Shown piece after piece: positions 1 to 64,000 of a stretch of 64,000 bases of DNA. A program made the translations under genes and the position numbers. The notes below the pieces were generated by a model, which saw nothing but the letters and a program-made list of their open reading frames with translations, was not told the DNA's origin and searched no databases. Within the stretch, counting starts at the first letter, position 1, and every line of letters starts with the position of its first letter. The DNA is taken from the NCBI GenBank assembly GCA_017433855.1, contig JAFRGM010000011.1:1-64000 (forward strand), given 5' to 3'. This DNA is from Candidatus Saccharimonadota bacterium. GTDB lineage: Bacteria; Patescibacteriota; Saccharimonadia; Saccharimonadales; Saccharimonadaceae.

Positions 1-8
1 TTATTACA

Positions 9-118
9 ATTTGGTGCCCATAGCGCTGGGGAAATACCTGTTCCCATTCCGAACACAGAAGTCAAGCCCAGTCGCGCCGATTATACTGCTCTGCGGGAAA
101 CTAGGAAGGTGCCAAGTT
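9..118 (+). rRNA. rrf: 5S ribosomal RNA
   Basis: The stretch has the conserved 5S core: a CCCATTCCGAACACAGAAG loop B/C motif followed by AAGCCC and a TGCTCTGCGGGAAACTAGGAAGGTGCCAAG 3' half in pieces. The 5' TTGG pairs with the 3' CCAA to close helix I. Length of about 110 bases fits the family. It is followed at once by an intrinsic terminator, so it is probably the end of an rRNA operon whose 16S and 23S lie before the window. Ends are good to a few bases. Confidence 0.93.
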
Positions 119-123
119 ATCAG

Positions 124-149
124 AAAATCACCCGAAAGGGTGATTTTTT
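124..149 (+). terminator. Terminator after 5S rRNA
   Basis: AAAATCACCC, GAAA tetraloop, GGGTGATTTTTT: a 10-bp stem with a U-run. It ends the rRNA transcript. Confidence 0.9.
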
Positions 150-178
150 GATGTTTTATGAAGCCTTAGGAGAATAAA

Positions 179-216
179 AATTCACGCTCACTACGGGAAA
201 TAGTGAGCGTGGAATT
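179..216 (-). terminator. Terminator of nusA
   Basis: A 13-bp stem (TTCACGCTCACTA against TAGTGAGCGTGAA with one bulge) directly after the nusA stop. On the minus strand it is followed by a T-run, so it ends the nusA transcript, convergent to the rRNA terminator. Confidence 0.8.
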
Positions 217-1329
217 TTACTCTTCTGATGCGTCTAAATCATCTAAGGCATTGAGAAGTGAGTCTTCGACGTTCTTTTTCTTCTTTTTGGCGGGAGCCTT
301 GACTAGCTCAATATCTATATCATAACCGGTGAGCTTTGAGGCCAAGCGAACGTTTTGGCCTTGTTTGCCGATTGCAATTGATTGTTGCTCTTCGGTGACG
401 TAGACTTTAGCTTTTTTGCCTTCGATTTCGACTTTGTTGATTTCGGCTGGAGAGAGAGCTTCGCGGATGTATTCGGAGGCATTATCACTCCAAGTGATGA
501 TGTCGATTTTTTCGCGGTCACCAATCTCGTTCATAACGGCTTGGACACGCATACCGCGACCACCAACAAAGGTACCAACTGGATCAATGCCAGGAGTGGA
601 ACTGGTGACGGCGATTTTAGTGCGACGACCAGCTTCACGAGCGATACCTTTAATTTCTACGGTGCCGCTATCAAGCTCTGGAACTTCATGACGGAAGAGG
701 TACTCAACAAACTCGGCTCAACCTCGAGAAAGGATGAGCTGTGCACCTCTGTCGGTACGTTCGATTTTTTTAATGTAGACTTTGATGCGGCTGCCCACAG
801 TGTAGTATTCACCATCAATTTGTTCAGAGCGTGGCATAATGCCATTGGCGCGACCAAGGTCAACACGAACAATACGGGACTCAACCCTAGCAACCATACC
901 AGTGACGACGGTGCCGATTTTGTCTTCATATTCCGTAATAACGGCATCGTTTTCGGCGTCACGTAAGCGCTGAATCACTACTTGCTTGGCGGTGCCAGCG
1001 GCAACGCGGCCAAAAGTGGTGACTTTGTATTTGGTTTCGACTATGTCGCCGAGTTTTGCACCTTCACCAGCTTCGGCTAGTGGAATCTCGGTGGACGGAT
1101 TATAGGCCAAACCATCTTCGATGGCTTCGCGAGCGACGTAGACTTCAGCTTCACCGGTATTGGTATTGAGGGTGGCGCGGACATTCATGTCACGGTCGCC
1201 GTTTTCTTTGCGCCAAGCAGCAGCAATGGCTTGCTCGATGACGCTAAGGACGGTTTCGCGAGGAAGGCCTTTTTCTTCAGCAATAATGTCTACCATAGCG
1301 GACATTTGCTTCAAATCTAGGTTTTCCAT
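217..1329 (-). CDS. nusA: Transcription factor NusA, interrupted by an in-frame TGA
   Basis: NusA binds RNA polymerase and modulates pausing, termination and antitermination. The N-terminal domain begins MENLDLKQMSAMVDIIAEEK, followed by an S1 domain ending RTDRGAQLILSRG. A TGA at 718-720 follows, and the same frame then continues AEFVEYLFRHEVPELDSGTV, the expected start of KH1, through VGGRGMRVQAVMNEIGDREK and KH2 (GKQGQNVRLASKLTGYDI) to the stop at 217. The full frame is 371 codons and the TGA is codon 204. In homologs this place reads SR-x-x-PEF, so the TGA replaces one amino-acid codon and is not a frameshift. Truncation there would remove both KH domains. The start has GAAAGGAAACATG upstream. 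Function is certain; whether this copy is read through, is a pseudogene or carries a sequence error is open. Confidence 0.9.
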
Positions 1330-1368
1330 GTTTCCTTTCTATTGAAATGTTAATATGAATACTAGAAT

Positions 1369-1390
1369 GGCCTACCCTTAGGGGTAGGCC
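1369..1390 (-). promoter_or_regulatory. Hairpin in the nusA 5' leader
   Basis: GGCCTACCC, TTAG, GGGTAGGCC: a perfect 9-bp stem within the predicted nusA leader, between the promoter at 1408-1413 and the ATG. No U-run follows, so it is not a plain terminator. It may stabilise the mRNA 5' end or be a protein-binding site. Confidence 0.5.
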
Positions 1391-1407
1391 AATAGAAGTA
1401 TATTTTT

Positions 1408-1450
1408 ATTATAGCAAAATCTTGAAAAAATGCAATAGTTTTGGTATAAT
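1408..1450. promoter_or_regulatory. Divergent promoters of nusA (-) and rnj (+)
   Basis: Minus strand: TGCTATAAT with the hexamer at 1413-1408, serving nusA. Plus strand: TTGAAA, 17 bases, TTGGTATAAT with the hexamer at 1445-1450, serving RNase J. Both are extended -10 promoters, and their upstream regions overlap. Confidence 0.75.
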
Positions 1451-1489
1451 AGAATTAACAGATATTACTTGTATAAACAGAGGAAACTT

Positions 1490-3658
1490 ATGAACATAAA
1501 CGAGGAAGAGCGGAGGGCCCGGCTCTTAAAATCACGGGCTGAGCGGTTGCCGGATATCAAGCGGCAGTTTGAAGAGGCGCAGAACCGTAATTTTAACTCT
1601 AATTTTAAGCCAGGAGGCAAGGATGCGGATTTGGTCGCATCTAAGCCTACTCAGGGCAAAAACGCCTCTAAGGGGGCAAAAAATGCGCCACAGGGGAAAA
1701 ATGCTAAAACGAAGGCGGCTAAGAAGCAATCTGCAACCGTAAAAGCACAGGCTAAAACAGAGGCGGAGCAGAGAAAGGTGAATTTGTCGGTTTCTACCAA
1801 AAAAGGCGATATGATGCACCATCAGCGGATGCTGTCGCAGGACGTCAATGCGCAAGCTACACAGCATATTATCGGTATTCCAGTGAATAAATCACGCTAT
1901 AACGGGTATGGTGGCGAACAGATTACGAATGCCAAGCTCAAGCAGATGCGTCCAGACCCAGAAGCAGTACGAATTATCCCAATTGGTGGGGTGGGCGAGT
2001 TTGGTATCGGCAAAAATATGACCATTATAGAATATAAATCTGAGATGCTGATTATTGATATGGGGGTGCTGTTTGCAAGTGGTGATTACCCTGGGGTGAA
2101 CTATTTAATCCCAGACATTAAGTATCTTGAAGATAACCGAGATAAGGTGAAAGCGATTTGCTTTACGCACGCCCATCTTGATCATATTGGTGCTTGTAGG
2201 CATTTACTACCGAAGTTTTCGGAGCTGGTGCCGATTTACGCTACGGAGTTTACGATTGGCATGATTAAGAAGCAGATGTCTGAGCTGGATAATGTGCCAG
2301 AGATGAATTACCATGCGGTAGACCCGTTTAAGCATGAAATAATTAAAGTAAGCGAGCATCTATCGGTGGAGTTTATCCATACGCTACATTCAATTCCGGG
2401 TAATTCGGCGATTGTAGTGCGTACACCAAATGGGCTAATCTATTTTTCTGGCGACTGGCGATATGAGGCGAACCCAATGGGCACACAGACTGATTATGCG
2501 CGGATTGATGAGATTGTAGCTAAGGAAGGCGTGGATCTCTTAGTAAATGAATCTACTAATATAGACTCGCCGGGGCGTCATCCACACTCGGAGTATGATG
2601 TTGGAGAAAATCTGGGTAAGGTGATGGATCACTATGCAGATGGGCGTGTGATTATATCGTGTTTTTCTTCTCAGATTGCGCGAATTGAGCTGGTTTTGAA
2701 AGAGGCGGCGGCGCGGGGGCGCAAGGTGGCGTTTTCTGGGTTCTCGATGATAAACAACGTAGAGGTGGCACTAAGGGCAAAGTCTATTAAAGTGCCAAAA
2801 GATACGATTGTAAAGATGGAAGATACTTTGAAATTGCCGGATGATAAGGTTTGTATTGTGTGTACTGGTTCGCAGGGTGAGCTAAATGCGGTACTAAACC
2901 GAATGGTGACTGGGGCGCACAAGTATATCAAAATTAAACCATCGGATACGGTAGTGTTTTCGTCAAACCCGATTCCTGGTAATGAGCCGCATGTAGTAAA
3001 TACGGTGGATGGTTTGCTACGCGAAGGTGCGCAAGTGATTCAGAACGGCAAGACGCATCTCACAAACATTGGACCGCTGCACCTTTCTGGGCACGCGTAC
3101 TACGAAGATCATGTAGATTTTGTAACGCGTCTAAGGCCAACTAATTATTTGCCATATCATGGTGAGTTTTATATGCTAGAGCATAATGCGGAAATGGCAG
3201 AGAATGTAATAGGTATAGCTAGAGATAGGATTTTGGTGGCAGATGACGGCGATATTGTAGAGTTGATGCCAAATAAAACTATCAGGAAGACGGGTCGCAT
3301 ACACGTGGGGAATAAACTTTATGATGACGCTGATCAGCTGGTGCACGAGGCGGTGGTGAAGGATAGGATTCATATCTCGCGCGAAGGTATTTTTGTAATA
3401 GTGTTGACACTTAATAAAAAAACGGGACATTTAATGAAGACACCAGACATTGTGTCTAGGGCTTTTATCTACCTAGATAATTCTGAGGAGCTAATTGGCA
3501 AAATCAGACATTATTTGAGGCAGAAAACCGATAAATCTATTGCAACCGACCCAGAGATGAAGGTCTTGAAAGAAGAAATTAAGACTGATATTACGCATAT
3601 TCTCTTTGATGCTACTGGGCATACGCCGATTGTAATTCCCGTGATAAATAAAGTATGA
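1490..3658 (+). CDS. rnj: Ribonuclease J
   Basis: Metallo-beta-lactamase/beta-CASP ribonuclease for mRNA decay and rRNA maturation, acting as 5'-3' exonuclease and endonuclease. The zinc motif HAHLDHIG lies near residue 226; the core starts around residue 155 with RIIPIGGVGEFGIGKN. A beta-CASP section follows (SQIARIELVLKEAAARG, VCIVCTGSQGE) and then the PYHGEFYMLEHNAEMA histidine motif. The 722-residue length exceeds the usual 550-600 because of an N-terminal extension of about 150 residues rich in Lys, Ala, Asn and Gln that looks disordered. The start at 1490 is chosen because CAGAGGAAACTT precedes it. It stands alone behind its own promoter. Confidence 0.95.
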   Translation: MNINEEERRARLLKSRAERLPDIKRQFEEAQNRNFNSNFKPGGKDADLVASKPTQGKNASKGAKNAPQGKNAKTKAAKKQSATVKAQAKTEAEQRKVNLSVSTKKGDMMHHQRMLSQDVNAQATQHIIGIPVNKSRYNGYGGEQITNAKLKQMRPDPEAVRIIPIGGVGEFGIGKNMTIIEYKSEMLIIDMGVLFASGDYPGVNYLIPDIKYLEDNRDKVKAICFTHAHLDHIGACRHLLPKFSELVPIYATEFTIGMIKKQMSELDNVPEMNYHAVDPFKHEIIKVSEHLSVEFIHTLHSIPGNSAIVVRTPNGLIYFSGDWRYEANPMGTQTDYARIDEIVAKEGVDLLVNESTNIDSPGRHPHSEYDVGENLGKVMDHYADGRVIISCFSSQIARIELVLKEAAARGRKVAFSGFSMINNVEVALRAKSIKVPKDTIVKMEDTLKLPDDKVCIVCTGSQGELNAVLNRMVTGAHKYIKIKPSDTVVFSSNPIPGNEPHVVNTVDGLLREGAQVIQNGKTHLTNIGPLHLSGHAYYEDHVDFVTRLRPTNYLPYHGEFYMLEHNAEMAENVIGIARDRILVADDGDIVELMPNKTIRKTGRIHVGNKLYDDADQLVHEAVVKDRIHISREGIFVIVLTLNKKTGHLMKTPDIVSRAFIYLDNSEELIGKIRHYLRQKTDKSIATDPEMKVLKEEIKTDITHILFDATGHTPIVIPVINKV

Positions 3659-3677
3659 TATGATAATTGTATGAACA

Positions 3678-3683
3678 TATAAT
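3678..3683 (+). promoter_or_regulatory. -10 element before thioredoxin
   Basis: TATAAT in ACATATAATATATCATGGAG, between the rnj stop and the thioredoxin Shine-Dalgarno. No good -35 is visible, so confidence is modest. Confidence 0.5.
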
Positions 3684-3702
3684 ATATCATGGAGTAAATA
3701 AA

Positions 3703-3963
3703 ATGAGTAAGACTGTTTTGATGGATTTTTATGCAGATTGGTGTGGGCCATGTCAGATGATGAAGCCGGTGCTAGAGGAGTTTGAGGCGACGCATGGAGA
3801 TGTTGAAATTAAACGTGTTAATATTGACGAAGAAGAAGAGTTGGCGGACAAGTATAACGTATCTACCATACCGTGCTTTGTGTTAGAGCGGGATGGTGTG
3901 GAGGTGGCACGCGAAATAGGGGTGATGCCACTTAAGAAGATAGAAAAGATGCTGGAGAAATAA
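3703..3963 (+). CDS. trxA: Thioredoxin
   Basis: Small disulfide reductase with the active site WCGPC near residues 12-16 and the cis-proline segment STIPCFV near residue 54. At 86 residues it is shorter than the usual 105: the first beta strand is missing and the protein starts at the strand before the active site. The start at 3703 has GGAG seven bases upstream. It lies two bases before the thioredoxin-reductase-like gene, so the two are one operon and probably redox partners. Confidence 0.93.
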   Translation: MSKTVLMDFYADWCGPCQMMKPVLEEFEATHGDVEIKRVNIDEEEELADKYNVSTIPCFVLERDGVEVAREIGVMPLKKIEKMLEK

Positions 3964-3965
3964 GA

Positions 3966-4772
3966 ATGCGATCTTACGATGTGGTGATTGTGGGGGCAGG
4001 AATTGCTGGCATGACGGCAGCGATATATGTGGCGCGAGCCGGCAAAAGCGTGATTCTTTTGGAAGAAAGAATGCATGGCGGGCAAATTATAAATACCATA
4101 AATATCGCGAATTGGCCAGCTGAGCCGGGGATTTCTGGCGCAGAATTGTCGCAAAAAATATATCATCAGGTGAATAATCTTGGAGTGGAAGTGGAATATG
4201 TAAAAGTGCTTTCAGTTGAGGAGAGTGATGAATATTTGACTGAGCAGGATGCCAAAAATGCAGCAAGGCGGCTATTTGTGGTTAAGACTGAGGATGGCGA
4301 TTATACCGCTAAGGCGGTAATTGTTGCGACTGGCACAGAGCCACGCAAATTGAGCGAAAGTCAAATGAAGGATGCTGGTAAGAGGACGGTTTCGTATTGT
4401 GCTACTTGTGACGGAGCGTTTTTCAAGGGCAAACCAGTTGTAGTGGTGGGGAGTGGTAACACTGCTCGGCATGAGATTGCTTATTTGAATAATATTGCTT
4501 CTAAGGTGTACCACATACATCATGATGATCCAATTCCAGAGGATGCCGTGGCGGTGTTTGTGGCGATAGGACGGGTGCCAAATACGGATGCAGTAAAAAA
4601 TATAGTAGATTTAGATGAGTCTGGCTATATTGTGGCGGGTGAAAATTGCAAAACTTCGGTGCCAGGTATCTTTGTGGCTGGCGATTGTCGTGTAAAAGAT
4701 GTGAGGCAATTGGTGACCGCGGCTGGGGATGGTGCCGTGGCGGCGGCTGGTGTGCTAGCGTATTTGGCATAA
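3966..4772 (+). CDS. trxB: Thioredoxin reductase-like flavoprotein with a shortened pyridine-nucleotide domain
   Basis: FAD-dependent enzyme that would reduce the adjacent thioredoxin. The FAD motif GAGIAGMTAA, the NWPAEPG region, the redox site CATCDGAFF and the C-terminal FAD motif GIFVAGDCR are all present. Length is 268 residues against about 310-320 for the family. The loss is internal: after GSGNTARHEIAYLNN and SKVYHIHHDD the chain jumps straight to AVAVFVAIGRVPNTDAV. About 50 residues that normally follow the NADPH-binding HRR-x-x-FRA motif are absent, and that motif itself is HHDD. NADPH binding is therefore doubtful; another electron donor or a non-catalytic role is possible. The frame is clean. 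Confidence 0.85.
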   Translation: MRSYDVVIVGAGIAGMTAAIYVARAGKSVILLEERMHGGQIINTINIANWPAEPGISGAELSQKIYHQVNNLGVEVEYVKVLSVEESDEYLTEQDAKNAARRLFVVKTEDGDYTAKAVIVATGTEPRKLSESQMKDAGKRTVSYCATCDGAFFKGKPVVVVGSGNTARHEIAYLNNIASKVYHIHHDDPIPEDAVAVFVAIGRVPNTDAVKNIVDLDESGYIVAGENCKTSVPGIFVAGDCRVKDVRQLVTAAGDGAVAAAGVLAYLA

Positions 4773-4808
4773 AATAGTTTTAAGCTGTTCTTAAATAGTT
4801 TTTTATGC

Positions 4809-4814
4809 TATAAT
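4809..4814 (+). promoter_or_regulatory. Promoter of tRNA-Leu
   Basis: ATGCTATAAT: an extended -10 (TGC plus TATAAT) ending 8 bases before the mature tRNA 5' end at 4823. Confidence 0.7.
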
Positions 4815-4822
4815 ATAGCTGT

Positions 4823-4905
4823 GCCCGAGTGGCGGAATTGGTATACGCGTTCGACTTAAAATCGAATGGGAAACCATATGGGTTCAAGTCCCATCTCGGG
4901 CACCA
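4823..4905 (+). tRNA. tRNA-Leu (anticodon UAA), CCA encoded
   Basis: Acceptor stem GCCCGAG/CTCGGGC, an anticodon arm TTCGA-CTTAAAA-TCGAA giving anticodon TAA, a variable arm, a T arm with GGTTCAAGTCC, discriminator A and an encoded CCA at 4903-4905. It reads UUA leucine codons. The extra arm is short for a leucine tRNA. Confidence 0.95.
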
Positions 4906-5059
4906 CCATTAGAGTTAAAAGGCGCCATCTCGGCGTTTTTTCGTGCTTGCTCTATCAATAATAGCGCTGCGCACGAAGAAAACACCAATCTGGTGCCTTT
5001 TAATCTCTAATGGTGTGAGCGGTGAGTTAAAAGGCGCCATCGCGGCGTATTTTTGTGCT
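4904..5059. repeat. Triple copy (+,-,+) of a ~36-110 bp element next to tRNA-Leu
   Basis: A direct repeat at 4912-4947 and 5024-5059 matches at about 33 of 36 positions (GAGTTAAAAGGCGCCATC then CGGCG). A third copy lies inverted between them, so CACCATTAGAG at 4904 pairs with CTCTAATGGTG ending at 5015, and TTAAAAGGCGCC pairs with GGTGCCTTTTAA. The result is a roughly 112-bp imperfect palindrome that begins inside the CCA end of the tRNA. The last copy supplies the TGCTATAAT promoter of the next gene. Confidence 0.8.
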
Positions 5060-5066
5060 ATAATAA
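5058..5066 (+). promoter_or_regulatory. Extended -10 promoter of the CPTCG membrane protein
   Basis: TTGTGCTATAATAATTATG: TGC plus TATAAT. The ATG that follows is at once stopped by TAA, so the leader runs on to the GTG at 5092. Confidence 0.6.
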
Positions 5067-5091
5067 TTATGTAAATAGAGTGGAGCGCAGA

Positions 5092-5700
5092 GTGAAGATC
5101 AATTGGCGGAAATGGTGCGATGAATGGCTGTTGGCCGGTAAAGGTATTTTGCTGGCAACGCATAACAAACGCTTTGTAGTGGGCTTTTTGGTGGCTTTTT
5201 TGATTTTTGGCACTCTGATGAACTTGTTATCTGGCGGGGCTGGTAAATTTCAGCTAATGGGGGTAATTGGGCCGGTAAAGAGCCTGGAGATTATTTTTGA
5301 GGCATTTTTGGGTGTGTTTGGGGTTAAGATGATTTTTTCTGAGTGGTTACCGATGTTTTTGCTTGCAATGCTGCAGGGGGTGCTGATTGGCCTAATCGTG
5401 CTATTGTGGCACAACAAGCGTAAAAATACTGCCAATGTAGAGCGGGCAGGGCTAATTACTGGGTTGATTGCGCTAGGGGCAGGATGTCCAACTTGCGGCA
5501 CAACTTTGCTTACTCCCCTAATTGTTGCAATGCTAGGAACGAGTGGAATGGCGGTGGCGAGTGCGGTTTCTGGTGTAGTAACAATCGCAGCGGTAGTGTT
5601 GGCATTGTGGTCACTTAAACGGATTGGCCTGGAGACTTATGTTATAATAATGAATGAAAAATATCTTGCGAAGCAAAAGAATAAAGCGAAAAAGGAGTAG
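5092..5700 (+). CDS. Multi-pass membrane protein with a CPTCG motif, probable thiol-redox partner
   Basis: About five hydrophobic segments, starting at FVVGFLVAFLIFGTLMNLL. The pair of cysteines GAGCPTCGTTLLTPLI lies near residue 146 at the head of a membrane segment. A vicinal CxxC in a membrane protein directly upstream of a DsbA-like protein suggests a transmembrane thiol carrier in the manner of CcdA or DsbB. That is inference from context; I do not recognise the family by name. The start is GTG at 5092, with GGAG at 5081-5084; an in-frame GTG at 5080 is the alternative. The C-terminus is a Lys-rich tail. It ends one base before the next gene. Confidence 0.75.
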   Translation: MKINWRKWCDEWLLAGKGILLATHNKRFVVGFLVAFLIFGTLMNLLSGGAGKFQLMGVIGPVKSLEIIFEAFLGVFGVKMIFSEWLPMFLLAMLQGVLIGLIVLLWHNKRKNTANVERAGLITGLIALGAGCPTCGTTLLTPLIVAMLGTSGMAVASAVSGVVTIAAVVLALWSLKRIGLETYVIIMNEKYLAKQKNKAKKE

Positions 5701-5701
5701 A

Positions 5702-6418
5702 ATGGAGACGGATGCAAAAGAGCGAGGCGTAGGGCGGTTAGCGCGGGTAATTGGTCTGGTGTTGCTATCGGTGGCGTTTTTAGCGATTATTTTTGTCAGT
5801 ATGAACACAAAAGTTCCAAATTCTGAAAAAGTGTGGTATCCAGAAATGACGACGGGTAATATGGATGCCAAAAATTATTTTGTAATCTATTCTGATATTG
5901 CTTGTCCATATTGCATTGCGTTTGAAAATGCAATCATAGAAAATAAGGAAGAATTCGAAACATACATTGAAGAAAATGATGTTTTGGTGGAAATTAGAGT
6001 GGCGGATTTTTTGTATGAATTTGGCGAATCTAACCCGATCGAATCACGGTATGGAGCGGAGGCGATTTATTGCGCAAAAGATGCTGGCAAGTTTTGGGAT
6101 TATTATGAACTAGCAGTGACAAAAGTTTGGAATGAGTACTTTAAGAATGCAGGAAAGTCGGCATTTAGTGAATTTAATAAGCTGGGTAAGGATTACTGGA
6201 TAGAAATTGGTGAAGAGGTTGGGCTAGACGAAGATTTTGCGCGCTGCGTTAATGACGACAGGGTGCTGGATGTCGTAATGGGGGACGCTAAGAAGATGAC
6301 ACGAATGGTAACTGGTATGCCGTATTTTAAGTTTAATAATTATGTGCTATCTGGATTTGATTTGTCTTGGGGCTGGGATAGGGTGGTAACATATTTTGAT
6401 GCGGGGCTTAAGAGCTAA
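5702..6418 (+). CDS. Membrane-anchored DsbA-like thiol:disulfide oxidoreductase
   Basis: 238 residues. An N-terminal membrane anchor at about residues 14-34 (VIGLVLLSVAFLAIIFVSM) is followed by a thioredoxin fold with the active site DIACPYCIAF near residue 72. The helical insertion and the cis-proline segment (VTGMPYFKFNNY) are typical of the DsbA/DsbG thioredoxin_4 group. It should act outside the membrane in disulfide formation or isomerisation of exported proteins. The start has AAAAAGGAGTAGA upstream and lies one base after the CPTCG membrane protein, so the two are co-expressed and probably exchange electrons. Confidence 0.88.
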   Translation: METDAKERGVGRLARVIGLVLLSVAFLAIIFVSMNTKVPNSEKVWYPEMTTGNMDAKNYFVIYSDIACPYCIAFENAIIENKEEFETYIEENDVLVEIRVADFLYEFGESNPIESRYGAEAIYCAKDAGKFWDYYELAVTKVWNEYFKNAGKSAFSEFNKLGKDYWIEIGEEVGLDEDFARCVNDDRVLDVVMGDAKKMTRMVTGMPYFKFNNYVLSGFDLSWGWDRVVTYFDAGLKS

Positions 6419-6969
6419 TGCGCGATCACCTATTGTCGCAACATTTCCTAAGGTCACCAAAGTTGGCTCTGATTTTGATCGGACATTCTAATCTGAAAAA
6501 ACGGGACTTGGTGGTGGAAATTGGCGCGGGAAGTGGCGTGATTACTTCGGCCTTGGCGCATCGGGTGCGCCAAGTGATTGCAGTTGAACCGGATGCGAAG
6601 ACAGCGGCAAAGTTGCGCGAGAATCTAAAAAAGCGCGAGATTTCAAACGTAACGATTGTAGAGCAAGATTTTATGGAGATGAATCTGCCAGACGAGCCTT
6701 ATAAAGTATTTGCGAACCCACCGTTTCATTTGAGTTCGGCGATTATTCATAAATTGATTGAAGACAAGAACCCGCCAGCAGCATTTTATTTGATTTTGCA
6801 GAAACAATTTGCTCTGAAATTGTTGAATACTGACAGACACTACACCTCACAATTAGGGATGAAGCTCATTCAAAGTTATGCGACTAGGATTAGATTGCCA
6901 CTTAAGCCAACCGATTTTACACCGCCGCCAGCTGTGCCAACAGTACTTTTTGAAGCGAAACATTTATAG
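6418..6969 (+). CDS. Erm/KsgA-type rRNA adenine N6-methyltransferase, short form
   Basis: SAM-dependent rRNA methylase. Motif X is SQHFLRSPKLA, motif I is VVEIGAGSGVIT, then AVEPDAKTAAKL. The catalytic motif IV reads ANPPFHLSSAIIHKLIE, where Erm and KsgA have N-I-P-[FY]. The context (EPYKVFANPPFHL) looks more like Erm (23S A2058 dimethylase) than KsgA, and a normal rsmA is present at 8358. At 183 residues it lacks most of the C-terminal helical domain and ends shortly after FTPPPAVPTVLFEAKHL. Its ATG overlaps the TAA of the DsbA-like gene. Macrolide resistance is possible but not shown. Confidence 0.82.
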   Translation: MRDHLLSQHFLRSPKLALILIGHSNLKKRDLVVEIGAGSGVITSALAHRVRQVIAVEPDAKTAAKLRENLKKREISNVTIVEQDFMEMNLPDEPYKVFANPPFHLSSAIIHKLIEDKNPPAAFYLILQKQFALKLLNTDRHYTSQLGMKLIQSYATRIRLPLKPTDFTPPPAVPTVLFEAKHL

Positions 6970-7093
6970 TATTTTGTCAAGTGATAAGTGTTCGGTTTTT
7001 GTGGAATTACCTCTGTTAATGATGGCTTTCATGGTAGAATATTTGGCTGTGGAAAACTAAATATTATAAAATGTGAATTGTAAAAAATCAAGG

Positions 7094-7121
7094 TTGACAA
7101 TGCTTATGTCTATGCTAGAAT
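7094..7121 (+). promoter_or_regulatory. Strong promoter of an intergenic RNA
   Basis: TTGACA, 16 bases, TGCTAGAAT. Full -35 plus extended -10, one of the best promoters in the window. Confidence 0.75.
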
Positions 7122-7127
7122 AGAATT

Positions 7128-7244
7128 AGGTTCGGACCAATCAACGTTGAGAGAGGCCGGAACTTGAGTTTGATTGGGTGGGAGAGTGTGTTAGTTATTC
7201 CATCTAGAAATTATAAAAAATCCGTCCTCGCAGCGGATTTTTTT
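7128..7244 (+). ncRNA. Candidate small RNA upstream of the G5-domain gene
   Basis: Runs from the predicted start of the 7094 promoter to an intrinsic terminator (AAAAAATCCG at 7215-7224 with CGGATTTTTT at 7234). An internal perfect 8-bp stem pairs CCAATCAA (7137-7144) with TTGATTGG (7170-7177). No reading frame of note. I do not recognise it as 6S, SRP, tmRNA or a known riboswitch. Because a terminator separates it from the next gene, it is either a free small RNA or an attenuating leader. The 6970-7093 stretch before it shows nothing clear. Confidence 0.6.
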
Positions 7245-7260
7245 GTGTTATAATAAGCTT
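7245..7260 (+). promoter_or_regulatory. Leaderless promoter of the G5/DUF348 gene
   Basis: GTGTTATAAT with the hexamer at 7249-7254 and the ATG six bases later at 7261. The T-run of the preceding terminator runs straight into it. Confidence 0.7.
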
Positions 7261-8355
7261 ATGAGGCTTTCAAGAAAGATTGATAAGGCCCTAGCTTGTA
7301 TAACGATATTTATTTTGTCGTTTGTTTTTGCTTTTGCAGCGAATTATAATAATAACGATACCTTTGCTGATAACGAAAGTGGTATTTTTATTGAGGCGGC
7401 TGAGTATTTTGTGACTTTTTACGATGAAGGTAAGAAGTTGACGGTCAAAACTGATGCAGCCACTGTGGGTGAGGCATTAAAGCGGGCCGGCTACAGTTTG
7501 AACTCGGCGGATATTGTGGAGCCTGGCCTGGATACAAAAATCAACACGAATAATTTCTTTATTAATATTTATCGGGCGCGGCCAGCCATTGTGAAAGATG
7601 GTTTAGTAGAAAAATATATCATGAGCGCAAGTCGTGATCCTAGGCAAATAGTGCGCGACGCTGGCATAGAGATATACGACGGTGATGAAATTAATGCCGT
7701 ACAGACGGAGAGTTTTTTGGAAGCAGGCATCGCGAACGCGTATGAAGTTGTGCGGAACGGCGGTCGGACAATAACCGAGCAAGAGGAAATCGCATTTTCT
7801 GAGGTGGAAGTAAAGGATTATAATTTGGCGCCAGGGCTGCGTGAAGTAAGGCAGCTGGGCGAGATGGGGGCAAAAGAGTTAGTGTACGAAGTTTTTTATG
7901 ATGAGGGTGTAGAGGTAAAGCGCGAGCTTGTGTCAGAGAGCATAGTGCGTGAGCCGGTCACTAGAATAGTGGCGGTGGGGGTGAGTGAGATAGAGCGGAC
8001 TCCGTTGACGGCTTCTAGAGGGGTAAACATTTATACAGTGCATAAGGGCGAAACGATAATTGAACGTAAAGAAACTTATTATGATTTAAATATGAAGGGG
8101 GTGATGCTGATTGCCGCGCGTGAGTGTGGGGCGGAGGCATATTACACAGTGAGAGAAGACGGCGTGAAAGTGGATGCTGAGGGTTCTGTGTTGGTGGCGG
8201 CAGATTTAGAGAGATATCCGTGGTGCTCGGTGGTGGAGACTTCTCTAGGGCTAGGTAAAGTTTATGATACGGGGTCGTTTGTAAATAAGCCAGATGGTAC
8301 TGGGCATGAACAGTTTGATATTGCGACGGATTGGACGATAAGAGACGGAGTGTAA
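7261..8355 (+). CDS. Secreted/anchored protein with DUF348 repeats and a G5 domain
   Basis: 364 residues. An N-terminal hydrophobic segment (TIFILSFVFAFAANY) serves as signal or anchor. Two DUF348-type units follow: YDEGKKLTVKTDAATVGEAL with RAGYSLNSADIVEPG, and a second around VRNGGRTITEQEEIAF. A G5-like beta domain follows (YEVFYDEGVEVKRELVSESI with REPVTRIVAVG). This layout matches Rpf/YabE-type cell-wall proteins, which often sit beside rsmA as here. The C-terminal part after SASRGVNIYTVHKGE lacks a recognisable lytic domain. It ends three bases before rsmA. Confidence 0.8.
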   Translation: MRLSRKIDKALACITIFILSFVFAFAANYNNNDTFADNESGIFIEAAEYFVTFYDEGKKLTVKTDAATVGEALKRAGYSLNSADIVEPGLDTKINTNNFFINIYRARPAIVKDGLVEKYIMSASRDPRQIVRDAGIEIYDGDEINAVQTESFLEAGIANAYEVVRNGGRTITEQEEIAFSEVEVKDYNLAPGLREVRQLGEMGAKELVYEVFYDEGVEVKRELVSESIVREPVTRIVAVGVSEIERTPLTASRGVNIYTVHKGETIIERKETYYDLNMKGVMLIAARECGAEAYYTVREDGVKVDAEGSVLVAADLERYPWCSVVETSLGLGKVYDTGSFVNKPDGTGHEQFDIATDWTIRDGV

Positions 8356-8357
8356 TT

Positions 8358-9119
8358 ATGGCTTTGCAGAACAAGAAAAGTTTGGGGCAACATTGGCTAA
8401 AAAACAGAGAGATTTTAGACGAAATTGCGAGATTAACGAAGACTACAGCGGGTGAGGCAACATCGTTTTGCTTGGAAATTGGGCCTGGGCTGGGGACGCT
8501 TACTGCAGCACTGTTCCGGCAATTTGACGAGGTGATGGCGGTGGAGTTTGATGAGAAACTGGCTAATAACCTGCCAGGGTCGTTTCCGGGCAAAAATCTT
8601 AAGGTAGTAAATGCCGATATTTTGAAGTTTGATTTTGATGTTTTGCCGCAGTCGTATGCAATTGCGGGAAACATACCGTATTACATTACGGGGCCGATTA
8701 TAGAACGAGTATTGACGGTTCAAAATCTTCCTAAGAGTATCGTGCTTCTGATTCAGAAAGAAGTGGCGGAGCGAATTGTGAGTGATAAGGAAACTGTTTT
8801 GTCTTTGAAGTGTAAAAACTTGGCAGATGTGAGGCTGGGGCCAGTGGTAAAAGCGGCGGAGTTTACGCCACCACCAAAAGTAGATAGCCAAATAATAGTG
8901 ATGGTGCCGCATGCGCCGGTGGTGGAGTCTGAGGTGATGGAACTGATAAAACGTGGGTTTAAGGCGCCGAGGAAAAAGTTGATACACAATCTGGCCGGGA
9001 TGGCATCAAAGGAAAAGATAAGTGAGATTCTGCAAGAGTGCGGACTGAGTGATAGTGCGCGTCCGGGGGATTTGCATCTTGAGGATTGGCAGGCGATTTA
9101 TCAAAAAATTAGTAATTAG
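8358..9119 (+). CDS. rsmA: 16S rRNA (adenine1518/1519-N6)-dimethyltransferase RsmA
   Basis: Dimethylates two adjacent adenines in helix 45 of 16S rRNA during 30S maturation. Motifs are KSLGQHWLKNREILDEIA (X), CLEIGPGLGTLTAAL (I), AVEFDEKLANNL (II) and the catalytic AGNIPYYITGPIIERVL (IV). FTPPPKVDSQI follows, with the complete C-terminal helical domain (RGFKAPRKKLIHNL). 253 residues, normal for KsgA. The start at 8358 has CGGAG eight bases upstream. Co-transcribed with the G5 gene. Confidence 0.95.
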   Translation: MALQNKKSLGQHWLKNREILDEIARLTKTTAGEATSFCLEIGPGLGTLTAALFRQFDEVMAVEFDEKLANNLPGSFPGKNLKVVNADILKFDFDVLPQSYAIAGNIPYYITGPIIERVLTVQNLPKSIVLLIQKEVAERIVSDKETVLSLKCKNLADVRLGPVVKAAEFTPPPKVDSQIIVMVPHAPVVESEVMELIKRGFKAPRKKLIHNLAGMASKEKISEILQECGLSDSARPGDLHLEDWQAIYQKISN

Positions 9120-9128
9120 TGATATAAT
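9119..9128 (+). promoter_or_regulatory. Promoter of serS
   Basis: AGTGATATAATAGAGGTAATATG: TGA plus TATAAT at 9123-9128, nine bases before the ATG. The predicted leader is at most a few bases, so the AGAGG may not be in the mRNA. Confidence 0.6.
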
Positions 9129-9137
9129 AGAGGTAAT

Positions 9138-10382
9138 ATGTTAGACGTGAAGTTTATTAGGGAAAATTTAGAGTTAGTTGAGAAGTCCACCAAAGAGAAG
9201 GGCTACAAAATAGATGTGCGCGAAATACTGAAGTTGGATGATGAGCGTAAGGCGATATTGGCTGAAGTAGAGGCACTGCGGTCTCGACGTAATGAGATTG
9301 CGGCCAAGATGAAGGGTGGAAAACCAGAGACGGCGCTGATTGCTGAGGGTAAGCAAATTAAAACTACCCTTGCTGAAAAAGAGGCAGAACTTGACAAAAT
9401 AGAAGAAGCGTGCTATAATGGGCTTAAGAGGGTCCCAAATGTAATATTTGAGGACGTGCCACTTGGGGGTGAGGAATGTTCGGTAGAGGTAAAAAAGTGG
9501 GGAGAAAATCATACTACTGGAGTAGACCACTTAGATTATGCAGTGAGCCGAAATTGGGTTGATTTTGAACGCGGGGCAAAAGTGGCCGGTGCGAAGTTTT
9601 ACTACCTAAAAGATGGGTTGGCTTTGCTTGAGAATGCGCTTTTGCAATATGGATTAAGTAAGGTTTTGGAGCATGGTTTTACGTTTATGACGGTGCCAGA
9701 TATGGTGTCGTCGCGCGTGCTAGAGGGGTGTGTGTTTAATCCACGCACAAGTGACCAGTCTGATGAATATTACATTGAAGGTGAAGATTTAGCAATGATT
9801 GCGACGGCCGAGATGCCATTAACTGGCTATCACATGGATGAAATTATCGACGAAGATAAGTTGCCGTTAATGTATGCAGGATATTCGGCTTGTTTTAGAA
9901 AAGAGGCGGGGACTTATGGTAAATACACTAGAGGCTTATTTAGAGTGCATCAATTTAATAAGCTAGAAATGTATGTTTTTTGCTTGCCAGAGCAAAGTAA
10001 AGAGATGCACGACAAGATTTTGGCGATAGAAGAAGACATTTGGTAAGGGCTGGGGGTGCCTTATCATGTCATTAATATTGCGGCGGGCGATCTTGGTGCG
10101 CCAGCTGCAAAAAAATATGATATGGAATATTGGTCGCCGGTCAATCAGAAATACCAAGAGATTACTTCGTGTTCGAATTGTACGGATTTTCAGGCGCGTG
10201 CGGTAAACGTGCGAGTGCGTCGTAAAGATGGAACAGTGGAGTATGTTCATACTCTGAACGGTACGGCGATACCTTTGGCGCGCGCTTTGGTAGTGATTTT
10301 GGAAAACTATGCTACGGAAGGTGGCAAGTTGAAAGTACCGGAAGTTTTACGGCCATATTTGGGCGGTAGAGAGGAATTATAA
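9138..10382 (+). CDS. serS: Seryl-tRNA synthetase, interrupted by an in-frame TAA
   Basis: Class II synthetase that charges tRNA-Ser. The N-terminal coiled-coil arm spans about residues 27-100. The catalytic domain has TAEMPLTGYHMDEI and motif 2 (ACFRKEAGTYGKYTRGLFRV). At 10044-10046, after KILAIEEDIW, the frame meets TAA. It then continues without shift as GLGVPYHVINIAAGDLGAPA, DMEYWSPVNQKYQEITSCSN and motif 3 (LNGTAIPLARALVVILEN) to the stop at 10380-10382. Homologs have a residue such as Gln in the stop position, one base away from TAA. The whole frame is 415 codons, normal for SerRS. Truncation would remove motif 3, which binds ATP, and inactivate the enzyme. Confidence 0.9.
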
Positions 10383-10393
10383 AAAGGAGGAAT

Positions 10394-10759
10394 ATGATAG
10401 AAAAAATTGACATCTCTGGCAACGGCTACAAAGTAGAAGAAGGCTTTAAGAAATATGTCGAGAAGCGAATCGGTAAGCTAGACCGGTATTTGCCACATGG
10501 CTCTAAGAAGGACGTGGTGGCTAAGGTGATTGTGGCAGAGATTGGCAAGAGCAAAGGTGGCGATAAGTACGAGATTTCGGTAGCGATGGAAATCCCGGGT
10601 GGCAAGGTGATTGCGGCGCGTGACGAATGTTCAAATGTGTTTGCTGGTGTGGATTTAGTGGAGGCCAAATTGACTGGGCAGATTCGTCGCTATAAACTTG
10701 AGGTGCAGCCACACCGCCAAAAACGAAGTTTCAAGGACTTCTTCATTAAGAGAAAATAA
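10394..10759 (+). CDS. hpf: Ribosome hibernation promoting factor (short HPF/YfiA type)
   Basis: Binds the 30S channel at the mRNA/tRNA sites and silences idle ribosomes. The 121-residue protein has the beta-alpha-beta3-alpha pattern: IDISGNGYKVEEGFKKYVEK, RIGKLDRYLP, a central strand region and the last helix AGVDLVEAKLTGQIRRYKLE. It has only the short domain plus a basic tail, without the long-HPF dimerisation domain. The Shine-Dalgarno is AAAAGGAGGAATATG. It sits between serS and secA in one operon. Confidence 0.9.
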   Translation: MIEKIDISGNGYKVEEGFKKYVEKRIGKLDRYLPHGSKKDVVAKVIVAEIGKSKGGDKYEISVAMEIPGGKVIAARDECSNVFAGVDLVEAKLTGQIRRYKLEVQPHRQKRSFKDFFIKRK

Positions 10760-10777
10760 TTTAATATACGAGGAAAT

Positions 10778-13543
10778 ATGGCTAAAGAGAAGAAACCGAC
10801 AGACAAATTGGCTGATAAGACTGCTACTACGAAGTTTTTGCAGGGAGTGTTTGGCGATGCCCAGAAAAAAATCCTGAAGAAGATGTGGAAGCGTGCTCAG
10901 AATATTGGCAAATTGGAACCAAAATATGAGGCGATGAGCGACGAGGAGCTAAAAGACCAGACTCGTATTTTTAAGGAGCGAATAGCAAAAGCATTAGAAA
11001 ATAAAACAGTGTCTAGTGCGGAAGGCAAGAAGACTAAAAAATCCAAAAAAGCTAAGAAGTTGCCAGAAAAAGACGATGCGAAGATTTTGAATGAGATTTT
11101 GGATGAGGCTTTTGCGGTGGCACGAGAGGCTTCTAAACGGGTGCTGGGAATGCGTCCGTATGATGTGCAGCTAATTGGTGGCATGGTGCTAAACTCTGGT
11201 GCGGTGGCCGAGATGAAGACTGGTGAGGGTAAGACCCTAGTGGCGATGTTGCCAGCCTATCTGAATGCTTTGACGGGGAGAGGCGTTCATGTTGTGACAG
11301 TGAATGATTATTTGGCGCAGCGTGATGCGGGATGGAATGGGCCAATTTATGATTATCTTGGTGTAAGCGTGGGGGTCATTATCAATGACGCTTCTTTCGT
11401 GTATGATCCGGAATACGAGAATGAAGATCACGAAGACGAGAGATTTAAACATTTGAAGCCAGCAACAAGAAAAGAGGCATACAACGCCGACATTACTTAT
11501 GGCACTAATAATGAGTTTGGCTTTGATTATTTGCGTGATAATATGACTAGCGAAGTGCAGTATTTGCGGCAGCGCGAACTTAATTTTGCCATTGTGGACG
11601 AGGTGGATTCGATTTTAATCGACGAGGCAAGGACGCCGTTGATTATTTCGGCGCCGGCTGGGGATAATCCAGAGCAGTATTATCAGTTTGCAAAGGTAAC
11701 TTCGAGGCTCGTGCCAGAAGATTATATTTTGGATGAAAAGCGTCGTAGTGTAACTTTGACTGATAAGGGTATTGAGAAAGTTCAGAGTATTTTGGGGGTT
11801 GATAATCTATATTCCACAAAGAATACTCCGCTTGTATATCATCTAGAGCAGGCTCTTCGGGCGGAAGTGCTCTTTCAGCGTGACACAGATTCTGTGGTGA
11901 CTAATTCTGTCGAAGTTATCATTGTGTACGACCATAATGGGCGTCTAATGCAGGGGCGGCGCTACAATGAGGGCTTGCACCAGGCGATTGAGGCTAAGGA
12001 AGGTGTGGCGGTAAAGCAGGAGTCTATGACGCTGGCAACAATTTCGTTCCAAAACTTTTTCCGCTTGTATCATAAATTGTCTGGCATGACTGGTACGGCC
12101 TGTACAGAGGCAGAGGAGTTCCAGCAGATTTATGCGCTGGACGTAATTCAGATACCACCCAATAAGCCGATTGCGCGTGTAGATAAAGATGATTTAATTT
12201 ACAAGACTAAGGCGGCAAAATTGAAGGCGATTGCCGAGGAAGTAAAGAAATACCACGCTAAGGGGCAGCCGGTGCTCGTGGGTTCTGGTTCGATTGCGAA
12301 CAACGAAGAGATTGCTAAATATTTGGATCAATTTGGCTTGCCATACGAGATTTTGAATGCCAAAAATAACGAACGCGAGGCGGCGATTGTGGCGCGTGCG
12401 GGCGAAAAGGGAGCGATTACGCTGGCTACCAATATGGCAGGGCGAGGTACCGATATCAAGCTAGGCGAAGGCGTGAAGGAGCTAGGTGGCTTAGTGGTGA
12501 TTGGTTCGGAGCGTCACGATTCGCGGCGCGTGGATAATCAGCTAAGAGGCCGCGGTGGTCGTCAAGGTGATCCTGGTACTACGCAGTTTTTCGTGTCTTG
12601 TGAAGACGATTTGATGCGGATTTTCCAGGGTGACAGAGTAAAAATGTTGATGACGCGGCTAGGGGTAGCGGATGATATGCCAATTCAGACCAAGTCTATC
12701 TCTAAAACACTTGAGGCGGCACAGAAGAGAATTGAGGGCTTTAACTTTGACTCACGCAAAAATGTGGTGCAATACGACAATGTAATCAATCGTCACCGCA
12801 AGGTGGTGTATATGATACGGCGCAAGATTTTGATGGGAGATGATATTTACCCAGAGATTAAGCGTTTGATGCGGGACGAAGTGAAAATGCTGACAGAGTT
12901 TTCGTCTAAGGTGAATAAGAACTTCGAGAAGGAGTTTAAGGCAGTCTTTGATTTTGATGATGATTTGATTCGGGGAATTGGCTTAAAACGCACCGAAAAA
13001 GAGCGTGAAAAGCTGGCGATGGAAGCGGTACTAGAGGCATACGAGAAGAAAGAAGACGAGTTTGGTGCGGAAGTAATGCGCAAAGTAGAACGCGAAGTGT
13101 ATCTTAAGGTCTTGGATATTTTGTGGATGCAACACCTTGAAAATATGCAGCATTTGCGCGAGGGAATTCACTGGCGTAGTGTGGGGCAAAGGGATCCGTT
13201 GGTGGAATACCGAAGCGAGTCGCAGAAACTATTTGACGGTTTGCAACGTAACTTGCGCGAAGAAGTATTAAGGATTTTGCTCACGATTACGCCAGCGGAA
13301 GCACGCGCGGATAAAGTAACCGATGGCGAAGAGTACGAGTCTGAGCTAACCAAGATGGCAGAGTCGCAGACCGAAAAAGGCGTAAATGAGGTTTCGGCAG
13401 GTAGGAAAAATCTAGACAAAGAGTTTAAGAAGAAAACTCCAGGGGCGGGTGTGAAGAAAGGCGCCGCAAAAGGCGGTTCTAATAAGAAGAAGTCTAATAA
13501 AAAGTCTAGCGCTAAAAAATCTAAAAATAAGAAGAAAAAGTAG
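10778..13543 (+). CDS. secA: Preprotein translocase ATPase SecA
   Basis: Motor of the Sec pathway at the membrane. Walker A is MKTGEGKTLVA, the DEAD-type box is VDEVDSILIDEARTPLIIS, helicase motifs include TNMAGRGTDIKL, and the end of NBF2 is RQGDPGTTQFF. The helical scaffold and IRA regions continue through IHWRSVGQRDPLVEY. 921 residues. An insertion near residues 75-100 is Lys-rich (EGKKTKKSKKAKKLPEK). The usual C-terminal zinc-binding SEC-C motif is absent and is replaced by a Lys/Ser tail of about 45 residues. SecB or lipid contacts through the zinc motif are therefore not expected. Confidence 0.97.
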   Translation: MAKEKKPTDKLADKTATTKFLQGVFGDAQKKILKKMWKRAQNIGKLEPKYEAMSDEELKDQTRIFKERIAKALENKTVSSAEGKKTKKSKKAKKLPEKDDAKILNEILDEAFAVAREASKRVLGMRPYDVQLIGGMVLNSGAVAEMKTGEGKTLVAMLPAYLNALTGRGVHVVTVNDYLAQRDAGWNGPIYDYLGVSVGVIINDASFVYDPEYENEDHEDERFKHLKPATRKEAYNADITYGTNNEFGFDYLRDNMTSEVQYLRQRELNFAIVDEVDSILIDEARTPLIISAPAGDNPEQYYQFAKVTSRLVPEDYILDEKRRSVTLTDKGIEKVQSILGVDNLYSTKNTPLVYHLEQALRAEVLFQRDTDSVVTNSVEVIIVYDHNGRLMQGRRYNEGLHQAIEAKEGVAVKQESMTLATISFQNFFRLYHKLSGMTGTACTEAEEFQQIYALDVIQIPPNKPIARVDKDDLIYKTKAAKLKAIAEEVKKYHAKGQPVLVGSGSIANNEEIAKYLDQFGLPYEILNAKNNEREAAIVARAGEKGAITLATNMAGRGTDIKLGEGVKELGGLVVIGSERHDSRRVDNQLRGRGGRQGDPGTTQFFVSCEDDLMRIFQGDRVKMLMTRLGVADDMPIQTKSISKTLEAAQKRIEGFNFDSRKNVVQYDNVINRHRKVVYMIRRKILMGDDIYPEIKRLMRDEVKMLTEFSSKVNKNFEKEFKAVFDFDDDLIRGIGLKRTEKEREKLAMEAVLEAYEKKEDEFGAEVMRKVEREVYLKVLDILWMQHLENMQHLREGIHWRSVGQRDPLVEYRSESQKLFDGLQRNLREEVLRILLTITPAEARADKVTDGEEYESELTKMAESQTEKGVNEVSAGRKNLDKEFKKKTPGAGVKKGAAKGGSNKKKSNKKSSAKKSKNKKKK

Positions 13544-13596
13544 TCTATCTATCTATTATAGCATAAGTGCAATAAAAAGTCAAGTTTTATTCTGTT

Positions 13597-14868
13597 ATGA
13601 GACATTCGGTAGAAGAAATCCAGCTAAAAAATGGCGCGAAGGGACTTTTGATTGATATTCCTGGCGCGAGTGTAATGGCAACACGAATTGAGTTTCGGGC
13701 GGGGATGTTGTATGCCAAAAATCAGGATGTTTATGAGTTGCCGCACGTGGTGGAACATTTGGCTTTTGGCGCCAATGCGAAGTTTCGTGATGAGCAGGCA
13801 TTTGAGGCTGAGTTCACAAAGAATGGGGCGTATCATAATGCTTGGACAAGTGATGTGTCGGTGTGCTATGAAACGGAATGCGCAGATTTTGAGTGGGATA
13901 GAATTATGGAACTGCAAAAGGTTTCGATTTGTGAACCGCGTTTTAATGACGATGAACTAAAATCTGAAAAAGCCAACGTTAAAAGTGAGCTAACTGGCTA
14001 CATGAACGATTATTACCGGTTGCTTTGGCCGCGAGTTCAGCAGGCAGTGGGGGAGCCGGTGCTTGATCTTGGCCAGCGTCGGGAAACGATTGCGAATATC
14101 GAGTTGAAGGATATTCGCGAGCATTACCGGCGGACACATACGGCGAAAAATATGCTGTTTATTATAGCGGGAAAAATCAAGGGGCGACGGCGGAAGATTA
14201 TTCGTGCTTTAGAGGAGTGGCCTTTGAAGGAGGGCGAAAAATTCGAGATTCCGATGGCAGATTTGCATTCTAGTGAGGCGGTGTCGATAAGGCGAAAAGA
14301 TGCTTCTAACATTACTTTTGGTTTTTCGCTGGTGACGCCAAGATACTTGGAGCCAAAAGAGGGGTATGCACTGAACTGCCTGAATCATATTTTGAATGGT
14401 ACCACTAATTCAAAGATTTTTGGCAAGGCTAGGAAGCGGGGACTGGTATACGGCATGGGTAGTTCGCTGGCGGTGAACGCAAATAATTCTTACTGGGATT
14501 TTGACGGCGAGGTAAATGAAGAAAATGCTGAAGATTTGTTTTTGCTAATTCAAGAAGAAATGATGAAGGCCTTGAACGGTGAAGTATCAGATAAGGATTT
14601 TGAGGCGGCAAAACTATATGCTTTAGGGCGATTCCAGATGGGGGCGCAGACGGTTGGGCAAGTGGCGGATTATTATGCAGAAAATTATTTTGTAAATGAG
14701 TCAATTGTGAGATATGATGCTGTGCCGAATTTGATTCGTGACATAGATAAGGGGCAAATGATTGAGCTGGCACGTGAATTTGCTGGCAGTGGAATTAAGG
14801 GTTTTGCAACGGTATCAAGCGTGGAAAAAGCAGTAATCTCGAGTTTGGAAACTAAGCTGAATTTTTAA
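13597..14868 (+). CDS. M16-family zinc metallopeptidase
   Basis: Inverzincin-type peptidase. The zinc site HVVEH is in LPHVVEHLAFGANAKF near residue 50, and the third ligand is expected in the downstream ELKSEKANVKSEL helix. The C-terminal half has the R-x-x-x-L-x-Y signature (RKRGLVYGMGSSL). 423 residues, the size of one bacterial M16B subunit (PqqL/YmfH group). Only one such gene is present here, whereas many bacteria have a pair of active and inactive subunits. It converges with murD and the two stops overlap by four bases. Confidence 0.88.
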   Translation: MRHSVEEIQLKNGAKGLLIDIPGASVMATRIEFRAGMLYAKNQDVYELPHVVEHLAFGANAKFRDEQAFEAEFTKNGAYHNAWTSDVSVCYETECADFEWDRIMELQKVSICEPRFNDDELKSEKANVKSELTGYMNDYYRLLWPRVQQAVGEPVLDLGQRRETIANIELKDIREHYRRTHTAKNMLFIIAGKIKGRRRKIIRALEEWPLKEGEKFEIPMADLHSSEAVSIRRKDASNITFGFSLVTPRYLEPKEGYALNCLNHILNGTTNSKIFGKARKRGLVYGMGSSLAVNANNSYWDFDGEVNEENAEDLFLLIQEEMMKALNGEVSDKDFEAAKLYALGRFQMGAQTVGQVADYYAENYFVNESIVRYDAVPNLIRDIDKGQMIELAREFAGSGIKGFATVSSVEKAVISSLETKLNF

Positions 14869-16100
14869 TTTAGCGCGCTAACAAGAGTTTGGTATAGGCG
14901 GCCGCGCTCATAAACATCCTTAAACATATCAAAAGAGGCGGCTGAGGGTGACATTAGAACAATGGAGTTGGGGCCGAGGTTTTCGGCAATTTGTTGGGCG
15001 CTAGAAACGGCTTGCTCCAGAGAAGAAACGGGCAGGAAGCGAGAATCTTGGTAACGATTATTGAGCTCGCGGCCAGACTCGCCGAGCAGAATAATGCTTT
15101 TGATGTTGGGTGTCTTTAGAATGTCGTAGATTTCTGGGATGTCGGCATTGTTGGTTTTGTCGCGGCCGCCTACGATAATGACGAGATTTTGACCTGGGAA
15201 AGCATTAACTGCAACGCGAGTGGATGAAGGGTTGGTAGAGAAATTGTCGTCGTAGTATTTAACGCCGCGAAGTTCGCGGAGAAACTCGAGGCGGTGAGGC
15301 AGGCCGTGAAAACTGGCTAGCCCAGCGATAATTTCGGCTTGGTGAGTTTCTAAGTAATCTTGCGGTGAGAGCTGAAGATAACAGGCCACAGCCGCAATGG
15401 CGGCGATGGCGTTGTTTTGGTTGTGTTGACCCGGCAGAGTAATGGCAGATTGAACTGCGGCTGGAATACTAAATGGGTAGGAGAACCGGTGTATAGCCGG
15501 TGAAAGTTCGGCCAAAGAGACGGATTCAGGATTGTTTTGGTAGAAAATGCAGTAGTCGTGAGAAGTTTGATACCTAACGATGTTGGACTTGGCGGCAAGG
15601 TAGTTTTCGTAGCTTCCATGGACATTGATATGGTCTGGCTCTAGTTGCCCAATGACAGCAATAAACGGAGATTTATTTAAGTCCCAAAGTTGAAATGATG
15701 ACATTTCGTAGACTACGACGGAAGTTTCGGTGAGACTATCTAAGACCTCGAGAGCTGGTACGCCGATGTTGCCAACAAGATAAGCGTCGTGGCCGCCAGA
15801 GTCTAACAAAGCCTTAATGAAAGAGCAAGTGGTGCCCTTGCCCTTAGTGGCGGTAACACCGATGATTTTGCAGGGGCAGTGGTCGAAAAAGAATCTAGTA
15901 ATGCTGGTTTCGTTGGCTAGACCGAGGGGTGGGATGGATGGACTGCGAAAAACAAAATCATACGAGGTATAATCGTGCGCTTGTAGTTCAACCGGAGTTT
16001 CATTTTCAAAAATGTCAATTTTAACATCGTTAAAATGTGAAAGGAAATATTTTTCGGTAGCTTTACCCTCTTTGCCATAACCAAGTAATGCGATTTTCAT
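14865..16100 (-). CDS. murD: UDP-N-acetylmuramoylalanine--D-glutamate ligase MurD
   Basis: Adds D-glutamate to the peptidoglycan precursor in the cytoplasm. The N-terminal Rossmann-like domain begins MKIALLGYGKEGKATEKYF. The ATP loop is GVTATKGKGTTCSF near residue 99, the Mur signatures are VVYEMSSFQL and LEPDHINVHGSYENY, and the ligase domain has GLPHRLEFLRELRGVKYYDD and SPSAASFDMFKDVYERG. 411 residues, slightly short. It has its own leaderless promoter fused to the terminator of the upstream gene. Its presence argues for at least part of a peptidoglycan pathway. Confidence 0.94.
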   Translation of the reverse strand: MKIALLGYGKEGKATEKYFLSHFNDVKIDIFENETPVELQAHDYTSYDFVFRSPSIPPLGLANETSITRFFFDHCPCKIIGVTATKGKGTTCSFIKALLDSGGHDAYLVGNIGVPALEVLDSLTETSVVVYEMSSFQLWDLNKSPFIAVIGQLEPDHINVHGSYENYLAAKSNIVRYQTSHDYCIFYQNNPESVSLAELSPAIHRFSYPFSIPAAVQSAITLPGQHNQNNAIAAIAAVACYLQLSPQDYLETHQAEIIAGLASFHGLPHRLEFLRELRGVKYYDDNFSTNPSSTRVAVNAFPGQNLVIIVGGRDKTNNADIPEIYDILKTPNIKSIILLGESGRELNNRYQDSRFLPVSSLEQAVSSAQQIAENLGPNSIVLMSPSAASFDMFKDVYERGRLYQTLVSALN

Positions 16101-16106
16101 GAGGTA

Positions 16107-16115
16107 ATTATATCA
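16107..16115 (-). promoter_or_regulatory. Leaderless promoter of murD
   Basis: On the minus strand TGATATAAT (hexamer 16112-16107), then TACCTC, then the ATG at 16100-16098: a gap of exactly six bases. Confidence 0.7.
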
Positions 16116-16116
16116 T

Positions 16117-16144
16117 AAAAATAGCCCCCGCAGGGGCTGTTTTT
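16117..16144 (-). terminator. Terminator after the 84-residue gene
   Basis: AGCCCC, TGCG, GGGGCT followed on the minus strand by ATTTTTATG. It overlaps the stop of the upstream gene and abuts the murD promoter. Confidence 0.8.
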
Positions 16145-16397
16145 ATTGTGTGAGGTTCCAAGAAAGGTCTTGAGAGTTAAACTCTAAGCGCATCCTTTCT
16201 CGGCCAACCAGAACGTCGAAGACGTGCAGAGTCGCCTGGCCCGCAAAATGAATATGTGTGCGGAGCAGCTCAGTGATTTCTGTCTCGCGTCTATCGCCAC
16301 GACGTCGAAACGTTAGTGGCTGGCAAGGCGTCATTTCGTAACCGAAAAGCGCCATTACCTCGACTTTTTCTGTTTTATTTTTTGTTAAAGTTTTCAT
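16143..16397 (-). CDS. Small conserved-looking hypothetical protein (84 aa)
   Basis: No family recognised. The protein is basic and hydrophilic with no membrane segment. It has a Lys-rich start, then VEVMALFGYEMTPCQPLTF, RRRGDRRETEITELLRTHIH and a well-formed beta-type end (LHVFDVLVGRERMRLEFNS). Codon use is more GC-rich than in neighbouring genes. The Shine-Dalgarno AAGGAG lies seven bases before the ATG. A 29-codon ORF and a structured leader lie just upstream on the same strand. A small nucleic-acid-binding or regulatory role is possible but unsupported. Confidence 0.65.
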   Translation of the reverse strand: MKTLTKNKTEKVEVMALFGYEMTPCQPLTFRRRGDRRETEITELLRTHIHFAGQATLHVFDVLVGRERMRLEFNSQDLSWNLTQ

Positions 16398-16416
16398 AAT
16401 TGACTCCTTAAATTAA

Positions 16417-16506
16417 TTAATTTTTAGAGTCATTTATGTGAGCCTCCTCCGGCTCAAAGTCAGGGGCATAAATGACAATACCACGAGACCAATGAACTTT
16501 TCTCAT
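16417..16506 (-). CDS. Possible 29-residue small protein upstream of the 84-aa gene
   Basis: An ATG frame of 30 codons starting MRKVHWSRGIVIYAPDFEPE and ending in HINDSKN. Amino-acid composition is protein-like with mixed charged and hydrophobic residues. There is no clear Shine-Dalgarno; an in-frame GTG directly precedes the ATG. It starts about 28 bases after the predicted transcription start of the promoter at 16541-16546. It could be a leader peptide or a small gene. Confidence 0.4.
   Translation of the reverse strand: MRKVHWSRGIVIYAPDFEPEEAHINDSKN
16429..16476 (-). promoter_or_regulatory. Hairpin displaying GGAGGA in its loop
   Basis: GTCATTTATG at 16429-16438 pairs perfectly with CATAAATGAC at 16467-16476. 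Inside it GAGCC and GGCTC pair around a GGAGGA loop in the minus-strand RNA. It overlaps the end of the 29-codon frame, so translation of that frame would open it. Confidence 0.5.
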
Positions 16507-16540
16507 CACCAGTGACCGAAGTGTAGCATGAGATATTACT

Positions 16541-16550
16541 ATTTTACCAT
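16541..16550 (-). promoter_or_regulatory. Promoter of the 84-aa gene transcript
   Basis: Minus strand ATGGTAAAAT: extended -10 (TGG plus TAAAAT, hexamer 16546-16541). Confidence 0.5.
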
Positions 16551-16576
16551 AAATATTTTATTTTACCTATGGCTAA

Positions 16577-17521
16577 TTATAATCCCGCATCCTGCAAAAC
16601 TTTCCACGCTTCTTCCGTAGAATGGGTTTCCATTAGTTTTGCGCGAATTTCTGACGCTCCAGCAAAATTATTGATATAGATTTTGAAAAAATGTTTTAAC
16701 GGTTCATAAGAAAAACTCGAACGGTGTTCTTCGTATAAGTTTAGATGTAACTTTAAAAGCTCAATTAATTCGTCCTTTGTGCCAATATGTTCAGTAAAAC
16801 AGTATGGATTTTGAAAAACGCCGCGGCCAATCATAAAGCCATCAATTTCTGGATATTTTTCGTAAAGCTCTAGTGCGTGAGCACGGTTTTTGATGTCGCC
16901 ATTTATAATAAGCCGAGTCGCCGAGCTAAGCTGGTCACGAAGTCTAATAATGTCCGGGATCAATTCGTAGTGCGCAGGCACCTTGCTCATCTCTTTTTTA
17001 GTGCGTAAATGCACAGTAAGCGCAACCGGATGTTCGTTTAATAAAGTCACAAGCCAAGTTTTATACTCATCTGGCTGACTCCAACCAAGACGAGTCTTGA
17101 TGGACACCGGTAAATTTGTATGAGCTTTGGCATTGCGATAACACTCCACGGCAAGCTCCGGAGTTTTAATCATTGCTGCGCCACCGCCAGTTTTGTTAAC
17201 GTTTTTATCCGGACAACCAAAGTTCAAATCTACCCCAGCAAAACCAAGTTCTTCCAAAGCCCCGGCGCATTCCGCAAAATGTTCAGGATTTTTACCCCAT
17301 ATTTGAGCAATAATTGGCGCATCAGTGGAAGCAATTTGCAATCTTTCTAGAGCATTCCAGCGTCCTTTCTCACTAGCGTAAGACGACACATTGGTAAACT
17401 CCGTAAAAAACAAATCTGGCCGACCAGCGCGCGCGATAACTTGACGAAACAAAATATCCGTTACGCCTTCCATTGGCGCCAGAATTAAAAATGGTTTTTC
17501 TAGTTTGTCCCAAATATTCAT
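16577..17521 (-). CDS. dus: tRNA-dihydrouridine synthase
   Basis: FMN enzyme that reduces uridines in tRNA D-loops. The start LAPMEGVTDILFRQVI is the FMN-binding Dus signature, DLNFGCPDKNVNKTGGGAAM contains the catalytic Cys and substrate loop, and FMIGRGVFQNPYCF is the phosphate-binding end. 314 residues, normal. The segment TVHLRTKKEMSKVPAHYE replaces the common HGRT with HLRT. No clear Shine-Dalgarno; minus-strand TAAGAT lies five bases before the ATG, so it may be leaderless. An alternative is co-transcription with the 23-codon ORF upstream. Confidence 0.92.
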   Translation of the reverse strand: MNIWDKLEKPFLILAPMEGVTDILFRQVIARAGRPDLFFTEFTNVSSYASEKGRWNALERLQIASTDAPIIAQIWGKNPEHFAECAGALEELGFAGVDLNFGCPDKNVNKTGGGAAMIKTPELAVECYRNAKAHTNLPVSIKTRLGWSQPDEYKTWLVTLLNEHPVALTVHLRTKKEMSKVPAHYELIPDIIRLRDQLSSATRLIINGDIKNRAHALELYEKYPEIDGFMIGRGVFQNPYCFTEHIGTKDELIELLKLHLNLYEEHRSSFSYEPLKHFFKIYINNFAGASEIRAKLMETHSTEEAWKVLQDAGL

Positions 17522-17541
17522 AATTTATCTTAAAGGTAGGG

Positions 17542-17570
17542 TTGACATTCAAATTGGTGTGCGGTAGAAT
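17542..17570 (+). promoter_or_regulatory. Consensus promoter firing antisense to a small ORF
   Basis: TTGACA, 17 bases, TAGAAT. It reads into the hairpin at 17588-17613. Confidence 0.65.
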
Positions 17571-17576
17571 ATTAGT

Positions 17577-17620
17577 AGGTATGGTTAATTGCTCTTCTTT
17601 CGAGGGGCAATTTTCAGTTT
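17577..17620 (+). ncRNA. Candidate short RNA antisense to the 23-codon ORF
   Basis: Begins at the predicted start of the 17542 promoter. It contains AATTGCTCTTC, TTTC, GAGGGGCAATT (an 11-bp stem counting G-U pairs) followed by TTTTC, a plausible terminator. The G-U pairs exist only in the plus-strand RNA, which favours that direction. It would cover the last third of the minus-strand ORF. Confidence 0.4.
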
Positions 17621-17656
17621 AATTGTAACTTTTATGTTTTCAACTTCAACATCCAT
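17585..17656 (-). CDS. Possible 23-residue basic peptide with a strong Shine-Dalgarno
   Basis: The ATG is preceded by AGAAAGGAGGTCC, the strongest Shine-Dalgarno I saw in the window. The frame starts MDVEVENIKVTIKLKIAPRK and ends in KSN. It is basic, with a short alternating beta-like stretch and no membrane segment. It may be transcribed from TGTTAGACT upstream and continue into dus. It could be a leader peptide, or the coding half of a sense/antisense pair with the plus-strand RNA. Confidence 0.4.
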   Translation of the reverse strand: MDVEVENIKVTIKLKIAPRKKSN

Positions 17657-17746
17657 GGACCTCCTTTCTCCTCATCGCTCTTAATTATTAATTTTGCAAC
17701 CCTACCGTTTTTTAGTCTAACATATTATTATCTTGTGGGCAAGGTA

Positions 17747-17755
17747 TGGTATAAT
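17747..17755 (+). promoter_or_regulatory. Extended -10 promoter of the anchored hypothetical gene
   Basis: ATGGTATAAT with the hexamer at 17750-17755; a leader of about 27 bases carries GAAAGGAAAG before the ATG. Confidence 0.6.
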
Positions 17756-17788
17756 TAATTTTAAGCATAAAACTTTTGAAAGGAAAGA

Positions 17789-18760
17789 ATGGAAAAAGAG
17801 CATGAAGAAAATGTAGAACCAATATTCAAAAATAATGAAAAGAAAAAGAATAAAGGTCTAGTTACCTGCATTATTGTGCTTGCAATACTTACCATTGGTG
17901 GAGTTGCATTTGGTATTTATGGAATGATTTCACAAAATAACAAAATTACATCGCTTGAAACCGATTTAGCGAATTGTGCTGCCGCTAATGATGACACAGA
18001 AAACATCATGGTGACTTGTCCAGATGGAACTGGAATAGTGGTGACAACTACCAATATGGCGAATGAGTACAAAGAGGTTGTAGATACGCTGGAAACTTTA
18101 ACATCTAATATAGACGTGTACGCATATATTGAAGATAGCGATATATTAGCATATAAACCGGACGGCATTAATGCATTTGTGCCGATAAAACTTAGTCTCA
18201 GGAAAACATCAGTGTATGGTCTAGGTGTGAAAGAAAAAATGAGCACTTTGGAAACGAATTTGGCAAATGCTGGTTTTAGTTCGATAGGTGACATCCCGAT
18301 TAGGGGTTCAGCTGGCCCGCAAATTAACGGTTATTTAAATCCCGAAACGAACACCATTTGTGGCGCAATAAGTAGCGCTAATTACGAATACGATACTGAA
18401 CGCGACTATATAAGTATTGAATGCGCCAAAACTAGCTGGACTTGGTTGACGGAAGAGGATAAGGCAACGATTAAGGCATTTGAGACGGCTTATTATAACA
18501 CAACTAATTCGTATCCTGTCATAATGTATGATTGGGATAATGAGGTTACTAATAGTGAGTATGCACCGTATCAAAATACTTGGATTGGTATAGGTGGGGC
18601 GGCCGGCCTCTTTTATCGCACTAGCCCAGAGGCGGAGTGGCAATTCTTTAGTGCGACACAGGGTGTGTTAAATTGCAATGATTTTAATACGGAGGATTTG
18701 AAAAAAGCTTATCTCAATATATCATGTTGGGATAACGGCCCATCAACCGTACAATTATAG
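17789..18760 (+). CDS. Single-pass anchored extracellular hypothetical protein
   Basis: 323 residues. The cytoplasmic N-terminus is about 24 residues and Lys/Glu-rich. One membrane helix spans about 25-47 (LVTCIIVLAILTIGGVAFGI), followed by a short coiled coil (NNKITSLETDLANC). The rest should lie outside the cell and has several cysteines (VTCPDGTG, NTICGAIS, SIECAKTS, LNCNDFN, ISCWDNG) that could form disulfides, in line with the DsbA-like protein nearby. No catalytic motif and no family recognised. Own promoter and a strong terminator. Confidence 0.75.
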   Translation: MEKEHEENVEPIFKNNEKKKNKGLVTCIIVLAILTIGGVAFGIYGMISQNNKITSLETDLANCAAANDDTENIMVTCPDGTGIVVTTTNMANEYKEVVDTLETLTSNIDVYAYIEDSDILAYKPDGINAFVPIKLSLRKTSVYGLGVKEKMSTLETNLANAGFSSIGDIPIRGSAGPQINGYLNPETNTICGAISSANYEYDTERDYISIECAKTSWTWLTEEDKATIKAFETAYYNTTNSYPVIMYDWDNEVTNSEYAPYQNTWIGIGGAAGLFYRTSPEAEWQFFSATQGVLNCNDFNTEDLKKAYLNISCWDNGPSTVQL

Positions 18761-18773
18761 TAATTCACTCAGC

Positions 18774-18806
18774 AAAAATTGGCACCAATACCGGTGCCAA
18801 TTTTTT
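18774..18806 (+). terminator. Terminator of the anchored hypothetical gene
   Basis: AAAAATTGGCACC with GGTGCCAATTTTTT. It is followed 14 bases later by the prfB -10. Confidence 0.85.
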
Positions 18807-18816
18807 ACTCATAATA

Positions 18817-18825
18817 TGTTATAAT
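18817..18825 (+). promoter_or_regulatory. Leaderless promoter of prfB
   Basis: ATGTTATAAT with the hexamer at 18820-18825, seven bases before the chosen ATG at 18833. Confidence 0.6.
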
Positions 18826-18832
18826 GGTATTT

Positions 18833-19903
18833 ATGCAAGATTTGGAAAAGCGACTGAAGATTCTTGAAAGCGAATATCGGCAAATATACGAAAAATTGAA
18901 AATTGACGAGAAGGTGGCTGAGGCGGCAGAGCTAGAAAAGCAAGTGGCGGAGCCAGAGATTTGGCGCGACATAAAAGTTGCTACCGAGAAAAATCAGGCA
19001 TTAGCAAAATTGAATGCTGAGGTGGAGCCATGGACATTGCTTGGCGCACAGATTAATGATTTGCGGGAGCTGATGGAGCTTGGTGGGCTAGACTTAAAAG
19101 ATGAGATTAATGGGCAGATGTCGGCAATGGAAGCGGAAATGCAGAAATTGAAAAAGGCGTTACGCTTTAATGGGGTTTACGATGCAAGCGATGCCATCAT
19201 GAGAATAACTTCTGGTGCTGGTGGTACAGAGGCAATGGATTGGGCGGGGATGCTCGAGCGTATGTATCTGCGGTTTTTTGAGAAGCATGGGTTTAAGGCT
19301 ACAGAGATAGAGCGGACGCAGGGTGAAGAAGCAGGTATTAAGACGGCGGTTTACGAAGTGACCGGGCCAAATGCTTACGGAACTCTAAAAAGTGAGCATG
19401 GGGTGCACAGGCTGGTGCGACTTTCGCCGTTTAACGCTAATAATTTACGCCAGACTTCTTTTGCGCTCGTAGAGGTTTTACCGGTGATCAAGGTGGATAC
19501 TGATATAGTAATAGACGAAAAAGACCTTAGGGTTGACGTATATCACTCTGGCGGGCACGGTGGGCAAAGTGTTAACACTACCAATTCGGCGGTGCGAATT
19601 ACACATTTACCAACAAACACAGTAGTGGCGATTCAAAATGAGCGTTCGCAACTGCAAAATAAGGAGAAGGCGATGGAGATTTTGCGGGGCAAGTTGGCGC
19701 AAATGCAGATGGAGCAACATGCCGAAAAATTGTCTGATTTGAGGGCTGGCGAGTCGGCGGGTTGGGGGCAGCAGATTAGAAATTATGTAATGCAGCCGTA
19801 CAGATTAGTGAAAGACACCCGAACTGGCTTTGAAACAACAGACACGGAGGCTGTTTTGGACGGCGAAATCGACGAATTCATTGACAAATTTCTTGAAATG
19901 TGA
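18833..19903 (+). CDS. prfB: Peptide chain release factor 2
   Basis: Class I release factor for UAA and UGA. The recognition tripeptide SPF is in VRLSPFNANNLRQTSF, and the catalytic GGQ is in HSGGHGGQSVNTTNSAVRI. 356 residues with a coiled-coil N-terminus. Unlike many prfB genes it has no programmed +1 frameshift: the frame is open from the ATG. An overlapping ATG at 18824 sits inside the -10 and is unlikely to be used. The gene itself ends in TGA, which supports UGA as a stop in this genome. Confidence 0.95.
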   Translation: MQDLEKRLKILESEYRQIYEKLKIDEKVAEAAELEKQVAEPEIWRDIKVATEKNQALAKLNAEVEPWTLLGAQINDLRELMELGGLDLKDEINGQMSAMEAEMQKLKKALRFNGVYDASDAIMRITSGAGGTEAMDWAGMLERMYLRFFEKHGFKATEIERTQGEEAGIKTAVYEVTGPNAYGTLKSEHGVHRLVRLSPFNANNLRQTSFALVEVLPVIKVDTDIVIDEKDLRVDVYHSGGHGGQSVNTTNSAVRITHLPTNTVVAIQNERSQLQNKEKAMEILRGKLAQMQMEQHAEKLSDLRAGESAGWGQQIRNYVMQPYRLVKDTRTGFETTDTEAVLDGEIDEFIDKFLEM

Positions 19904-19909
19904 TATAAT
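19881..19909 (+). promoter_or_regulatory. Promoter of the HAD hydrolase gene, inside the end of prfB
   Basis: TTGACA, 17 bases, TATAAT. The prfB stop TGA is the extended -10 TGA. The leader holds a TTTTCA/TGAAAA hairpin followed by TTTT, which could attenuate. Confidence 0.7.
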
Positions 19910-19958
19910 GGAAGTATATGTTTTCATAGTTTTTTGAAAATTTTAGGGGGGTTAAAAA

Positions 19959-20768
19959 ATGAAAACGTTGTTCTTTGCAGACTTTGATTACACCATGTGG
20001 ATGCATGGTGACCCAGGGCAAACCGAACGCAACAAACGAGCGATTCAGGAGTATCGGAAGCGGGGCGGAAAGTTCGCGCTTGCGACCGGCCGTAGTCTGA
20101 TGTCGCTCATGGAGGATTTTCCGGACTACCGGGAATATCTTGATTTCCTGATGGCTTATGACGGCGCGCTGACGTATGTTGTGACGCCAAGGGGGGAGGA
20201 AGAAATTTTCCGTATTAACATTCCACCGAGGGAGGTTACGGAGATTACTTCAATTGTCAGAGGAACGGAGGGGGATTACCGTCGCGATATGGTTTATCTC
20301 TGTGGTATGGGTGAGTACCGGAAGATACCTTCTAGGAGGTGGGGGCGCATGCCTGGGCAGCTCGGAATCAACAAGATTCGCATTTGGTGTGAAGACGTTG
20401 AAGATTGCCGTCAATTGACAGAGGCGCTGAGCGAGCGGGATTATAACGGTTATTCCTATTATGACATCCCGCCTGAAAGCAATTTTGACATCGGAAGGTT
20501 GCACTGGGTTAGCGATCAAGCTAGAAGTGCAATCGAAGTGTTGCCGCGTGATGTTAACAAGGGTGAAATCATCAGGGCGCTTCAGGGGCGATTCTTCCGA
20601 GACTACAGAATCGTGACGGCTGGAGATGATGTTAACGACATCAGCATGATTAAGCTGTTCGATGGTTATGTGGTTGGTCAGAAAGGCAAAACCAAGTTGG
20701 CGGAGAGTCTCCCGGAAGCTAAAACCGCGGCGACGCTCGCGGAAGTTCTTGACGAAATCAAAGTCTAA
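19959..20768 (+). CDS. HAD-superfamily (Cof/IIB type) phosphatase
   Basis: Mg-dependent hydrolase of sugar phosphates or similar small phosphates; substrate unknown. Motif I FFADFDYTMW, motif II LATGRSLMS, motif III Lys in DVNKGEIIRAL, motif IV TAGDDVNDISMIKLFDG. A type C2 cap of about 100 residues lies between motifs II and III. 269 residues. Codon use is clearly richer in C/G at third positions than in its neighbours (CGG, CTG, GCG, GAC), which suggests transfer. The ribosome site is unusual: a run of six G, seven bases before the ATG. Confidence 0.88.
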   Translation: MKTLFFADFDYTMWMHGDPGQTERNKRAIQEYRKRGGKFALATGRSLMSLMEDFPDYREYLDFLMAYDGALTYVVTPRGEEEIFRINIPPREVTEITSIVRGTEGDYRRDMVYLCGMGEYRKIPSRRWGRMPGQLGINKIRIWCEDVEDCRQLTEALSERDYNGYSYYDIPPESNFDIGRLHWVSDQARSAIEVLPRDVNKGEIIRALQGRFFRDYRIVTAGDDVNDISMIKLFDGYVVGQKGKTKLAESLPEAKTAATLAEVLDEIKV

Positions 20769-20770
20769 AT

Positions 20771-20798
20771 AAAATGCCTCGCGAAAGCGGGGCATTTT
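20771..20798 (+). terminator. Terminator of the HAD gene
   Basis: AAAATGCCTCGC, GAAA, GCGGGGCATTTT with one G-U pair. Confidence 0.85.
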
Positions 20799-20810
20799 CT
20801 TGCGAAATAC

Positions 20811-20839
20811 TTGAAATAAATACAAAAGTGTGATATAAT
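20811..20839 (+). promoter_or_regulatory. Promoter of the ribosomal protein operon
   Basis: TTGAAA, 17 bases, TATAAT preceded by TGA (20831-20833). Confidence 0.75.
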
Positions 20840-20845
20840 GGAAGT

Positions 20846-20954
20846 AATAACTAGCTATGGGGTTAGGTCCTTGGGGTCTTAGACACTCAACCAGGGAAAC
20901 CGGCTCGAAAATCTAGTTTTAAGAGTGTTATAAAATTTAAAGGAAAGGATAAGA
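20846..20954 (+). promoter_or_regulatory. Structured leader of the rplC operon
   Basis: About 110 untranslated bases precede rplC. AACTAG (20850 region) can pair with CTAGTT before the Shine-Dalgarno, enclosing GGTT/AACC and GTC/GAC helices. This is a likely ribosomal-protein autoregulatory leader. I cannot match it to a named class. AAAGGAAAGG serves as ribosome site. Confidence 0.5.
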
Positions 20955-21575
20955 ATGCAAGTCATTCTCGGCACCAAAATTGGTATGACCCAGATCATCG
21001 GTGAAGATGTCAATGTTACTCCAGTAAAAATCCTTCAAGCCGGCCCCTGCACAGTGACTCAGATAAAGACCACCGACACTGATGGTTATAATGCTGTGCA
21101 AGTAGGTTTTGGTCAGGGTAAGAATCTGAGCAAGTCGGTATCTGGCCATGTGAAAAAGGCTGGAGAAAATATAAATCCTAAAGTTCTGAAGGAATTTCGT
21201 GTAGACGAGCTGCCTGAAGGTTTGAAACTGGGAGATACTCTCACGGTCGAAAGTTTCAAGATTGGCGATAAGGTCGCTGTAACTGGTACGAGCAAAGGTA
21301 AAGGTTTTGCTGGTACGGTAAAGCGTTGGAATTTCCAAGAATCGCGCAATACGCACGGCTTTAAGGGTGATATTCGTAAGGTTGGTTCAATCGGTTCGAT
21401 GTATCCTCAGAAGGTCTTTAAGGGTAAAAGAATGCCAGGGCGTATGGGTCACGACACTGTAACTGTTAAGAATTTGGTGGTTGCATATATTGATGCGGCT
21501 AACAACTTGATTGGTTTGAAAGGTGCAGTGCCTGGGCCAAAGAAAGGCATTGTAACAGTGGAGGGAAAGGAGTAA
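20955..21575 (+). CDS. rplC: 50S ribosomal protein L3
   Basis: Binds 23S rRNA early in 50S assembly; its central loop reaches the peptidyl transferase centre. MQVILGTKIGMTQIIGEDVN is the family start, and GKGFAGTVKRWNF with THGFKGDIRKVGSIG and KRMPGRMGHDTVTVKNL form the conserved core. 206 residues. First gene of the cluster: rpsJ (S10), which usually precedes it, is not here. Confidence 0.97.
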   Translation: MQVILGTKIGMTQIIGEDVNVTPVKILQAGPCTVTQIKTTDTDGYNAVQVGFGQGKNLSKSVSGHVKKAGENINPKVLKEFRVDELPEGLKLGDTLTVESFKIGDKVAVTGTSKGKGFAGTVKRWNFQESRNTHGFKGDIRKVGSIGSMYPQKVFKGKRMPGRMGHDTVTVKNLVVAYIDAANNLIGLKGAVPGPKKGIVTVEGKE

Positions 21576-21576
21576 T

Positions 21577-22173
21577 ATGGCAACTTTAGATAAAGACGTA
21601 TTCGGTCTCTCCGTAGAAAATCATGAGTTAGTAAAATTGGCTTATGATGCATATCTTGCCAATTCACGTTCATCGCACGCTAAAACTTTGAAGCGTGGCG
21701 AAGTACGCGGTGGTGGTAAGAAGCCATGGAAGCAGAAAGGCACCGGTAGAGCACGTTTTGGTTCTACGCGTAACCCAATTTGGCGCCATGGTGGTGTGGC
21801 ATTTGGTCGCACTGGCGAAGAAAACTTCACCAAGAAAATTGCACGTTCATCCAAGCAACTTGCTGTAAGGCAGGCGCTTAGCATGAAAAATGCAGATAAG
21901 GCAGTTATTGTACTTCCTGCGGATACCAAAGTAACTGGTAAAACCAAGGACGCAGAAAAGATTTTGAAGGATTTGAAGCTTGATGGCAAGTATGTGCTTG
22001 CTGTAGTGGCGGAAAAAACTCCAGAAGTACTACGTTCTACGAATAATTTGGCAGATGTAAAATTAGTACGCGCTACCTACCTTAATGTTTTTGACATTAT
22101 GAATGCAGATGCAATCGTGTTCTCTGAAGCAGGTCTAAAGGCTGCAACGGAATGGTTGAAAGGAGATAAGTAA
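21577..22173 (+). CDS. rplD: 50S ribosomal protein L4
   Basis: Lines the peptide exit tunnel and in many bacteria represses its own operon. Core motif RGEVRGGGKKPWKQKGTGRA with RFGSTRNPIWRHGGVAFG. 198 residues, normal. GGAAAGGAGTAAT precedes the ATG. Its last base pair overlaps the rplW start (TAATG). Confidence 0.97.
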   Translation: MATLDKDVFGLSVENHELVKLAYDAYLANSRSSHAKTLKRGEVRGGGKKPWKQKGTGRARFGSTRNPIWRHGGVAFGRTGEENFTKKIARSSKQLAVRQALSMKNADKAVIVLPADTKVTGKTKDAEKILKDLKLDGKYVLAVVAEKTPEVLRSTNNLADVKLVRATYLNVFDIMNADAIVFSEAGLKAATEWLKGDK

Positions 22174-22574
22174 TGGCAGAAGCAGTAAAATTGCACATCA
22201 TTGAACCACGTGCAACCGAAAAAACTTACATGGAGCAAACTAAGCGTACTTATGTTTTTCCAGTAAAGCTTTCGACTTCTAAGCAAGAAGTGGCGAAGAT
22301 GGTGGAGAAAGAGTTTAATGTCAAAGTAACCGACGTGAGAACTTTGATTCGCAATGGTAAGAAAACCAAATATTCAAAAGGTAAGCATGCTTACCCTGGT
22401 ATTACGACTCGTGCAGATAAGAAGTTTGCATACGTAACGCTCGCAGAGGGCAATTCAATCAAAGTATTTGAAGAGCCAGAAAAAGAAGATAAGAAAACCA
22501 GCGCAAAGGATGCTAAGAAGGCCGATAAAAAGACCGACAAGGCAGACAAGAATGCAGGTAAGGAGAATAAATAA
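22173..22574 (+). CDS. rplW: 50S ribosomal protein L23
   Basis: Tunnel-exit protein that docks trigger factor and SRP. Conserved parts are IIEPRATEKTYMEQTKRTYV, VAKMVEKEFNVKVTDVRTLI and KKAYVTL-like KKFAYVTLAEGNSIKVFE. 133 residues against about 95-100 usually; the extra length is a Lys/Asp/Ala tail from residue 106. Coupled by one-base overlaps to both neighbours. Confidence 0.95.
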   Translation: MAEAVKLHIIEPRATEKTYMEQTKRTYVFPVKLSTSKQEVAKMVEKEFNVKVTDVRTLIRNGKKTKYSKGKHAYPGITTRADKKFAYVTLAEGNSIKVFEEPEKEDKKTSAKDAKKADKKTDKADKNAGKENK

Positions 22575-23410
22575 TGAGTATTAAAGCTTACCGCCCGATT
22601 ACTCCGGCGCAGAGGCAAAAGACGACTGAGGACTACGATCAAATTACGTCGAAGAAGCCAATGAAGTCGCTTCTCAAGGCCAAAAAGCAACAGGCGGGTA
22701 AAAACAACCAAGGTCGCATTACGGTGCGTCATCGTGGTGGTGGCGTCAAACGCCATTATCGCATCATGACCTACAATTTGCCAAAGAACTTAACTTTGAC
22801 GGTTGAAGAGATTGAATATGACCCAAATCGTAGTGCGCGTATTGCACGCGTAAAAGACCAAAACGGTGTATATTATTATGTTTTGGCTGATACCAAGATG
22901 ACTAAGGGCACTACCTTTAAGACTGGCGACGAGATTGAAGTGGAAGATTCTAACCGCTTGAAACTTGAGAACATTCCAGTAGGTACTTTTGTGTATGCCA
23001 TTGAACTCACTCCGGGTAGGGGTGCACAGATGGTGCGTGCGGCTGGTGCTTCTGCACAGCTCATGGCCAAGGAAGATGGCTATGCAACCCTTAAGATGCC
23101 ATCAGGTGAAGTACGTAAAGTTTTGGCTACTTGTGAGGCTTCGATTGGTACGGTTTCTAATTTGCAGCATCAGAACGTCAAGATTGGCGCTGCAGGACGT
23201 CGTCGTCGCAAGGGGATTCGCCCGACAGTTCGTGGTGTCGTGATGAACGCTACGGATCACCCACACGGTGGTGGTGACGGTGGTCGTCACGGTTCTGGTA
23301 AAGCTCCACGCACTCCATGGGGTCAGCTCACGCTTGGCTACAGAACTCGTCACAACAAGAAAACTAATAAGATGATCGTGCGCAGTCGCCACGAAGGAAA
23401 GAGGAAATAA
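22574..23410 (+). CDS. rplB: 50S ribosomal protein L2
   Basis: Needed for subunit association and peptidyl transfer. [20 protein letters not shown] is the start, [18 protein letters not shown] and [20 protein letters not shown] the signature regions. 278 residues, full length. Its last base overlaps rpsS. Confidence 0.98.
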
Positions 23411-23703
23411 TGTCTCGGAGTCTGAAAAAAGGTCCATTTGTGGACTACAAACTCGCGAAGAAGGTTGCCGCTCTCTCCGCAGAAGACCGCACCGTAATCA
23501 AGACTTGGGCACGCCAGTCTACGATTTCACCAGAGATGGTGGGTCGTACGATTGCAGTACATAACGGTAGAATGCATGTCCCAGTGTTCATTTCGGAAAA
23601 TATGGTCGGTCATAAACTCGGCGAGTTCGCACCTACTCGTAAATTTAAGCGTCACGGTGGCAAGAAAGCCGCTGAGGCCGCAGCAGCAAAGGGAGGTAAC
23701 TAA
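23410..23703 (+). CDS. rpsS: 30S ribosomal protein S19
   Basis: 30S head protein near the B1a bridge. [39 protein letters not shown] and [20 protein letters not shown] are the conserved blocks. 97 residues with a short Ala-rich end. Confidence 0.97.
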
Positions 23704-23705
23704 TC

Positions 23706-24146
23706 ATGGCTACTTTATTTGCACATGCTTATGAAAAAGGTATTGATTCACAGCCACGAAAGACTAATATCGTAGCTGCGCTCGTAAGAGATCGCTATGT
23801 GTCTGATGCGGTGGTTATTTTGGAAAATACCCCACGTCGCGCCGCAAGAGCAGTGCGCAAGGCAATTGAATCTGCCAATGCTAATTTGATTAACAATTCG
23901 GGTGTATCAATTGACCCGAAAACCATCCGGATTTCTAGAATTTTCGTAACGAGCGGTACTCGTATGCGTAGATATGTTCCTGCGTCACGCGGTCGCGCTT
24001 TGCCTTACGAAAAAATCAGTAGCAACATTTTCGTCGAGGTCGCAGGCGAAGAAAAAGTAAAGAAAACTGCTGAAAAGTCAGAGGCTAAGACCGCTAAGAC
24101 GGTAAAGGCTGACGATAAGAAAGCAGCAGCAAAGGAGAATAAGTAA
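23706..24146 (+). CDS. rplV: 50S ribosomal protein L22
   Basis: Tunnel-wall protein. Core: RKTNIVAALVRDRYVSDAVV, PRRAARAVRKAIESANAN and TSGTRMRRYVPASRGRALPY. The hairpin loop tip matches the family in size. 146 residues, extended by a tail of about 35 residues of Lys, Ala, Glu and Thr. Confidence 0.95.
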   Translation: MATLFAHAYEKGIDSQPRKTNIVAALVRDRYVSDAVVILENTPRRAARAVRKAIESANANLINNSGVSIDPKTIRISRIFVTSGTRMRRYVPASRGRALPYEKISSNIFVEVAGEEKVKKTAEKSEAKTAKTVKADDKKAAAKENK

Positions 24147-24147
24147 T

Positions 24148-24774
24148 ATGGGTCAGAAGGTTAATCCCATCTCTTACCGTCTCCAAATCAGCAAAGATTG
24201 GTCGAGCAAGTGGTTTACTCGCAAAGCCGATTTTCGTCGCTGGTTGGTGGAAGACGACAAAATTCGCCATTTGATTGAAGACAGATTCAAATCTCGTCCA
24301 ACGATTGCGCGAATTACGATTGAACGCTCCGCTAATCTCACCACGATTACGATTTACACTGCGAAAGCTGGTGCAGTAATCGGTAAGCAAGGGGCGGGCA
24401 TCAATGAGCTTAAAAAAGAGCTTGAAAAAATCGTTGATGGTCCAATTCGCATCAACGTGGAAGAAGTTAAAAAACCTGAGCTTAACGCTAAACTGGTGGC
24501 AGAGAATATTGGTTTCCAACTTGGTAAGCGTATGAATTTCCGCCGCGCAGTGAAAATGGCTTTGCAATCTACTATGAATGCTGGAGCTAAGGGTGTACGT
24601 ATTGAGGTGTCTGGCCGTTTGAACGGTGCAGAGATGAGCCGCCGTGAAAAATTCATTGAGGGTTCAGTGCCACTACACACTCTTCGTGCAGACATTGATT
24701 TTCATTGTCATCACGCTCCAACGATTGCAGGTATTGTAGGTGTAAAGGTTTGGATTTACAAGGGGGAGAAATAA
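24148..24774 (+). CDS. rpsC: 30S ribosomal protein S3
   Basis: mRNA-entry protein with a KH domain. GQKVNPISYRLQISKDWSSK, the KH GKQGAGINELKKELEKI, and the C-terminal EVSGRLNGAEMSRREKFIEG are clear. 208 residues, normal. Confidence 0.97.
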   Translation: MGQKVNPISYRLQISKDWSSKWFTRKADFRRWLVEDDKIRHLIEDRFKSRPTIARITIERSANLTTITIYTAKAGAVIGKQGAGINELKKELEKIVDGPIRINVEEVKKPELNAKLVAENIGFQLGKRMNFRRAVKMALQSTMNAGAKGVRIEVSGRLNGAEMSRREKFIEGSVPLHTLRADIDFHCHHAPTIAGIVGVKVWIYKGEK

Positions 24775-24775
24775 T

Positions 24776-25195
24776 ATGGCAATTTTAATTCCAAGAAAAA
24801 CTGCGCATCGCAAGGTACGCAAAGGTAAAAACGAAGGTGTAGCTACACGCTGCAACACCGTAGCGTTTGGTGATTATGGTTTGATGTCGCTAGACAATGA
24901 ACGCATTAACTCGCGTCAAATTGAGGCGGCTCGTCAGGCTATCACCCGTTATATTAAGCGTGGTGGTAAGATTTGGATTCGGATTTTCCCACATACACCA
25001 GTTACCAAGAAACCTCTAGATGTAAAAATGGGTTCTGGTAAAGGTGAGCCACAATTTTTCGTGGCTAAGGTAAAAGCTGGTACGGTGATGTTTGAAATCG
25101 CCGACGTGACTGAAGAGCAGGCTAAAGAAGCATTGCGTCTTGCGTCTCACAAATTGCCAGTGAAATGTAAAATCATAAAGAAAGAGGAGTTTTAA
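24776..25195 (+). CDS. rplP: 50S ribosomal protein L16
   Basis: Binds near the A-site tRNA elbow. Core: IPRKTAHRKVRKGKNEGVAT, INSRQIEAARQAITRYIKRG, KPLDVKMGSGKGEPQFFVAK. 139 residues. The gene for L29 (rpmC), which normally follows, is missing: rpsQ starts two bases after the stop. Confidence 0.97.
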   Translation: MAILIPRKTAHRKVRKGKNEGVATRCNTVAFGDYGLMSLDNERINSRQIEAARQAITRYIKRGGKIWIRIFPHTPVTKKPLDVKMGSGKGEPQFFVAKVKAGTVMFEIADVTEEQAKEALRLASHKLPVKCKIIKKEEF

Positions 25196-25196
25196 G

Positions 25197-25532
25197 ATGG
25201 CACATTCGCTAATAGGAACAGTAACCTCCGATTTGCGTGATAAGACCATTACCGTCTCCGTCGTAAGTCGGGAAACCCACCCACTCTACCGCAAGCAATA
25301 TACTAAAACTCGTAAGTATACTGCTCACGATGAGAAAAATGAGGCCCATGAGGGTGATCGTGTAGAAATCGCGGCAACTCGCCCACTTTCTAAGACCAAG
25401 GCTTATACTTTGGTGAGAGTGATTGAAAAGTCGCGTGGACGCGTAGAGCTAAAAGAAGATGTAAATGTGGTAGCTGAGCCAGAAAAAATTGGCGCAGACA
25501 AGAAAGCCGCAAAAGAAGAGGGGGAAGAATAA
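25197..25532 (+). CDS. rpsQ: 30S ribosomal protein S17
   Basis: OB-fold primary 16S binder. [38 protein letters not shown] and [20 protein letters not shown] are conserved. 111 residues against about 85; the extra part is an acidic/Lys tail. Confidence 0.95.
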
Positions 25533-25533
25533 A

Positions 25534-25902
25534 ATGATACAGCACGAAACTAGATTAAAGGTAGCCGATAACAGTGGTGCTAAGGAGCTCGGAGTGATTC
25601 GTGTACTTGGTGGCACTAGGGCGCGTTATGCACGAGTTGGTGATATTGTAACCTGCTCTGTGAAGGATGCGTCGCCTACTGGCAACGTAAAGAAAAAGGC
25701 TGTAGTAAAGGCAGTAATCGTACGCACCGTTCAACCGATTCGTCGTCCAGATGGTTCTACTATTCGGTTTGATGAGAACGCTGCAGTGCTAGTGAACGAA
25801 GATAAAACTCCAAAGGGTACTCGTGTGTTTGGACCAATCCCACGGGAACTTCGTGATCTTGGTTTTGCAAAGATTATTAGCTTGGCACCGGAGGTACTCT
25901 AA
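25534..25902 (+). CDS. rplN: 50S ribosomal protein L14
   Basis: Forms intersubunit bridges B5 and B8. Starts [20 protein letters not shown]; later [20 protein letters not shown] and [20 protein letters not shown]. 122 residues, full length. Start at 25534 chosen to match the family N-terminus. Confidence 0.97.
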
Positions 25903-25903
25903 A

Positions 25904-26209
25904 ATGGCTCAAAGTTTGAAAGCAAATGACAAAGTACGCGTAATTGCCGGTAAAAACAAAGGCATTGAAGCTAAAATTGTAAGGATTGATCGCAAGGCTA
26001 AAAAGGCTTGCCTTGAGGGTATTGGCATCATAGAGCGCCATCTCAAGAAATCGTATTTTAACCCAGCTGGTGGTAAAAAATCTATCCATGTTGGTATTGA
26101 TCTGTCAAACCTTAAACTTGTAGAGGCGGCAAAACCTGCAAAGAAGGCAGCCACCAAAGAAGCTAAGGCTGACAAAAAAGACGCTAAGGCAAAGAAAGGA
26201 GCTAAATAA
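25904..26209 (+). CDS. rplX: 50S ribosomal protein L24
   Basis: Assembly initiator. KOW motif NDKVRVIAGKNKGIEAKIVR near residues 8-28, then EGIGIIERHLKKSYFNPAGG. 101 residues with a Lys/Ala tail. It overlaps rplE by one base. Confidence 0.93.
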   Translation: MAQSLKANDKVRVIAGKNKGIEAKIVRIDRKAKKACLEGIGIIERHLKKSYFNPAGGKKSIHVGIDLSNLKLVEAAKPAKKAATKEAKADKKDAKAKKGAK

Positions 26210-26805
26210 TGGCGGACAAGAAAACGGCTGCTGCTAAAACGTCAGCACAACCACGCCTTAAAGCTCTCTACAACACAGAGCTAAAGGCGAAGCTCATGAA
26301 GGAACTTAATGTAAAGAATATCAACCAAGTTCCAGAGCTAAAGAAAGTAATCGTGTCTTCTGGCGTGGGCAAGAAGCGCGAAGATAAGAAGTTTACCGAG
26401 ACGGTTGAATTGACCTTAGGCAAAATTACTGGTCAGGCACCAACTTCACGGTTGGCGAAAAAATCAATCGCTACTTTCAAAATTCGTAAAGGCATGGGTG
26501 CGCCAGTTGGCTACCTCACGACTTTAAGAAATGACAAAATGTACGAATTTGTAGATCGCCTTATCAACATTGCATTGCCGCATGTGCGTGATTTTCACGG
26601 TGTTAGCCGCGATGCATTTGATAAGCAGGGTAACTACAACCTTGGCCTTAAGGAGCAGACAGTATTTCCAGAGATTACTTTTGAAGATGCTGCAGTTCTG
26701 CACGGTCTTGAGATTACATTTATAATTAAGAATGGTTCAATGGAAGGAAGCACCAAATTGCTAGAACTTTTCGGAATGCCGTTTGAGAAGAAAGGAGACA
26801 AATAG
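26209..26805 (+). CDS. rplE: 50S ribosomal protein L5
   Basis: Binds 5S rRNA and P-site t[63 protein letters not shown] and [12 protein letters not shown] are family blocks. 198 residues with a 20-residue Ala/Lys extension at the N-terminus. Confidence 0.96.
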
Positions 26806-26806
26806 T

Positions 26807-27076
26807 ATGGCTAAGAAGTCTGCTGTGCTCCGTGATGAAAAACGACGCAAATTAAATGAAAAATACAAAGCAAAACGGGCCGAGCTAAAAGCGGCAGGCG
26901 ACCTAGAAGGTCTACAGAAATTGCCACGCAACGCTTCACCAACTCGTCTAAAGAACCGCGATCTTTTGGACGGTCGTCCACGTGGTTATATGCGCCGCTT
27001 TGGACTTTCGCGTATTAATTTCCGGGAGAAAGCCTCTAAGGGTGAGATTCCTGGTGTAACTAAGAGTAGCTGGTAG
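26807..27076 (+). CDS. rpsN: 30S ribosomal protein S14, zinc-free form
   Basis: 30S head protein. [20 protein letters not shown] and [20 protein letters not shown] are diagnostic. 89 residues: the long form without the CxxC pairs of the short zinc form. No cysteines are present. Confidence 0.95.
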
Positions 27077-27092
27077 GAGAAAGGAGAGAAAT

Positions 27093-27494
27093 ATGTCGTT
27101 ACAATCTACAGATCAAATCGCCGATCTTATCACTCGCATTCGTAATGCAGTCATGATTGGCAAGACGGAAATCCTCGTTCCTACTTCCAAGTTGAAAGTA
27201 GCATTGACCGAGGTGTTAGTAAAAAATGGTTACTTGGCAGCTTATGACATCGTAGAAGGTGAGCCGCGCGCAATGCTTCACGTTGTAATTAACGAGCCAG
27301 GAACGATTGCTAAAATCAACGAGATTAAGCGGGTATCGAAGCCAGGTCGTCGCGTGTATGCGGGAGCTGACGAACTAAAGGCCGTGAAATCTGGTCGTGG
27401 CATGGTAGTTGTGTCTACTTCTAAAGGTTTAATGACTGGACGCGAGGCCAAGAAAAACGGCCTTGGCGGTGAAGTCATGATGCAGGTTTGGTAA
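27093..27494 (+). CDS. rpsH: 30S ribosomal protein S8
   Basis: Central-domain 16S binder and, in E. coli, repressor of the spc operon. TDQIADLITRIRNAVMIGKT and the C-terminal SKGLMTGREAKKNGLGGEVM plus MQVW are conserved. 133 residues. It is the last ribosomal gene before the two surface-protein genes; rplF resumes 3.8 kb later. Confidence 0.96.
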   Translation: MSLQSTDQIADLITRIRNAVMIGKTEILVPTSKLKVALTEVLVKNGYLAAYDIVEGEPRAMLHVVINEPGTIAKINEIKRVSKPGRRVYAGADELKAVKSGRGMVVVSTSKGLMTGREAKKNGLGGEVMMQVW

Positions 27495-27510
27495 AAATCA
27501 GTAGTTCCTA

Positions 27511-27580
27511 TTGACAAAATTACCAAAGTGTGCTATAATGGGGGGATAGAGCAAAACCACTCCGTAAGGGGTGGTTTTGC
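27511..27580 (+). promoter_or_regulatory. Strong promoter followed at once by a perfect hairpin
   Basis: TTGACA, 17 bases, TATAAT with TGC (hexamer 27534-27539). The predicted RNA starts with GGGATAGA and then GCAAAACCACTCC, GTAA, GGGGTGGTTTTGC (27551-27580). No U-run follows directly, so the hairpin may protect an mRNA or end a very short RNA. Confidence 0.65.
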
Positions 27581-27586
27581 TAATGG

Positions 27587-27615
27587 TTGACTTTTAGGGG
27601 ATGCGCCGATATAAT
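27587..27615 (+). promoter_or_regulatory. Second promoter of the first surface-protein gene
   Basis: TTGACT, 17 bases, TATAAT (27610-27615). The leader to 27689 is about 65 bases and carries AAGGAGG. Confidence 0.65.
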
Positions 27616-27688
27616 GTCAATAAATATAGAGTGTGAGTGTGGAAACGCTGTATATTGTTGTTACTAAAAGTTAAGGAGGAATAACTTA

Positions 27689-29284
27689 ATGAACAAAACT
27701 ATTAAATACAGTCTAGTGGCAGGGCTCACTATGGCTGCTTTTTCTCTGGGGACAGTGCCAGCAACGTACGCAACTGAGGCTACGGCCTATGTTTGCGAAA
27801 GTGAAGGTGCTATTACTGCAGAGGCAAGTACCGTAGAGATCTCAAAGACGGCCACCTCTTGCGTGCTCAAGTTTACATTTGAGAATGCAATTACTTATCC
27901 GGTAGCAAATCCGCTAACGGTTGAAGGGCTAACTTTTGTAGGTAACCCGGCAACTTCTGACTACTCTACAATACTTACAGATGAAAACCACACTGTAGTT
28001 TTAACAATCAACCAGAACGGTATTAATAAGATTAAGGCTGCAGGTGAAACTGGTCTGGATTTGACCGTGTCTGACACAACGGAATCTTTTGCAGTGAAAC
28101 TGACAGTAGAGCCATGGGTAGGTAGTTTTGCTTACACCTTGGGAACCAACGAAAAGACCACGCTGGCCGAAGGTGATACGATTGAAGTGCCAGTTTCTAC
28201 TAGCGCATTATCTTTTGAAGTGACTTTTGTAAATGAATTGACGGTGACCCCGCCATTTACGAACCAGATTGCTTTTGAAGGTTTGATTGGAAATACAACT
28301 CCAAATAATGTCGAAGTTGATTACGAAGTAGATGACACGCGTCACGTTGCGACGGTTACCGTAAACGAAAAAGGTTTAAGGAAGATAATCGAAGCTGGGG
28401 CAGAGGGGGTGACTTTTGTGATTAAGAACAGCACCGAATCAAATACCGTAGTGTTGAAACCAGTAGTAGATGCAACGTTTGAGGACGACAAAGATACTGT
28501 TAAAGTATCAGAGACAACTAAGATTGTCACGCCAGCGATTGATGGCGTAACTTACACCTTTGATAGCAATGACATGTATGTGGCAATTGACGAAGATGGC
28601 GTAGTGAGTGTGAGTGATGAGTTTATCTCTAACTCTGATGAGACGGTAGAAATTACCGTAAATGGTTTGGTTGGCGAAGAAGCATTGGTGTCAAAAACTT
28701 TGACTTTGACGATTAAGAAAAACTACTTTACTCCAGAAGACGAAGGCTATGATAATCCGTACGAGGTAGTAGAAGGTGACGGCCAGACTTATACGATTGA
28801 CTCGGGTAAGACTCTAACAGTAAAGATTGATGCACCGTATGATCAGGTGACATATGTAGAGGTTTATAACAAGACGCTTTATGATTATCTAAGCGGTATT
28901 GATATGACCAACTTGACCGATGAAGAAATCCAGGCTTTACTCACGGAAGAGGAATGGGATTCGCTATTCTTCTGGCTAACTGAGGGCGAAGATTATACTA
29001 TTGAAGAGGGTAGCACCGTAGTGACCTTGACCGATTCGTTCTTGGCAAAGTTGATCGCTGGCGAGTATGGTATGGTTGTGAACTACCGTGATAGCTCGAA
29101 CATTGATGAAATAGTCGACAACTATGCAGAGTCCACCTTTACCGTGGCGAAGGTTACCACTCCTGATACTGGCGCATACACCAGCAAGAAAGAAGGCGCT
29201 TCGGTGAATGTATTAACCACCGTAATGGCAACGGTTGCGGCGTTTGCTGTAGCTGCGATAGCAAAGTTCGCCAAGCGCAAATAA
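27689..29284 (+). CDS. Cell-surface protein with a repeat pair and a PDTG sorting-like signal
   Basis: 531 residues. Signal peptide about 1-29 (LVAGLTMAAFSLGTVPATYA). Two homologous units of about 85 residues (around 57-140 and 175-265) share the pattern F-x-N-x-[IL]-T-x-x-P, -GL-, -VTVN-x-x-G-[LI]-x-KI-x-x-AG and T-E-S. An acidic beta-rich region follows. The C-terminus is TPDTG near residue 491, a hydrophobic helix (LTTVMATVAAFAVAAIAKF) and KRK, the layout of a sortase signal. The protein is very acidic. It is probably an adhesin or envelope component; function not identified. The ribosome site is AAGGAGG. Confidence 0.85.
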   Translation: MNKTIKYSLVAGLTMAAFSLGTVPATYATEATAYVCESEGAITAEASTVEISKTATSCVLKFTFENAITYPVANPLTVEGLTFVGNPATSDYSTILTDENHTVVLTINQNGINKIKAAGETGLDLTVSDTTESFAVKLTVEPWVGSFAYTLGTNEKTTLAEGDTIEVPVSTSALSFEVTFVNELTVTPPFTNQIAFEGLIGNTTPNNVEVDYEVDDTRHVATVTVNEKGLRKIIEAGAEGVTFVIKNSTESNTVVLKPVVDATFEDDKDTVKVSETTKIVTPAIDGVTYTFDSNDMYVAIDEDGVVSVSDEFISNSDETVEITVNGLVGEEALVSKTLTLTIKKNYFTPEDEGYDNPYEVVEGDGQTYTIDSGKTLTVKIDAPYDQVTYVEVYNKTLYDYLSGIDMTNLTDEEIQALLTEEEWDSLFFWLTEGEDYTIEEGSTVVTLTDSFLAKLIAGEYGMVVNYRDSSNIDEIVDNYAESTFTVAKVTTPDTGAYTSKKEGASVNVLTTVMATVAAFAVAAIAKFAKRK

Positions 29285-29368
29285 TTATAACGACTTGCCT
29301 TTCCGTTAAGTTATAGTTATAATTGAATAAAATAAAACAAAAACGAAAATACACAAAGGGGGGCAAAA

Positions 29369-29437
29369 ATGGCCTTAAGGGGGTGGGGGATAGTATTGAG
29401 AAAAATGGACTGGCTCACCAGTCCATTTTTCTATTGA
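29369..29437 (+). CDS. Possible 22-residue peptide with its own promoter, G-run ribosome site and terminator
   Basis: The frame begins MALRGWGIVLRKMDWLTSPF and ends in FY before TGA. A run of six G lies five bases before the ATG, and TATAAT lies upstream at about 29315-29325. The end of the frame runs through a strong terminator stem. A leader peptide or a chance frame inside a short RNA is equally possible. Confidence 0.35.
   Translation: MALRGWGIVLRKMDWLTSPFFY
29401..29430 (+). terminator. Terminator before the second surface-protein gene
   Basis: AAAAATGGACTGG, CTCA, CCAGTCCATTTTT: perfect 13-bp stem with U-run. Confidence 0.85.
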
Positions 29438-29461
29438 CTTTATGATTATAATTGCTACAAT
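29434..29461 (+). promoter_or_regulatory. Promoter of the second surface-protein gene
   Basis: TTGACT, 16 bases, TGCTACAAT. GTGGAGG lies before the ATG at 29487. Confidence 0.65.
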
Positions 29462-29486
29462 AAAAGTAGTAAAGTGGAGGTAAATA

Positions 29487-31187
29487 ATGAAAAACAAGAT
29501 GGCTTACGCTGGGTCGGCGATGGCTTTAATGTTTGGAGCGGGCTTTCTAGCACCGGTTGGAGTATATGCGGACGGCACGATTTCGACGTTTGAGGAGTTG
29601 GATAGCGCGATTTGTGCGGGTGGTTCGTATACCCTTGGTGCGGATATAGCAGCGAACGCTTGGTTAGGCAGTCAGTGTAATTATGTGCCTAGTAAAGATC
29701 TCACGTTAGACTTTAATGGTCATACGGTTACTTCGGCTGAGGATAAGGGATACAACCTTGATTTCCATGATGGTACATTGACGTTCAAGGATAGTGTTGG
29801 TGGTGGTGGTTACACTCAACTTGGGTCTGGTAATATTGCTATTGCAATCACCAATGGCAAATTTGTGCTTGACGGTGGCGATATCAATTCCGTTGACTGG
29901 GGTGTAGTACTTTGGCACGATTCTGAAATGGAGATGAATGGTGGTTCGATTACTACTGATACCGATTCTTGTATTTCTGGTAATGGGGTTACGGATCCGT
30001 CTAACTCAAACTATGGCGCAAATACGAAGATTACAATCAATGGCGGTAAAATTACGTCTAAAAATGCTACTGGTATCTACCATCCTCAGATGAACGGTGT
30101 ACTCGCGATTGCTGGTGGCGAGATTTCCGGTAAAGACGCTGGCGTAGAGATTCGTGCTGGCGAACTAAATATTACAGGCGGTAAGATAAGTTCTGCTAGC
30201 GATGTAGAATATAGTGTGACTGCAAATGGAAGTGGTTCTACTATTTCTGGTGCTGCAGTGGCGGTGTCACAGCACACTACTAAGCTGCCTCTCAAAGTTG
30301 TAATTTCTGGTGGCGAGTTCTCTGGCCCAGTGGCTTTTAGCGAGCAGAATCCGCAGCAGAATGGCGCAGAAGCATTGGCAAAGATTACTACTTCTATTAC
30401 GAATGGTTCGTTTGTAGCGACCGGTGATGAGCCAATTGTAGTGAGTGAAGATGTGCGCAATTTCATTACAGGCGGTACATATAGTAAAGCGCCAGTAGAT
30501 GATTATGTGGCTGAAGGCTATAAGGCAATTAAGACTGAGGCTGGTTATAGAGTAGCTGAAGTGCTGGAGAGCGGTTCGAGCGTGTCTGAAGATGGTACTG
30601 AGGCGCGGGCGAATTTTGCAGAGCCAATTGAGGGCGAGAATCTAGCGATTCAAATTGCTAATTCGGAGATGGTGGAAGCTGATATGGCAAAGGTAAGTCC
30701 ATTCTTAAAGGCTGTTTACGACATTAATGTAGTCAACCAAGATACGAATGAGATAATTGCTGTGGATGGCAACCAAATTGATTTCGCTTTGGTTCTAGAT
30801 GCGGCAGATTATGAAGGAATGCAGTATTTTAAGGTTGTATACATCGACGATGAGGGTAAACTAGCAGAGGCTTTTGACACAGAGGTGCAGACTGATACAG
30901 AGAATGGCACAATAACTTTGTTGTTTTCTACAACCCACTTAAGTGCGTATGGCGTTTTGGCCTCGGACACTGAGTTCCCGGCAGTTTTGGCGACGGAAAG
31001 TGAAAGTACTGGTGATACCGTAGCAGCACCAGAGACGGGCATTCCGACAGCGGTGGCAAGTACGGCACAAATTGACAGAATGATTAGCGTGATTGTGACT
31101 AGTTCTGTAGTGTTTGTGGCGGTGGCAAGTGTGCGAAAGTTGCAACTGATGCGTTGGGCAAGGGCACGCAAAATGCACCAGGCCTAA
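29487..31187 (+). CDS. Cell-surface beta-helix protein with an APETG sorting-like signal
   Basis: 566 residues. Signal peptide about 1-28, ending PVGVYADG. Residues about 45-345 show repeated short strands with turns of the type DLTLDFNGHTVTS, GKFVLDGGDINSVDWGVVLW, MEMNGGSITTD, ITINGGKITSKNATGIYHP and LNITGGKISSA. This is the pattern of a right-handed parallel beta-helix as in pectate lyase-like adhesins. A non-repeat domain follows. The end has APETG near residue 514, a hydrophobic helix and a strongly basic tail (RKLQLMRWARARKMHQA). Probable adhesin or glycan-binding surface protein. Confidence 0.85.
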   Translation: MKNKMAYAGSAMALMFGAGFLAPVGVYADGTISTFEELDSAICAGGSYTLGADIAANAWLGSQCNYVPSKDLTLDFNGHTVTSAEDKGYNLDFHDGTLTFKDSVGGGGYTQLGSGNIAIAITNGKFVLDGGDINSVDWGVVLWHDSEMEMNGGSITTDTDSCISGNGVTDPSNSNYGANTKITINGGKITSKNATGIYHPQMNGVLAIAGGEISGKDAGVEIRAGELNITGGKISSASDVEYSVTANGSGSTISGAAVAVSQHTTKLPLKVVISGGEFSGPVAFSEQNPQQNGAEALAKITTSITNGSFVATGDEPIVVSEDVRNFITGGTYSKAPVDDYVAEGYKAIKTEAGYRVAEVLESGSSVSEDGTEARANFAEPIEGENLAIQIANSEMVEADMAKVSPFLKAVYDINVVNQDTNEIIAVDGNQIDFALVLDAADYEGMQYFKVVYIDDEGKLAEAFDTEVQTDTENGTITLLFSTTHLSAYGVLASDTEFPAVLATESESTGDTVAAPETGIPTAVASTAQIDRMISVIVTSSVVFVAVASVRKLQLMRWARARKMHQA

Positions 31188-31197
31188 AGGCACTGTA

Positions 31198-31226
31198 TTG
31201 ACTTTTTAATAAAAGTGTGCTATAAT
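31198..31226 (+). promoter_or_regulatory. Strong promoter of a very short RNA upstream of rplF
   Basis: TTGACT, 17 bases, TATAAT preceded by TGC. A terminator follows within 15 bases of the predicted start. Confidence 0.65.
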
Positions 31227-31232
31227 AGAAGG

Positions 31233-31262
31233 AGAGAGGTCCCCCGCAAGGGGGACTTTTTG
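31233..31262 (+). terminator. Terminator 30 bases after the promoter
   Basis: GTCCCCC, GCAA, GGGGGAC then TTTTTG. Any RNA from the 31198 promoter would be about 30 nt, unless this hairpin is read through or regulated. Confidence 0.75.
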
Positions 31263-31283
31263 TTACGATAATGTGATTTTGAC

Positions 31284-31312
31284 TTGTTTTTTGCGTAAGT
31301 ATATGCTATAAT
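31284..31312 (+). promoter_or_regulatory. Promoter of the rplF segment
   Basis: TTGTTT, 17 bases, TATAAT preceded by TGC (hexamer 31307-31312). Confidence 0.65.
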
Positions 31313-31339
31313 TAATGGGATATTAATGTAAAGGAAGAT

Positions 31340-31876
31340 ATGAGTCGTATCGGAAAACAACCCATCGATATTCCGGCGGGAGTGACAATTACGGTCGGCG
31401 ACAAGGAGATTACTGTCGCAGGGCCGAAGGGTCAGCTCTTAGTTCCGGTTCAGCCTAATACGAAGACTGTCGTAGAGGGCAATGTGGCTACCGTTACTCG
31501 TAGTGACGATGAGCCAAAATCTCGTGCTTGGCACGGCTTACAGCGTGCACTGCTTAACAACGCAGTTGTAGGCGTAACAAGCGGCTATGAAAAAAAGCTA
31601 GAAATTAACGGTGTAGGTTTTCGTCTTTCTGGTGGTGGCCAAGAAATTGAAATGGCCCTTGGTTTTTCACATCCGGTGAAATACAAAGCTCCAGAAGGCG
31701 TGCAGCTTACTACGAATAAAATGGAAATTACAGTGTCTGGCATTGACAAGCAAAAGGTTGGCCAGGTTGCTGCTGAAATCCGTAGCCTCAAGAAGCCTGA
31801 GCCATATAAGGGCAAGGGCATCAAGTATGCGGACGAAGTAATTATCCGCAAGGCTGGAAAGGCAGGTAAGAAATAA
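31340..31876 (+). CDS. rplF: 50S ribosomal protein L6
   Basis: Near the factor-binding site. SRIGKQPIDIPAGVTITVGD is the family start, then VTSGYEKKLEINGVGFRLSG and the C-terminal KKPEPYKGKGIKYADEVIIR. 178 residues, normal. It heads the second half of the spc cluster behind its own promoter. Overlaps rplR by one base. Confidence 0.97.
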   Translation: MSRIGKQPIDIPAGVTITVGDKEITVAGPKGQLLVPVQPNTKTVVEGNVATVTRSDDEPKSRAWHGLQRALLNNAVVGVTSGYEKKLEINGVGFRLSGGGQEIEMALGFSHPVKYKAPEGVQLTTNKMEITVSGIDKQKVGQVAAEIRSLKKPEPYKGKGIKYADEVIIRKAGKAGKK

Positions 31877-32205
31877 TGAAAAGCATTTATAGAGCAAATC
31901 GTACGCGTGCTAAGATTCACGGCACAAGTGAAAGGCCACGCTTGACGGTACATTTTTCGAACCTGAATATTACGGCGCAGGTGATTGATGATGATAAGAA
32001 GATCACTTTGGCCTATGCTACGACGGTTGGTGCTAAGATGACTGGCACAAAAACCGAAAAAGCTGCCAAAATTGGCGCAGAGATTGCTAAGAAAGCAAAA
32101 GCTGCAAAGGTTTCTAAGGTGGTGTTTGATCGTGGTTCTAAGTTATATGCTGGCAGAATGAGCGCCCTCGCTGATGCAGCCCGCAAGGAAGGATTGGAGT
32201 TTTAA
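31876..32205 (+). CDS. rplR: 50S ribosomal protein L18
   Basis: 5S rRNA binder. RTRAKIHGTSERPRLTVHFS, then AAKIGAEIAKKAKAAKVSKV and FDRGSKLYAGRMSALADAAR with KEGLEF. 109 residues, slightly short at the N-terminus. Confidence 0.95.
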   Translation: MKSIYRANRTRAKIHGTSERPRLTVHFSNLNITAQVIDDDKKITLAYATTVGAKMTGTKTEKAAKIGAEIAKKAKAAKVSKVVFDRGSKLYAGRMSALADAARKEGLEF

Positions 32206-32207
32206 TT

Positions 32208-32912
32208 ATGCCTGAAGCTGAAAAGAAAGCCCCAAGAGTTATCAATAAGTCTGGCACTCTTAAGATGGAAGATAAGATTGCTGCTACTAAGCAGACGCGT
32301 GATATCTCCGGTAAGAGGATGGACCGACGCAATCGTCGTGATCGCGTAAAAGCGGATGTGGCGCCAAAGGAATTTGACGAGCTAACTATCGCTGTAGATC
32401 GTGTATCGCGAACGGTGGCTGGTGGTAGTAGGATGAGATTTCAGGCATTTGTAGCGATTGGGAATCACAAGAATAAAGTTGGTATTGGCGTGGCCAAAGG
32501 CAACGATGTAACTACGGCGGTAGCTAAGGCTACTAGCAAGGCAAAGAAGTCGATGATTACGTTCAATATGGACGGTGAGACGATTTGCCACGAATCTCGT
32601 ACGAAGGTAACTGGTGCAGATGTTCTAATTAAACCAGCTGCTCCTGGTACCGGTATTATCGCTGGTGGTACCGTGCGTGCTATTATGGGGTTGACTGGTG
32701 TAAAGAATTTGATTTCTAAATCACTAGGTAGCACCAATAAAGTAAACATTGCTTATGCCGTGATTGAAGGTTTGAGAGCACAGGTCCCACGCAGTGAATG
32801 GACTGGTAATAATGCTAAAGCCAAGAAGGCTGAGGCGGTGAAAGCCGACGAGCCAAAGGCCACAGCAAAGAAGCCGGCCACCAAAAAGTCCACTAAGAAG
32901 GAGGACAAATAA
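32208..32912 (+). CDS. rpsE: 30S ribosomal protein S5
   Basis: mRNA-entry and fidelity protein. VDRVSRTVAGGSRMRFQAFV, GNHKNKVGIGVAKGNDVTTA, PAAPGTGIIAGGTVRAIMGL are typical. 234 residues against about 165; extended at both ends by Lys/Ala-rich sequence. rpmD (L30) does not follow, as in CPR bacteria generally. It ends overlapping rplO by one base. Confidence 0.96.
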   Translation: MPEAEKKAPRVINKSGTLKMEDKIAATKQTRDISGKRMDRRNRRDRVKADVAPKEFDELTIAVDRVSRTVAGGSRMRFQAFVAIGNHKNKVGIGVAKGNDVTTAVAKATSKAKKSMITFNMDGETICHESRTKVTGADVLIKPAAPGTGIIAGGTVRAIMGLTGVKNLISKSLGSTNKVNIAYAVIEGLRAQVPRSEWTGNNAKAKKAEAVKADEPKATAKKPATKKSTKKEDK

Positions 32913-33376
32913 TGAAATATAATGATTTAGTAGTGACTGGTAATACGCGCCCAAATCGTAAAGGACGTGGCATTTCAGCTGGTCAGGGCAAAACTGCTGG
33001 TCGTGGCACTAAGGGCCAGAAGGCTCGTACGGGTCACTCCAAGATGCCAGCTGGGTTTATGGGTGGCCAGCGTGCGATTATGCAGGCAGTGCCAAAGCTA
33101 AAAGGTTTTAAGTCGTTTCACGCAAAAGCGGAAGTTGTGTATACCGATAGGCTAAATGAGCTTAAGGGTAAAGTAGATAACTACGCTTTGGCTGAAGCTG
33201 CGTTGATTTCATCACCATTTGTGAAGGTGAAGGTAATTACGCGCGGCGAACTCATCGCTAAGATTGATCTTGAAACTCAATTTGCGTCAAAAACTGCAAT
33301 TGAGGCGATTAAGAAAGCTGGCGGTTCGTTTAAGAAGGTAGCGATTTTGCAAAAACCAGCTAAGAAAGCTGAATAA
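32912..33376 (+). CDS. rplO: 50S ribosomal protein L15
   Basis: Late 50S assembly protein. NRKGRGISAGQGKTAGRGTK and GQKARTGHSKMPAGFMGGQ are the glycine-rich signature. 154 residues. The usual next gene, secY, is absent; a terminator follows. Confidence 0.96.
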   Translation: MKYNDLVVTGNTRPNRKGRGISAGQGKTAGRGTKGQKARTGHSKMPAGFMGGQRAIMQAVPKLKGFKSFHAKAEVVYTDRLNELKGKVDNYALAEAALISSPFVKVKVITRGELIAKIDLETQFASKTAIEAIKKAGGSFKKVAILQKPAKKAE

Positions 33377-33390
33377 AACCTGAAAAGAAT

Positions 33391-33417
33391 AAATATCCCC
33401 GCGAGTCGGGGATATTT
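33391..33417 (+). terminator. Terminator of the ribosomal protein cluster
   Basis: AAATATCCCC with GGGGATATTTTG; the T-run merges with the next promoter's TGCTATAAT (hexamer 33423-33428). Confidence 0.85.
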
Positions 33418-33449
33418 TGTGCTATAATAACAGGATAAACGGAGTGACT

Positions 33450-34154
33450 ATGGAGGAAAAAGAATTAAAAACTAGCCTTAAACAAAGAATTGGTATTATT
33501 ATGATTGCGGTGATTATGCTAGGGTCGGTGATTGCTAGCTATGCAGCAATTGTGATGAGTGGAAATGGTAGTAGTGCTAGTGGTGGGATTTCGGAAGAGA
33601 AGATGGCGCAGTACGAAAGTGAATATGCTGAGAAGTTGGCGGCATTTAGGGCCCTGAGCGAAAGCGATTACAAAACTTTTATTGCCAATAAAAGTGTAAT
33701 TACGGCATATGACGAGGCGGCGGCAAATGCTGGTAGTGTAGCTACGAAAGATTTAGTGACGGGGAGTGGACGCACGTTGGAGTCTGGAGATACGAATTAT
33801 TTAGCGTATTATGTGGGTTGGTGCGCGGATGGGTCGGTGTTTGACTCTTCGTTCGACGATGTGAGCGAGCCGACGGCCTTCATGAAGGCACTAAATGCTT
33901 CACAGGGCATGATTGATGGGTGGAACACTGGTGTAGTGGGCATGAAACTGGGCGGCGTGAGAGAGATCACATTGCCGGGTAAAGAAGCCTATGGTGAGCA
34001 GATGGAAATTTGTGGTGGCTACAATAAGCCACTAAAGTTCTTGGTGATGGCGGTGGCAAATGAAGATCCGCTAAAGACGGCGGCGAGCGAGCTAGATACT
34101 GCATATATGAAGGTGCAATACGGATATTACGGAATTGATTACGAAGCATTGTAG
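33450..34154 (+). CDS. Membrane-anchored FKBP-type peptidyl-prolyl isomerase
   Basis: Folding helper outside the membrane. One N-terminal helix at about 13-36 (IGIIMIAVIMLGSVIASYA), a coiled linker, then an FKBP domain: VGWCADGSVFDSSFDD, GMIDGWNTGVVGMKLGGVRE and TLPGKEAYGEQ. The domain contains a Cys-rich strand (MEICGGYN) and a relatively long loop. 234 residues. The start has ACGGAG upstream at 33438. Confidence 0.88.
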   Translation: MEEKELKTSLKQRIGIIMIAVIMLGSVIASYAAIVMSGNGSSASGGISEEKMAQYESEYAEKLAAFRALSESDYKTFIANKSVITAYDEAAANAGSVATKDLVTGSGRTLESGDTNYLAYYVGWCADGSVFDSSFDDVSEPTAFMKALNASQGMIDGWNTGVVGMKLGGVREITLPGKEAYGEQMEICGGYNKPLKFLVMAVANEDPLKTAASELDTAYMKVQYGYYGIDYEAL

Positions 34155-34187
34155 CTATGAAAACCACTTGCATTTTGAAAATGGTAG

Positions 34188-34196
34188 TGTTATCAT
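34188..34196 (+). promoter_or_regulatory. Leaderless promoter of the FISUMP-like gene
   Basis: AGTGTTATCAT: TGT plus TATCAT (34191-34196), six bases before the ATG at 34203. Confidence 0.55.
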
Positions 34197-34202
34197 AGAA
34201 TC

Positions 34203-35471
34203 ATGAAGGCTAGACATATATTTGCAATTATAGGTGTGGTAGTTGGGGTCGTGGCTGCTAGTGGCGTAGCTTTGCGCGGTGATGTACGGGCAACTGATGG
34301 CTACGATGAAGGTATAAAACTAGATTTTCAGGTAGATGAGGTGCTGACGGTTGATTTATCTTCTACAGCCTTGACAATTGAAGAACTTATACCGGGGACT
34401 TCAGCAGTAAGCAATTATATTACGCTCACCACGCAAACTAATAATATGTCTGGTTGTGTATTATTGGCAGATGTAGGGGATGGTAAGACTTATACCTCTA
34501 CGGATTTGATTGGAAATGGCTCAACGTTCACGGGTCTTGCTTCTGATGCTGAAATTACTACACTCTCTGATAACACTTGGGGGTATTCTGCCTCGTATGA
34601 TAGTGGTGCGACGTGGACGTCGTATTCTGGTTTGCCGTTGTATGGTTCTTCTAGCAAGAAGTTGACTGCGGTGAGTGGTATGGGCGCGGATTCGATAAGA
34701 TTTAGAATTGCAGCGAAGGCATCTGACGCACAGACTTCGGGTGAATACCGAAACGTAATTAACTTTTCGGTGGTGTCACAAGTAAACCCGCTCTATATGC
34801 AGGATGCGGCAGAATGGATTGATTCGTACGCGGTGGGGCAACATTTTGTGGTGCTAGATAAACGTGATAATCAGTCTTATCGCGTGGCAAAGTTAAGTGA
34901 AAACGAGCTTTGGATGACTACAAATTTGAACTTGGCTGGCGGCACGACAGTAACTAGTGAAGATAGCAATGTAACAGCAAATTATACATTACCAGCTGCA
35001 CCGACGGTTGCAAATAATACTGGGTACCCGACTTCTTATACTGGTCTTGTAAATACACCGTATACTTCCTGTGCATCGAATCGGCTTTGTTTCTCGTATT
35101 ATACTTATGACATAGCCACTGCCGGGTCGGTTGAGGGGCAAGTAACTGGTAGTGCTACAAGTGATATTTGCCCGAAGAACTGGCGAATGTTGACGAAGGA
35201 TGAATACACGACACTTACCACTCAGTATAATACAGCAGCAAAGTTGATTGGTTCGCCGATTTTGTTGGTATACAATGGCATGATAAATACTGCTCTTGAG
35301 AGACCTGGTGCTGGTAGTTATGCTGATGTCTGGACTGCAACAATGACTAATGCTACAGACGCTTCAATGCTTTATATTCCAAATAATTTTAATGCAGGTA
35401 GTGCATTCTCTGATCAGTCTAGGACGACGATGGCGGCGGTGCGCTGTAAGTATATTGGTGCAACTAACTAA
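34203..35471 (+). CDS. Secreted FISUMP-domain surface protein
   Basis: 422 residues. N-terminal signal or anchor about 4-30 (FAIIGVVVGVVAASGVAL). The N-terminal half is a beta-rich domain similar to those seen in pilin-like or surface proteins (NYITLTTQTNNMSGCVLLAD). The C-terminal half has features of the Fibrobacter succinogenes major paralogous (FISUMP) domain: NQSYRVAKLSENELWMTTNL, DICPKNWRMLTKDEYTTL and the closing VRCKYIG. Function is unknown; such domains are common in CPR surface proteins. Monocistronic, with a terminator at 35479. Confidence 0.78.
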   Translation: MKARHIFAIIGVVVGVVAASGVALRGDVRATDGYDEGIKLDFQVDEVLTVDLSSTALTIEELIPGTSAVSNYITLTTQTNNMSGCVLLADVGDGKTYTSTDLIGNGSTFTGLASDAEITTLSDNTWGYSASYDSGATWTSYSGLPLYGSSSKKLTAVSGMGADSIRFRIAAKASDAQTSGEYRNVINFSVVSQVNPLYMQDAAEWIDSYAVGQHFVVLDKRDNQSYRVAKLSENELWMTTNLNLAGGTTVTSEDSNVTANYTLPAAPTVANNTGYPTSYTGLVNTPYTSCASNRLCFSYYTYDIATAGSVEGQVTGSATSDICPKNWRMLTKDEYTTLTTQYNTAAKLIGSPILLVYNGMINTALERPGAGSYADVWTATMTNATDASMLYIPNNFNAGSAFSDQSRTTMAAVRCKYIGATN

Positions 35472-35478
35472 GACATCT

Positions 35479-35504
35479 AACTACCGCGAAGGCGGTAGTT
35501 TTTT
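35479..35504 (+). terminator. Terminator of the FISUMP-like gene
   Basis: AACTACCGC, GAAG, GCGGTAGTT plus T-run; merges into the next promoter. Confidence 0.85.
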
Positions 35505-35505
35505 G

Positions 35506-35514
35506 TGTTATAAT
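35506..35514 (+). promoter_or_regulatory. Leaderless promoter of the exonuclease gene
   Basis: TGTTATAAT with the hexamer at 35509-35514, six bases before the ATG at 35521. Confidence 0.7.
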
Positions 35515-35520
35515 CATAGC

Positions 35521-36873
35521 ATGGCGAAGACATTTTTCTTTTATGACTTGGAGACGAGTGGACTAAATCAGCGAGCGGATCGGATTATGCAGTTTGCAGG
35601 TCAACGTACTGATATGGATTTGAATCCGTTGGGTGAGCCTGTGAACATTTTAGTCAAGATGACAGAAGACGCTTTGCCGAGTCCGCAGGCAATAATGGTA
35701 ACGAAAATTACGCCACAACAGACTTTGGCGGACGGCATTAAAGAGGCGGAGTTCTGTCGGGTGATAACTGAGGAGATTTTTGTTCCGAATACAATAGCAG
35801 TAGGCTATAATACAGTGCGGTTTGATGACGAGTTTATGCGGGCGATTTTGTGGCGAAACTTTTATGATTCTTATGAATGGGAATGGAAAGACGGAAGGTC
35901 GCGGTGGGATATGTTGGATGTGGTGCGCCTGACGCGGGCTTTAAGGCCGGAAGGAATCAATTGGCCCGTGACTGAGGATGGGCGGGCGACGAACCGCTTG
36001 GAATTACTAACAAAGTTAAACGGCTTGGAACATGCACACGCGCACGATGCATTGTCTGATGTATATGCTACAATTGCGGTGGCAAGATTGATTAAGGAGA
36101 AGCAGCCCCGACTATTTGAATACTTATTAAAAATGCGAGACAAACGTGAGGTAATGCGGCTTATAAACCTTGAGACGCCACGACCAGTGGTGTATGCATC
36201 TGGTCGCTATGCGTCGGAACATAATAAAACAACTGTAGTGTTTCCGATAGCGCCAGGGCGAAATGGTAATGTGCTGGTGTATGATTTGAGATACAATCTA
36301 GAAGAGTTAATGGGGGGTGACGAGTCAAAATGGTACCCGGTAGTAAAGGAACTCTGTTATAATAGATGTCCGGCAGTGGCGCCACTTGCGGTATTAGATG
36401 AGGCGGATGGTTGGGGGAAAATCCAACTGTCTAAAGAACAGGTAGAGAATAATTTACAGGCTTTGGTGCGACATCCAGAATTTGCAGAGCAGATGCGTAC
36501 GAAAAACGAAGCTTTACGAGATTTTCCGCCAGCAATAGAACCGGAGCAGGCTCTATATGATGGTTTTTTGGACGAGACTGACCGCGTGAAAGTGGCGGCG
36601 GTTAGAAATGCTGAACCGATGAAATTGCCTGATTTTCATCCGGATTTTCACGATCCGCGTCTTTCGGAATTGTTACTGCACTATAAGGGGCGGAATTATC
36701 CTGAGACTTTGGATGAAAATGAAATGTTAAAGTGGGAGGAATATCGTCGCCGGCGGATAGAAAGACAGGCGCCAAAGTTTATGAGTGAATTGCAAAGTAA
36801 TTATCGACGCGACGAATATGTGGCTGAAGAGCTGAGGCTTTATTTTGAGAATATTGTTGCCTCAGACTATTAA
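35521..36873 (+). CDS. sbcB: Exodeoxyribonuclease I
   Basis: DEDDh 3'-5' exonuclease on single-stranded DNA, used in recombination and mismatch repair. ExoI signature FFFYDLETSGLNQRADRIMQ (DxE), VGYNTVRFDDEFMRAILWRN, and the ExoIII motif HAHDALSDVYATIAVARL. A C-terminal SH3-like/helical part follows (RYNLEELMGGDESKWYPV, NRCPAVAPLAVLDEADGWGK). 450 residues, near E. coli ExoI (475). The start at 35521 fits the leaderless promoter. Confidence 0.92.
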   Translation: MAKTFFFYDLETSGLNQRADRIMQFAGQRTDMDLNPLGEPVNILVKMTEDALPSPQAIMVTKITPQQTLADGIKEAEFCRVITEEIFVPNTIAVGYNTVRFDDEFMRAILWRNFYDSYEWEWKDGRSRWDMLDVVRLTRALRPEGINWPVTEDGRATNRLELLTKLNGLEHAHAHDALSDVYATIAVARLIKEKQPRLFEYLLKMRDKREVMRLINLETPRPVVYASGRYASEHNKTTVVFPIAPGRNGNVLVYDLRYNLEELMGGDESKWYPVVKELCYNRCPAVAPLAVLDEADGWGKIQLSKEQVENNLQALVRHPEFAEQMRTKNEALRDFPPAIEPEQALYDGFLDETDRVKVAAVRNAEPMKLPDFHPDFHDPRLSELLLHYKGRNYPETLDENEMLKWEEYRRRRIERQAPKFMSELQSNYRRDEYVAEELRLYFENIVASDY

Positions 36874-36878
36874 ACTTA

Positions 36879-36887
36879 TGCTATAAT
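36879..36887 (+). promoter_or_regulatory. Near-leaderless promoter of ldh
   Basis: TGCTATAAT with the hexamer at 36882-36887, eight bases before the ATG at 36896. Confidence 0.65.
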
Positions 36888-36895
36888 AATAGTAT

Positions 36896-37807
36896 ATGGA
36901 TAACAATAAAATCATGATAGTGGGTACTGGTAATGTAGGTGCTAGTATTGCGTTTTCTTTGATTAGCCAGCGGACGGCAGTGAATGAAATAATCTTGACG
37001 GATATTTTAGCAAAAGACGCTGAGGGCGAGGCGATGGATTTGAATGATGCGCTTGCGGTGGCGCCGAGTTACGTTAAGATTAAGAACGGCACTTATAAAG
37101 ACGCACGCGATTGTGATATTGTAGTAATTGCGGCGGGGGCGGCGCAGAAACCGGGTGAAACAAGGCTGCACCTGATGCGTAAAAATGTCAGTATCTTGAA
37201 GGGGATGATAGAACAGATTATGGCGTCAGGGTTTAATGGGATTTTTTTGGTAGTATCTAACCCGATGGACATAATGACTTATTTTGCATGGAAGTTTTCT
37301 GGATTGCCGAGCGAGAAGGTGATTGGGTCTGGTACGATTTTGGATTCTGCCAGATTGCGTAAACGAATTGCCGAACATTTGAATGTTAATCCAAAATCTG
37401 TGCACGCGTATCAGGTGGGGGAGCATGGTGATTCGGAGGTGACATTGTGGTCGCTTGCTGACTTGGGCGGGGCAGAGATTAACAAAATGCTTCCAGAAGA
37501 TATACAAAAAAGTATTTCGGAATATGTAAAAAATGAGGCGTACGATATTATCGATAAAAAGGGCGCGACATATTATGGTATCGCTACTTGTGTGGCGCAG
37601 ATTCTAAATTGTATTTTGAATGACGAAATGCGGGTGCTTTCGGTGTCTTCTTTTGATAATTATTCTGGCACTTGTTTTGGTTGGCCAAGCGTGGTGGGTC
37701 GTGAGGGGGTAGTGAGACGACTAGATATTAAGATTTCGGAAGCAGAGGGTGTGGAGCTACAGAAATCAATCAATGTATTGAAAACAGCAATTAATAAAGT
37801 AAAATAG
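36896..37807 (+). CDS. ldh: L-lactate dehydrogenase
   Basis: Reduces pyruvate to L-lactate and regenerates NAD. NAD motif MIVGTGNVGASIAFSL, Asp of TDILAKDAEGEAMDL (NAD-type), substrate loop GAAQKPGETRLHLMRKN with the Gln that distinguishes LDH from malate dehydrogenase, VSNPMDIMTYF, and the catalytic His in YQVGEHGDSEVTLWS. 303 residues. It points to fermentative energy metabolism. Confidence 0.93.
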   Translation: MDNNKIMIVGTGNVGASIAFSLISQRTAVNEIILTDILAKDAEGEAMDLNDALAVAPSYVKIKNGTYKDARDCDIVVIAAGAAQKPGETRLHLMRKNVSILKGMIEQIMASGFNGIFLVVSNPMDIMTYFAWKFSGLPSEKVIGSGTILDSARLRKRIAEHLNVNPKSVHAYQVGEHGDSEVTLWSLADLGGAEINKMLPEDIQKSISEYVKNEAYDIIDKKGATYYGIATCVAQILNCILNDEMRVLSVSSFDNYSGTCFGWPSVVGREGVVRRLDIKISEAEGVELQKSINVLKTAINKVK

Positions 37808-37820
37808 GACGAGAAAAGCG

Positions 37821-38369
37821 ATGGAGCAAAATAACAATACGATACCGACCGTGCCAGAGATTCCGGTGGCACCAGAAATGCAACCTGGCGTGCCAGTGGA
37901 ACCACAATCAAATATACCAGTAGCACAGGCGGGTATACCGGTAGCAACGGATGTTCCAGTGGCGCCGATTGCGCAGCCGGGTGTGCCGTTGGGGGCAGAT
38001 ATGTTTGAGCCGGAAACTACAGCTTTTCAGCCGGAGGGGTTAAGGGCGACAGATGCTTTGACAATGCCAGAGGCACCTAAGGCTCCGGATCCGATTGAAG
38101 AAGAATTGAAAGCTCCGCTGAGGGCGGCAGGTCCAGTGCCGGGTTCGATTGGTAGTGCAATTTCGGTGCCAAGTGACGGCACTAACCCAAATGCCGTACC
38201 GATGGCTGGCATGCGGAGTGTAACTTTTAACGATGCATTAACTCGTAATGCACCAAAAGGCAAAAAGGCCACCGAGAAAGCAAAAAATAAAAATACAACT
38301 CTGATTTTGCTTGGTGTATTACTGGCGGTGATTGTGGTTGCGATAATCGTGATGGTGTTTGTGTTTTAA
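37821..38369 (+). CDS. Pro/Val-rich tail-anchored hypothetical protein
   Basis: 182 residues. About 120 residues of low complexity rich in Pro, Val and Ala, with repeats of the type PVAPEMQPGVPV and VPVAPIAQPGVPLGAD. A Lys-rich patch follows (KGKKATEKAKNKN), then a C-terminal membrane helix (TLILLGVLLAVIVVAIIVMV). The Pro-rich part faces the cytoplasm if it is tail-anchored, and may act as a flexible scaffold. No family recognised. 13 bases after ldh, probably co-transcribed. Confidence 0.7.
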   Translation: MEQNNNTIPTVPEIPVAPEMQPGVPVEPQSNIPVAQAGIPVATDVPVAPIAQPGVPLGADMFEPETTAFQPEGLRATDALTMPEAPKAPDPIEEELKAPLRAAGPVPGSIGSAISVPSDGTNPNAVPMAGMRSVTFNDALTRNAPKGKKATEKAKNKNTTLILLGVLLAVIVVAIIVMVFVF

Positions 38370-38380
38370 TCTAGCATACG

Positions 38381-38410
38381 AAAGCAACTGAGGTGATTGG
38401 TTGCTTTTTT
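38381..38410 (+). terminator. Terminator after the ldh operon
   Basis: AAAGCAAC with GTTGCTTTTTT; 8-bp stem. Confidence 0.75.
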
Positions 38411-38421
38411 GTGTATACTAT

Positions 38422-38429
38422 TGTAAAAT
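38422..38429 (+). promoter_or_regulatory. Leaderless promoter of metG
   Basis: TGTAAAAT with TAAAAT at 38424-38429, six bases before the ATG at 38436. Confidence 0.55.
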
Positions 38430-38435
38430 ATACTT

Positions 38436-39851
38436 ATGAAAAACATTTATGTTACTACAGCAATTCCTTATGTTAATGGTGCGCCGCATATTGGGCATGC
38501 GATGGATTATTGTTTGGCGGACACTTATGCAAGATACCAAAAAATGCTAAATAATAACGTGCGTTTGCAAGTCGGTACAGATGAGCACGGTAATAAGATT
38601 TTTGCAAAGGCGGCTGAGCTGAATGTGCCGGTAGAGCAATATGTGAAGGATAATTCTGAGAAGTTTCGGCAGTTTATCCATAAGCTAGGAGTGTCGTATA
38701 CGGATTTTGTACGGACGACCGATGTTGAGCATGAACGTCGTGTACAGGAGATTTGGCAGAAATTGACCCCATATATTTACAAGAATAAGTATGAGGGTTG
38801 GTATTGTGATGGCTGTGAAAGATTTGTGACCGATAAAGAGTATGAAGAGAACCACGGAGTTTGTCCGGATCACCAAAAAGCCTACCAACAGCTATCTGAA
38901 GAAAATTATTATTTTAAGATTGCTGCGTTTAAGGATAGAATTCGTGAAGCAATTGAATCTGATACTATGAAGATTTTGCCGGCATTTCGTAAGAAAGAGA
39001 TTTTAAGGCTATTAGAAGATTCACCGGATGTTTCTGTGACACGCCCAACAACACAATTAACCTGGGGAGTGCCAGTGCCTGGCGACGATACGCAGGTGAT
39101 GTATGTTTGGATAGATGCTTTGTCTAATTATATTACGGTGTTGGGCTATCCAGAACGGGATATTGCAGACTGGTGGCCGGCGGCTGCACAGTTTGTGGGT
39201 AAGGATATTTTGAGATTTCACGCTATTATTTGGCCGGCGATGTTGCTTGGGTTGGGGTTGCCACTACCTAGGGTAATTACGACGCATGGTTTTATCTTGG
39301 CTAATGGTCAAAAGATGTCTAAGTCAATCGGTAATGTGGTAGACCCGGTGGAAGTTCTGGAGCGTCATGGCGTAGATGCTTTTCGTTATTATTTTTTGCG
39401 TCATGCAGATACATTTAATGATGCGGATTTTACTTGGGACAAATACGAAGAGGCATACAATAACGAGCTGGCGAATGACTTGGGCAATTTGGTGCAGCGT
39501 TTGGCAACATTGGCTCGGAAGAACGAATTTCAATTGGGTGAGTTTCGGGTGGCAGATTTGCCAGCTGAATATACGAACTATATGGATAATTTTGAGTTTA
39601 GTAAGGCCTTTGACTATGTATGGGAGCGAGTGCAGGCTATTAATCGTAGAATTGATGAGGAAAAGCCATGGGCGCTAGCGAAAAGTGGCGACAAGACACA
39701 GCTAGACAAATGTTTGACGGGTTTGGTGAATGAACTGTTAAATACTAATGAAATGTTGAAACCGTTTATTCCAGAAACGGCACAAAAAATCGCAGAGATT
39801 ATGACTGACCCAATTACGCCGCCGGCGACGCCACTGTTTCCAAAAGCATAA
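38436..39851 (+). CDS. metG: Methionyl-tRNA synthetase
   Basis: Class I synthetase. HIGH motif in YVNGAPHIGHAMDY, a zinc-knuckle region YCDGCERFVTDKEY then GVCPDHQ, the WGVPVPGD and YVWIDALSNYI blocks, KMSKS in QKMSKSIGNVVDPVE and the anticodon domain DLGNLVQRLATLARKNEF. 471 residues, without the C-terminal tRNA-binding (EMAP-like) domain. Monocistronic. Confidence 0.96.
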   Translation: MKNIYVTTAIPYVNGAPHIGHAMDYCLADTYARYQKMLNNNVRLQVGTDEHGNKIFAKAAELNVPVEQYVKDNSEKFRQFIHKLGVSYTDFVRTTDVEHERRVQEIWQKLTPYIYKNKYEGWYCDGCERFVTDKEYEENHGVCPDHQKAYQQLSEENYYFKIAAFKDRIREAIESDTMKILPAFRKKEILRLLEDSPDVSVTRPTTQLTWGVPVPGDDTQVMYVWIDALSNYITVLGYPERDIADWWPAAAQFVGKDILRFHAIIWPAMLLGLGLPLPRVITTHGFILANGQKMSKSIGNVVDPVEVLERHGVDAFRYYFLRHADTFNDADFTWDKYEEAYNNELANDLGNLVQRLATLARKNEFQLGEFRVADLPAEYTNYMDNFEFSKAFDYVWERVQAINRRIDEEKPWALAKSGDKTQLDKCLTGLVNELLNTNEMLKPFIPETAQKIAEIMTDPITPPATPLFPKA

Positions 39852-39882
39852 AAATAACCCCTCGAGTGAGGGGTTATTTTTA
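39850..39882. terminator. Bidirectional terminator between metG and the aquaporin gene
   Basis: AAAATAACCCCTC, GAGT, GAGGGGTTATTTT: A-run and T-run on both sides serve the two convergent genes. Confidence 0.9.
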
Positions 39883-39891
39883 TGTGGTGCT

Positions 39892-40830
39892 TTATTCTTC
39901 GCCAGATAATTTGGATGCGAAGTCTGATAGGTAGAAACCACAGATGCCGCCAATCATTGGGAATAAGGCATAAATAGCAAGGGCTTGGCCGATGCCGCCG
40001 ATGATTTCGCCAAAACTTTCACCAGCAGTTGGGAAGATTTGGAGCATTAGTGCGGTGGCTGGGTTGAAGATGAAATTACCTTGCAAATTGTAGAATGCGG
40101 CCGAGACGATATAACCGAACAAAACCGCAAGGATGATGCCGCCGCTGATGGTAGCACCAAAGGTAAAGACGCTGCGCTTGTATTTGAGTGCACGCGCAAA
40201 GAAGAAGGCGATGATAACTGCGCCAACAAGTTCGACGAGTGCCGTGACCCAGAAAGCGCCTTCGGCTACGGTGGTCATAGTTGGGATATCGTAGGCACTC
40301 TCGCCGCCGCCAAGGTGGAAGAGATTGATGATAAGCCAACCGAGCCATGCACCGATAATTTCGGCGATGATATACATGACACCGCGGATAACTGACATAC
40401 GGCGTGATGCCATCATGCCGGCTGTGATGATAGGGTTAAGGCAAGCGCCAGAAAACGCGTAGACTGCAATGAGGATTGCAACTAGTACGAAAGCATAGTT
40501 AGCAATGCTGGCAATGTTAGTAAATGACAATGTAATAAAGAAAATTGTCAAAAGTGCAGTGCCGAGTATTTCGCCGACTAGCGCGCCGTAGAACTTAGGG
40601 TTTTTGAACACCGTAAGGATACCCTCGTTGGTTTCGTATTTTTTGGAGAAGAAGCCTTTGAAGCAGGAGCTTGTTGCCTTAGTGGTCGCTTCAACTGTTT
40701 CGACTTTTTCTTCTTTTTTGGTAATAGGAGCCTCGGACACTGGTTTGTCTACAGTCTTCGCGGCAGTTTTAGGTTTGGTCGACTTGGCCTTCGAGGTCTT
40801 TGCCGACGTCTTTGGCTTTTTTGTTGCCAT
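39892..40830 (-). CDS. Aquaporin/glycerol facilitator-family (MIP) channel
   Basis: Six-helix channel for water or small neutral solutes. The first half-helix motif is SGACLNPIITAGMM (NPI in place of NPA) and the second is FIFNPATALMLQ (NPA). 312 residues; the first 70 are an Ala/Lys/Thr-rich cytoplasmic extension (KPKTSAKTSKAKSTKPKTAA). The position usually arginine in the selectivity filter after the second NPA is not conserved, so the solute cannot be guessed. The ribosome site is AAGGAGGAAGC. Confidence 0.88.
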   Translation of the reverse strand: MATKKPKTSAKTSKAKSTKPKTAAKTVDKPVSEAPITKKEEKVETVEATTKATSSCFKGFFSKKYETNEGILTVFKNPKFYGALVGEILGTALLTIFFITLSFTNIASIANYAFVLVAILIAVYAFSGACLNPIITAGMMASRRMSVIRGVMYIIAEIIGAWLGWLIINLFHLGGGESAYDIPTMTTVAEGAFWVTALVELVGAVIIAFFFARALKYKRSVFTFGATISGGIILAVLFGYIVSAAFYNLQGNFIFNPATALMLQIFPTAGESFGEIIGGIGQALAIYALFPMIGGICGFYLSDFASKLSGEE

Positions 40831-40858
40831 GCTTCCTCCTTAAATAATATTGATTCCA

Positions 40859-40884
40859 TTATATCACAAAAACCATGCTATAAT
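40859..40884. promoter_or_regulatory. Face-to-face divergent promoters, aquaporin (-) and 78-aa gene (+)
   Basis: Minus strand TGATATAAT (hexamer 40864-40859) and plus strand TGCTATAAT (hexamer 40879-40884) are only 14 bases apart. The plus promoter is leaderless (six bases to the ATG at 40891). The two polymerases cannot bind together. Confidence 0.7.
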
Positions 40885-40890
40885 GAAAAA

Positions 40891-41127
40891 ATGGGAATAA
40901 TGTTGAGTAAAGAAGATGATAAAAACGCCAATTTATCTCGGCGTATTGATGCGGACTTGCGTAGTAAAATGGAAGCCAGCGCAAAAATGGAAAACGGCGA
41001 AATAGATGCCGTGGAAGATTCCGAATACACAAAAGATTTGAAGAAGACGGGAAAGTTTGCATGGGTTCCTCTAGTTATAATAGTGGTTGGAGTAATTATG
41101 CTAGTGGTGGCAGGACTTTTGAAATAA
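40891..41127 (+). CDS. Small tail-anchored membrane protein (78 aa)
   Basis: Acidic/basic hydrophilic N-terminal 50 residues, then one C-terminal membrane helix (FAWVPLVIIVVGVIMLVVAG). No family recognised. Located 27 bases before the next anchored protein, with a separate promoter; the two may work together. Confidence 0.65.
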   Translation: MGIMLSKEDDKNANLSRRIDADLRSKMEASAKMENGEIDAVEDSEYTKDLKKTGKFAWVPLVIIVVGVIMLVVAGLLK

Positions 41128-41141
41128 ACATTCAAATAGTG

Positions 41142-41147
41142 TATAAT
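41142..41147 (+). promoter_or_regulatory. Leaderless promoter of the 810-aa gene
   Basis: AGTGTATAAT with the hexamer at 41142-41147, seven bases before the ATG at 41155. Confidence 0.6.
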
Positions 41148-41154
41148 ATACAGT

Positions 41155-43587
41155 ATGGATAGTAGTGCAGTTAAAGGCGGACTTTATAGTGGCGCAAGTC
41201 AGGCGCTTGGTGCTGGCTCAAAAAAAAGTAAACTAAAGAAGGCTGCACCGGTTTTAACGATTGGAGCTTTTCTGATAATACCGTTATTGTTTGTGGCTTT
41301 GGCGTTAACTCCTTCACTAATGATTGCTACGATTGGTGAGAACTTGAAGAACTTTTTGGGTTTTAATGATTCGACGGCGATTCTAGAAAAGCAGACCGAA
41401 CATACGGTGGCAGAGTATTTGAAGAAAGGCAAGGTGCCCGATGGTTTAGCGGATGATTTGTTGGCTCAGGGTATCGAGGTGGGGCAGACAACTTTGGCTG
41501 GTGAGTTCGTGCGTACTAATACATATATCGCAAACATTGAAAATTTGAGTGAGGTGGCGGCGGATGGCGAATATTATGCGCAGGGTGAAACTGGAGAACT
41601 AGCGGTTAGATTTAATGATGAAGTGATTACGGCGGATAATTTTGTCGCAAGGGTTGAGGCTTCGTCGGAAATGTATGCAGCATATAGTGATGCGGTGGAT
41701 ATTGCCGCAAGGTATTATTATAGTGATGCAGTGAATAGTGTGTATAGTGATATGGGGTTATCTAGGTCGGCCTTTAGTGGATGGCAGAGTTCTAATAATA
41801 GTGCGCAGAATAAAGCTAATTTTGATGAGATGCTTAGTAAGGCTCTAGATAAAAGTGGAGCACAAAGTTTGGCGGGACACTATAAACTTTGGCATGAGCA
41901 TAGTGTTACTGGTGCAGATGGTAAATCGATCCGTTGGTACGCGAGTCATAATGTAGATTGGGAATGTAATGGAAGTGGTACAAAATGGACTTGCGTAAAG
42001 ACGGTGGATAGGAATCCGAAAAATGGGTGTCCTGGTGTAAGTGACGATACGGATTCTATTACTGGCGAGAGCAATGAGGTGGCGAGGAAGTTGGTGACAT
42101 GGGTGGCGGAAAATTCGCGCAATGACAATGATAGTGGTACTTCTGCCAATGAAAACGCGGCACAGATATTAAATGCGACGGTGTCAGCAGATGAGCCATA
42201 TAAGGCTGCAAATGATTTTATGGTGCTAATAAGTACGATTGAACGAGCGCAAATTACTGGAGATGGACCAATTAATGAAATGATGAATAAGCTTTCTGAT
42301 CCGACTGAAATAAGTTTTACGGACATTAAGACTGGTGAGACGATTACCGAAAAGAAGTCCGTGCTCGAAACCGATAATTTTGTGGCGGCGATTTCAAATG
42401 GGTCTTTTTCGCTTAACGAGGCAAATAATTTTGCGAGGGATAGGATACTTAATGCGAGCGGCCTGACGGATGCGGCGGCGATTAAGAAAACAAGTATTAT
42501 CTCAACAGGTAAAAGATCTGGTAATGGCTATGTAATGAATAATAATACAGTTAACGACAATGCTGCGGCAGATTTATCGACTTTGGAGCCGATAATAAGC
42601 AGTGTAGCTTTGGCGCTAAGTGATAAAAATTCGGATTTGTTTGCGACGGTGGTAGGGGGTAATAGAATACTTGAGGGTGGCTCATTTATTCATAATGCAA
42701 TTGATATGCAGGTTGCTGGGGCGATGCCATCAAACGAGGCGCAGGTGCAGGCATATCAACAAGAAGTAAGTGAGGTGATAGCAAGACAAGCGGCTGCGGA
42801 GCGGGCAACAAAAAGTCCGTTTGATACTTCGTCGCCATATACCTTTATGGGTGGTTTGGTAAGGAAGATGGCGATAGCGAGTATTAAAAATACTAATTCG
42901 GAGAGCGGGATTCTCAGTACCATAACAAATGCATTCGGTAGTGTATTTAATAGCTTGTTGAGCATTTTTACTCCTAATGCTGCAGCGGATAGTAATATCA
43001 AGATGTCGAGCTTAATTGGGGAATGTGATACTACTGGAGTGGCTGGCGTTACTTGTGATCCTTATGGCACAAATCACACTACGTTATCTATAAGTTATAT
43101 GGATTATACAGAAGAAGATTTTATGGAAGCGATGCCAGGTGCGTTTAAGAGCGATGGTGAATTGTCTGAAACTGGTGCGGTGGCGCAGTTCTTGCTGCTT
43201 GGGGCAGAACGTGATGTGACGGTGGGAGTGCGGAGTTATGATGTGTGCGAAAAATACCTGCAGTTAGAGGATGAAAGCGGTAATTGGCTGACTCGACTTT
43301 TCCGTAAGTTTGTGAATTGGGTAACTGGCGCAAACAACCTGGTGAATGCATGCAACTCGGCAGATGCAAAATCTGGTAGTGATGCGATTTCGACTGGTGC
43401 AAAATATGTTTTGAAGGGCGAGGGCAATTCGGAGAATGATTTGCTTTCGGCTTATGTAAGGTATGATCTAACCAAATCATTATTGGAAGAAAAAGATGGT
43501 AAGGTGGCTAGATTGAAAGCGGTGCTTAGTGAGAACGCTTTGGCAGTTGAGGATACGTCAGAGCTGGTGACATCTAGTGATAATTGA
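41155..43587 (+). CDS. Large single-pass anchored extracellular protein of unknown family (810 aa)
   Basis: Cytoplasmic start of about 30 residues rich in Gly, Ser and Lys, and one membrane helix at about 33-58 (VLTIGAFLIIPLLFVALALT). The rest is a long, Ser/Asn/Asp/Ala-rich external region. It has paired cysteines (DWECNGSG/KWTCVKT, NGCPGVS; then GECDTTGVAGVTCDPYG; DVCEKYL; NACNSAD), predicted helices, and an amphipathic stretch ILSTITNAFGSVFNSLLSIF. No catalytic motif recognised. Position among anchored proteins suggests an envelope or surface-apparatus component. It ends in TGA. Confidence 0.75.
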   Translation: MDSSAVKGGLYSGASQALGAGSKKSKLKKAAPVLTIGAFLIIPLLFVALALTPSLMIATIGENLKNFLGFNDSTAILEKQTEHTVAEYLKKGKVPDGLADDLLAQGIEVGQTTLAGEFVRTNTYIANIENLSEVAADGEYYAQGETGELAVRFNDEVITADNFVARVEASSEMYAAYSDAVDIAARYYYSDAVNSVYSDMGLSRSAFSGWQSSNNSAQNKANFDEMLSKALDKSGAQSLAGHYKLWHEHSVTGADGKSIRWYASHNVDWECNGSGTKWTCVKTVDRNPKNGCPGVSDDTDSITGESNEVARKLVTWVAENSRNDNDSGTSANENAAQILNATVSADEPYKAANDFMVLISTIERAQITGDGPINEMMNKLSDPTEISFTDIKTGETITEKKSVLETDNFVAAISNGSFSLNEANNFARDRILNASGLTDAAAIKKTSIISTGKRSGNGYVMNNNTVNDNAAADLSTLEPIISSVALALSDKNSDLFATVVGGNRILEGGSFIHNAIDMQVAGAMPSNEAQVQAYQQEVSEVIARQAAAERATKSPFDTSSPYTFMGGLVRKMAIASIKNTNSESGILSTITNAFGSVFNSLLSIFTPNAAADSNIKMSSLIGECDTTGVAGVTCDPYGTNHTTLSISYMDYTEEDFMEAMPGAFKSDGELSETGAVAQFLLLGAERDVTVGVRSYDVCEKYLQLEDESGNWLTRLFRKFVNWVTGANNLVNACNSADAKSGSDAISTGAKYVLKGEGNSENDLLSAYVRYDLTKSLLEEKDGKVARLKAVLSENALAVEDTSELVTSSDN

Positions 43588-43594
43588 TGAAATT

Positions 43595-43603
43595 TGATAT
43601 AAT
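43595..43603 (+). promoter_or_regulatory. Promoter of pheST
   Basis: TTGATATAAT with the hexamer at 43598-43603; leader of about 12 bases before the ATG at 43622. Confidence 0.6.
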
Positions 43604-43621
43604 AGAAGCGAGAGTAAAAAT

Positions 43622-44581
43622 ATGAGTGAAGTTGAAAAATTAAAACAGGAGTTAAAAGCTCTTAATTTGGAGTACGCAAAAATTCGTGAGGTTCCGGCTG
43701 AAAAGCGTGGCGAGTTTGGGCGTGATTTGAATGCAAAAAAGCTGGCAATACTTGATGCAATTCGTCAGGCGGAAGAAGCAGAGCTAAATGTGGCAGTTGA
43801 AGCAATAGATATTACTGCGCCTTGCGGTGTAAATGAAAAAATGCCAGAGACGTTTTCGGTATTTCAGGGTTCGTTGCACCCATTGATGACGGAGCTTGAC
43901 CGGGTGACGAAAATCTATCAGTTGATGGGGTTTGACGTGGTGGAGAGTCGGCAGCTAGATGATGAATTCCATATGTTTGATTCGCTGAACTTCGCTAAGG
44001 AGCATCCGGCGCGGGATGGTTATGATACATTTAGAACGGAAGAAGGGTTTATTCCGCCAGCACATACCTCTACTATGCAGCATCGGGTACTAAAAATGTA
44101 TCGCGAAAAGCTAACGCGTGGCGAGGAGATTGCAGTGGTGGTGCCAGGACGTGTATATCGCAACGAAGATGTGGACGCTACGCATGAACACACGTTTTAT
44201 CAGTGTGAAGGTGTGTATGTAAGTAAGACTTGTACTATGGGCGATATGCTAGGCATTTTGCGCGAGTTTTTTGAAAAGTATTATGAACAAAAACTTAATA
44301 TCAGAACACAACCTGGGTATTTCCCATTTACAGAGCCAAGTTTGGAATTTATGATTGAAAAGCCAAAGTCACTAGGTGGCAAGAAAGGCGATTTCTTGGA
44401 AATGCTTGGTTGTGGTATGATACACCCTAATGTGTTAAAGATGGCCGGAATTGATCCAGAAGTTTATCACGGGTTTGCTTGGGGTGGCGGCATTGATAGG
44501 TTGGTGATGTTAAAATACGGACTAAAAGATGTGCGCTATTTTGAGTCGGGAGATCTTAATTTCTTAAGTGAGTTCAAATAA
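43622..44581 (+). CDS. pheS: Phenylalanyl-tRNA synthetase alpha subunit
   Basis: Catalytic subunit. N-terminal coiled coil, HPLMTELDRVTKIYQLMGFD (start of the catalytic core), motif 2 VVVPGRVYRNEDVDATHEHT with FYQCEG, and motif 3 GFAWGGGIDRLVMLKYGLKD. 319 residues, slightly short. The stop overlaps the pheT start by one base. Confidence 0.96.
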   Translation: MSEVEKLKQELKALNLEYAKIREVPAEKRGEFGRDLNAKKLAILDAIRQAEEAELNVAVEAIDITAPCGVNEKMPETFSVFQGSLHPLMTELDRVTKIYQLMGFDVVESRQLDDEFHMFDSLNFAKEHPARDGYDTFRTEEGFIPPAHTSTMQHRVLKMYREKLTRGEEIAVVVPGRVYRNEDVDATHEHTFYQCEGVYVSKTCTMGDMLGILREFFEKYYEQKLNIRTQPGYFPFTEPSLEFMIEKPKSLGGKKGDFLEMLGCGMIHPNVLKMAGIDPEVYHGFAWGGGIDRLVMLKYGLKDVRYFESGDLNFLSEFK

Positions 44582-46923
44582 TGTTAATTTCGTTAAATTG
44601 GTTGAAGAAATTTGTAGACATTGATGTTTCGAATGAGGAACTAATTAGGCTGATTGGGGCACGCTTGGTGGAAGTGGAGGGGGTGATAGACGAAACTCAT
44701 AAATACGATAAGATATATGTTGTCAAGGTGGAGAGCGCGAAACATATTCCTGACACACATTTGACACTTTGTCAAATAAATGTTGGTGGGAGAACTGACT
44801 TGCCAAAAGTGGAATATGACGAAAATGGTTTGGTGCAGGTGATGTGCGGCGCACCCAATGTAAGAGAAGGAATGCTGGCGGTATGGATTGCTCCGGGCGC
44901 TATCGTACCAGCTTCGGTGCATGAAGATGCGCCATTCGTAATTGGTAAGCGAAAGATGCTCGGTCAATATGATTCTTATGGAATGTTGGCGGGTGCTGAT
45001 GAGCTGGATTTTGGCGATGACCATTCTGGTATCGCCGAGATTGATCCAGCTATGGCTCAGCCGGGAGATGCGATAGCTGATGTGCTAGAGCTAAATGATT
45101 TGATTTTAGAGATTGAGAATAAGTCGTTGACGCACCGTCCAGATTGTTTTGGAATGATTGGTTTTGCGCGGGAAGTAGCCGGTATTTTGGGTAAAAAGTT
45201 TGTGAATAATATCGAGCCACTTAATAATTACAAGATTAGTGATGACATTAAAATTGAAATAGCGCAGCCAGAAATTTGTCCGCGATATACTGCGGTTGTA
45301 CTGGAGAAACATGGTGAGCTTAAGAAAAAGTATCTAACACTACAAGATACGATTTTGGCAAAGTCTGGTATGCGACCAGTGGATGAAATAGTAGATGCTA
45401 CGAATTATCTGATGTTATTAACTGGGCAGCCATTACATGCCTTTGATTACGACAAATTTGTGGCAGTAGGGGCAGCCAAAACACCACGAATTGTGGTGCG
45501 TTTAGCAAGGGCAGGGGAAAGTTTAATATTATTAGATGGTAAAGAGGTGTCTCTCAATGAGAATGATATTGTAATCACTTCTAATGATAAGCCGGTAGCT
45601 TTGGCTGGGGCAATGGGTGGCGATTCTACTAAAATTGATGATTCTACTAAGAAAATTATTATTGAATCGGCAACTTTTAGTTTGTACAATTTGCGTGAGA
45701 CACAGATGGCGCACGGGATTTTCTCGGAAGCAATTACGCGGTTTACTAAAGGGCAGCCAGCGTACCAGACGTTAATGGTGGCCGAAATGTGTACTGGGAT
45801 GCTTGCGGATGGTTATAAAGTGGCCGGTGTGAGCGATCTCATAAGCGTAAAAATGGAAGAATCGCGCGTAGAAGTGACTTCGCAAGAGATTAATCAGTTG
45901 CTTGGGACATCATACTCCGAAGCGCAAATAATTGATACTTTAGAGAATGTAGGCTTTAGGGTGAAGGTGCATAGAGACCGTCTAGATATAACAGCACCAG
46001 CGTGGCGGACCGATATTCATATTAAAGAAGATATTATTGAAGAGATTGGTAGGCTAAATGGATACGATAATATCGTGCCAACTTTACCACGTCATGCTAC
46101 GGCTGAAAAGAATCGGATGCTAGAATTAAAAACTAAAGTGCGTAATGTGCTAAGTAGTTTTGGCGCAAATGAGGTTTTGACTTATAGCTTTGTGTCGGAA
46201 AGACTCTTGAAGAAAGCTGGTCTTGAGGTGAGTAATTCGTATAGAATCGTGAATTCGATTTCGCCGGAATTGCAACTGATAAGGCAGTCGTTGGTGCCAA
46301 GCTTGCTGGAAAAAGCCTATATCAATCAGAAGGTTCCATTTGGTAAATTTGCGATTTTTGAAGTTAATAAAGTTTACCAGAAGGATTGGGGCTTAAATGA
46401 GGAGGGGGTGCCAGTAGAAAAAATGCGGCTGGGTTGTGTGGTGGCAGAGCGTAAAAATGTCGAAGGGACTGCATATTACAAGGCAAAGTTTTTGGCGGAG
46501 AGTTTGCTAGAGAAGTTGAACATTGCGGTGCAATTTTTGCCAATTCAACAGTTGACGGTGGAAACGTTGCCGTTTGAGACAAAGCGTGCCGCGGCAGTAT
46601 GGACACTAGATGGTGAGTATCTTGGTGTAGTGGGAGAGTTTAAGAATTCGGTACGGCGTAACTTCAAGTTGGCGGAATATTTGGCAGGATTTGAACTAGA
46701 TATGGATATGATTTTACAGAAGGCGGCCGACAAGTCTGTAATAAATAATAATTTTGCGGTTAAGGATCGACAAGATATTACGATAACTACGCTCAAGAAT
46801 TATGCGGATACACTAAAAGAACTAAGTGAAAAATATCCTAATGCGGTAATATCACCAGTGGGAATCTATCAGCCAGAAGGTGTGCAAGAAAAAAACATTA
46901 CTTTTCATTTAGAGTTTCATTGA
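44581..46923 (+). CDS. pheT: Phenylalanyl-tRNA synthetase beta subunit
   Basis: tRNA-binding and editing subunit. SLNWLKKFVDIDVSNEEL is the family start. A tRNA-binding (EMAP-like) domain has VMCGAPNVREGMLAVWIAPG. B3/4 editing domain contains RPVDEIVDATNYLMLLTGQP and HAFDYDK. B5 follows, then the core with IKEDIIEEIGRLNGYDNIVP. The C-terminal anticodon-like domain is shorter than usual but present (DRQDITITTL). 780 residues. Confidence 0.95.
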   Translation: MLISLNWLKKFVDIDVSNEELIRLIGARLVEVEGVIDETHKYDKIYVVKVESAKHIPDTHLTLCQINVGGRTDLPKVEYDENGLVQVMCGAPNVREGMLAVWIAPGAIVPASVHEDAPFVIGKRKMLGQYDSYGMLAGADELDFGDDHSGIAEIDPAMAQPGDAIADVLELNDLILEIENKSLTHRPDCFGMIGFAREVAGILGKKFVNNIEPLNNYKISDDIKIEIAQPEICPRYTAVVLEKHGELKKKYLTLQDTILAKSGMRPVDEIVDATNYLMLLTGQPLHAFDYDKFVAVGAAKTPRIVVRLARAGESLILLDGKEVSLNENDIVITSNDKPVALAGAMGGDSTKIDDSTKKIIIESATFSLYNLRETQMAHGIFSEAITRFTKGQPAYQTLMVAEMCTGMLADGYKVAGVSDLISVKMEESRVEVTSQEINQLLGTSYSEAQIIDTLENVGFRVKVHRDRLDITAPAWRTDIHIKEDIIEEIGRLNGYDNIVPTLPRHATAEKNRMLELKTKVRNVLSSFGANEVLTYSFVSERLLKKAGLEVSNSYRIVNSISPELQLIRQSLVPSLLEKAYINQKVPFGKFAIFEVNKVYQKDWGLNEEGVPVEKMRLGCVVAERKNVEGTAYYKAKFLAESLLEKLNIAVQFLPIQQLTVETLPFETKRAAAVWTLDGEYLGVVGEFKNSVRRNFKLAEYLAGFELDMDMILQKAADKSVINNNFAVKDRQDITITTLKNYADTLKELSEKYPNAVISPVGIYQPEGVQEKNITFHLEFH

Positions 46924-46939
46924 TAAAAAAATGCGTTTA

Positions 46940-46948
46940 TGCTAAAAT
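46940..46948 (+). promoter_or_regulatory. Leaderless promoter of ftsE
   Basis: TGCTAAAAT with the hexamer at 46943-46948, six bases before the ATG at 46955. Confidence 0.65.
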
Positions 46949-46954
46949 CAAGTT

Positions 46955-47725
46955 ATGATTTTGCTTGATAGCGTAACAAAGACTTATGCGGGTGATAAAA
47001 CCCCCGCGCTAGATAATGTGTCGCTTCATATTGAACCGAATGAGTTTGTGTTTTTGGTGGGGCAGTCTGGTGCTGGCAAATCTACTTTAATGAAAATGAT
47101 CACAAAAGAGGAAGTGCCAGATGCCGGTAAGATTATCATCGGTGGTATTGATCTTGATTATGTGAAAAAACGACATATTCCTGGGTATCGGCGGCGACTG
47201 GGCGTGGTGTTTCAAGATTTTAAGTTATTGCCGCGTCGTACCGTATATGAAAACGTTGCGTTTGCACTTGAAATTGCCGGGATGAGTACAAAAGAAATTC
47301 GCAAAACTGTGCCAAAAGTTTTAGAACTGGTTGGTTTGCTTGACCAAGCAAAGAAGTTCCCGGACCAATTGTCTGGTGGACAGAAGCAGAGGGTATCGAT
47401 TGCGCGTAGTATGGCTCGGCAGCCGAAGATTTTGGTGGCAGATGAGCCTACGGCGAATCTTGATAAGTTGACTACGGAGGAGATTATCAATCTGTTGAAA
47501 CGTATCAACGATTTTGGTACGACAATTCTAGTTACTACGCACAATGAGGTGATTGTAAATACTTTGCAAAAGCGCGTAGTGACAATGAAAGATGGTAAAA
47601 TCGTGGATGACCAAAAGCACGGCGGTATTTATAAGCTAGACGGGGCGAGGTTGCCAAATCGGCCACAGCGAGTTATCCAAACGCCAGGCCATGCGCTAAA
47701 ACCAAAACGGAGAATTATACAATGA
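46955..47725 (+). CDS. ftsE: Cell-division ABC transporter ATPase FtsE
   Basis: Walker A GQSGAGKSTLMKM, Q-loop VFQDFKLLPRRTVYENVAFA, signature LSGGQKQRVSIARSMARQ, Walker B ILVADEPTANLD and His switch TTHNEVIV. 256 residues; about 30 residues longer at the C-terminus than typical FtsE, with a basic end. FtsEX transmits ATP hydrolysis to cell-wall hydrolases at the septum. Confidence 0.95.
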   Translation: MILLDSVTKTYAGDKTPALDNVSLHIEPNEFVFLVGQSGAGKSTLMKMITKEEVPDAGKIIIGGIDLDYVKKRHIPGYRRRLGVVFQDFKLLPRRTVYENVAFALEIAGMSTKEIRKTVPKVLELVGLLDQAKKFPDQLSGGQKQRVSIARSMARQPKILVADEPTANLDKLTTEEIINLLKRINDFGTTILVTTHNEVIVNTLQKRVVTMKDGKIVDDQKHGGIYKLDGARLPNRPQRVIQTPGHALKPKRRIIQ

Positions 47726-48744
47726 GTGGGCAAAAAGAGCAGGCTTTAAAGAAAACTTCGAAACGCGGTCTTAAGGTAATGCGAAAATCGCATACAAATC
47801 ATCCAATACGCAATGAGGCGAGGATTTTGAAATATGGTACTAAAGGTTTTGCGCGGAACTTTTGGTTGTCTACAGCCGCAACCGTAGTGATGGCGATTAC
47901 GTTGATTATCTTGTTTGTAACTGTGGTAGCAAGTGTGATTCTAACAAATACCGCTGACCTTATGCGCGATAAAATTGACATTACGATTTATTTGAAACCA
48001 AATACACCAGTGGAAGTATTGGAAGATCTTTCTGATACAATTGCAACCGATCCAAACATCAAAAGCGTAGTGGTTTCTTCTTCGGAACAGGAGTACGAGA
48101 AGTTTATTGCAGAAAATACAGATAGTGATGAAATCTTGAACGTGTTGGATGATGAAATGCGAGAATTAATGATTTCAAAGATGCAGGCTACAATGCGGAT
48201 TAAGGTTTACGATGTCAACGATTTGACTAGTGTCAAGAATTTGGTGTCTTCGAACGAGTTGTTTCAAAAATATCTTGATCCAGATATGGAGCCGACATAT
48301 GATGTAAACCAAGCCGAGATTGCTACGATTACGTCTTGGGCGAATATTGCGCGGACTGGTGGCATGGTGCTGGCGGTTGTATTCTTGGTAGTGTCTATAC
48401 TGATTATTTTTTCAACGATTAGAATGGCGATTTTCTCGCGTCGAGAAGAAATCTACATGATGAAATTGGTGGGGGCGGACAAGAACTTTATTCGGGGGCC
48501 ATTCTTAGTGGAAGCAGAAATCTGTGGCGTAGTGGCTGGCGTGATTGCGGCGACTGCGAGCTACTTTGGGTTTATGTTTGTGGCTCCGAAACTGGCTGGG
48601 TATGGTATCAATGTTGATCAGATTGTAACATTGCTCGAGTCTAATAAGCTAATACTAGTATATCTGGCTTTTGTGGGGATGGGGTTTGTGATTGGTCGCG
48701 TATCGGCTTGGCTGGCGGTGGCGAAATATTTGCACAAGACATAG
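47722..48744 (+). CDS. ftsX: Cell-division protein FtsX
   Basis: Four-helix partner of FtsE. Helix 1 (FWLSTAATVVMAITLIILFV), an extracellular domain of about 140 residues (DKIDITIYLKPNTPVEVLED), then three helices in MVLAVVFLVVSILIIFSTIR, FLVEAEICGVVAGVIAATAS and the last segment. FSRREEIYMMKLVGAD is the conserved coupling region. 340 residues. Overlaps ftsE by four bases (ATGA). Confidence 0.94.
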   Translation: MSGQKEQALKKTSKRGLKVMRKSHTNHPIRNEARILKYGTKGFARNFWLSTAATVVMAITLIILFVTVVASVILTNTADLMRDKIDITIYLKPNTPVEVLEDLSDTIATDPNIKSVVVSSSEQEYEKFIAENTDSDEILNVLDDEMRELMISKMQATMRIKVYDVNDLTSVKNLVSSNELFQKYLDPDMEPTYDVNQAEIATITSWANIARTGGMVLAVVFLVVSILIIFSTIRMAIFSRREEIYMMKLVGADKNFIRGPFLVEAEICGVVAGVIAATASYFGFMFVAPKLAGYGINVDQIVTLLESNKLILVYLAFVGMGFVIGRVSAWLAVAKYLHKT

Positions 48745-48748
48745 TTTA

Positions 48749-48757
48749 TGCTATAAT
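48749..48757 (+). promoter_or_regulatory. Leaderless promoter of the CHAP hydrolase gene
   Basis: TGCTATAAT with the hexamer at 48752-48757, six bases before the ATG at 48764. Confidence 0.7.
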
Positions 48758-48763
48758 GGCATT

Positions 48764-49960
48764 ATGGTAATGCTTACTCAGAGAAACACAAAAACTAGAA
48801 TCAGAAAAGGCCAACGCGCATTGATGGTGACTGGGGTGTTTCTTTTGGTGATGTGCTTGGTAGGGGTAAGTATTAGAAATGATAATGAGGCGGACGGTAT
48901 ATCTTTAGCTTGTCGTAGAAGTGCGGAATGCCAGGCGGCGGTGGCGAAGGAGCAGGAGGCAAATCGTAATGCGGCCTCGGCGAGTGCGTCGGCGAATATG
49001 TTTCAGGCTAAGGTGAATGAGCTTAATATGCAGATTGCCGAAACTGAGTTGATGATTGCCGAAACAAAAGCTCAGGTTGACGATCTGAATGTGCAGATAG
49101 CTGCTACTGAGAAGAAACTTAGCGATGAGCAAGAGGCCTTGGCGGAGCTTTTGGTGAATATGCACTTTGAGGGTGATGCTGAACCGATTACGATTTTAGC
49201 AGGCTCGGTGTCGATTTCTGACTTGGCCGAAAAGCAGGCGCGTAATGAAGTTGTGAAACAGCAGATTTCTGCAACTGCCACTAAGATCAAGAAAGCTAAA
49301 GCTAAGTTAGAGGAAGATAAAGCCAAGGTAGAGGAACTGCTAGCACAACAAGAGGCTGCGAAGGTTGATTTGGAAGCAACAAAAGCCGAACAGCAAGCGT
49401 TGGTTAGTAAGTATCAGAATGATGTGGCGGCTTATGAGGCAGTAGCCAAGGCGGCTCTGGAAGCTCAACGCGAAGCAGAGCGTAGAGAAAAAGAGGCGCA
49501 TCCGGAGTTGTACGGTGGTAGTGCTTATACCGGATATAATACCTATCCTTGGCAAGCTGAATGCCCACAGCATCAAGATTATTACGGTACTACCATCAAT
49601 GGTATTTATGTGGGTGGCTATGTGTGTGAATGTGTAAGCTATGTTGGCTGGAAGGCTTACGAGAATTATGGTGTGTATTTGGCTTGGGGTAACGCAAATT
49701 ACTGGGACGACAAAGCCAGGCTATATAACTATCGGGTAGATCACATTCCTGAGGCTGGTTCGATTGGTCAACAGGATGGTGGAGCTTATGGCCATGTTTG
49801 GTGGGTAGAGAGTGTGAATTTCGATGGTTCTGTGAATATTACGGAATACAATAATGCCTATTCAACTCAGCTTTATTCTGGAATCTATCAGTACGGTGAT
49901 TTTGGTTCGCGTACAATGTCGGCGGCGCAAGCGGCACAGTATAATTATATTCATTTCTGA
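48764..49960 (+). CDS. Coiled-coil CHAP-domain peptidoglycan hydrolase (PcsB/EnvC-like)
   Basis: 398 residues. Signal or anchor at about 20-38 (ALMVTGVFLLVMCLVGVSI). Two coiled-coil stretches (about 55-130 and 165-240: VNELNMQIAETELMIAETKA, KIKKAKAKLEEDKAKVEELL) come before a C-terminal CHAP amidase/endopeptidase domain. The catalytic Cys is in GGYVCECVSYVGWKAYENYG and the His in GGAYGHVWWVESV. This is the architecture of PcsB, whose coiled coil is held by FtsX; position right after ftsEX supports the same role in septal wall splitting. Confidence 0.9.
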   Translation: MVMLTQRNTKTRIRKGQRALMVTGVFLLVMCLVGVSIRNDNEADGISLACRRSAECQAAVAKEQEANRNAASASASANMFQAKVNELNMQIAETELMIAETKAQVDDLNVQIAATEKKLSDEQEALAELLVNMHFEGDAEPITILAGSVSISDLAEKQARNEVVKQQISATATKIKKAKAKLEEDKAKVEELLAQQEAAKVDLEATKAEQQALVSKYQNDVAAYEAVAKAALEAQREAERREKEAHPELYGGSAYTGYNTYPWQAECPQHQDYYGTTINGIYVGGYVCECVSYVGWKAYENYGVYLAWGNANYWDDKARLYNYRVDHIPEAGSIGQQDGGAYGHVWWVESVNFDGSVNITEYNNAYSTQLYSGIYQYGDFGSRTMSAAQAAQYNYIHF

Positions 49961-49973
49961 TTATGATTAACTG

Positions 49974-49982
49974 TGGTATAAT
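49974..49982 (+). promoter_or_regulatory. Leaderless promoter of the S41 protease gene
   Basis: TGGTATAAT with the hexamer at 49977-49982, six bases before the ATG at 49989. Confidence 0.7.
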
Positions 49983-49988
49983 GGTGTA

Positions 49989-51185
49989 ATGAAGACGAAA
50001 AAAGAGTGGAAGGAAAAGAAAACTAGCCTTGGTAACGCGATTATTGTTGCTGCGGTAACCTTGGTGGTGGGTATAGTAGTGGGGGCGAATTGGGGAAAGA
50101 TTTTTGGTGGCGTGGGGCCATATTTTGGTTTTGATGGAATGGGCAACTCGGGCGTGAACTGGTCTGCCCTGGATGAAGTGTATAACAAATTGGCTGTTTC
50201 CTATAATGGCGATATTGATAATAATATGGTGATTGAGGGGGCAAAAGCTGGTCTTGTGGCAGCGCTGGGTGACCCATATACTGTGTACATGGATGCGGAT
50301 AGTAGCTCGGAGTTTTATGCGGACTTGCATGGCGACGTGGGTAGTGGTATTGGTATAGAAATGGGTCTGCGTGATGGATATGTGAGGGTACTTAGGACTT
50401 TGCCGGATAATCCGGCGCGCCGGGCTGGGATTTTGGCAGGGGACATTCTTTATAAGGTGGATGGTGAAGAGGTGTGGCAGCTTTCCACAGATGAAATCTC
50501 GCGTAAAGTACGGGGCGAGGTGGGGTCAACCGTGAAGGTGACGGTGGTAAGAGATGGTAAAGAGAAAGAGTTTACCATGAAGCGCGAAACCATCAATAAT
50601 GTTTCAGAATATGTAGAATACGACGGCAAGACGGCGATTATTACTGTTACGCGTTTTGATAATGATACTGGTGTGAAGGTGCAACAGGAAGCTGCGGCGT
50701 TTGCTGATAAGGGTATCAATAAGGTGATTTTAGACCTTAGAAGCAATGGCGGCGGCTATGTATCGGCGGCGCAGGATTTGCTGGCTTTATGGTTAGATAA
50801 TCAGAAGATGTTGATTCAAAAGTCTAAGCATTATGGCGATACAACCACGACAACGGCTGGTGGTAAGGCATTGCTTAAAGATATAAAAACAATTGTGCTT
50901 GTAAATGGGACTACAGCGTCGGCAAGTGAAATCGTGGCGGGAGCATTGAAAGATTATGGTAAGGCAACAATCGTGGGTGAGAAAACTTACGGTAAGGGTG
51001 TAGTGCAAAATATGTTTGATTTGTCTAACGGTTCGATGCTAAAAGTAACTACGGCGGCATGGTTTACACCAAAAGAAAACTCAATCAATGGCGAGGGCAT
51101 TACTCCAGATGTGGAGGTAGAGCGTACCTATGAAGATATCAATGCTATGCGCGACCCGCAATTAGATAAGGCGAAGGCACTTTAA
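49989..51185 (+). CDS. S41-family C-terminal processing protease (CtpA/CtpB type)
   Basis: Membrane-anchored (helix about 16-34, IIVAAVTLVVGIVVGANWG) serine protease. PDZ domain about 115-200 (DGYVRVLRTLPDNPARRAGI), then the peptidase domain VILDLRSNGGGYVSAAQDLL. The Ser is in NGTTASASEIVAGAL and the catalytic Lys in GEKTYGKGVVQ. 398 residues. In other bacteria such proteases control wall hydrolases, which fits its place behind the CHAP hydrolase. Confidence 0.93.
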   Translation: MKTKKEWKEKKTSLGNAIIVAAVTLVVGIVVGANWGKIFGGVGPYFGFDGMGNSGVNWSALDEVYNKLAVSYNGDIDNNMVIEGAKAGLVAALGDPYTVYMDADSSSEFYADLHGDVGSGIGIEMGLRDGYVRVLRTLPDNPARRAGILAGDILYKVDGEEVWQLSTDEISRKVRGEVGSTVKVTVVRDGKEKEFTMKRETINNVSEYVEYDGKTAIITVTRFDNDTGVKVQQEAAAFADKGINKVILDLRSNGGGYVSAAQDLLALWLDNQKMLIQKSKHYGDTTTTTAGGKALLKDIKTIVLVNGTTASASEIVAGALKDYGKATIVGEKTYGKGVVQNMFDLSNGSMLKVTTAAWFTPKENSINGEGITPDVEVERTYEDINAMRDPQLDKAKAL

Positions 51186-52474
51186 TGAAAATCGTAATCG
51201 CCACAGCAGTTTACTACCCGATGATTAACGGTGTGGCGGTGTTTTCGCACAATCTTGCACTCGGGTTGGCCGAGCGTGGTCATGAAGTGGTGGTGATTTG
51301 TCCGTCTCAAACTGGTCAAAATTACACTATACAAGAAGGTAAGATTACGGTACATTATCTCAAATCGGTAGAAGTAAAGGTTTATCCAGACCAGATTCAC
51401 CAGGTGCCGGCACGAAGAAAGGTTCTAGGCGTACGCTTGCCGCGATTATTTTACCGTCATGGGTTTAGGGTGTCGGTATTTCCTGCTAAAGAGGTACGGC
51501 AGATTATGCAGGATTTTCGGCCGGATGTGGTACACGTACAGGTTTCTGACCCGATTGGTCTGTCGGTGGTGGCGTATGCTAAAAAATATGGCATACCAGT
51601 AGTAACAACTGAGCATAATCAGCCAGAAGTGCTAACTGAGCCACTGCACGTGCCCAAAATTATCAAAAAACCGGCGCAATCGGCACTTAGAGCGTATTTT
51701 GTAAACCGGCAAAGCAAAAGTGATTTTGTAACAATGCCAACGAAGAAAGCGATTAGCGATTTAATTTGGTCTCGCAAACGGTATTTTGACGTACCAGTTG
51801 CAGCAGTGAGTAATGGTGTGGACCTATCTAAATTTAGTGCCGGTGAGCCGGCGCGCGAGGTTTACGCCAAATACGGTGTGCCAAAGGATGCAGAAGTGGT
51901 TTTGTATGTAGGGCGGGTAGATCCAGAGAAACGAGTGGACGTAGTGATAGAAGCCTTCGCCAAAATGTTAAAAAATGATAGCAATAAACTTGACTCCAAG
52001 TCAAATATATGCCTTGTGATTGCTGGGGATGGAGTGGATAAGGCTAGATTGGTGAGGCTGGTAGAGAAGCTGGGCGTCAGTGAAAAGGTGGTTTTCTTGG
52101 GGCGAGTGGTGCCGCCAGATTTGTACGATGTCTATAAAATGGGTACGATTTTTGTAACGGCGAGTGAAATTGAAACGCAAGGGATAGTGCTGATTGAGGC
52201 GGCGGCGTCTGGATTGCCGCTAATCGCGGTAGATAAGGGGGCGGTGAGCGAGGTGTGTGTGGACCAAGAAAATGGATTTTTGTGCCAGCCTGGGAACGTG
52301 AGCGAGATTGCGGCGGCGATGTGGCGGTTAATGTCCGATGCGAAGTTACGAAAGAAGTTCGCGGCGAAATCTTTAGAAATTGCCAAGGAACACGACTTTG
52401 AGACGACACTTGATAAGTTTGAAAACATCTACAGAAAAGTTATAAGAAACAACGCTAAGGTTGCTGAAAAATAG
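51185..52474 (+). CDS. GT4-family glycosyltransferase
   Basis: GT-B fold. The start KIVIATAVYYPMINGVAVFS has the N-terminal Gly loop, then DVVHVQVSDPIGLSVVAYAK. The nucleotide-sugar site has VVLYVGRVDPEKRVDVVIEA and the E-x7-E type region ASEIETQGIVLIEAAASGLP. Similar to diacylglycerol or phosphatidyl-inositol glycosyltransferases, so a glycolipid role is plausible, but the acceptor is unknown. 429 residues. Its ATG overlaps the protease stop (TAATG). Confidence 0.9.
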   Translation: MKIVIATAVYYPMINGVAVFSHNLALGLAERGHEVVVICPSQTGQNYTIQEGKITVHYLKSVEVKVYPDQIHQVPARRKVLGVRLPRLFYRHGFRVSVFPAKEVRQIMQDFRPDVVHVQVSDPIGLSVVAYAKKYGIPVVTTEHNQPEVLTEPLHVPKIIKKPAQSALRAYFVNRQSKSDFVTMPTKKAISDLIWSRKRYFDVPVAAVSNGVDLSKFSAGEPAREVYAKYGVPKDAEVVLYVGRVDPEKRVDVVIEAFAKMLKNDSNKLDSKSNICLVIAGDGVDKARLVRLVEKLGVSEKVVFLGRVVPPDLYDVYKMGTIFVTASEIETQGIVLIEAAASGLPLIAVDKGAVSEVCVDQENGFLCQPGNVSEIAAAMWRLMSDAKLRKKFAAKSLEIAKEHDFETTLDKFENIYRKVIRNNAKVAEK

Positions 52475-52480
52475 GCCATG

Positions 52481-52508
52481 AAAAATCCCCAGATTACATC
52501 TGGGGATT
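52481..52508. terminator. Bidirectional terminator
   Basis: AAAAATCCCCAGA, TTACA, TCTGGGGATT. The stop codon of the minus-strand gene (52494-52496) lies in the loop. Confidence 0.85.
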
Positions 52509-52901
52509 CTGGTTCCTGAGCTGATGGAGCTTCTTTGCCGCTCCATAGAGGCTCGCACGATAGGCGAGACCGTAAAGTATCAACGTAAGTGCCGCGATGC
52601 TTACTACTGTCAACATGAAGGCCCAAAATGGGTCATCTTCTGACGTTAAGTGGTTGCAGAAGAACTGGAACAAACCTGTTCCGCTTTCCGCTGCAATCTC
52701 AATCGTAAGTATCAGCGCAACTATCACACTCAGCGCTTGATAGTGCACTTTTTTTGCCGTTCTTACGATACGGCGACCATTGCGGGTGCGCCGCATTTGA
52801 TACTTCTTCTTACCAACGAAGTACATTGCGATCAGCATTGCAGGAATCGTGATGTACCAGAAGTTGAATCCTGGTACAAAATTATGGTAAAATTGGCTCA
52901 T
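52494..52901 (-). CDS. Small polytopic membrane protein (135 aa)
   Basis: Three predicted membrane helices: WYITIPAMLIAMYFVGKKKY, then after a basic loop (RRTRNGRRIVRTAKK) LSVIVALILTIEIAAESG, and FWAFMLTVVSIAALTLILYG. It resembles DUF420-like small membrane proteins in layout (PGFNFWYITIPAML, His and Tyr in helices), but I am not sure. The ribosome site is a seven-G run, eight bases from the ATG, like the HAD gene. Own consensus promoter. Confidence 0.7.
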   Translation of the reverse strand: MSQFYHNFVPGFNFWYITIPAMLIAMYFVGKKKYQMRRTRNGRRIVRTAKKVHYQALSVIVALILTIEIAAESGTGLFQFFCNHLTSEDDPFWAFMLTVVSIAALTLILYGLAYRASLYGAAKKLHQLRNQNPQM

Positions 52902-52930
52902 TTTTCTTACCCCCCCTATTGAACCGTGCG

Positions 52931-52993
52931 AAGCCTAAGTAAAGATTTTAGGCTTACAATGTACATTATAGCATACTTTAACTAAAAAGTCAA
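52931..52993 (-). promoter_or_regulatory. Promoter and leader hairpin of the 135-aa membrane protein
   Basis: Minus strand TTGACT (52993-52988), 17 bases, TATAAT (52970-52965) with TGC. The leader has AAGCCTAA/TTAGGCTT (52955-52931), a perfect 8-bp stem. Confidence 0.65.
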
Positions 52994-53005
52994 TACTGTA
53001 TATGG

Positions 53006-55315
53006 TTAAACTACGAAATTTAAGAGGTGGGATTTCTTGACACAGATGGATTTGTTGACGCCAGAAGCGGTATATTTGGCGACTTTTTCGTCTGCTAGGG
53101 CGAGAGTTTTAATCTTGTCCTCGTCTTCTAAATCTGAGGTATTGACGACCAATTTGGCGCGAAGTTTGCCGTTGATTTGGACGATAATTTCGACGGTATC
53201 AGATACGAGATATTGATTATCCCAAACTGGCCAAATGTCATCGGCGCCTAGGTTTTCGAGCATCTCTGAGGCGAGGTGCGGAGCAAAAGGCTTGAGGAGT
53301 TTGGCGAGGATGATTAGGTCCTCGGTACTAGCGCCGTTTTTGTATTGATCATTGACTTATTCCATAAGATTGGCTACAGCAGTATTGAAGTTGGCCTTGT
53401 AAATATCTTCTGTGACTTTTTTGATGACTTTATTCCTGACATAGCGGAGGTCCTGCTGGCTGTTCTCCTCCCCCACTCGGCTCTCGTGGGGGACCCCCTC
53501 CACAGCCGTCACCCCCGCGGTATTGAATACTAAGTTATAACAACGGTTTAAGAAGCGATAAACACCGCCTACGGAGCGAGGGTCCCAAGCAGCATCAAGC
53601 TCAACTGGGCCGATGAACATTTCGTAGGTACGGAGAGTGTCAGCGCCGTAACCGTCGTTGATAACATCGAGTGGATCAATGACGTTACCTTTGGACTTAC
53701 TCATTTTTTTGCCATCTGGGGCATTGATGTAGCCGTGGTAGATGAGCTTTTTGATGGGCTCACGGAATGGTAAGTAGCCTTGATCGGCAAAGAATTTGCA
53801 CCAGAAACGCACGTATAAGAGGTGAGCTACGGCATGGTCGGCACCAACGTAGATATCTACTGGCTCCCAATACTTGATGGCTTCTGGATCCCAGGCGTGC
53901 TTAGTATCGTGCGGTGATGCGTAGCGCCAAAGATACCAAGATGAGCAAGCGTAGCCGTCTAAGGTGTCGGTTTCGCGGGTCATGGTTTCGACTTGACCAG
54001 TTTCTTCGTTGAATAAATCAACCTTGAGCCAATCCGTGGCTTTGGCAAGAGCAGAGCGGCCGGTGTGGTCTGGCTTGTAATCTGCTACCTCTGGGATTAT
54101 GACTGGTAGTTGGTCTTCTGGGATTAGATGCGGGTGGCCTTTTGAGTCGTAAGCGATAGGGATAGGACAACCCCAATAACGTTGGCGAGAGATGAGCCAA
54201 TCGCGCATTTTGTAAGTGGTCTTGGGGGTACCGTAAGCATCCCAGGCGACTAATTCGGTTTCGACGATTGGTAAATCGTGAGCTTCAGCAAAGGCACGGT
54301 CGCGTTCATCCATGGCTGGCACCGCCATAATAGCACCGGTACCATAACCGGCCAAGACGTAATCGGCAACGTAAACTGGGATTTTGGCGTTTGTGGCGGG
54401 GTTGGTAACGTAAGAGCCAGTGAAAACGCCGGTCTTTTCCTTGTTTTCTTGACGTTCGATTTCAGATTTTTTGAGTGAAGCGGCTTTATAAGCAAGGGCG
54501 GTTTCGCGGGTGTCATCTGTTAATAAGGATTCTAACTGCGGATATTCTGGCGCAACTACTACAAAAGTGGCACCTTTGATGGTATCTGGGCGAGTGGTAA
54601 AGACTTTGATGTTGTCAAAATCTATTTCGGCGCCGGTACTTTTGCCGATCCAATTTTTTTGCATGGTTTTGATTTTATCGGGCCAGTCGAGAGCGTCGAT
54701 TTCAGATAGAAGCTCATCGGCGTAGGCAGTAATCTTAAAGAACCACTGCTTCATCTTCTTTTTTTCGACATCGTGACCACAGCGCCAACAGTGGCCGTTT
54801 TCGACTTGCTCGTTGGCGAGGACGGTCTGGTCTTCTGGACACCACCACTGGTAAGACTCTTTTTGGTAAGCAAGACCCTTTTTGTAAAGCTCACTAAAAC
54901 ACCACTGAGTCCAACGGTAATACTCGGGGTCCGAGGTGTTGATTTCTCTGGACCAATCGATATAATAGCCGAGGCGCTTGGCCTGTTTCCTGAAATTGTC
55001 GATGTTGGTTTTGGTGGCGTCTTTAGGTGAAATGCCGGTTTTAATGGCATAATTTTCGGCTGGTAGACCAAAAGTATCGTAGCCAAAAGGGCGCAAGACG
55101 TTTTGCTGTTGCTGCGCATAGAAACGAGTGAGCACATCTACGATAGTAAAGTTGCGAACGTGCCCAACATGAAGCCCAGCGCCAGATGGGTAAGGAAACA
55201 TTTCGGCGAGCATTTTTTTGGGCTGGCCGGTAGTTTCGTGTGCAGTGAAAGGTTGGGTTTCTTCCCAGATTTTTTGCCATTTGGCTTCAATTTTGAGTGG
55301 TTCGTATCTGTCCAT
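53006..55315 (-). CDS. leuS: Leucyl-tRNA synthetase, interrupted by an in-frame TAA
   Basis: Class I synthetase. HIGH in YPSGAGLHVGHVRNF, a zinc-like knuckle WWCPEDQTVLANEQ with HCWRCGHD, the CP1 editing domain (FTTRPDTIKGATF), RDWLISRQRYWGCPIP, and KMSKS in PDGKKMSKSKGNVIDPLDVI. After FNTAVANLME the frame meets TAA at 53359-53357, then continues unshifted as VNDQYKNGASTEDLI, LLKPFAPHLASEMLENLG and the C-terminal VEIIVQINGKLRAKLVVNT. Homologs have a residue such as Phe, Leu or Tyr there. The full frame is 770 codons. Truncation would cut the anticodon-binding domain. A GC-rich palindrome lies at 53458-53507 in frame. Confidence 0.9.
53458..53507. repeat. GC-rich palindrome inside leuS
   Basis: GGCTGT (53458-53463) pairs with ACAGCC (53502-53507), and CCCCCAC (53470-53476) with GTGGGGG (53486-53492). 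The segment encodes an in-frame stretch around AGVTAVEGVPHESRVGEENS, is much richer in GC than the rest of leuS, and falls where homologs vary in length. It looks like a small inserted repeat. Confidence 0.55.
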
Positions 55316-55321
55316 TTTATT

Positions 55322-55344
55322 ATTATATCATATTTTGGTATAAT
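55322..55344. promoter_or_regulatory. Divergent leaderless promoters of leuS (-) and trmH-like (+)
   Basis: Minus TGATATAAT (hexamer 55327-55322), six bases from the leuS ATG; plus TGGTATAAT (hexamer 55339-55344), six bases from the ATG at 55351. The two -10 boxes are only 11 bases apart. Confidence 0.75.
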
Positions 55345-55350
55345 ATAGGG

Positions 55351-55857
55351 ATGGAAGTGATTTTGGTGTTACATAATATACGCTCGTGTTACAATGTGGG
55401 GGCGATTTTGAGAACTGGCGAAGGATTTGGCGTAACAAAGGTGGTGCTTTCTGGCTATACGCCAAGAGTGCACGACAAAAATCTATTGCCGCATTTGCGC
55501 GAAAAGTTAGATAAAGAAATCCATAAAACGGCTTTGGGTGCGGAAGAAATGCTTGATATTCAGGAGAGCGAAGACATTATTGCGACAGTGAACGAGCTAA
55601 GGGCGGACGGATGGCAAGTGGTGGGGCTTGAAAATAATATCGACAGTGGCAAACTTTATGATTTGAATGATGTTAAATTAAGTGACGTGCTGGGTCGCAA
55701 AGTGGTGTTGGTGCTTGGCGAAGAGGTGAACGGCATTGAGCCGCGATTAAGAGATGAGATTGAGGTGTTTGTGCAAATTCCAATGCGGGGCAAGAAGGAA
55801 TCTTTTAATGTATCGGTGGCGACTGGTATTGCACTGTATGGTATAATGTGTGTATGA
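55351..55857 (+). CDS. SpoU/TrmH-family RNA 2'-O-methyltransferase
   Basis: SPOUT methylase of tRNA or rRNA. Motif 1 HNIRSCYNVGAILRTGEGFG, motif 2 KVVLVLGEEVNGIEPRLRDE, motif 3 VQIPMRGKKESFNVSVATGI. 168 residues, the size of a bare catalytic domain (TrmL or TrmH core). Which RNA is modified cannot be told. Its last bases hold the promoter and start of the glutaredoxin gene. Confidence 0.9.
   Translation: MEVILVLHNIRSCYNVGAILRTGEGFGVTKVVLSGYTPRVHDKNLLPHLREKLDKEIHKTALGAEEMLDIQESEDIIATVNELRADGWQVVGLENNIDSGKLYDLNDVKLSDVLGRKVVLVLGEEVNGIEPRLRDEIEVFVQIPMRGKKESFNVSVATGIALYGIMCV
55839..55847 (+). promoter_or_regulatory. Leaderless promoter of glutaredoxin inside the trmH-like gene
   Basis: TGGTATAAT with the hexamer at 55842-55847, six bases before the ATG at 55854. 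Confidence 0.6.
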
Positions 55858-56066
55858 TAAAAATCTATACAACACCAACTTGTGCTTATTGCCACGTTTT
55901 GATGGATTGGTTTGATGAGATGGGGGTGCCATATGAGGAACTGGACGCTACGAAATATCCAGAAATCACGTCTGTGCCGGTGACAGAAATAGATGGCGAG
56001 CGGATTATAGGGTTTGATCGTCCGGCAATCAAGAAGGCATTGGGGCGCCGAGGAAATTGCCGATAG
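55854..56066 (+). CDS. Glutaredoxin-like protein
   Basis: 70 residues. Active site TTPTCAYCHVLMDWF near residues 9-13, the Val-Pro turn ITSVPVTEIDGERIIGF and the C-terminal helix. NrdH/glutaredoxin-type domain, slightly short. Its ATG overlaps the TGA of the trmH-like gene. Together with thioredoxin and the DsbA-like protein it is the third thiol-redox protein in the window. Confidence 0.85.
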   Translation: MIKIYTTPTCAYCHVLMDWFDEMGVPYEELDATKYPEITSVPVTEIDGERIIGFDRPAIKKALGRRGNCR

Positions 56067-56103
56067 ATTGTTGATAAATTATCGGTAATTTGCTGATAGC
56101 CCC

Positions 56104-56132
56104 TTGCGAAAAAACCTAAAAGGTGGTACAAT
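56104..56132 (+). promoter_or_regulatory. Promoter of the rpmF-nusB operon
   Basis: TTGCGA, 17 bases, TACAAT preceded by TGG (hexamer 56127-56132). Confidence 0.65.
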
Positions 56133-56164
56133 GGTTAAAATTAGATATAAAATTAAGGAGTAAA

Positions 56165-56335
56165 ATGCCTGAACCGAAAAAGCAGAGTAGCCCGCGTAAG
56201 ACTGGACTCAGAAGGAGTCATCTGCGCTTGGAGCTTGCTCGTAGAGTGAACAAAATGTCTCCAGTAAAAGTTTTCGAAACTAAAAAGAAGACACCAAATT
56301 TGAAAGTTAAAACGATAAAAAAGAAAGAATCTTAA
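56165..56335 (+). CDS. rpmF: 50S ribosomal protein L32, zinc-free form
   Basis: 56 residues starting MPEPKKQSSPRKTGLRRSHL, which aligns with the L32 start (A-V-P-K-K..., RRSH). The C-terminal two CxxC zinc pairs of the common form are absent: there is no cysteine at all. The Shine-Dalgarno AAGGAG is good. Location in a nusB-rnc-rpsP gene group fits. Small, so a moderate chance of misassignment remains. Confidence 0.8.
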   Translation: MPEPKKQSSPRKTGLRRSHLRLELARRVNKMSPVKVFETKKKTPNLKVKTIKKKES

Positions 56336-56338
56336 GAT

Positions 56339-56875
56339 ATGGCTAGTAATCGACATTTAGGTAGGGTAATTGTTCTGCAGAGTTTGTACGAATATGAACT
56401 CAGAACCCTCGCAAAAGACCCAGTTGTCGATTTGGACAGAATTGTAGCAAAAAATATCGAGCCATATGAGGGGACATTGGGTGATACAGAGTTTGTATAT
56501 GCTTTGTCTCATGCCGTAGTGGATAATTTTGGCGCGCTAGATGCAGTTTTGCAGCCAATGGCGCCAGAGTGGCCTATCAGCTCGATTGCTGCAGTAGATA
56601 GAAATATCTTAAGGATGGGGCTATATGAGCTATCAGAGTGTCGAGATAAAATCCCGCCGAAGGTAGCGATAAATGAAGCTGTAGAGCTAGCGAAAGCTTT
56701 TGGTGCCGATAATTCGTCGCGTTTCGTGAACGGGGTACTGGGTACCGCTTATCGTAAACTCGGGATTGCAGAAGAAAGTAATCATGGATCAAATGATAAG
56801 AAAGAGGCCGACGAACAACCGTCGACCGATGCAGAAGCCAGTGAGCCGGAGGGCAGCGGGGCAGTCTCCGAATAG
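56339..56875 (+). CDS. nusB: Transcription antitermination factor NusB
   Basis: Binds boxA RNA with S10 in rRNA antitermination. All-helical fold with NRHLGRVIVLQSLYEYELRT, APEWPISSIAAVDRNILRMG, YELSECRDKIPPKVAINEAV and the end SSRFVNGVLGTAYRKLG. 178 residues; the last 35 are an acidic tail that overlaps the next gene in another frame. Confidence 0.94.
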   Translation: MASNRHLGRVIVLQSLYEYELRTLAKDPVVDLDRIVAKNIEPYEGTLGDTEFVYALSHAVVDNFGALDAVLQPMAPEWPISSIAAVDRNILRMGLYELSECRDKIPPKVAINEAVELAKAFGADNSSRFVNGVLGTAYRKLGIAEESNHGSNDKKEADEQPSTDAEASEPEGSGAVSE

Positions 56876-57488
56876 AGTACAGCCGCACAAGGTGGCAAAC
56901 TATGCGATTTCGCCGCGCGCGAAGGTATCTAATGCGGAGCCGACGAGGCCACGTACTCTAAAAGTACCTGAGGCGTTACCGACGGAGCAGATTAAGGAGT
57001 CGCCATTCAAGAAACTGACTTCCGCGGTTTTTCGTAAAAAGACCGCAATTCAAGAGATTGTGCGTGAGCCGACTTCTGGTGGGATTGTTTTTCGTTTATC
57101 ACAAGATGGTAAAGATATAGAAATATTATTAATACAAGATTCAAAAGGTCGCTGGACGATTCCTAAGGGTCATATTGAACCTGGCGAGACCGCTAAAATG
57201 ACGGCGCGGCGTGAAATCGAGGAAGAAACTGGGCTAAAGAAGGTTAATGTGCTGACTTGGCTGGGTAAGATTCACTTCAAATACCGCCGACTGGATAAAT
57301 TAGTGTTGATGACAACACAGATTTATTTGGTGCAAGCGTTAGACGCGCATGAGATGCCGACTGGAGAAAAGTGGATGAAAGGCATACGGTGGTTTTCATT
57401 CGCTGACGCGTTGGATGCAATTGAATACGAGGATATTGAGAAATTGATGTTGATTGCAAAGCGGCGGATTCGAGCAGGGGATTATTAA
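56784..57488 (+). CDS. Nudix hydrolase with a long basic N-terminal extension
   Basis: Nudix box GHIEPGETAKMTARREIEEE plus TGL fits G-x5-E-x7-REUxEExGU. The domain (about 100-230) starts SGGIVFRLSQDGKDIEILLI. Substrates may be diadenosine polyphosphates (DKLVLMTTQIYLVQALD resembles Ap4A hydrolase-like forms), but this is a guess. The first 95 residues are Arg/Pro/Gln-rich and look disordered. The ATG at 56784 gives a 92-base overlap with nusB; a later start would remove the overlap but I see no better one. Confidence 0.85.
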   Translation: MDQMIRKRPTNNRRPMQKPVSRRAAGQSPNRVQPHKVANYAISPRAKVSNAEPTRPRTLKVPEALPTEQIKESPFKKLTSAVFRKKTAIQEIVREPTSGGIVFRLSQDGKDIEILLIQDSKGRWTIPKGHIEPGETAKMTARREIEEETGLKKVNVLTWLGKIHFKYRRLDKLVLMTTQIYLVQALDAHEMPTGEKWMKGIRWFSFADALDAIEYEDIEKLMLIAKRRIRAGDY

Positions 57489-57504
57489 AAGGAAGGAAAC
57501 TAAA

Positions 57505-58236
57505 ATGAATATAGATGCTACACCGTATCAAGAATTCGCAAAAGAGAAACTGGGGTTTGAATTTCATGATATTTCGCTTCTCGTGACAGCATTAACTCAT
57601 AGGAGTTATGTTAATGAGCACCGTGAGGCGGCGCATGAACACAACGAACGGTTGGAGTTTTTGGGTGATGCTGTGCTAGAGATTGTGACGTCTGATTTTT
57701 TGTTTCGTAATTACAATGAGCCAGAAGGCGTGATGACGGCATTAAGGTCGGCTTTGGTGCGCACGGAGTCGATTGGTGCGGCTGGATACGAATTGGGCTA
57801 TGAGCCATTAGTGAGGTTGTCGCACGGTGAAAAAAATGGCTCGGAGCGTGCACACGAAGTGATTATGGCAGATTGTTTTGAGGCGGTGATTGGTGCAATT
57901 TATATTGACCAGGGCTACGAGGTGGCGAAAGATTTTATTTATAAGCATATCATTGTGAAGATTGATGAGATTATTGAAGAAGGATTGTGGCGGGATCCAA
58001 AGTCCTATGTACAGGAGCTGGTGCAAAAAATTGATGGCGTAACTCCATCGTATCATACGCTCAATGAAGATGGCCCAGATCATAATAAATCTTTTACGGT
58101 AGGTTTTTTCGTAAACAACAAGTTGATGACAAGTGGTACAGGCCATTCAAAACAGGATGCACAAACCTTGGCGGCGCGGTCGGCGATACGCATATACAAG
58201 AAGCGAATTGCTGATGAAGGACTCGAGATAGAATAG
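57505..58236 (+). CDS. rnc: Ribonuclease III
   Basis: Cuts double-stranded RNA, including rRNA precursors. Catalytic motif HNERLEFLGDAVLEIVTSDF, the second metal site ADCFEAVIGAIYIDQGYEVA, then the double-stranded RNA-binding domain DPKSYVQELVQKIDGVTPSY with GTGHSKQDAQTLAARSAIRI. 243 residues, full length. The Shine-Dalgarno is AAGGAAGG. Confidence 0.96.
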   Translation: MNIDATPYQEFAKEKLGFEFHDISLLVTALTHRSYVNEHREAAHEHNERLEFLGDAVLEIVTSDFLFRNYNEPEGVMTALRSALVRTESIGAAGYELGYEPLVRLSHGEKNGSERAHEVIMADCFEAVIGAIYIDQGYEVAKDFIYKHIIVKIDEIIEEGLWRDPKSYVQELVQKIDGVTPSYHTLNEDGPDHNKSFTVGFFVNNKLMTSGTGHSKQDAQTLAARSAIRIYKKRIADEGLEIE

Positions 58237-58239
58237 CGA

Positions 58240-58268
58240 TTGACTTAGCGAGCAAAAGTTGATATAAT
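58240..58268 (+). promoter_or_regulatory. Promoter of rpsP
   Basis: TTGACT, 17 bases, TATAAT preceded by TGA (hexamer 58263-58268); TTAAGGAG before the ATG. Confidence 0.7.
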
Positions 58269-58295
58269 GGGGGAGTTAATAATTAAGGAGAAAAA

Positions 58296-58631
58296 ATGCT
58301 TGCGATTCGTATGCAACGTAATGGCCGGGCACATCTGCCGATGTACCGGATAGTCGTCCAAGAAGCGCAGCGCCATCCACTTTCTGGACGCGTTGTGGCT
58401 GAGGTCGGCAATTACAACCCAGCCACGAAGAGACTCGTGCTCGACAAGGAGATGGTTGAAAAATATCTTAAAAATGGCGCTCAGCCATCTAGCCGTGTAG
58501 CTTTCCTCTTAGAGAAAAACGGCGTGAAGTTGCCAGATTGGTACAAGAAGCGTCCAGCGAAGAAAGGTGTAGCAAAGCACGCTGACAAACTTCGCAAAAA
58601 TCAGCCAAAAGAAGAAGCGGCTGAGGCTTAA
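58296..58631 (+). CDS. rpsP: 30S ribosomal protein S16
   Basis: MLAIRMQRNGRAHLPMYRIV and EVGNYNPATKRLVLDKEMVE are conserved, then LKNGAQPSSRVAFLLEKNGV. 111 residues against about 85; basic tail. Followed by a terminator, so rimM and trmD are not linked here. Confidence 0.95.
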   Translation: MLAIRMQRNGRAHLPMYRIVVQEAQRHPLSGRVVAEVGNYNPATKRLVLDKEMVEKYLKNGAQPSSRVAFLLEKNGVKLPDWYKKRPAKKGVAKHADKLRKNQPKEEAAEA

Positions 58632-58634
58632 ACT

Positions 58635-58666
58635 AAAAATAACCCTTTTCGGAGGGTTATTTTTTT
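58635..58666 (+). terminator. Terminator of rpsP
   Basis: AAAAATAACCCT with AGGGTTATTTTTT; joined to the next TGTTATAAT (hexamer 58669-58674). Confidence 0.85.
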
Positions 58667-58705
58667 GTTATAATTGTGGATATAAACTTTAAGAATGGAG
58701 AATAC

Positions 58706-59128
58706 ATGGCTACTATCGACCAACAATTCGTAGAATATATCGTTAAAACCCTAGTCAACAATCCAGATAAAGTATCGGTGGATCGTAAAATTGATGAGAA
58801 GGGGGTGTTATTATCTCTAACTGTAGACCCAGATGATGTGGGGCGAGTAATTGGCAGACGCGGCGTAACAGCGCAATCAATAAGGATGTTGCTTCGGGCA
58901 CTTGGAACCAAGCAGGACGCTCGCTATAATTTGAAAATTGTCAACACTGATGAGGAGGGCGGAAATGAGCCTCAGCGAGATTGGCATGATAATGGAAAAG
59001 ACAGTGACGATGAGGCAGCCGCGGTGGCGAGTGCGATGAGCGATGATACAGAGGAAGAATCTCCTTCTTCTGAATTAGCGGAAAAAACTCGGGCTGAGCT
59101 TGCTGATTTAGATGATTTAGACATTTAA
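58706..59128 (+). CDS. khpA: KH-domain RNA-binding protein KhpA with an acidic tail
   Basis: Single KH domain (about 1-80): QFVEYIVKTLVNNPDKVSVD, then the GxxG loop in GRVIGRRGVTAQSIRMLLRA. KhpA typically follows rpsP and binds RNA with KhpB. 140 residues because of an Asp/Glu-rich C-terminal tail of about 55 residues, unusual for KhpA. The start at 58706 has ATGGAG upstream. Confidence 0.9.
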   Translation: MATIDQQFVEYIVKTLVNNPDKVSVDRKIDEKGVLLSLTVDPDDVGRVIGRRGVTAQSIRMLLRALGTKQDARYNLKIVNTDEEGGNEPQRDWHDNGKDSDDEAAAVASAMSDDTEEESPSSELAEKTRAELADLDDLDI

Positions 59129-59141
59129 GTCTAAAAATGTC

Positions 59142-59169
59142 TTGACAAATGATTATGCTTGTGTATAAT
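59142..59169 (+). promoter_or_regulatory. Strong promoter upstream of the rpoB region
   Basis: TTGACA, 16 bases, TATAAT. ACAAATGATTAT (59145-59156) overlaps the -35 and is repeated inverted at 59214-59225. Confidence 0.75.
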
Positions 59170-59175
59170 AGATAG

Positions 59176-59275
59176 TAAGCTAACTAACTGCGAGTCGGCT
59201 TATAACTACATAAATAATCATTTGTTGAGAGCTTATCTATGTTCAAAAAACCACCTATACCACGGGTGGTTTTTT
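59176..59275 (+). ncRNA. Candidate ~100-nt RNA before rpoB
   Basis: Lies between the 59142 promoter and an intrinsic terminator (AAAAAACCACC at 59245-59255, GGTGGTTTTTT to 59275). No protein frame of note. A downstream promoter then serves rpoB, so this is an independent RNA or an attenuator. The 367-base gap 59129-59495 is fully taken up by this unit, the rpoB promoter and its leader. Confidence 0.6.
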
Positions 59276-59297
59276 GGGCGTAAATAACAAAAAGGTC

Positions 59298-59326
59298 TTG
59301 ATTTTTTAGGGAAAGTGTGCTACAAT
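59298..59326 (+). promoter_or_regulatory. Promoter of rpoBC
   Basis: TTGATT, 17 bases, TACAAT preceded by TGC (hexamer 59321-59326). Confidence 0.7.
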
Positions 59327-59333
59327 GGATATA

Positions 59334-59495
59334 AGAAGTAGTGTGCCTTGTTTTTGTAACTTATGCAAGCTGGCGACTTGCAAGGGGGAACACGGCAGTA
59401 ATCTTCGGCGCTGGGATAATACATGATCAGTTGTGGAGTCTAACTGGTTTTGTGTTGTCTGAAAGATTAATAACACTAATAATAAAAGAGGTAGA
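59334..59495 (+). promoter_or_regulatory. 160-base structured leader of rpoB
   Basis: Contains GCAAG/CTTGC and an outer CCTTG/CAAGG with GTGT/ACAC pairing (about 59341-59395). No known riboswitch recognised. It may be an autoregulatory or processing element. Ribosome site AAAAGAGGTAGA. Confidence 0.45.
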
Positions 59496-62400
59496 ATGGC
59501 TACAAAACTGAAGTCCGGTGAGAGAGTATTTTTCACCGAAGGTGACCAAGCCCTCCCGATTCCAGATCTGACTGAACATCAGACTGATTCGTGGGAAGAC
59601 TTTGTCAAAAATGGACTGCGGGAAGTTTTTGCTGAGCTAAACCCGATTGACGATTATACGGGTCAAAAACTTTCGCTAAGGTTCAAAGATTACTATTTTA
59701 AGGAACCAAAAGAAGACGAGAAGACAGCAAAATACAATCTTGCCACTTATGAGGCGCCACTGCACGTTTTGGTGGAGCTTGAAAACAAGGTGACCGGCGA
59801 AAAGAAAGAGCAGGACATTTATTTTGGTGATTATCCATGGATGACTGAGCGCGCGACTTTCATAATCAATGGGACGGAACGCGTAATCGTATCGCAGCTA
59901 ATTCGTTCGGCTGGGGTATTTTTCAATGCCGAGACGATTGGCGCGAAGCGCTATTACGGCGCTAAGGTGATTCCGGGACGTGGTGCTTGGCTAGAGTTTG
60001 AAACTGCAGCAAACGGCGTAATAAGCGTCAAGATTGACCGCCGTCGCAAAATGCCAGTAACGACGTTTTTACGTGCGCTGGGTATGACCAAATCCGAAAT
60101 CGTGGAAACGTTTAAGAACATTGATACGGGCGATAAAAAATACATTGAAATTACGCTCGAAAAAGATACGGCTTCGTCGCAGGGTGAGGCATTGCTTGAG
60201 GTATATCGTAGACTTCGCCCAGGTGATCTTGCTACGGTAGAGAATGCAAGGTCTATGATTGAAAAGATGTTCTTTGACCAACGCCGTTATGACTATTCAA
60301 ATGTCGGTAGGTTTAAGATTAATCGCCGGCTTGGTATGGATACTCCAAATGAGCCAAAATTCCGTACCTTGCAGATGCAGGATATGGTAGCAATTATCTC
60401 TGAGATTATTCGCTTGAATAATACGCAAGAGGCGCCAGATGACATCGACTCTTTGTCGAATCGTCGCGTGAAATTGGTGGGCGAATTGGTGCAGAGACAG
60501 TTTAGGCTTGGTATGCTTAGGTTGCAGCGCAATATTCTGGATAGAATGTCAATGGCAAATCCAGAAGACGTGACACCGTCTCAGCTGCTTAACCCACGTC
60601 CAGTGGTAGCTGCAGTGAAGGAGTTTTTCTCGACTTCGCAGCTTTCGCAGCTAATGGACGAGGTTAATCCATTCTCAGAGTTGGCTCATAAGCGTCGTCT
60701 AAGTTCGATGGGTCCAGGTGGCCTAACGAGAGAGCGTGCTGGTTTTGATGTGCGTGATGCTCACCCAACTCATTACGGTAGGATTTGTACCGTTGAGACG
60801 CCAGAAGGTGGCAACGTGGGTTTGGTGCTTAACTTTGCAACTTATGCAAGGATCAATGAGTATGGATTTATTGAAGCACCATATAGAGTAGTAAAAGATG
60901 GTAAAGTAACTGACGAAATCATTTATGTTGATGCTGACTCCGAAAACGACATGGTGATTGCTGACGCTTCGGTAAAGCTAGACAAGGATGGCAAGTTTGT
61001 GGAAGATTGGGTCTCTGCTCGTGTGCACGGCGCTCCAGCTCACGTTGAAGCCAAGAAAGTTACGCATATTGATGCGGCACACAAGGAAATTCTTGGTGTA
61101 TCAGCTGGGTTGATTCCATTCGTAGAGAAAAACCGCGTTGACCGCTCTTTGATGGCGTGCGCCATGCAGAAACAGGCAGTGCCGCTACTTCGCCATGACA
61201 ACCCGATTGTGGGTACTGGCATTGAGCGTGATGTGGCTAAAAATACTTCACAGCTTGTTGTGGCATCCGGTAACGGTGTAGTGACAAAGGCAGACGGCGA
61301 GTCGGTAATTGTCAATTACGAAAAAGACGGTGAGCGTGAATACAAATTGCAACAGTTCGAGAAGACTAACGATGACCGCTGTTACAACCAGCGCTGTGTA
61401 GTGGCTCGTGGTCAAAAAGTTAAAAAAGGCGACGCTTTGATTGAAGGCGCTTCGATTCACGATGGCGAACTAGCTCTAGGACGTGATTTATTGGTAGCAT
61501 TTATGCCATGGCGCGGCTACAACATGGATGACGCGATCGTGATTTCTAATCGCTTAGTGCAGGATGACACCTTGACATCAATCAACATTAAGGACTTTGA
61601 TGTAGAGGTGCGCGAGACTAAACTTGGCCCAGAGCAGGTAACACGCGATATTCCAAATGTGTCAGAACATTCGCTTAGACACCTTGGCGAAGATGGTATC
61701 GTGACGGTTGGTTCAGAAGTGAAGAATGGTGATATCTTGGTTGGTAAGATTACGCCAAAGGGTGAGCAAGAGCTGAGCTCTGAGGAACGTTTGCTCCGCG
61801 CAATCTTTGGTGAAAAAGCCAAGGATGTACGCGATACGTCAATTCGTATGAGTGGCGCAACTGGTAAAGTGGTGGACGTGAGAGTTTACACGCGCGAACA
61901 GGGTCACGAACTAAAGGCCGGCGTGATTATGCAAATTAAAATCTTTGTAGCAGAGATGCGTAAGATTGGCGTTGGTGATAAGTTGGCTGGTCGTCACGGT
62001 AACAAAGGTGTGGTTTCTAGAGTTTTGCCAATTGAAGATATGCCATTCATGGAAGATGGGACACCAATTGACATTGTTCTGAGTCCAATGGGCGTGCCAA
62101 GCCGTATGAATCTCGGACAGTTGTTTGAAATCCACCTTGGTATGGCGGCAAAGGCTTTGGGCTACAAAGTTGCTACCCCTTCGTTTAACGGTGTGCCGGA
62201 CGAAGTAATTAGCGATGAGCTTGAAAAAGCTGGTTTTGCTAGAGATGGTAGAGTGCAACTCTATGATGGTTTAACGGGCGAGCCATTTAATGAGCGAACT
62301 TCCGTAGGTGTAATGCACATGCTGAAGCTACACCACATGGTAGAAGATAAGATTCACGCGCGCTCAACTGGACCATACACAATGGTAACCCAGCAGCCAC

Positions 62401-62915
62401 TAGGTGGTAAGGCGCAAAACGGTGGTCAGCGTTTCGGGGAGATGGAGGTATGGGCACTGGAGGCTTATGGTGCTGCTACTACATTGCAAGAGATGCTAAC
62501 CATTAAATCGGATGATGTTTATGGCCGTGCTAAAGCATACGAGGCGATTATTAAACACGAACCGATTGAAGGGCCGAAGTTACCAGAAGGCTTTAACGTC
62601 TTAGTAAAGGAACTTCAGGGCTTAGGCCTAAAGGTTGATTTGTTGGATCACGGCGAATCGACCGATGCTGGTGATGTAATTGAAAAGACATCGCGTGAAA
62701 TTGAAAAAGATAAAGATGATCAATCGATCTATGATCAACATAAGAAAGATACCGCTCCGCAGATTTTGGACCTCGATGATGAGGAAGCCGAAGCGATGAT
62801 GGCGGATGAAGGTATTGAAATAACAGAGGTTGACGAGGAATCTGATGGCGAAGACGACCTGGTGGAAGTTGATGAGCTGGATGAGGGGACGGTAGACCTC
62901 GGAGAGGAGTTCTAA
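59496..62915 (+). CDS. rpoB: RNA polymerase beta subunit
   Basis: Lobe and fork regions are clear: [20 protein letters not shown], the rifampicin region [20 protein letters not shown] with [40 protein letters not shown], and [18 protein letters not shown]. The C-terminal [20 protein letters not shown] with [15 protein letters not shown] is complete. 1139 residues with an acidic tail of about 50 residues. The normally constant CPIETPEGPN is [10 protein letters not shown] here. Followed one base later by rpoC. Confidence 0.98.
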
Positions 62916-62916
62916 T

Positions 62917-64000
62917 ATGGCGTGGATGGAAAATTCTATCAGCGCGTCGGATTTTGACTCAATTCGCTTGTCGGTAGCAAGTCGCGACGACATCTTGAAT
63001 TGGAGCTACGGCGAAGTCACTAAGCCAGAGACGATTAATTATCGTACACAAAAGCCGGAACGGGATGGGCTATTCTGCGAACGTATCTTCGGGCCAACCA
63101 AAGATATTAATCCGCACGATTCTAAACTAAAAGGCGTAAGGTCGCGTGAGGCAGCGGTAGACAAGGAAGGTAATCTTGTCACTAAGTCAATTACGCGTCG
63201 TGAGCGTATGGGACATATTGCTCTTGCTGCACCTGTGGCGCATATCTGGTTTATGCGTGGGGTGCCATCAGCTTTGTCACTTTTGCTTGATATTACCGTA
63301 AAGAATATTGAAAAAGTCGTATATTTTGCAACGTACCTCATAACAGATGTACAAGCTGAAAAAATCCAAAAGACTTTGGAGAATCTTGAGGCGCAAACTA
63401 CGGCGGCGCGTGAGGCCATTGAGCTACGCTATGCCAAAGAAGCAGAAAAAGAAGGTGCGGATGCAAAGGCGATTGCGGATGAGCGCACGAAAGAACTCGA
63501 AGAACTAGAAAGCGATTACAAATATCGTAAAGGCTTGCTAGAGTCTTTCAAAAAAGGTGGTGTAATTTCGGAAATTGAGTATCGTAATCTTCCAGAAGAA
63601 TACGAAGATTTAATTACTGTTGGAATGGGCGCAACCGCGATTAAGAAGTTGCTCGACGAGATTGACCTCGACAAATTAGTCGAAAGTTTGCATGAAGAAG
63701 AAAAAACTGCAAAGGGTCAAAAAGAGAAGAAAATCCAAAAACGTTTGAAGACTTTGGAGGGGATGCAGGCGGCAGGTATTAAGCCAGAAGATTTGGTGTT
63801 GACGGTGATTCCAGTAATTCCACCCGATCTACGCCCGATGATTGCACTTCCTGGTGGCCGTTTCGCGACTTCAGATTTAAACGATTTGTATCGCCGGGTA
63901 ATTAACCGCAACAATCGCTTGAAGAAGTTGCTGGATCTAAATGCGCCTGAGGTGATTTGCCGTAACGAGATGCGGATGCTTCAGGAGGCAGTGGACGCTT
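62917..64000 (+). CDS. rpoC: RNA polymerase beta' subunit, 5' part (runs off the window)
   Basis: Start [20 protein letters not shown], then [20 protein letters not shown] and [14 protein letters not shown]. Where other beta' subunits have the zinc-binding C-x-C...C-x-x-C, this one has [20 protein letters not shown] and then [20 protein letters not shown], so all four cysteines are missing. The clamp region continues ([40 protein letters not shown]) to the window edge. About 361 codons are visible; the catalytic NADFDGD lies beyond the window. Confidence 0.97.

Follow-up and report, generated by a model that had tools for sequence, protein, structure and literature searches.

A TAA within serS of a draft Saccharibacteria genome is probably one of many single-base consensus errors

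How can the gene for an essential enzyme, seryl-tRNA synthetase, carry a stop codon in the middle of an otherwise well-formed reading frame? This question is raised by serS in the 64,000-nucleotide stretch analyzed here (contig JAFRGM010000011.1 of assembly GCA_017433855.1, positions 1 to 64,000; termed the window). Read in a single frame, serS contains one internal TAA and ends at a proper terminal TAA (10380-10382). The letters around the internal stop are ACATTTGGTAAGGGCTGGGGG. A previous sequence-only reading had placed this TAA ahead of motif 3, and the placement was confirmed by translation. In a Pfam search, the first 302 amino acids matched Seryl_tRNA_N and profile positions 8-91 of tRNA-synt_2b, while the part after the TAA matched positions 94-179 of the latter profile. 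The domain order was as expected for SerRS, with the N-terminal domain followed by the class II core domain. The TAA falls inside this core domain, and its two halves are consecutive parts of one Pfam domain. In the assembly, serS has no open frame through motif 3, and the earlier proposal that the motif 3 part beyond the stop is lost was borne out. The gene resembles other bacterial SerRS genes in both domains and in the whole frame save one codon; it differs from them by its in-frame stop, which was seen in no other relative searched.

At codon 303, 54 of 55 related serS loci encode Gln (CAA/CAG) and one encodes Arg (CGG), as had been anticipated for homologues. Since relatives read CAA/CAG at the site, one C-to-T change of CAA suffices for the TAA, and the single-base route suggested before also stands. 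A serS match was present in 94 of the 99 genomes of the genus. No stop within serS was found in the 93 other matching genomes, nor among the matches listed for about 140 further genomes of the family. The search for a second serS that had been called for returned a single locus in the draft genome, which is 85.8% complete. In two genomes of the genus (G002 and G086), the serS match was only about 41% identical, as compared to 70-90% in the rest, which suggests that serS was replaced by a distant serS there. Upstream of serS, a 183-amino-acid protein encoded on the forward strand (6418-6969) resembles rRNA adenine dimethyltransferases by eye. It sits two genes ahead of a ksgA-like gene (8331-9119), and two dimethyltransferase-like genes may therefore lie close together.

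The draft genome comprises 596,208 bases in 11 contigs and is probably metagenome-derived, given how fragmented it is and what its relatives are. No record of the same species was found in a scan of public genomes, the best match being 89% identical; the closest records were Saccharibacteria, Candidatus Nanosyncoccus alces among them, and many came from ruminant gut metagenomes. The whole draft was compared with a 99%-complete congener (G076) by aligning the reading frames of each to the other. Many apparent stops of the first whole-genome scan proved to be antisense shadow frames or to precede the true starts (e.g., before rpoB and rpoC), and these were discarded. Gene names were read from the sequences, and serS alone was tested against Pfam. 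Among 387 genes with 134,525 aligned codons, internal stops were found in seven conserved genes of the draft, with one isolated stop in each of serS, nusA, leuS, pnp, cysS, ssb and the gene of a 360-amino-acid protein (Table 1).

Table 1. Interrupted genes of the draft genome and the release factor gene of the window. Positions are those of the window unless a contig is given.
Feature	Location	Strand	Description	Basis
serS, seryl-tRNA synthetase	9138..10382	+	415 codons including internal and final stop	translation, Pfam
In-frame TAA, serS codon 303	10044..10046	+		
serS remainder 3' of the stop	10047..10382	+	second half of class II core domain, motif 3 side	tRNA-synt_2b positions 94-179
nusA	220..1329	-	in-frame TGA at 718-720	translation; frame conserved on both sides
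leuS	53009..55315	-	in-frame TAA at 53357-53359	translation; conserved frame continues past stop
pnp, internal stop	contig C1, 34384			alignment to G076
cysS, internal stop	contig C2, 119967			alignment to G076
ssb, internal stop	contig C8, 34657			alignment to G076
360-aa protein, internal stop	contig C2, 16173			alignment to G076
Release factor gene, prfB-like	18824..19903	+	intact, GGQ motif	RF2 assignment by eye, not family search

Three further genes were split as if by one-base frameshifts (C2 near 83,700, C2 near 71,390 and C1 near 73,950), so that similar lesions, either stops or apparent frameshifts, occur in about ten genes of the draft. In the reverse comparison, with G076 as the subject (384 genes), neither an internal stop in a confidently aligned gene nor a split gene was found; the hits in G076 were confined to the ends of genes or to stretches that matched poorly. 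Two candidate lesions were rejected: the supposed frameshift on contig C7 can be read as differing gene starts, and trxB (3966-4772), considered as shortened by a deletion, is equally short in G076. The sequence-only reading had taken the serS stop for an oddity of a single essential gene. This part of it did not hold, as nusA and leuS are likewise interrupted in the same window, and pnp, cysS, ssb and one more gene are interrupted elsewhere in the draft. With similar stops in six other genes, the finding therefore characterizes the assembly rather than SerRS.

Among the other genus matches listed, no stops were found in nusA, pnp or cysS. A leuS stop was seen in one fragment only (G011) and in none of the other full-length congeners, and an ssb stop was seen only in a distant paralogue (G059); none of the other full-length orthologues listed in the genus shares the stops of the draft. 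The rpoB gene is intact in the draft and carries one in-frame stop each in two other assemblies of the genus (G051 (L385) and G018), which suggests that these stops are base errors in those assemblies, too. The background amounted to about 3 stops in about 372,000 codons, an approximate total tallied manually over the matches listed. With seven stops found versus 1.1 expected from this approximate genus rate (P ~1e-4), the draft has unusually many, and other assemblies of the genus, too, have lone stops in core genes. As a separate observation, the leuS alignment broke into 2-3 pieces, all in one open frame, for about half of the genomes of the genus. This suggests that many congeners have a variable insertion, near residue 235 or 355, that is missing from the draft.

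For each gene, 30 congeners were used to judge which residues the stops replace. TAA occupies sites of Gln (serS), Tyr (leuS) and Lys (pnp), the TAG of ssb stands at a Lys site, and TGA stands at a Gly site in cysS and at a variable Ser/Cys/Asn site in nusA, where it probably replaces Ser or Cys. Together, the seven stops comprise 3 TAA, 2 TAG and 2 TGA and mostly require transversions. From uniform random base errors in the codons of this genome, fractions of 0.42 TAA, 0.42 TAG and 0.16 TGA are expected, with 14% transitions. The observed make-up fits this expectation and thus supports base errors. Since 3.9% of random coding substitutions are nonsense, the seven stops would correspond to about 180 substitution errors over the roughly 400 kb of coding sequence that was aligned, i.e., about 4 per 10,000 bases, with a wide error on this estimate.

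Private residues of the draft were counted in alignment columns in which no more than one of 30 genomes deviated. None of the other 33 genomes compared reached the rate of the draft, 29 private residues in 2,670 columns. G051 and G076, whose terminal branches are at least as long as that of the draft, had 22 and 17, respectively. The excess over these two is modest and on its own constitutes weak evidence, because longer branches raise the rate as well. Within 10 codons of the stops, five private residues were seen versus 0.92 expected (P ~0.002); windows of 5, 10 and 15 codons were tried, with P values of 0.013, 0.002 and 0.008, respectively. In leuS, two private residue changes lie three and four codons beyond the TAA. 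Such clustering would be expected if poor stretches hold several errors each.

The serS TAA is most probably a single-base consensus error in the draft, one of many (probability about 0.86). Besides scattered substitution errors, of the number estimated above for its coding sequence, the draft would contain some deletions of one base. The serS gene of the living cell would be ordinary and of full length, and we infer a sense codon at position 303, most likely for Gln, in the reads or the cell. Base-level consensus errors in draft and metagenome-assembled genomes likewise appear as isolated stops and one-base frameshifts over conserved genes, with all stop types and without a shared context, and the draft shows nothing that sets it apart from them. 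Lesions in unrelated genes of the assembly (seven stops and three apparent frameshifts), with none in the reverse control, are what scattered errors predict. This reading was preferred because each of its rivals could explain serS alone, but not the whole set of lesions.

That the stops are read as amino acids, by codon reassignment, a suppressor tRNA or leaky readthrough, is scarcely credible. The conserved frame does carry on past each stop, as such decoding would require, but TAA would have to specify Gln, Tyr and Lys alike, and there are TGA and TAG stops to account for as well; reassignment of one codon to one residue was rejected on these grounds. Two GGQ release factors are present in the draft, and all three stop codons end ordinary genes. 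Among the tRNAs found in this incomplete draft, none had a stop anticodon, so that neither a stop-codon tRNA nor the loss of a release factor was observed. Saccharibacteria lineages are treated as genetic code 11, while Gracilibacteria and Absconditabacteria use genetic code 25, in which TGA encodes Gly (PMC10746230). The draft resembles these Patescibacteria relatives in having in-frame stops in conserved genes, and the TGA of its cysS stands at a Gly site. Unlike in code 25, however, it also has TAA and TAG stops, the residues replaced vary, TGA still terminates, and few genes are affected.

A real nonsense mutation, with serS broken in this lineage or strain and either an intact copy in the unassembled part or a decaying population, is unlikely. 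The incompleteness of the draft leaves room for a second serS copy, but a single locus turned up for each of serS, nusA, cysS and ssb, and leuS and pnp each had one of full length. This reading would require that no fewer than six core genes are disrupted and that every one of them is rescued; outside the stops, their frames show good conservation. Even less plausible is a two-piece SerRS, in which ribosomes would halt at the TAA and restart at the GTG at 10056 to make the second part of the core as a separate chain. This GTG, 9 bases past the TAA, opens a frame of 108 amino acids; the cut, however, falls within a single domain, a two-piece serS was found in no relative searched, and the other interrupted genes would be left unexplained. 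Cytosine deamination of old or degraded DNA could have written the serS stop, since this lesion itself is reachable by C-to-T, yet it too is very improbable as its source. The other lesions with an inferable parent codon are transversions (AAA to TAA, AAG to TAG, TAT/TAC to TAA and GGA to TGA), and the one-base deletions also speak against it. As a general cause, deamination was rejected, because the lesions are mainly transversions and one-base deletions rather than C-to-T or G-to-A changes.

If the stops were real, several core translation and RNA genes of this one species would depend for their expression on readthrough of TAA, TAG and TGA alike. It would be very surprising for a cell to translate through all three in its core genes, and we consider this highly improbable. 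Caution is due, as a lone stop in an essential gene can pass for recoding or a split gene while the remainder of the assembly goes unchecked. Gene losses inferred from this draft genome are not to be trusted without the reads.
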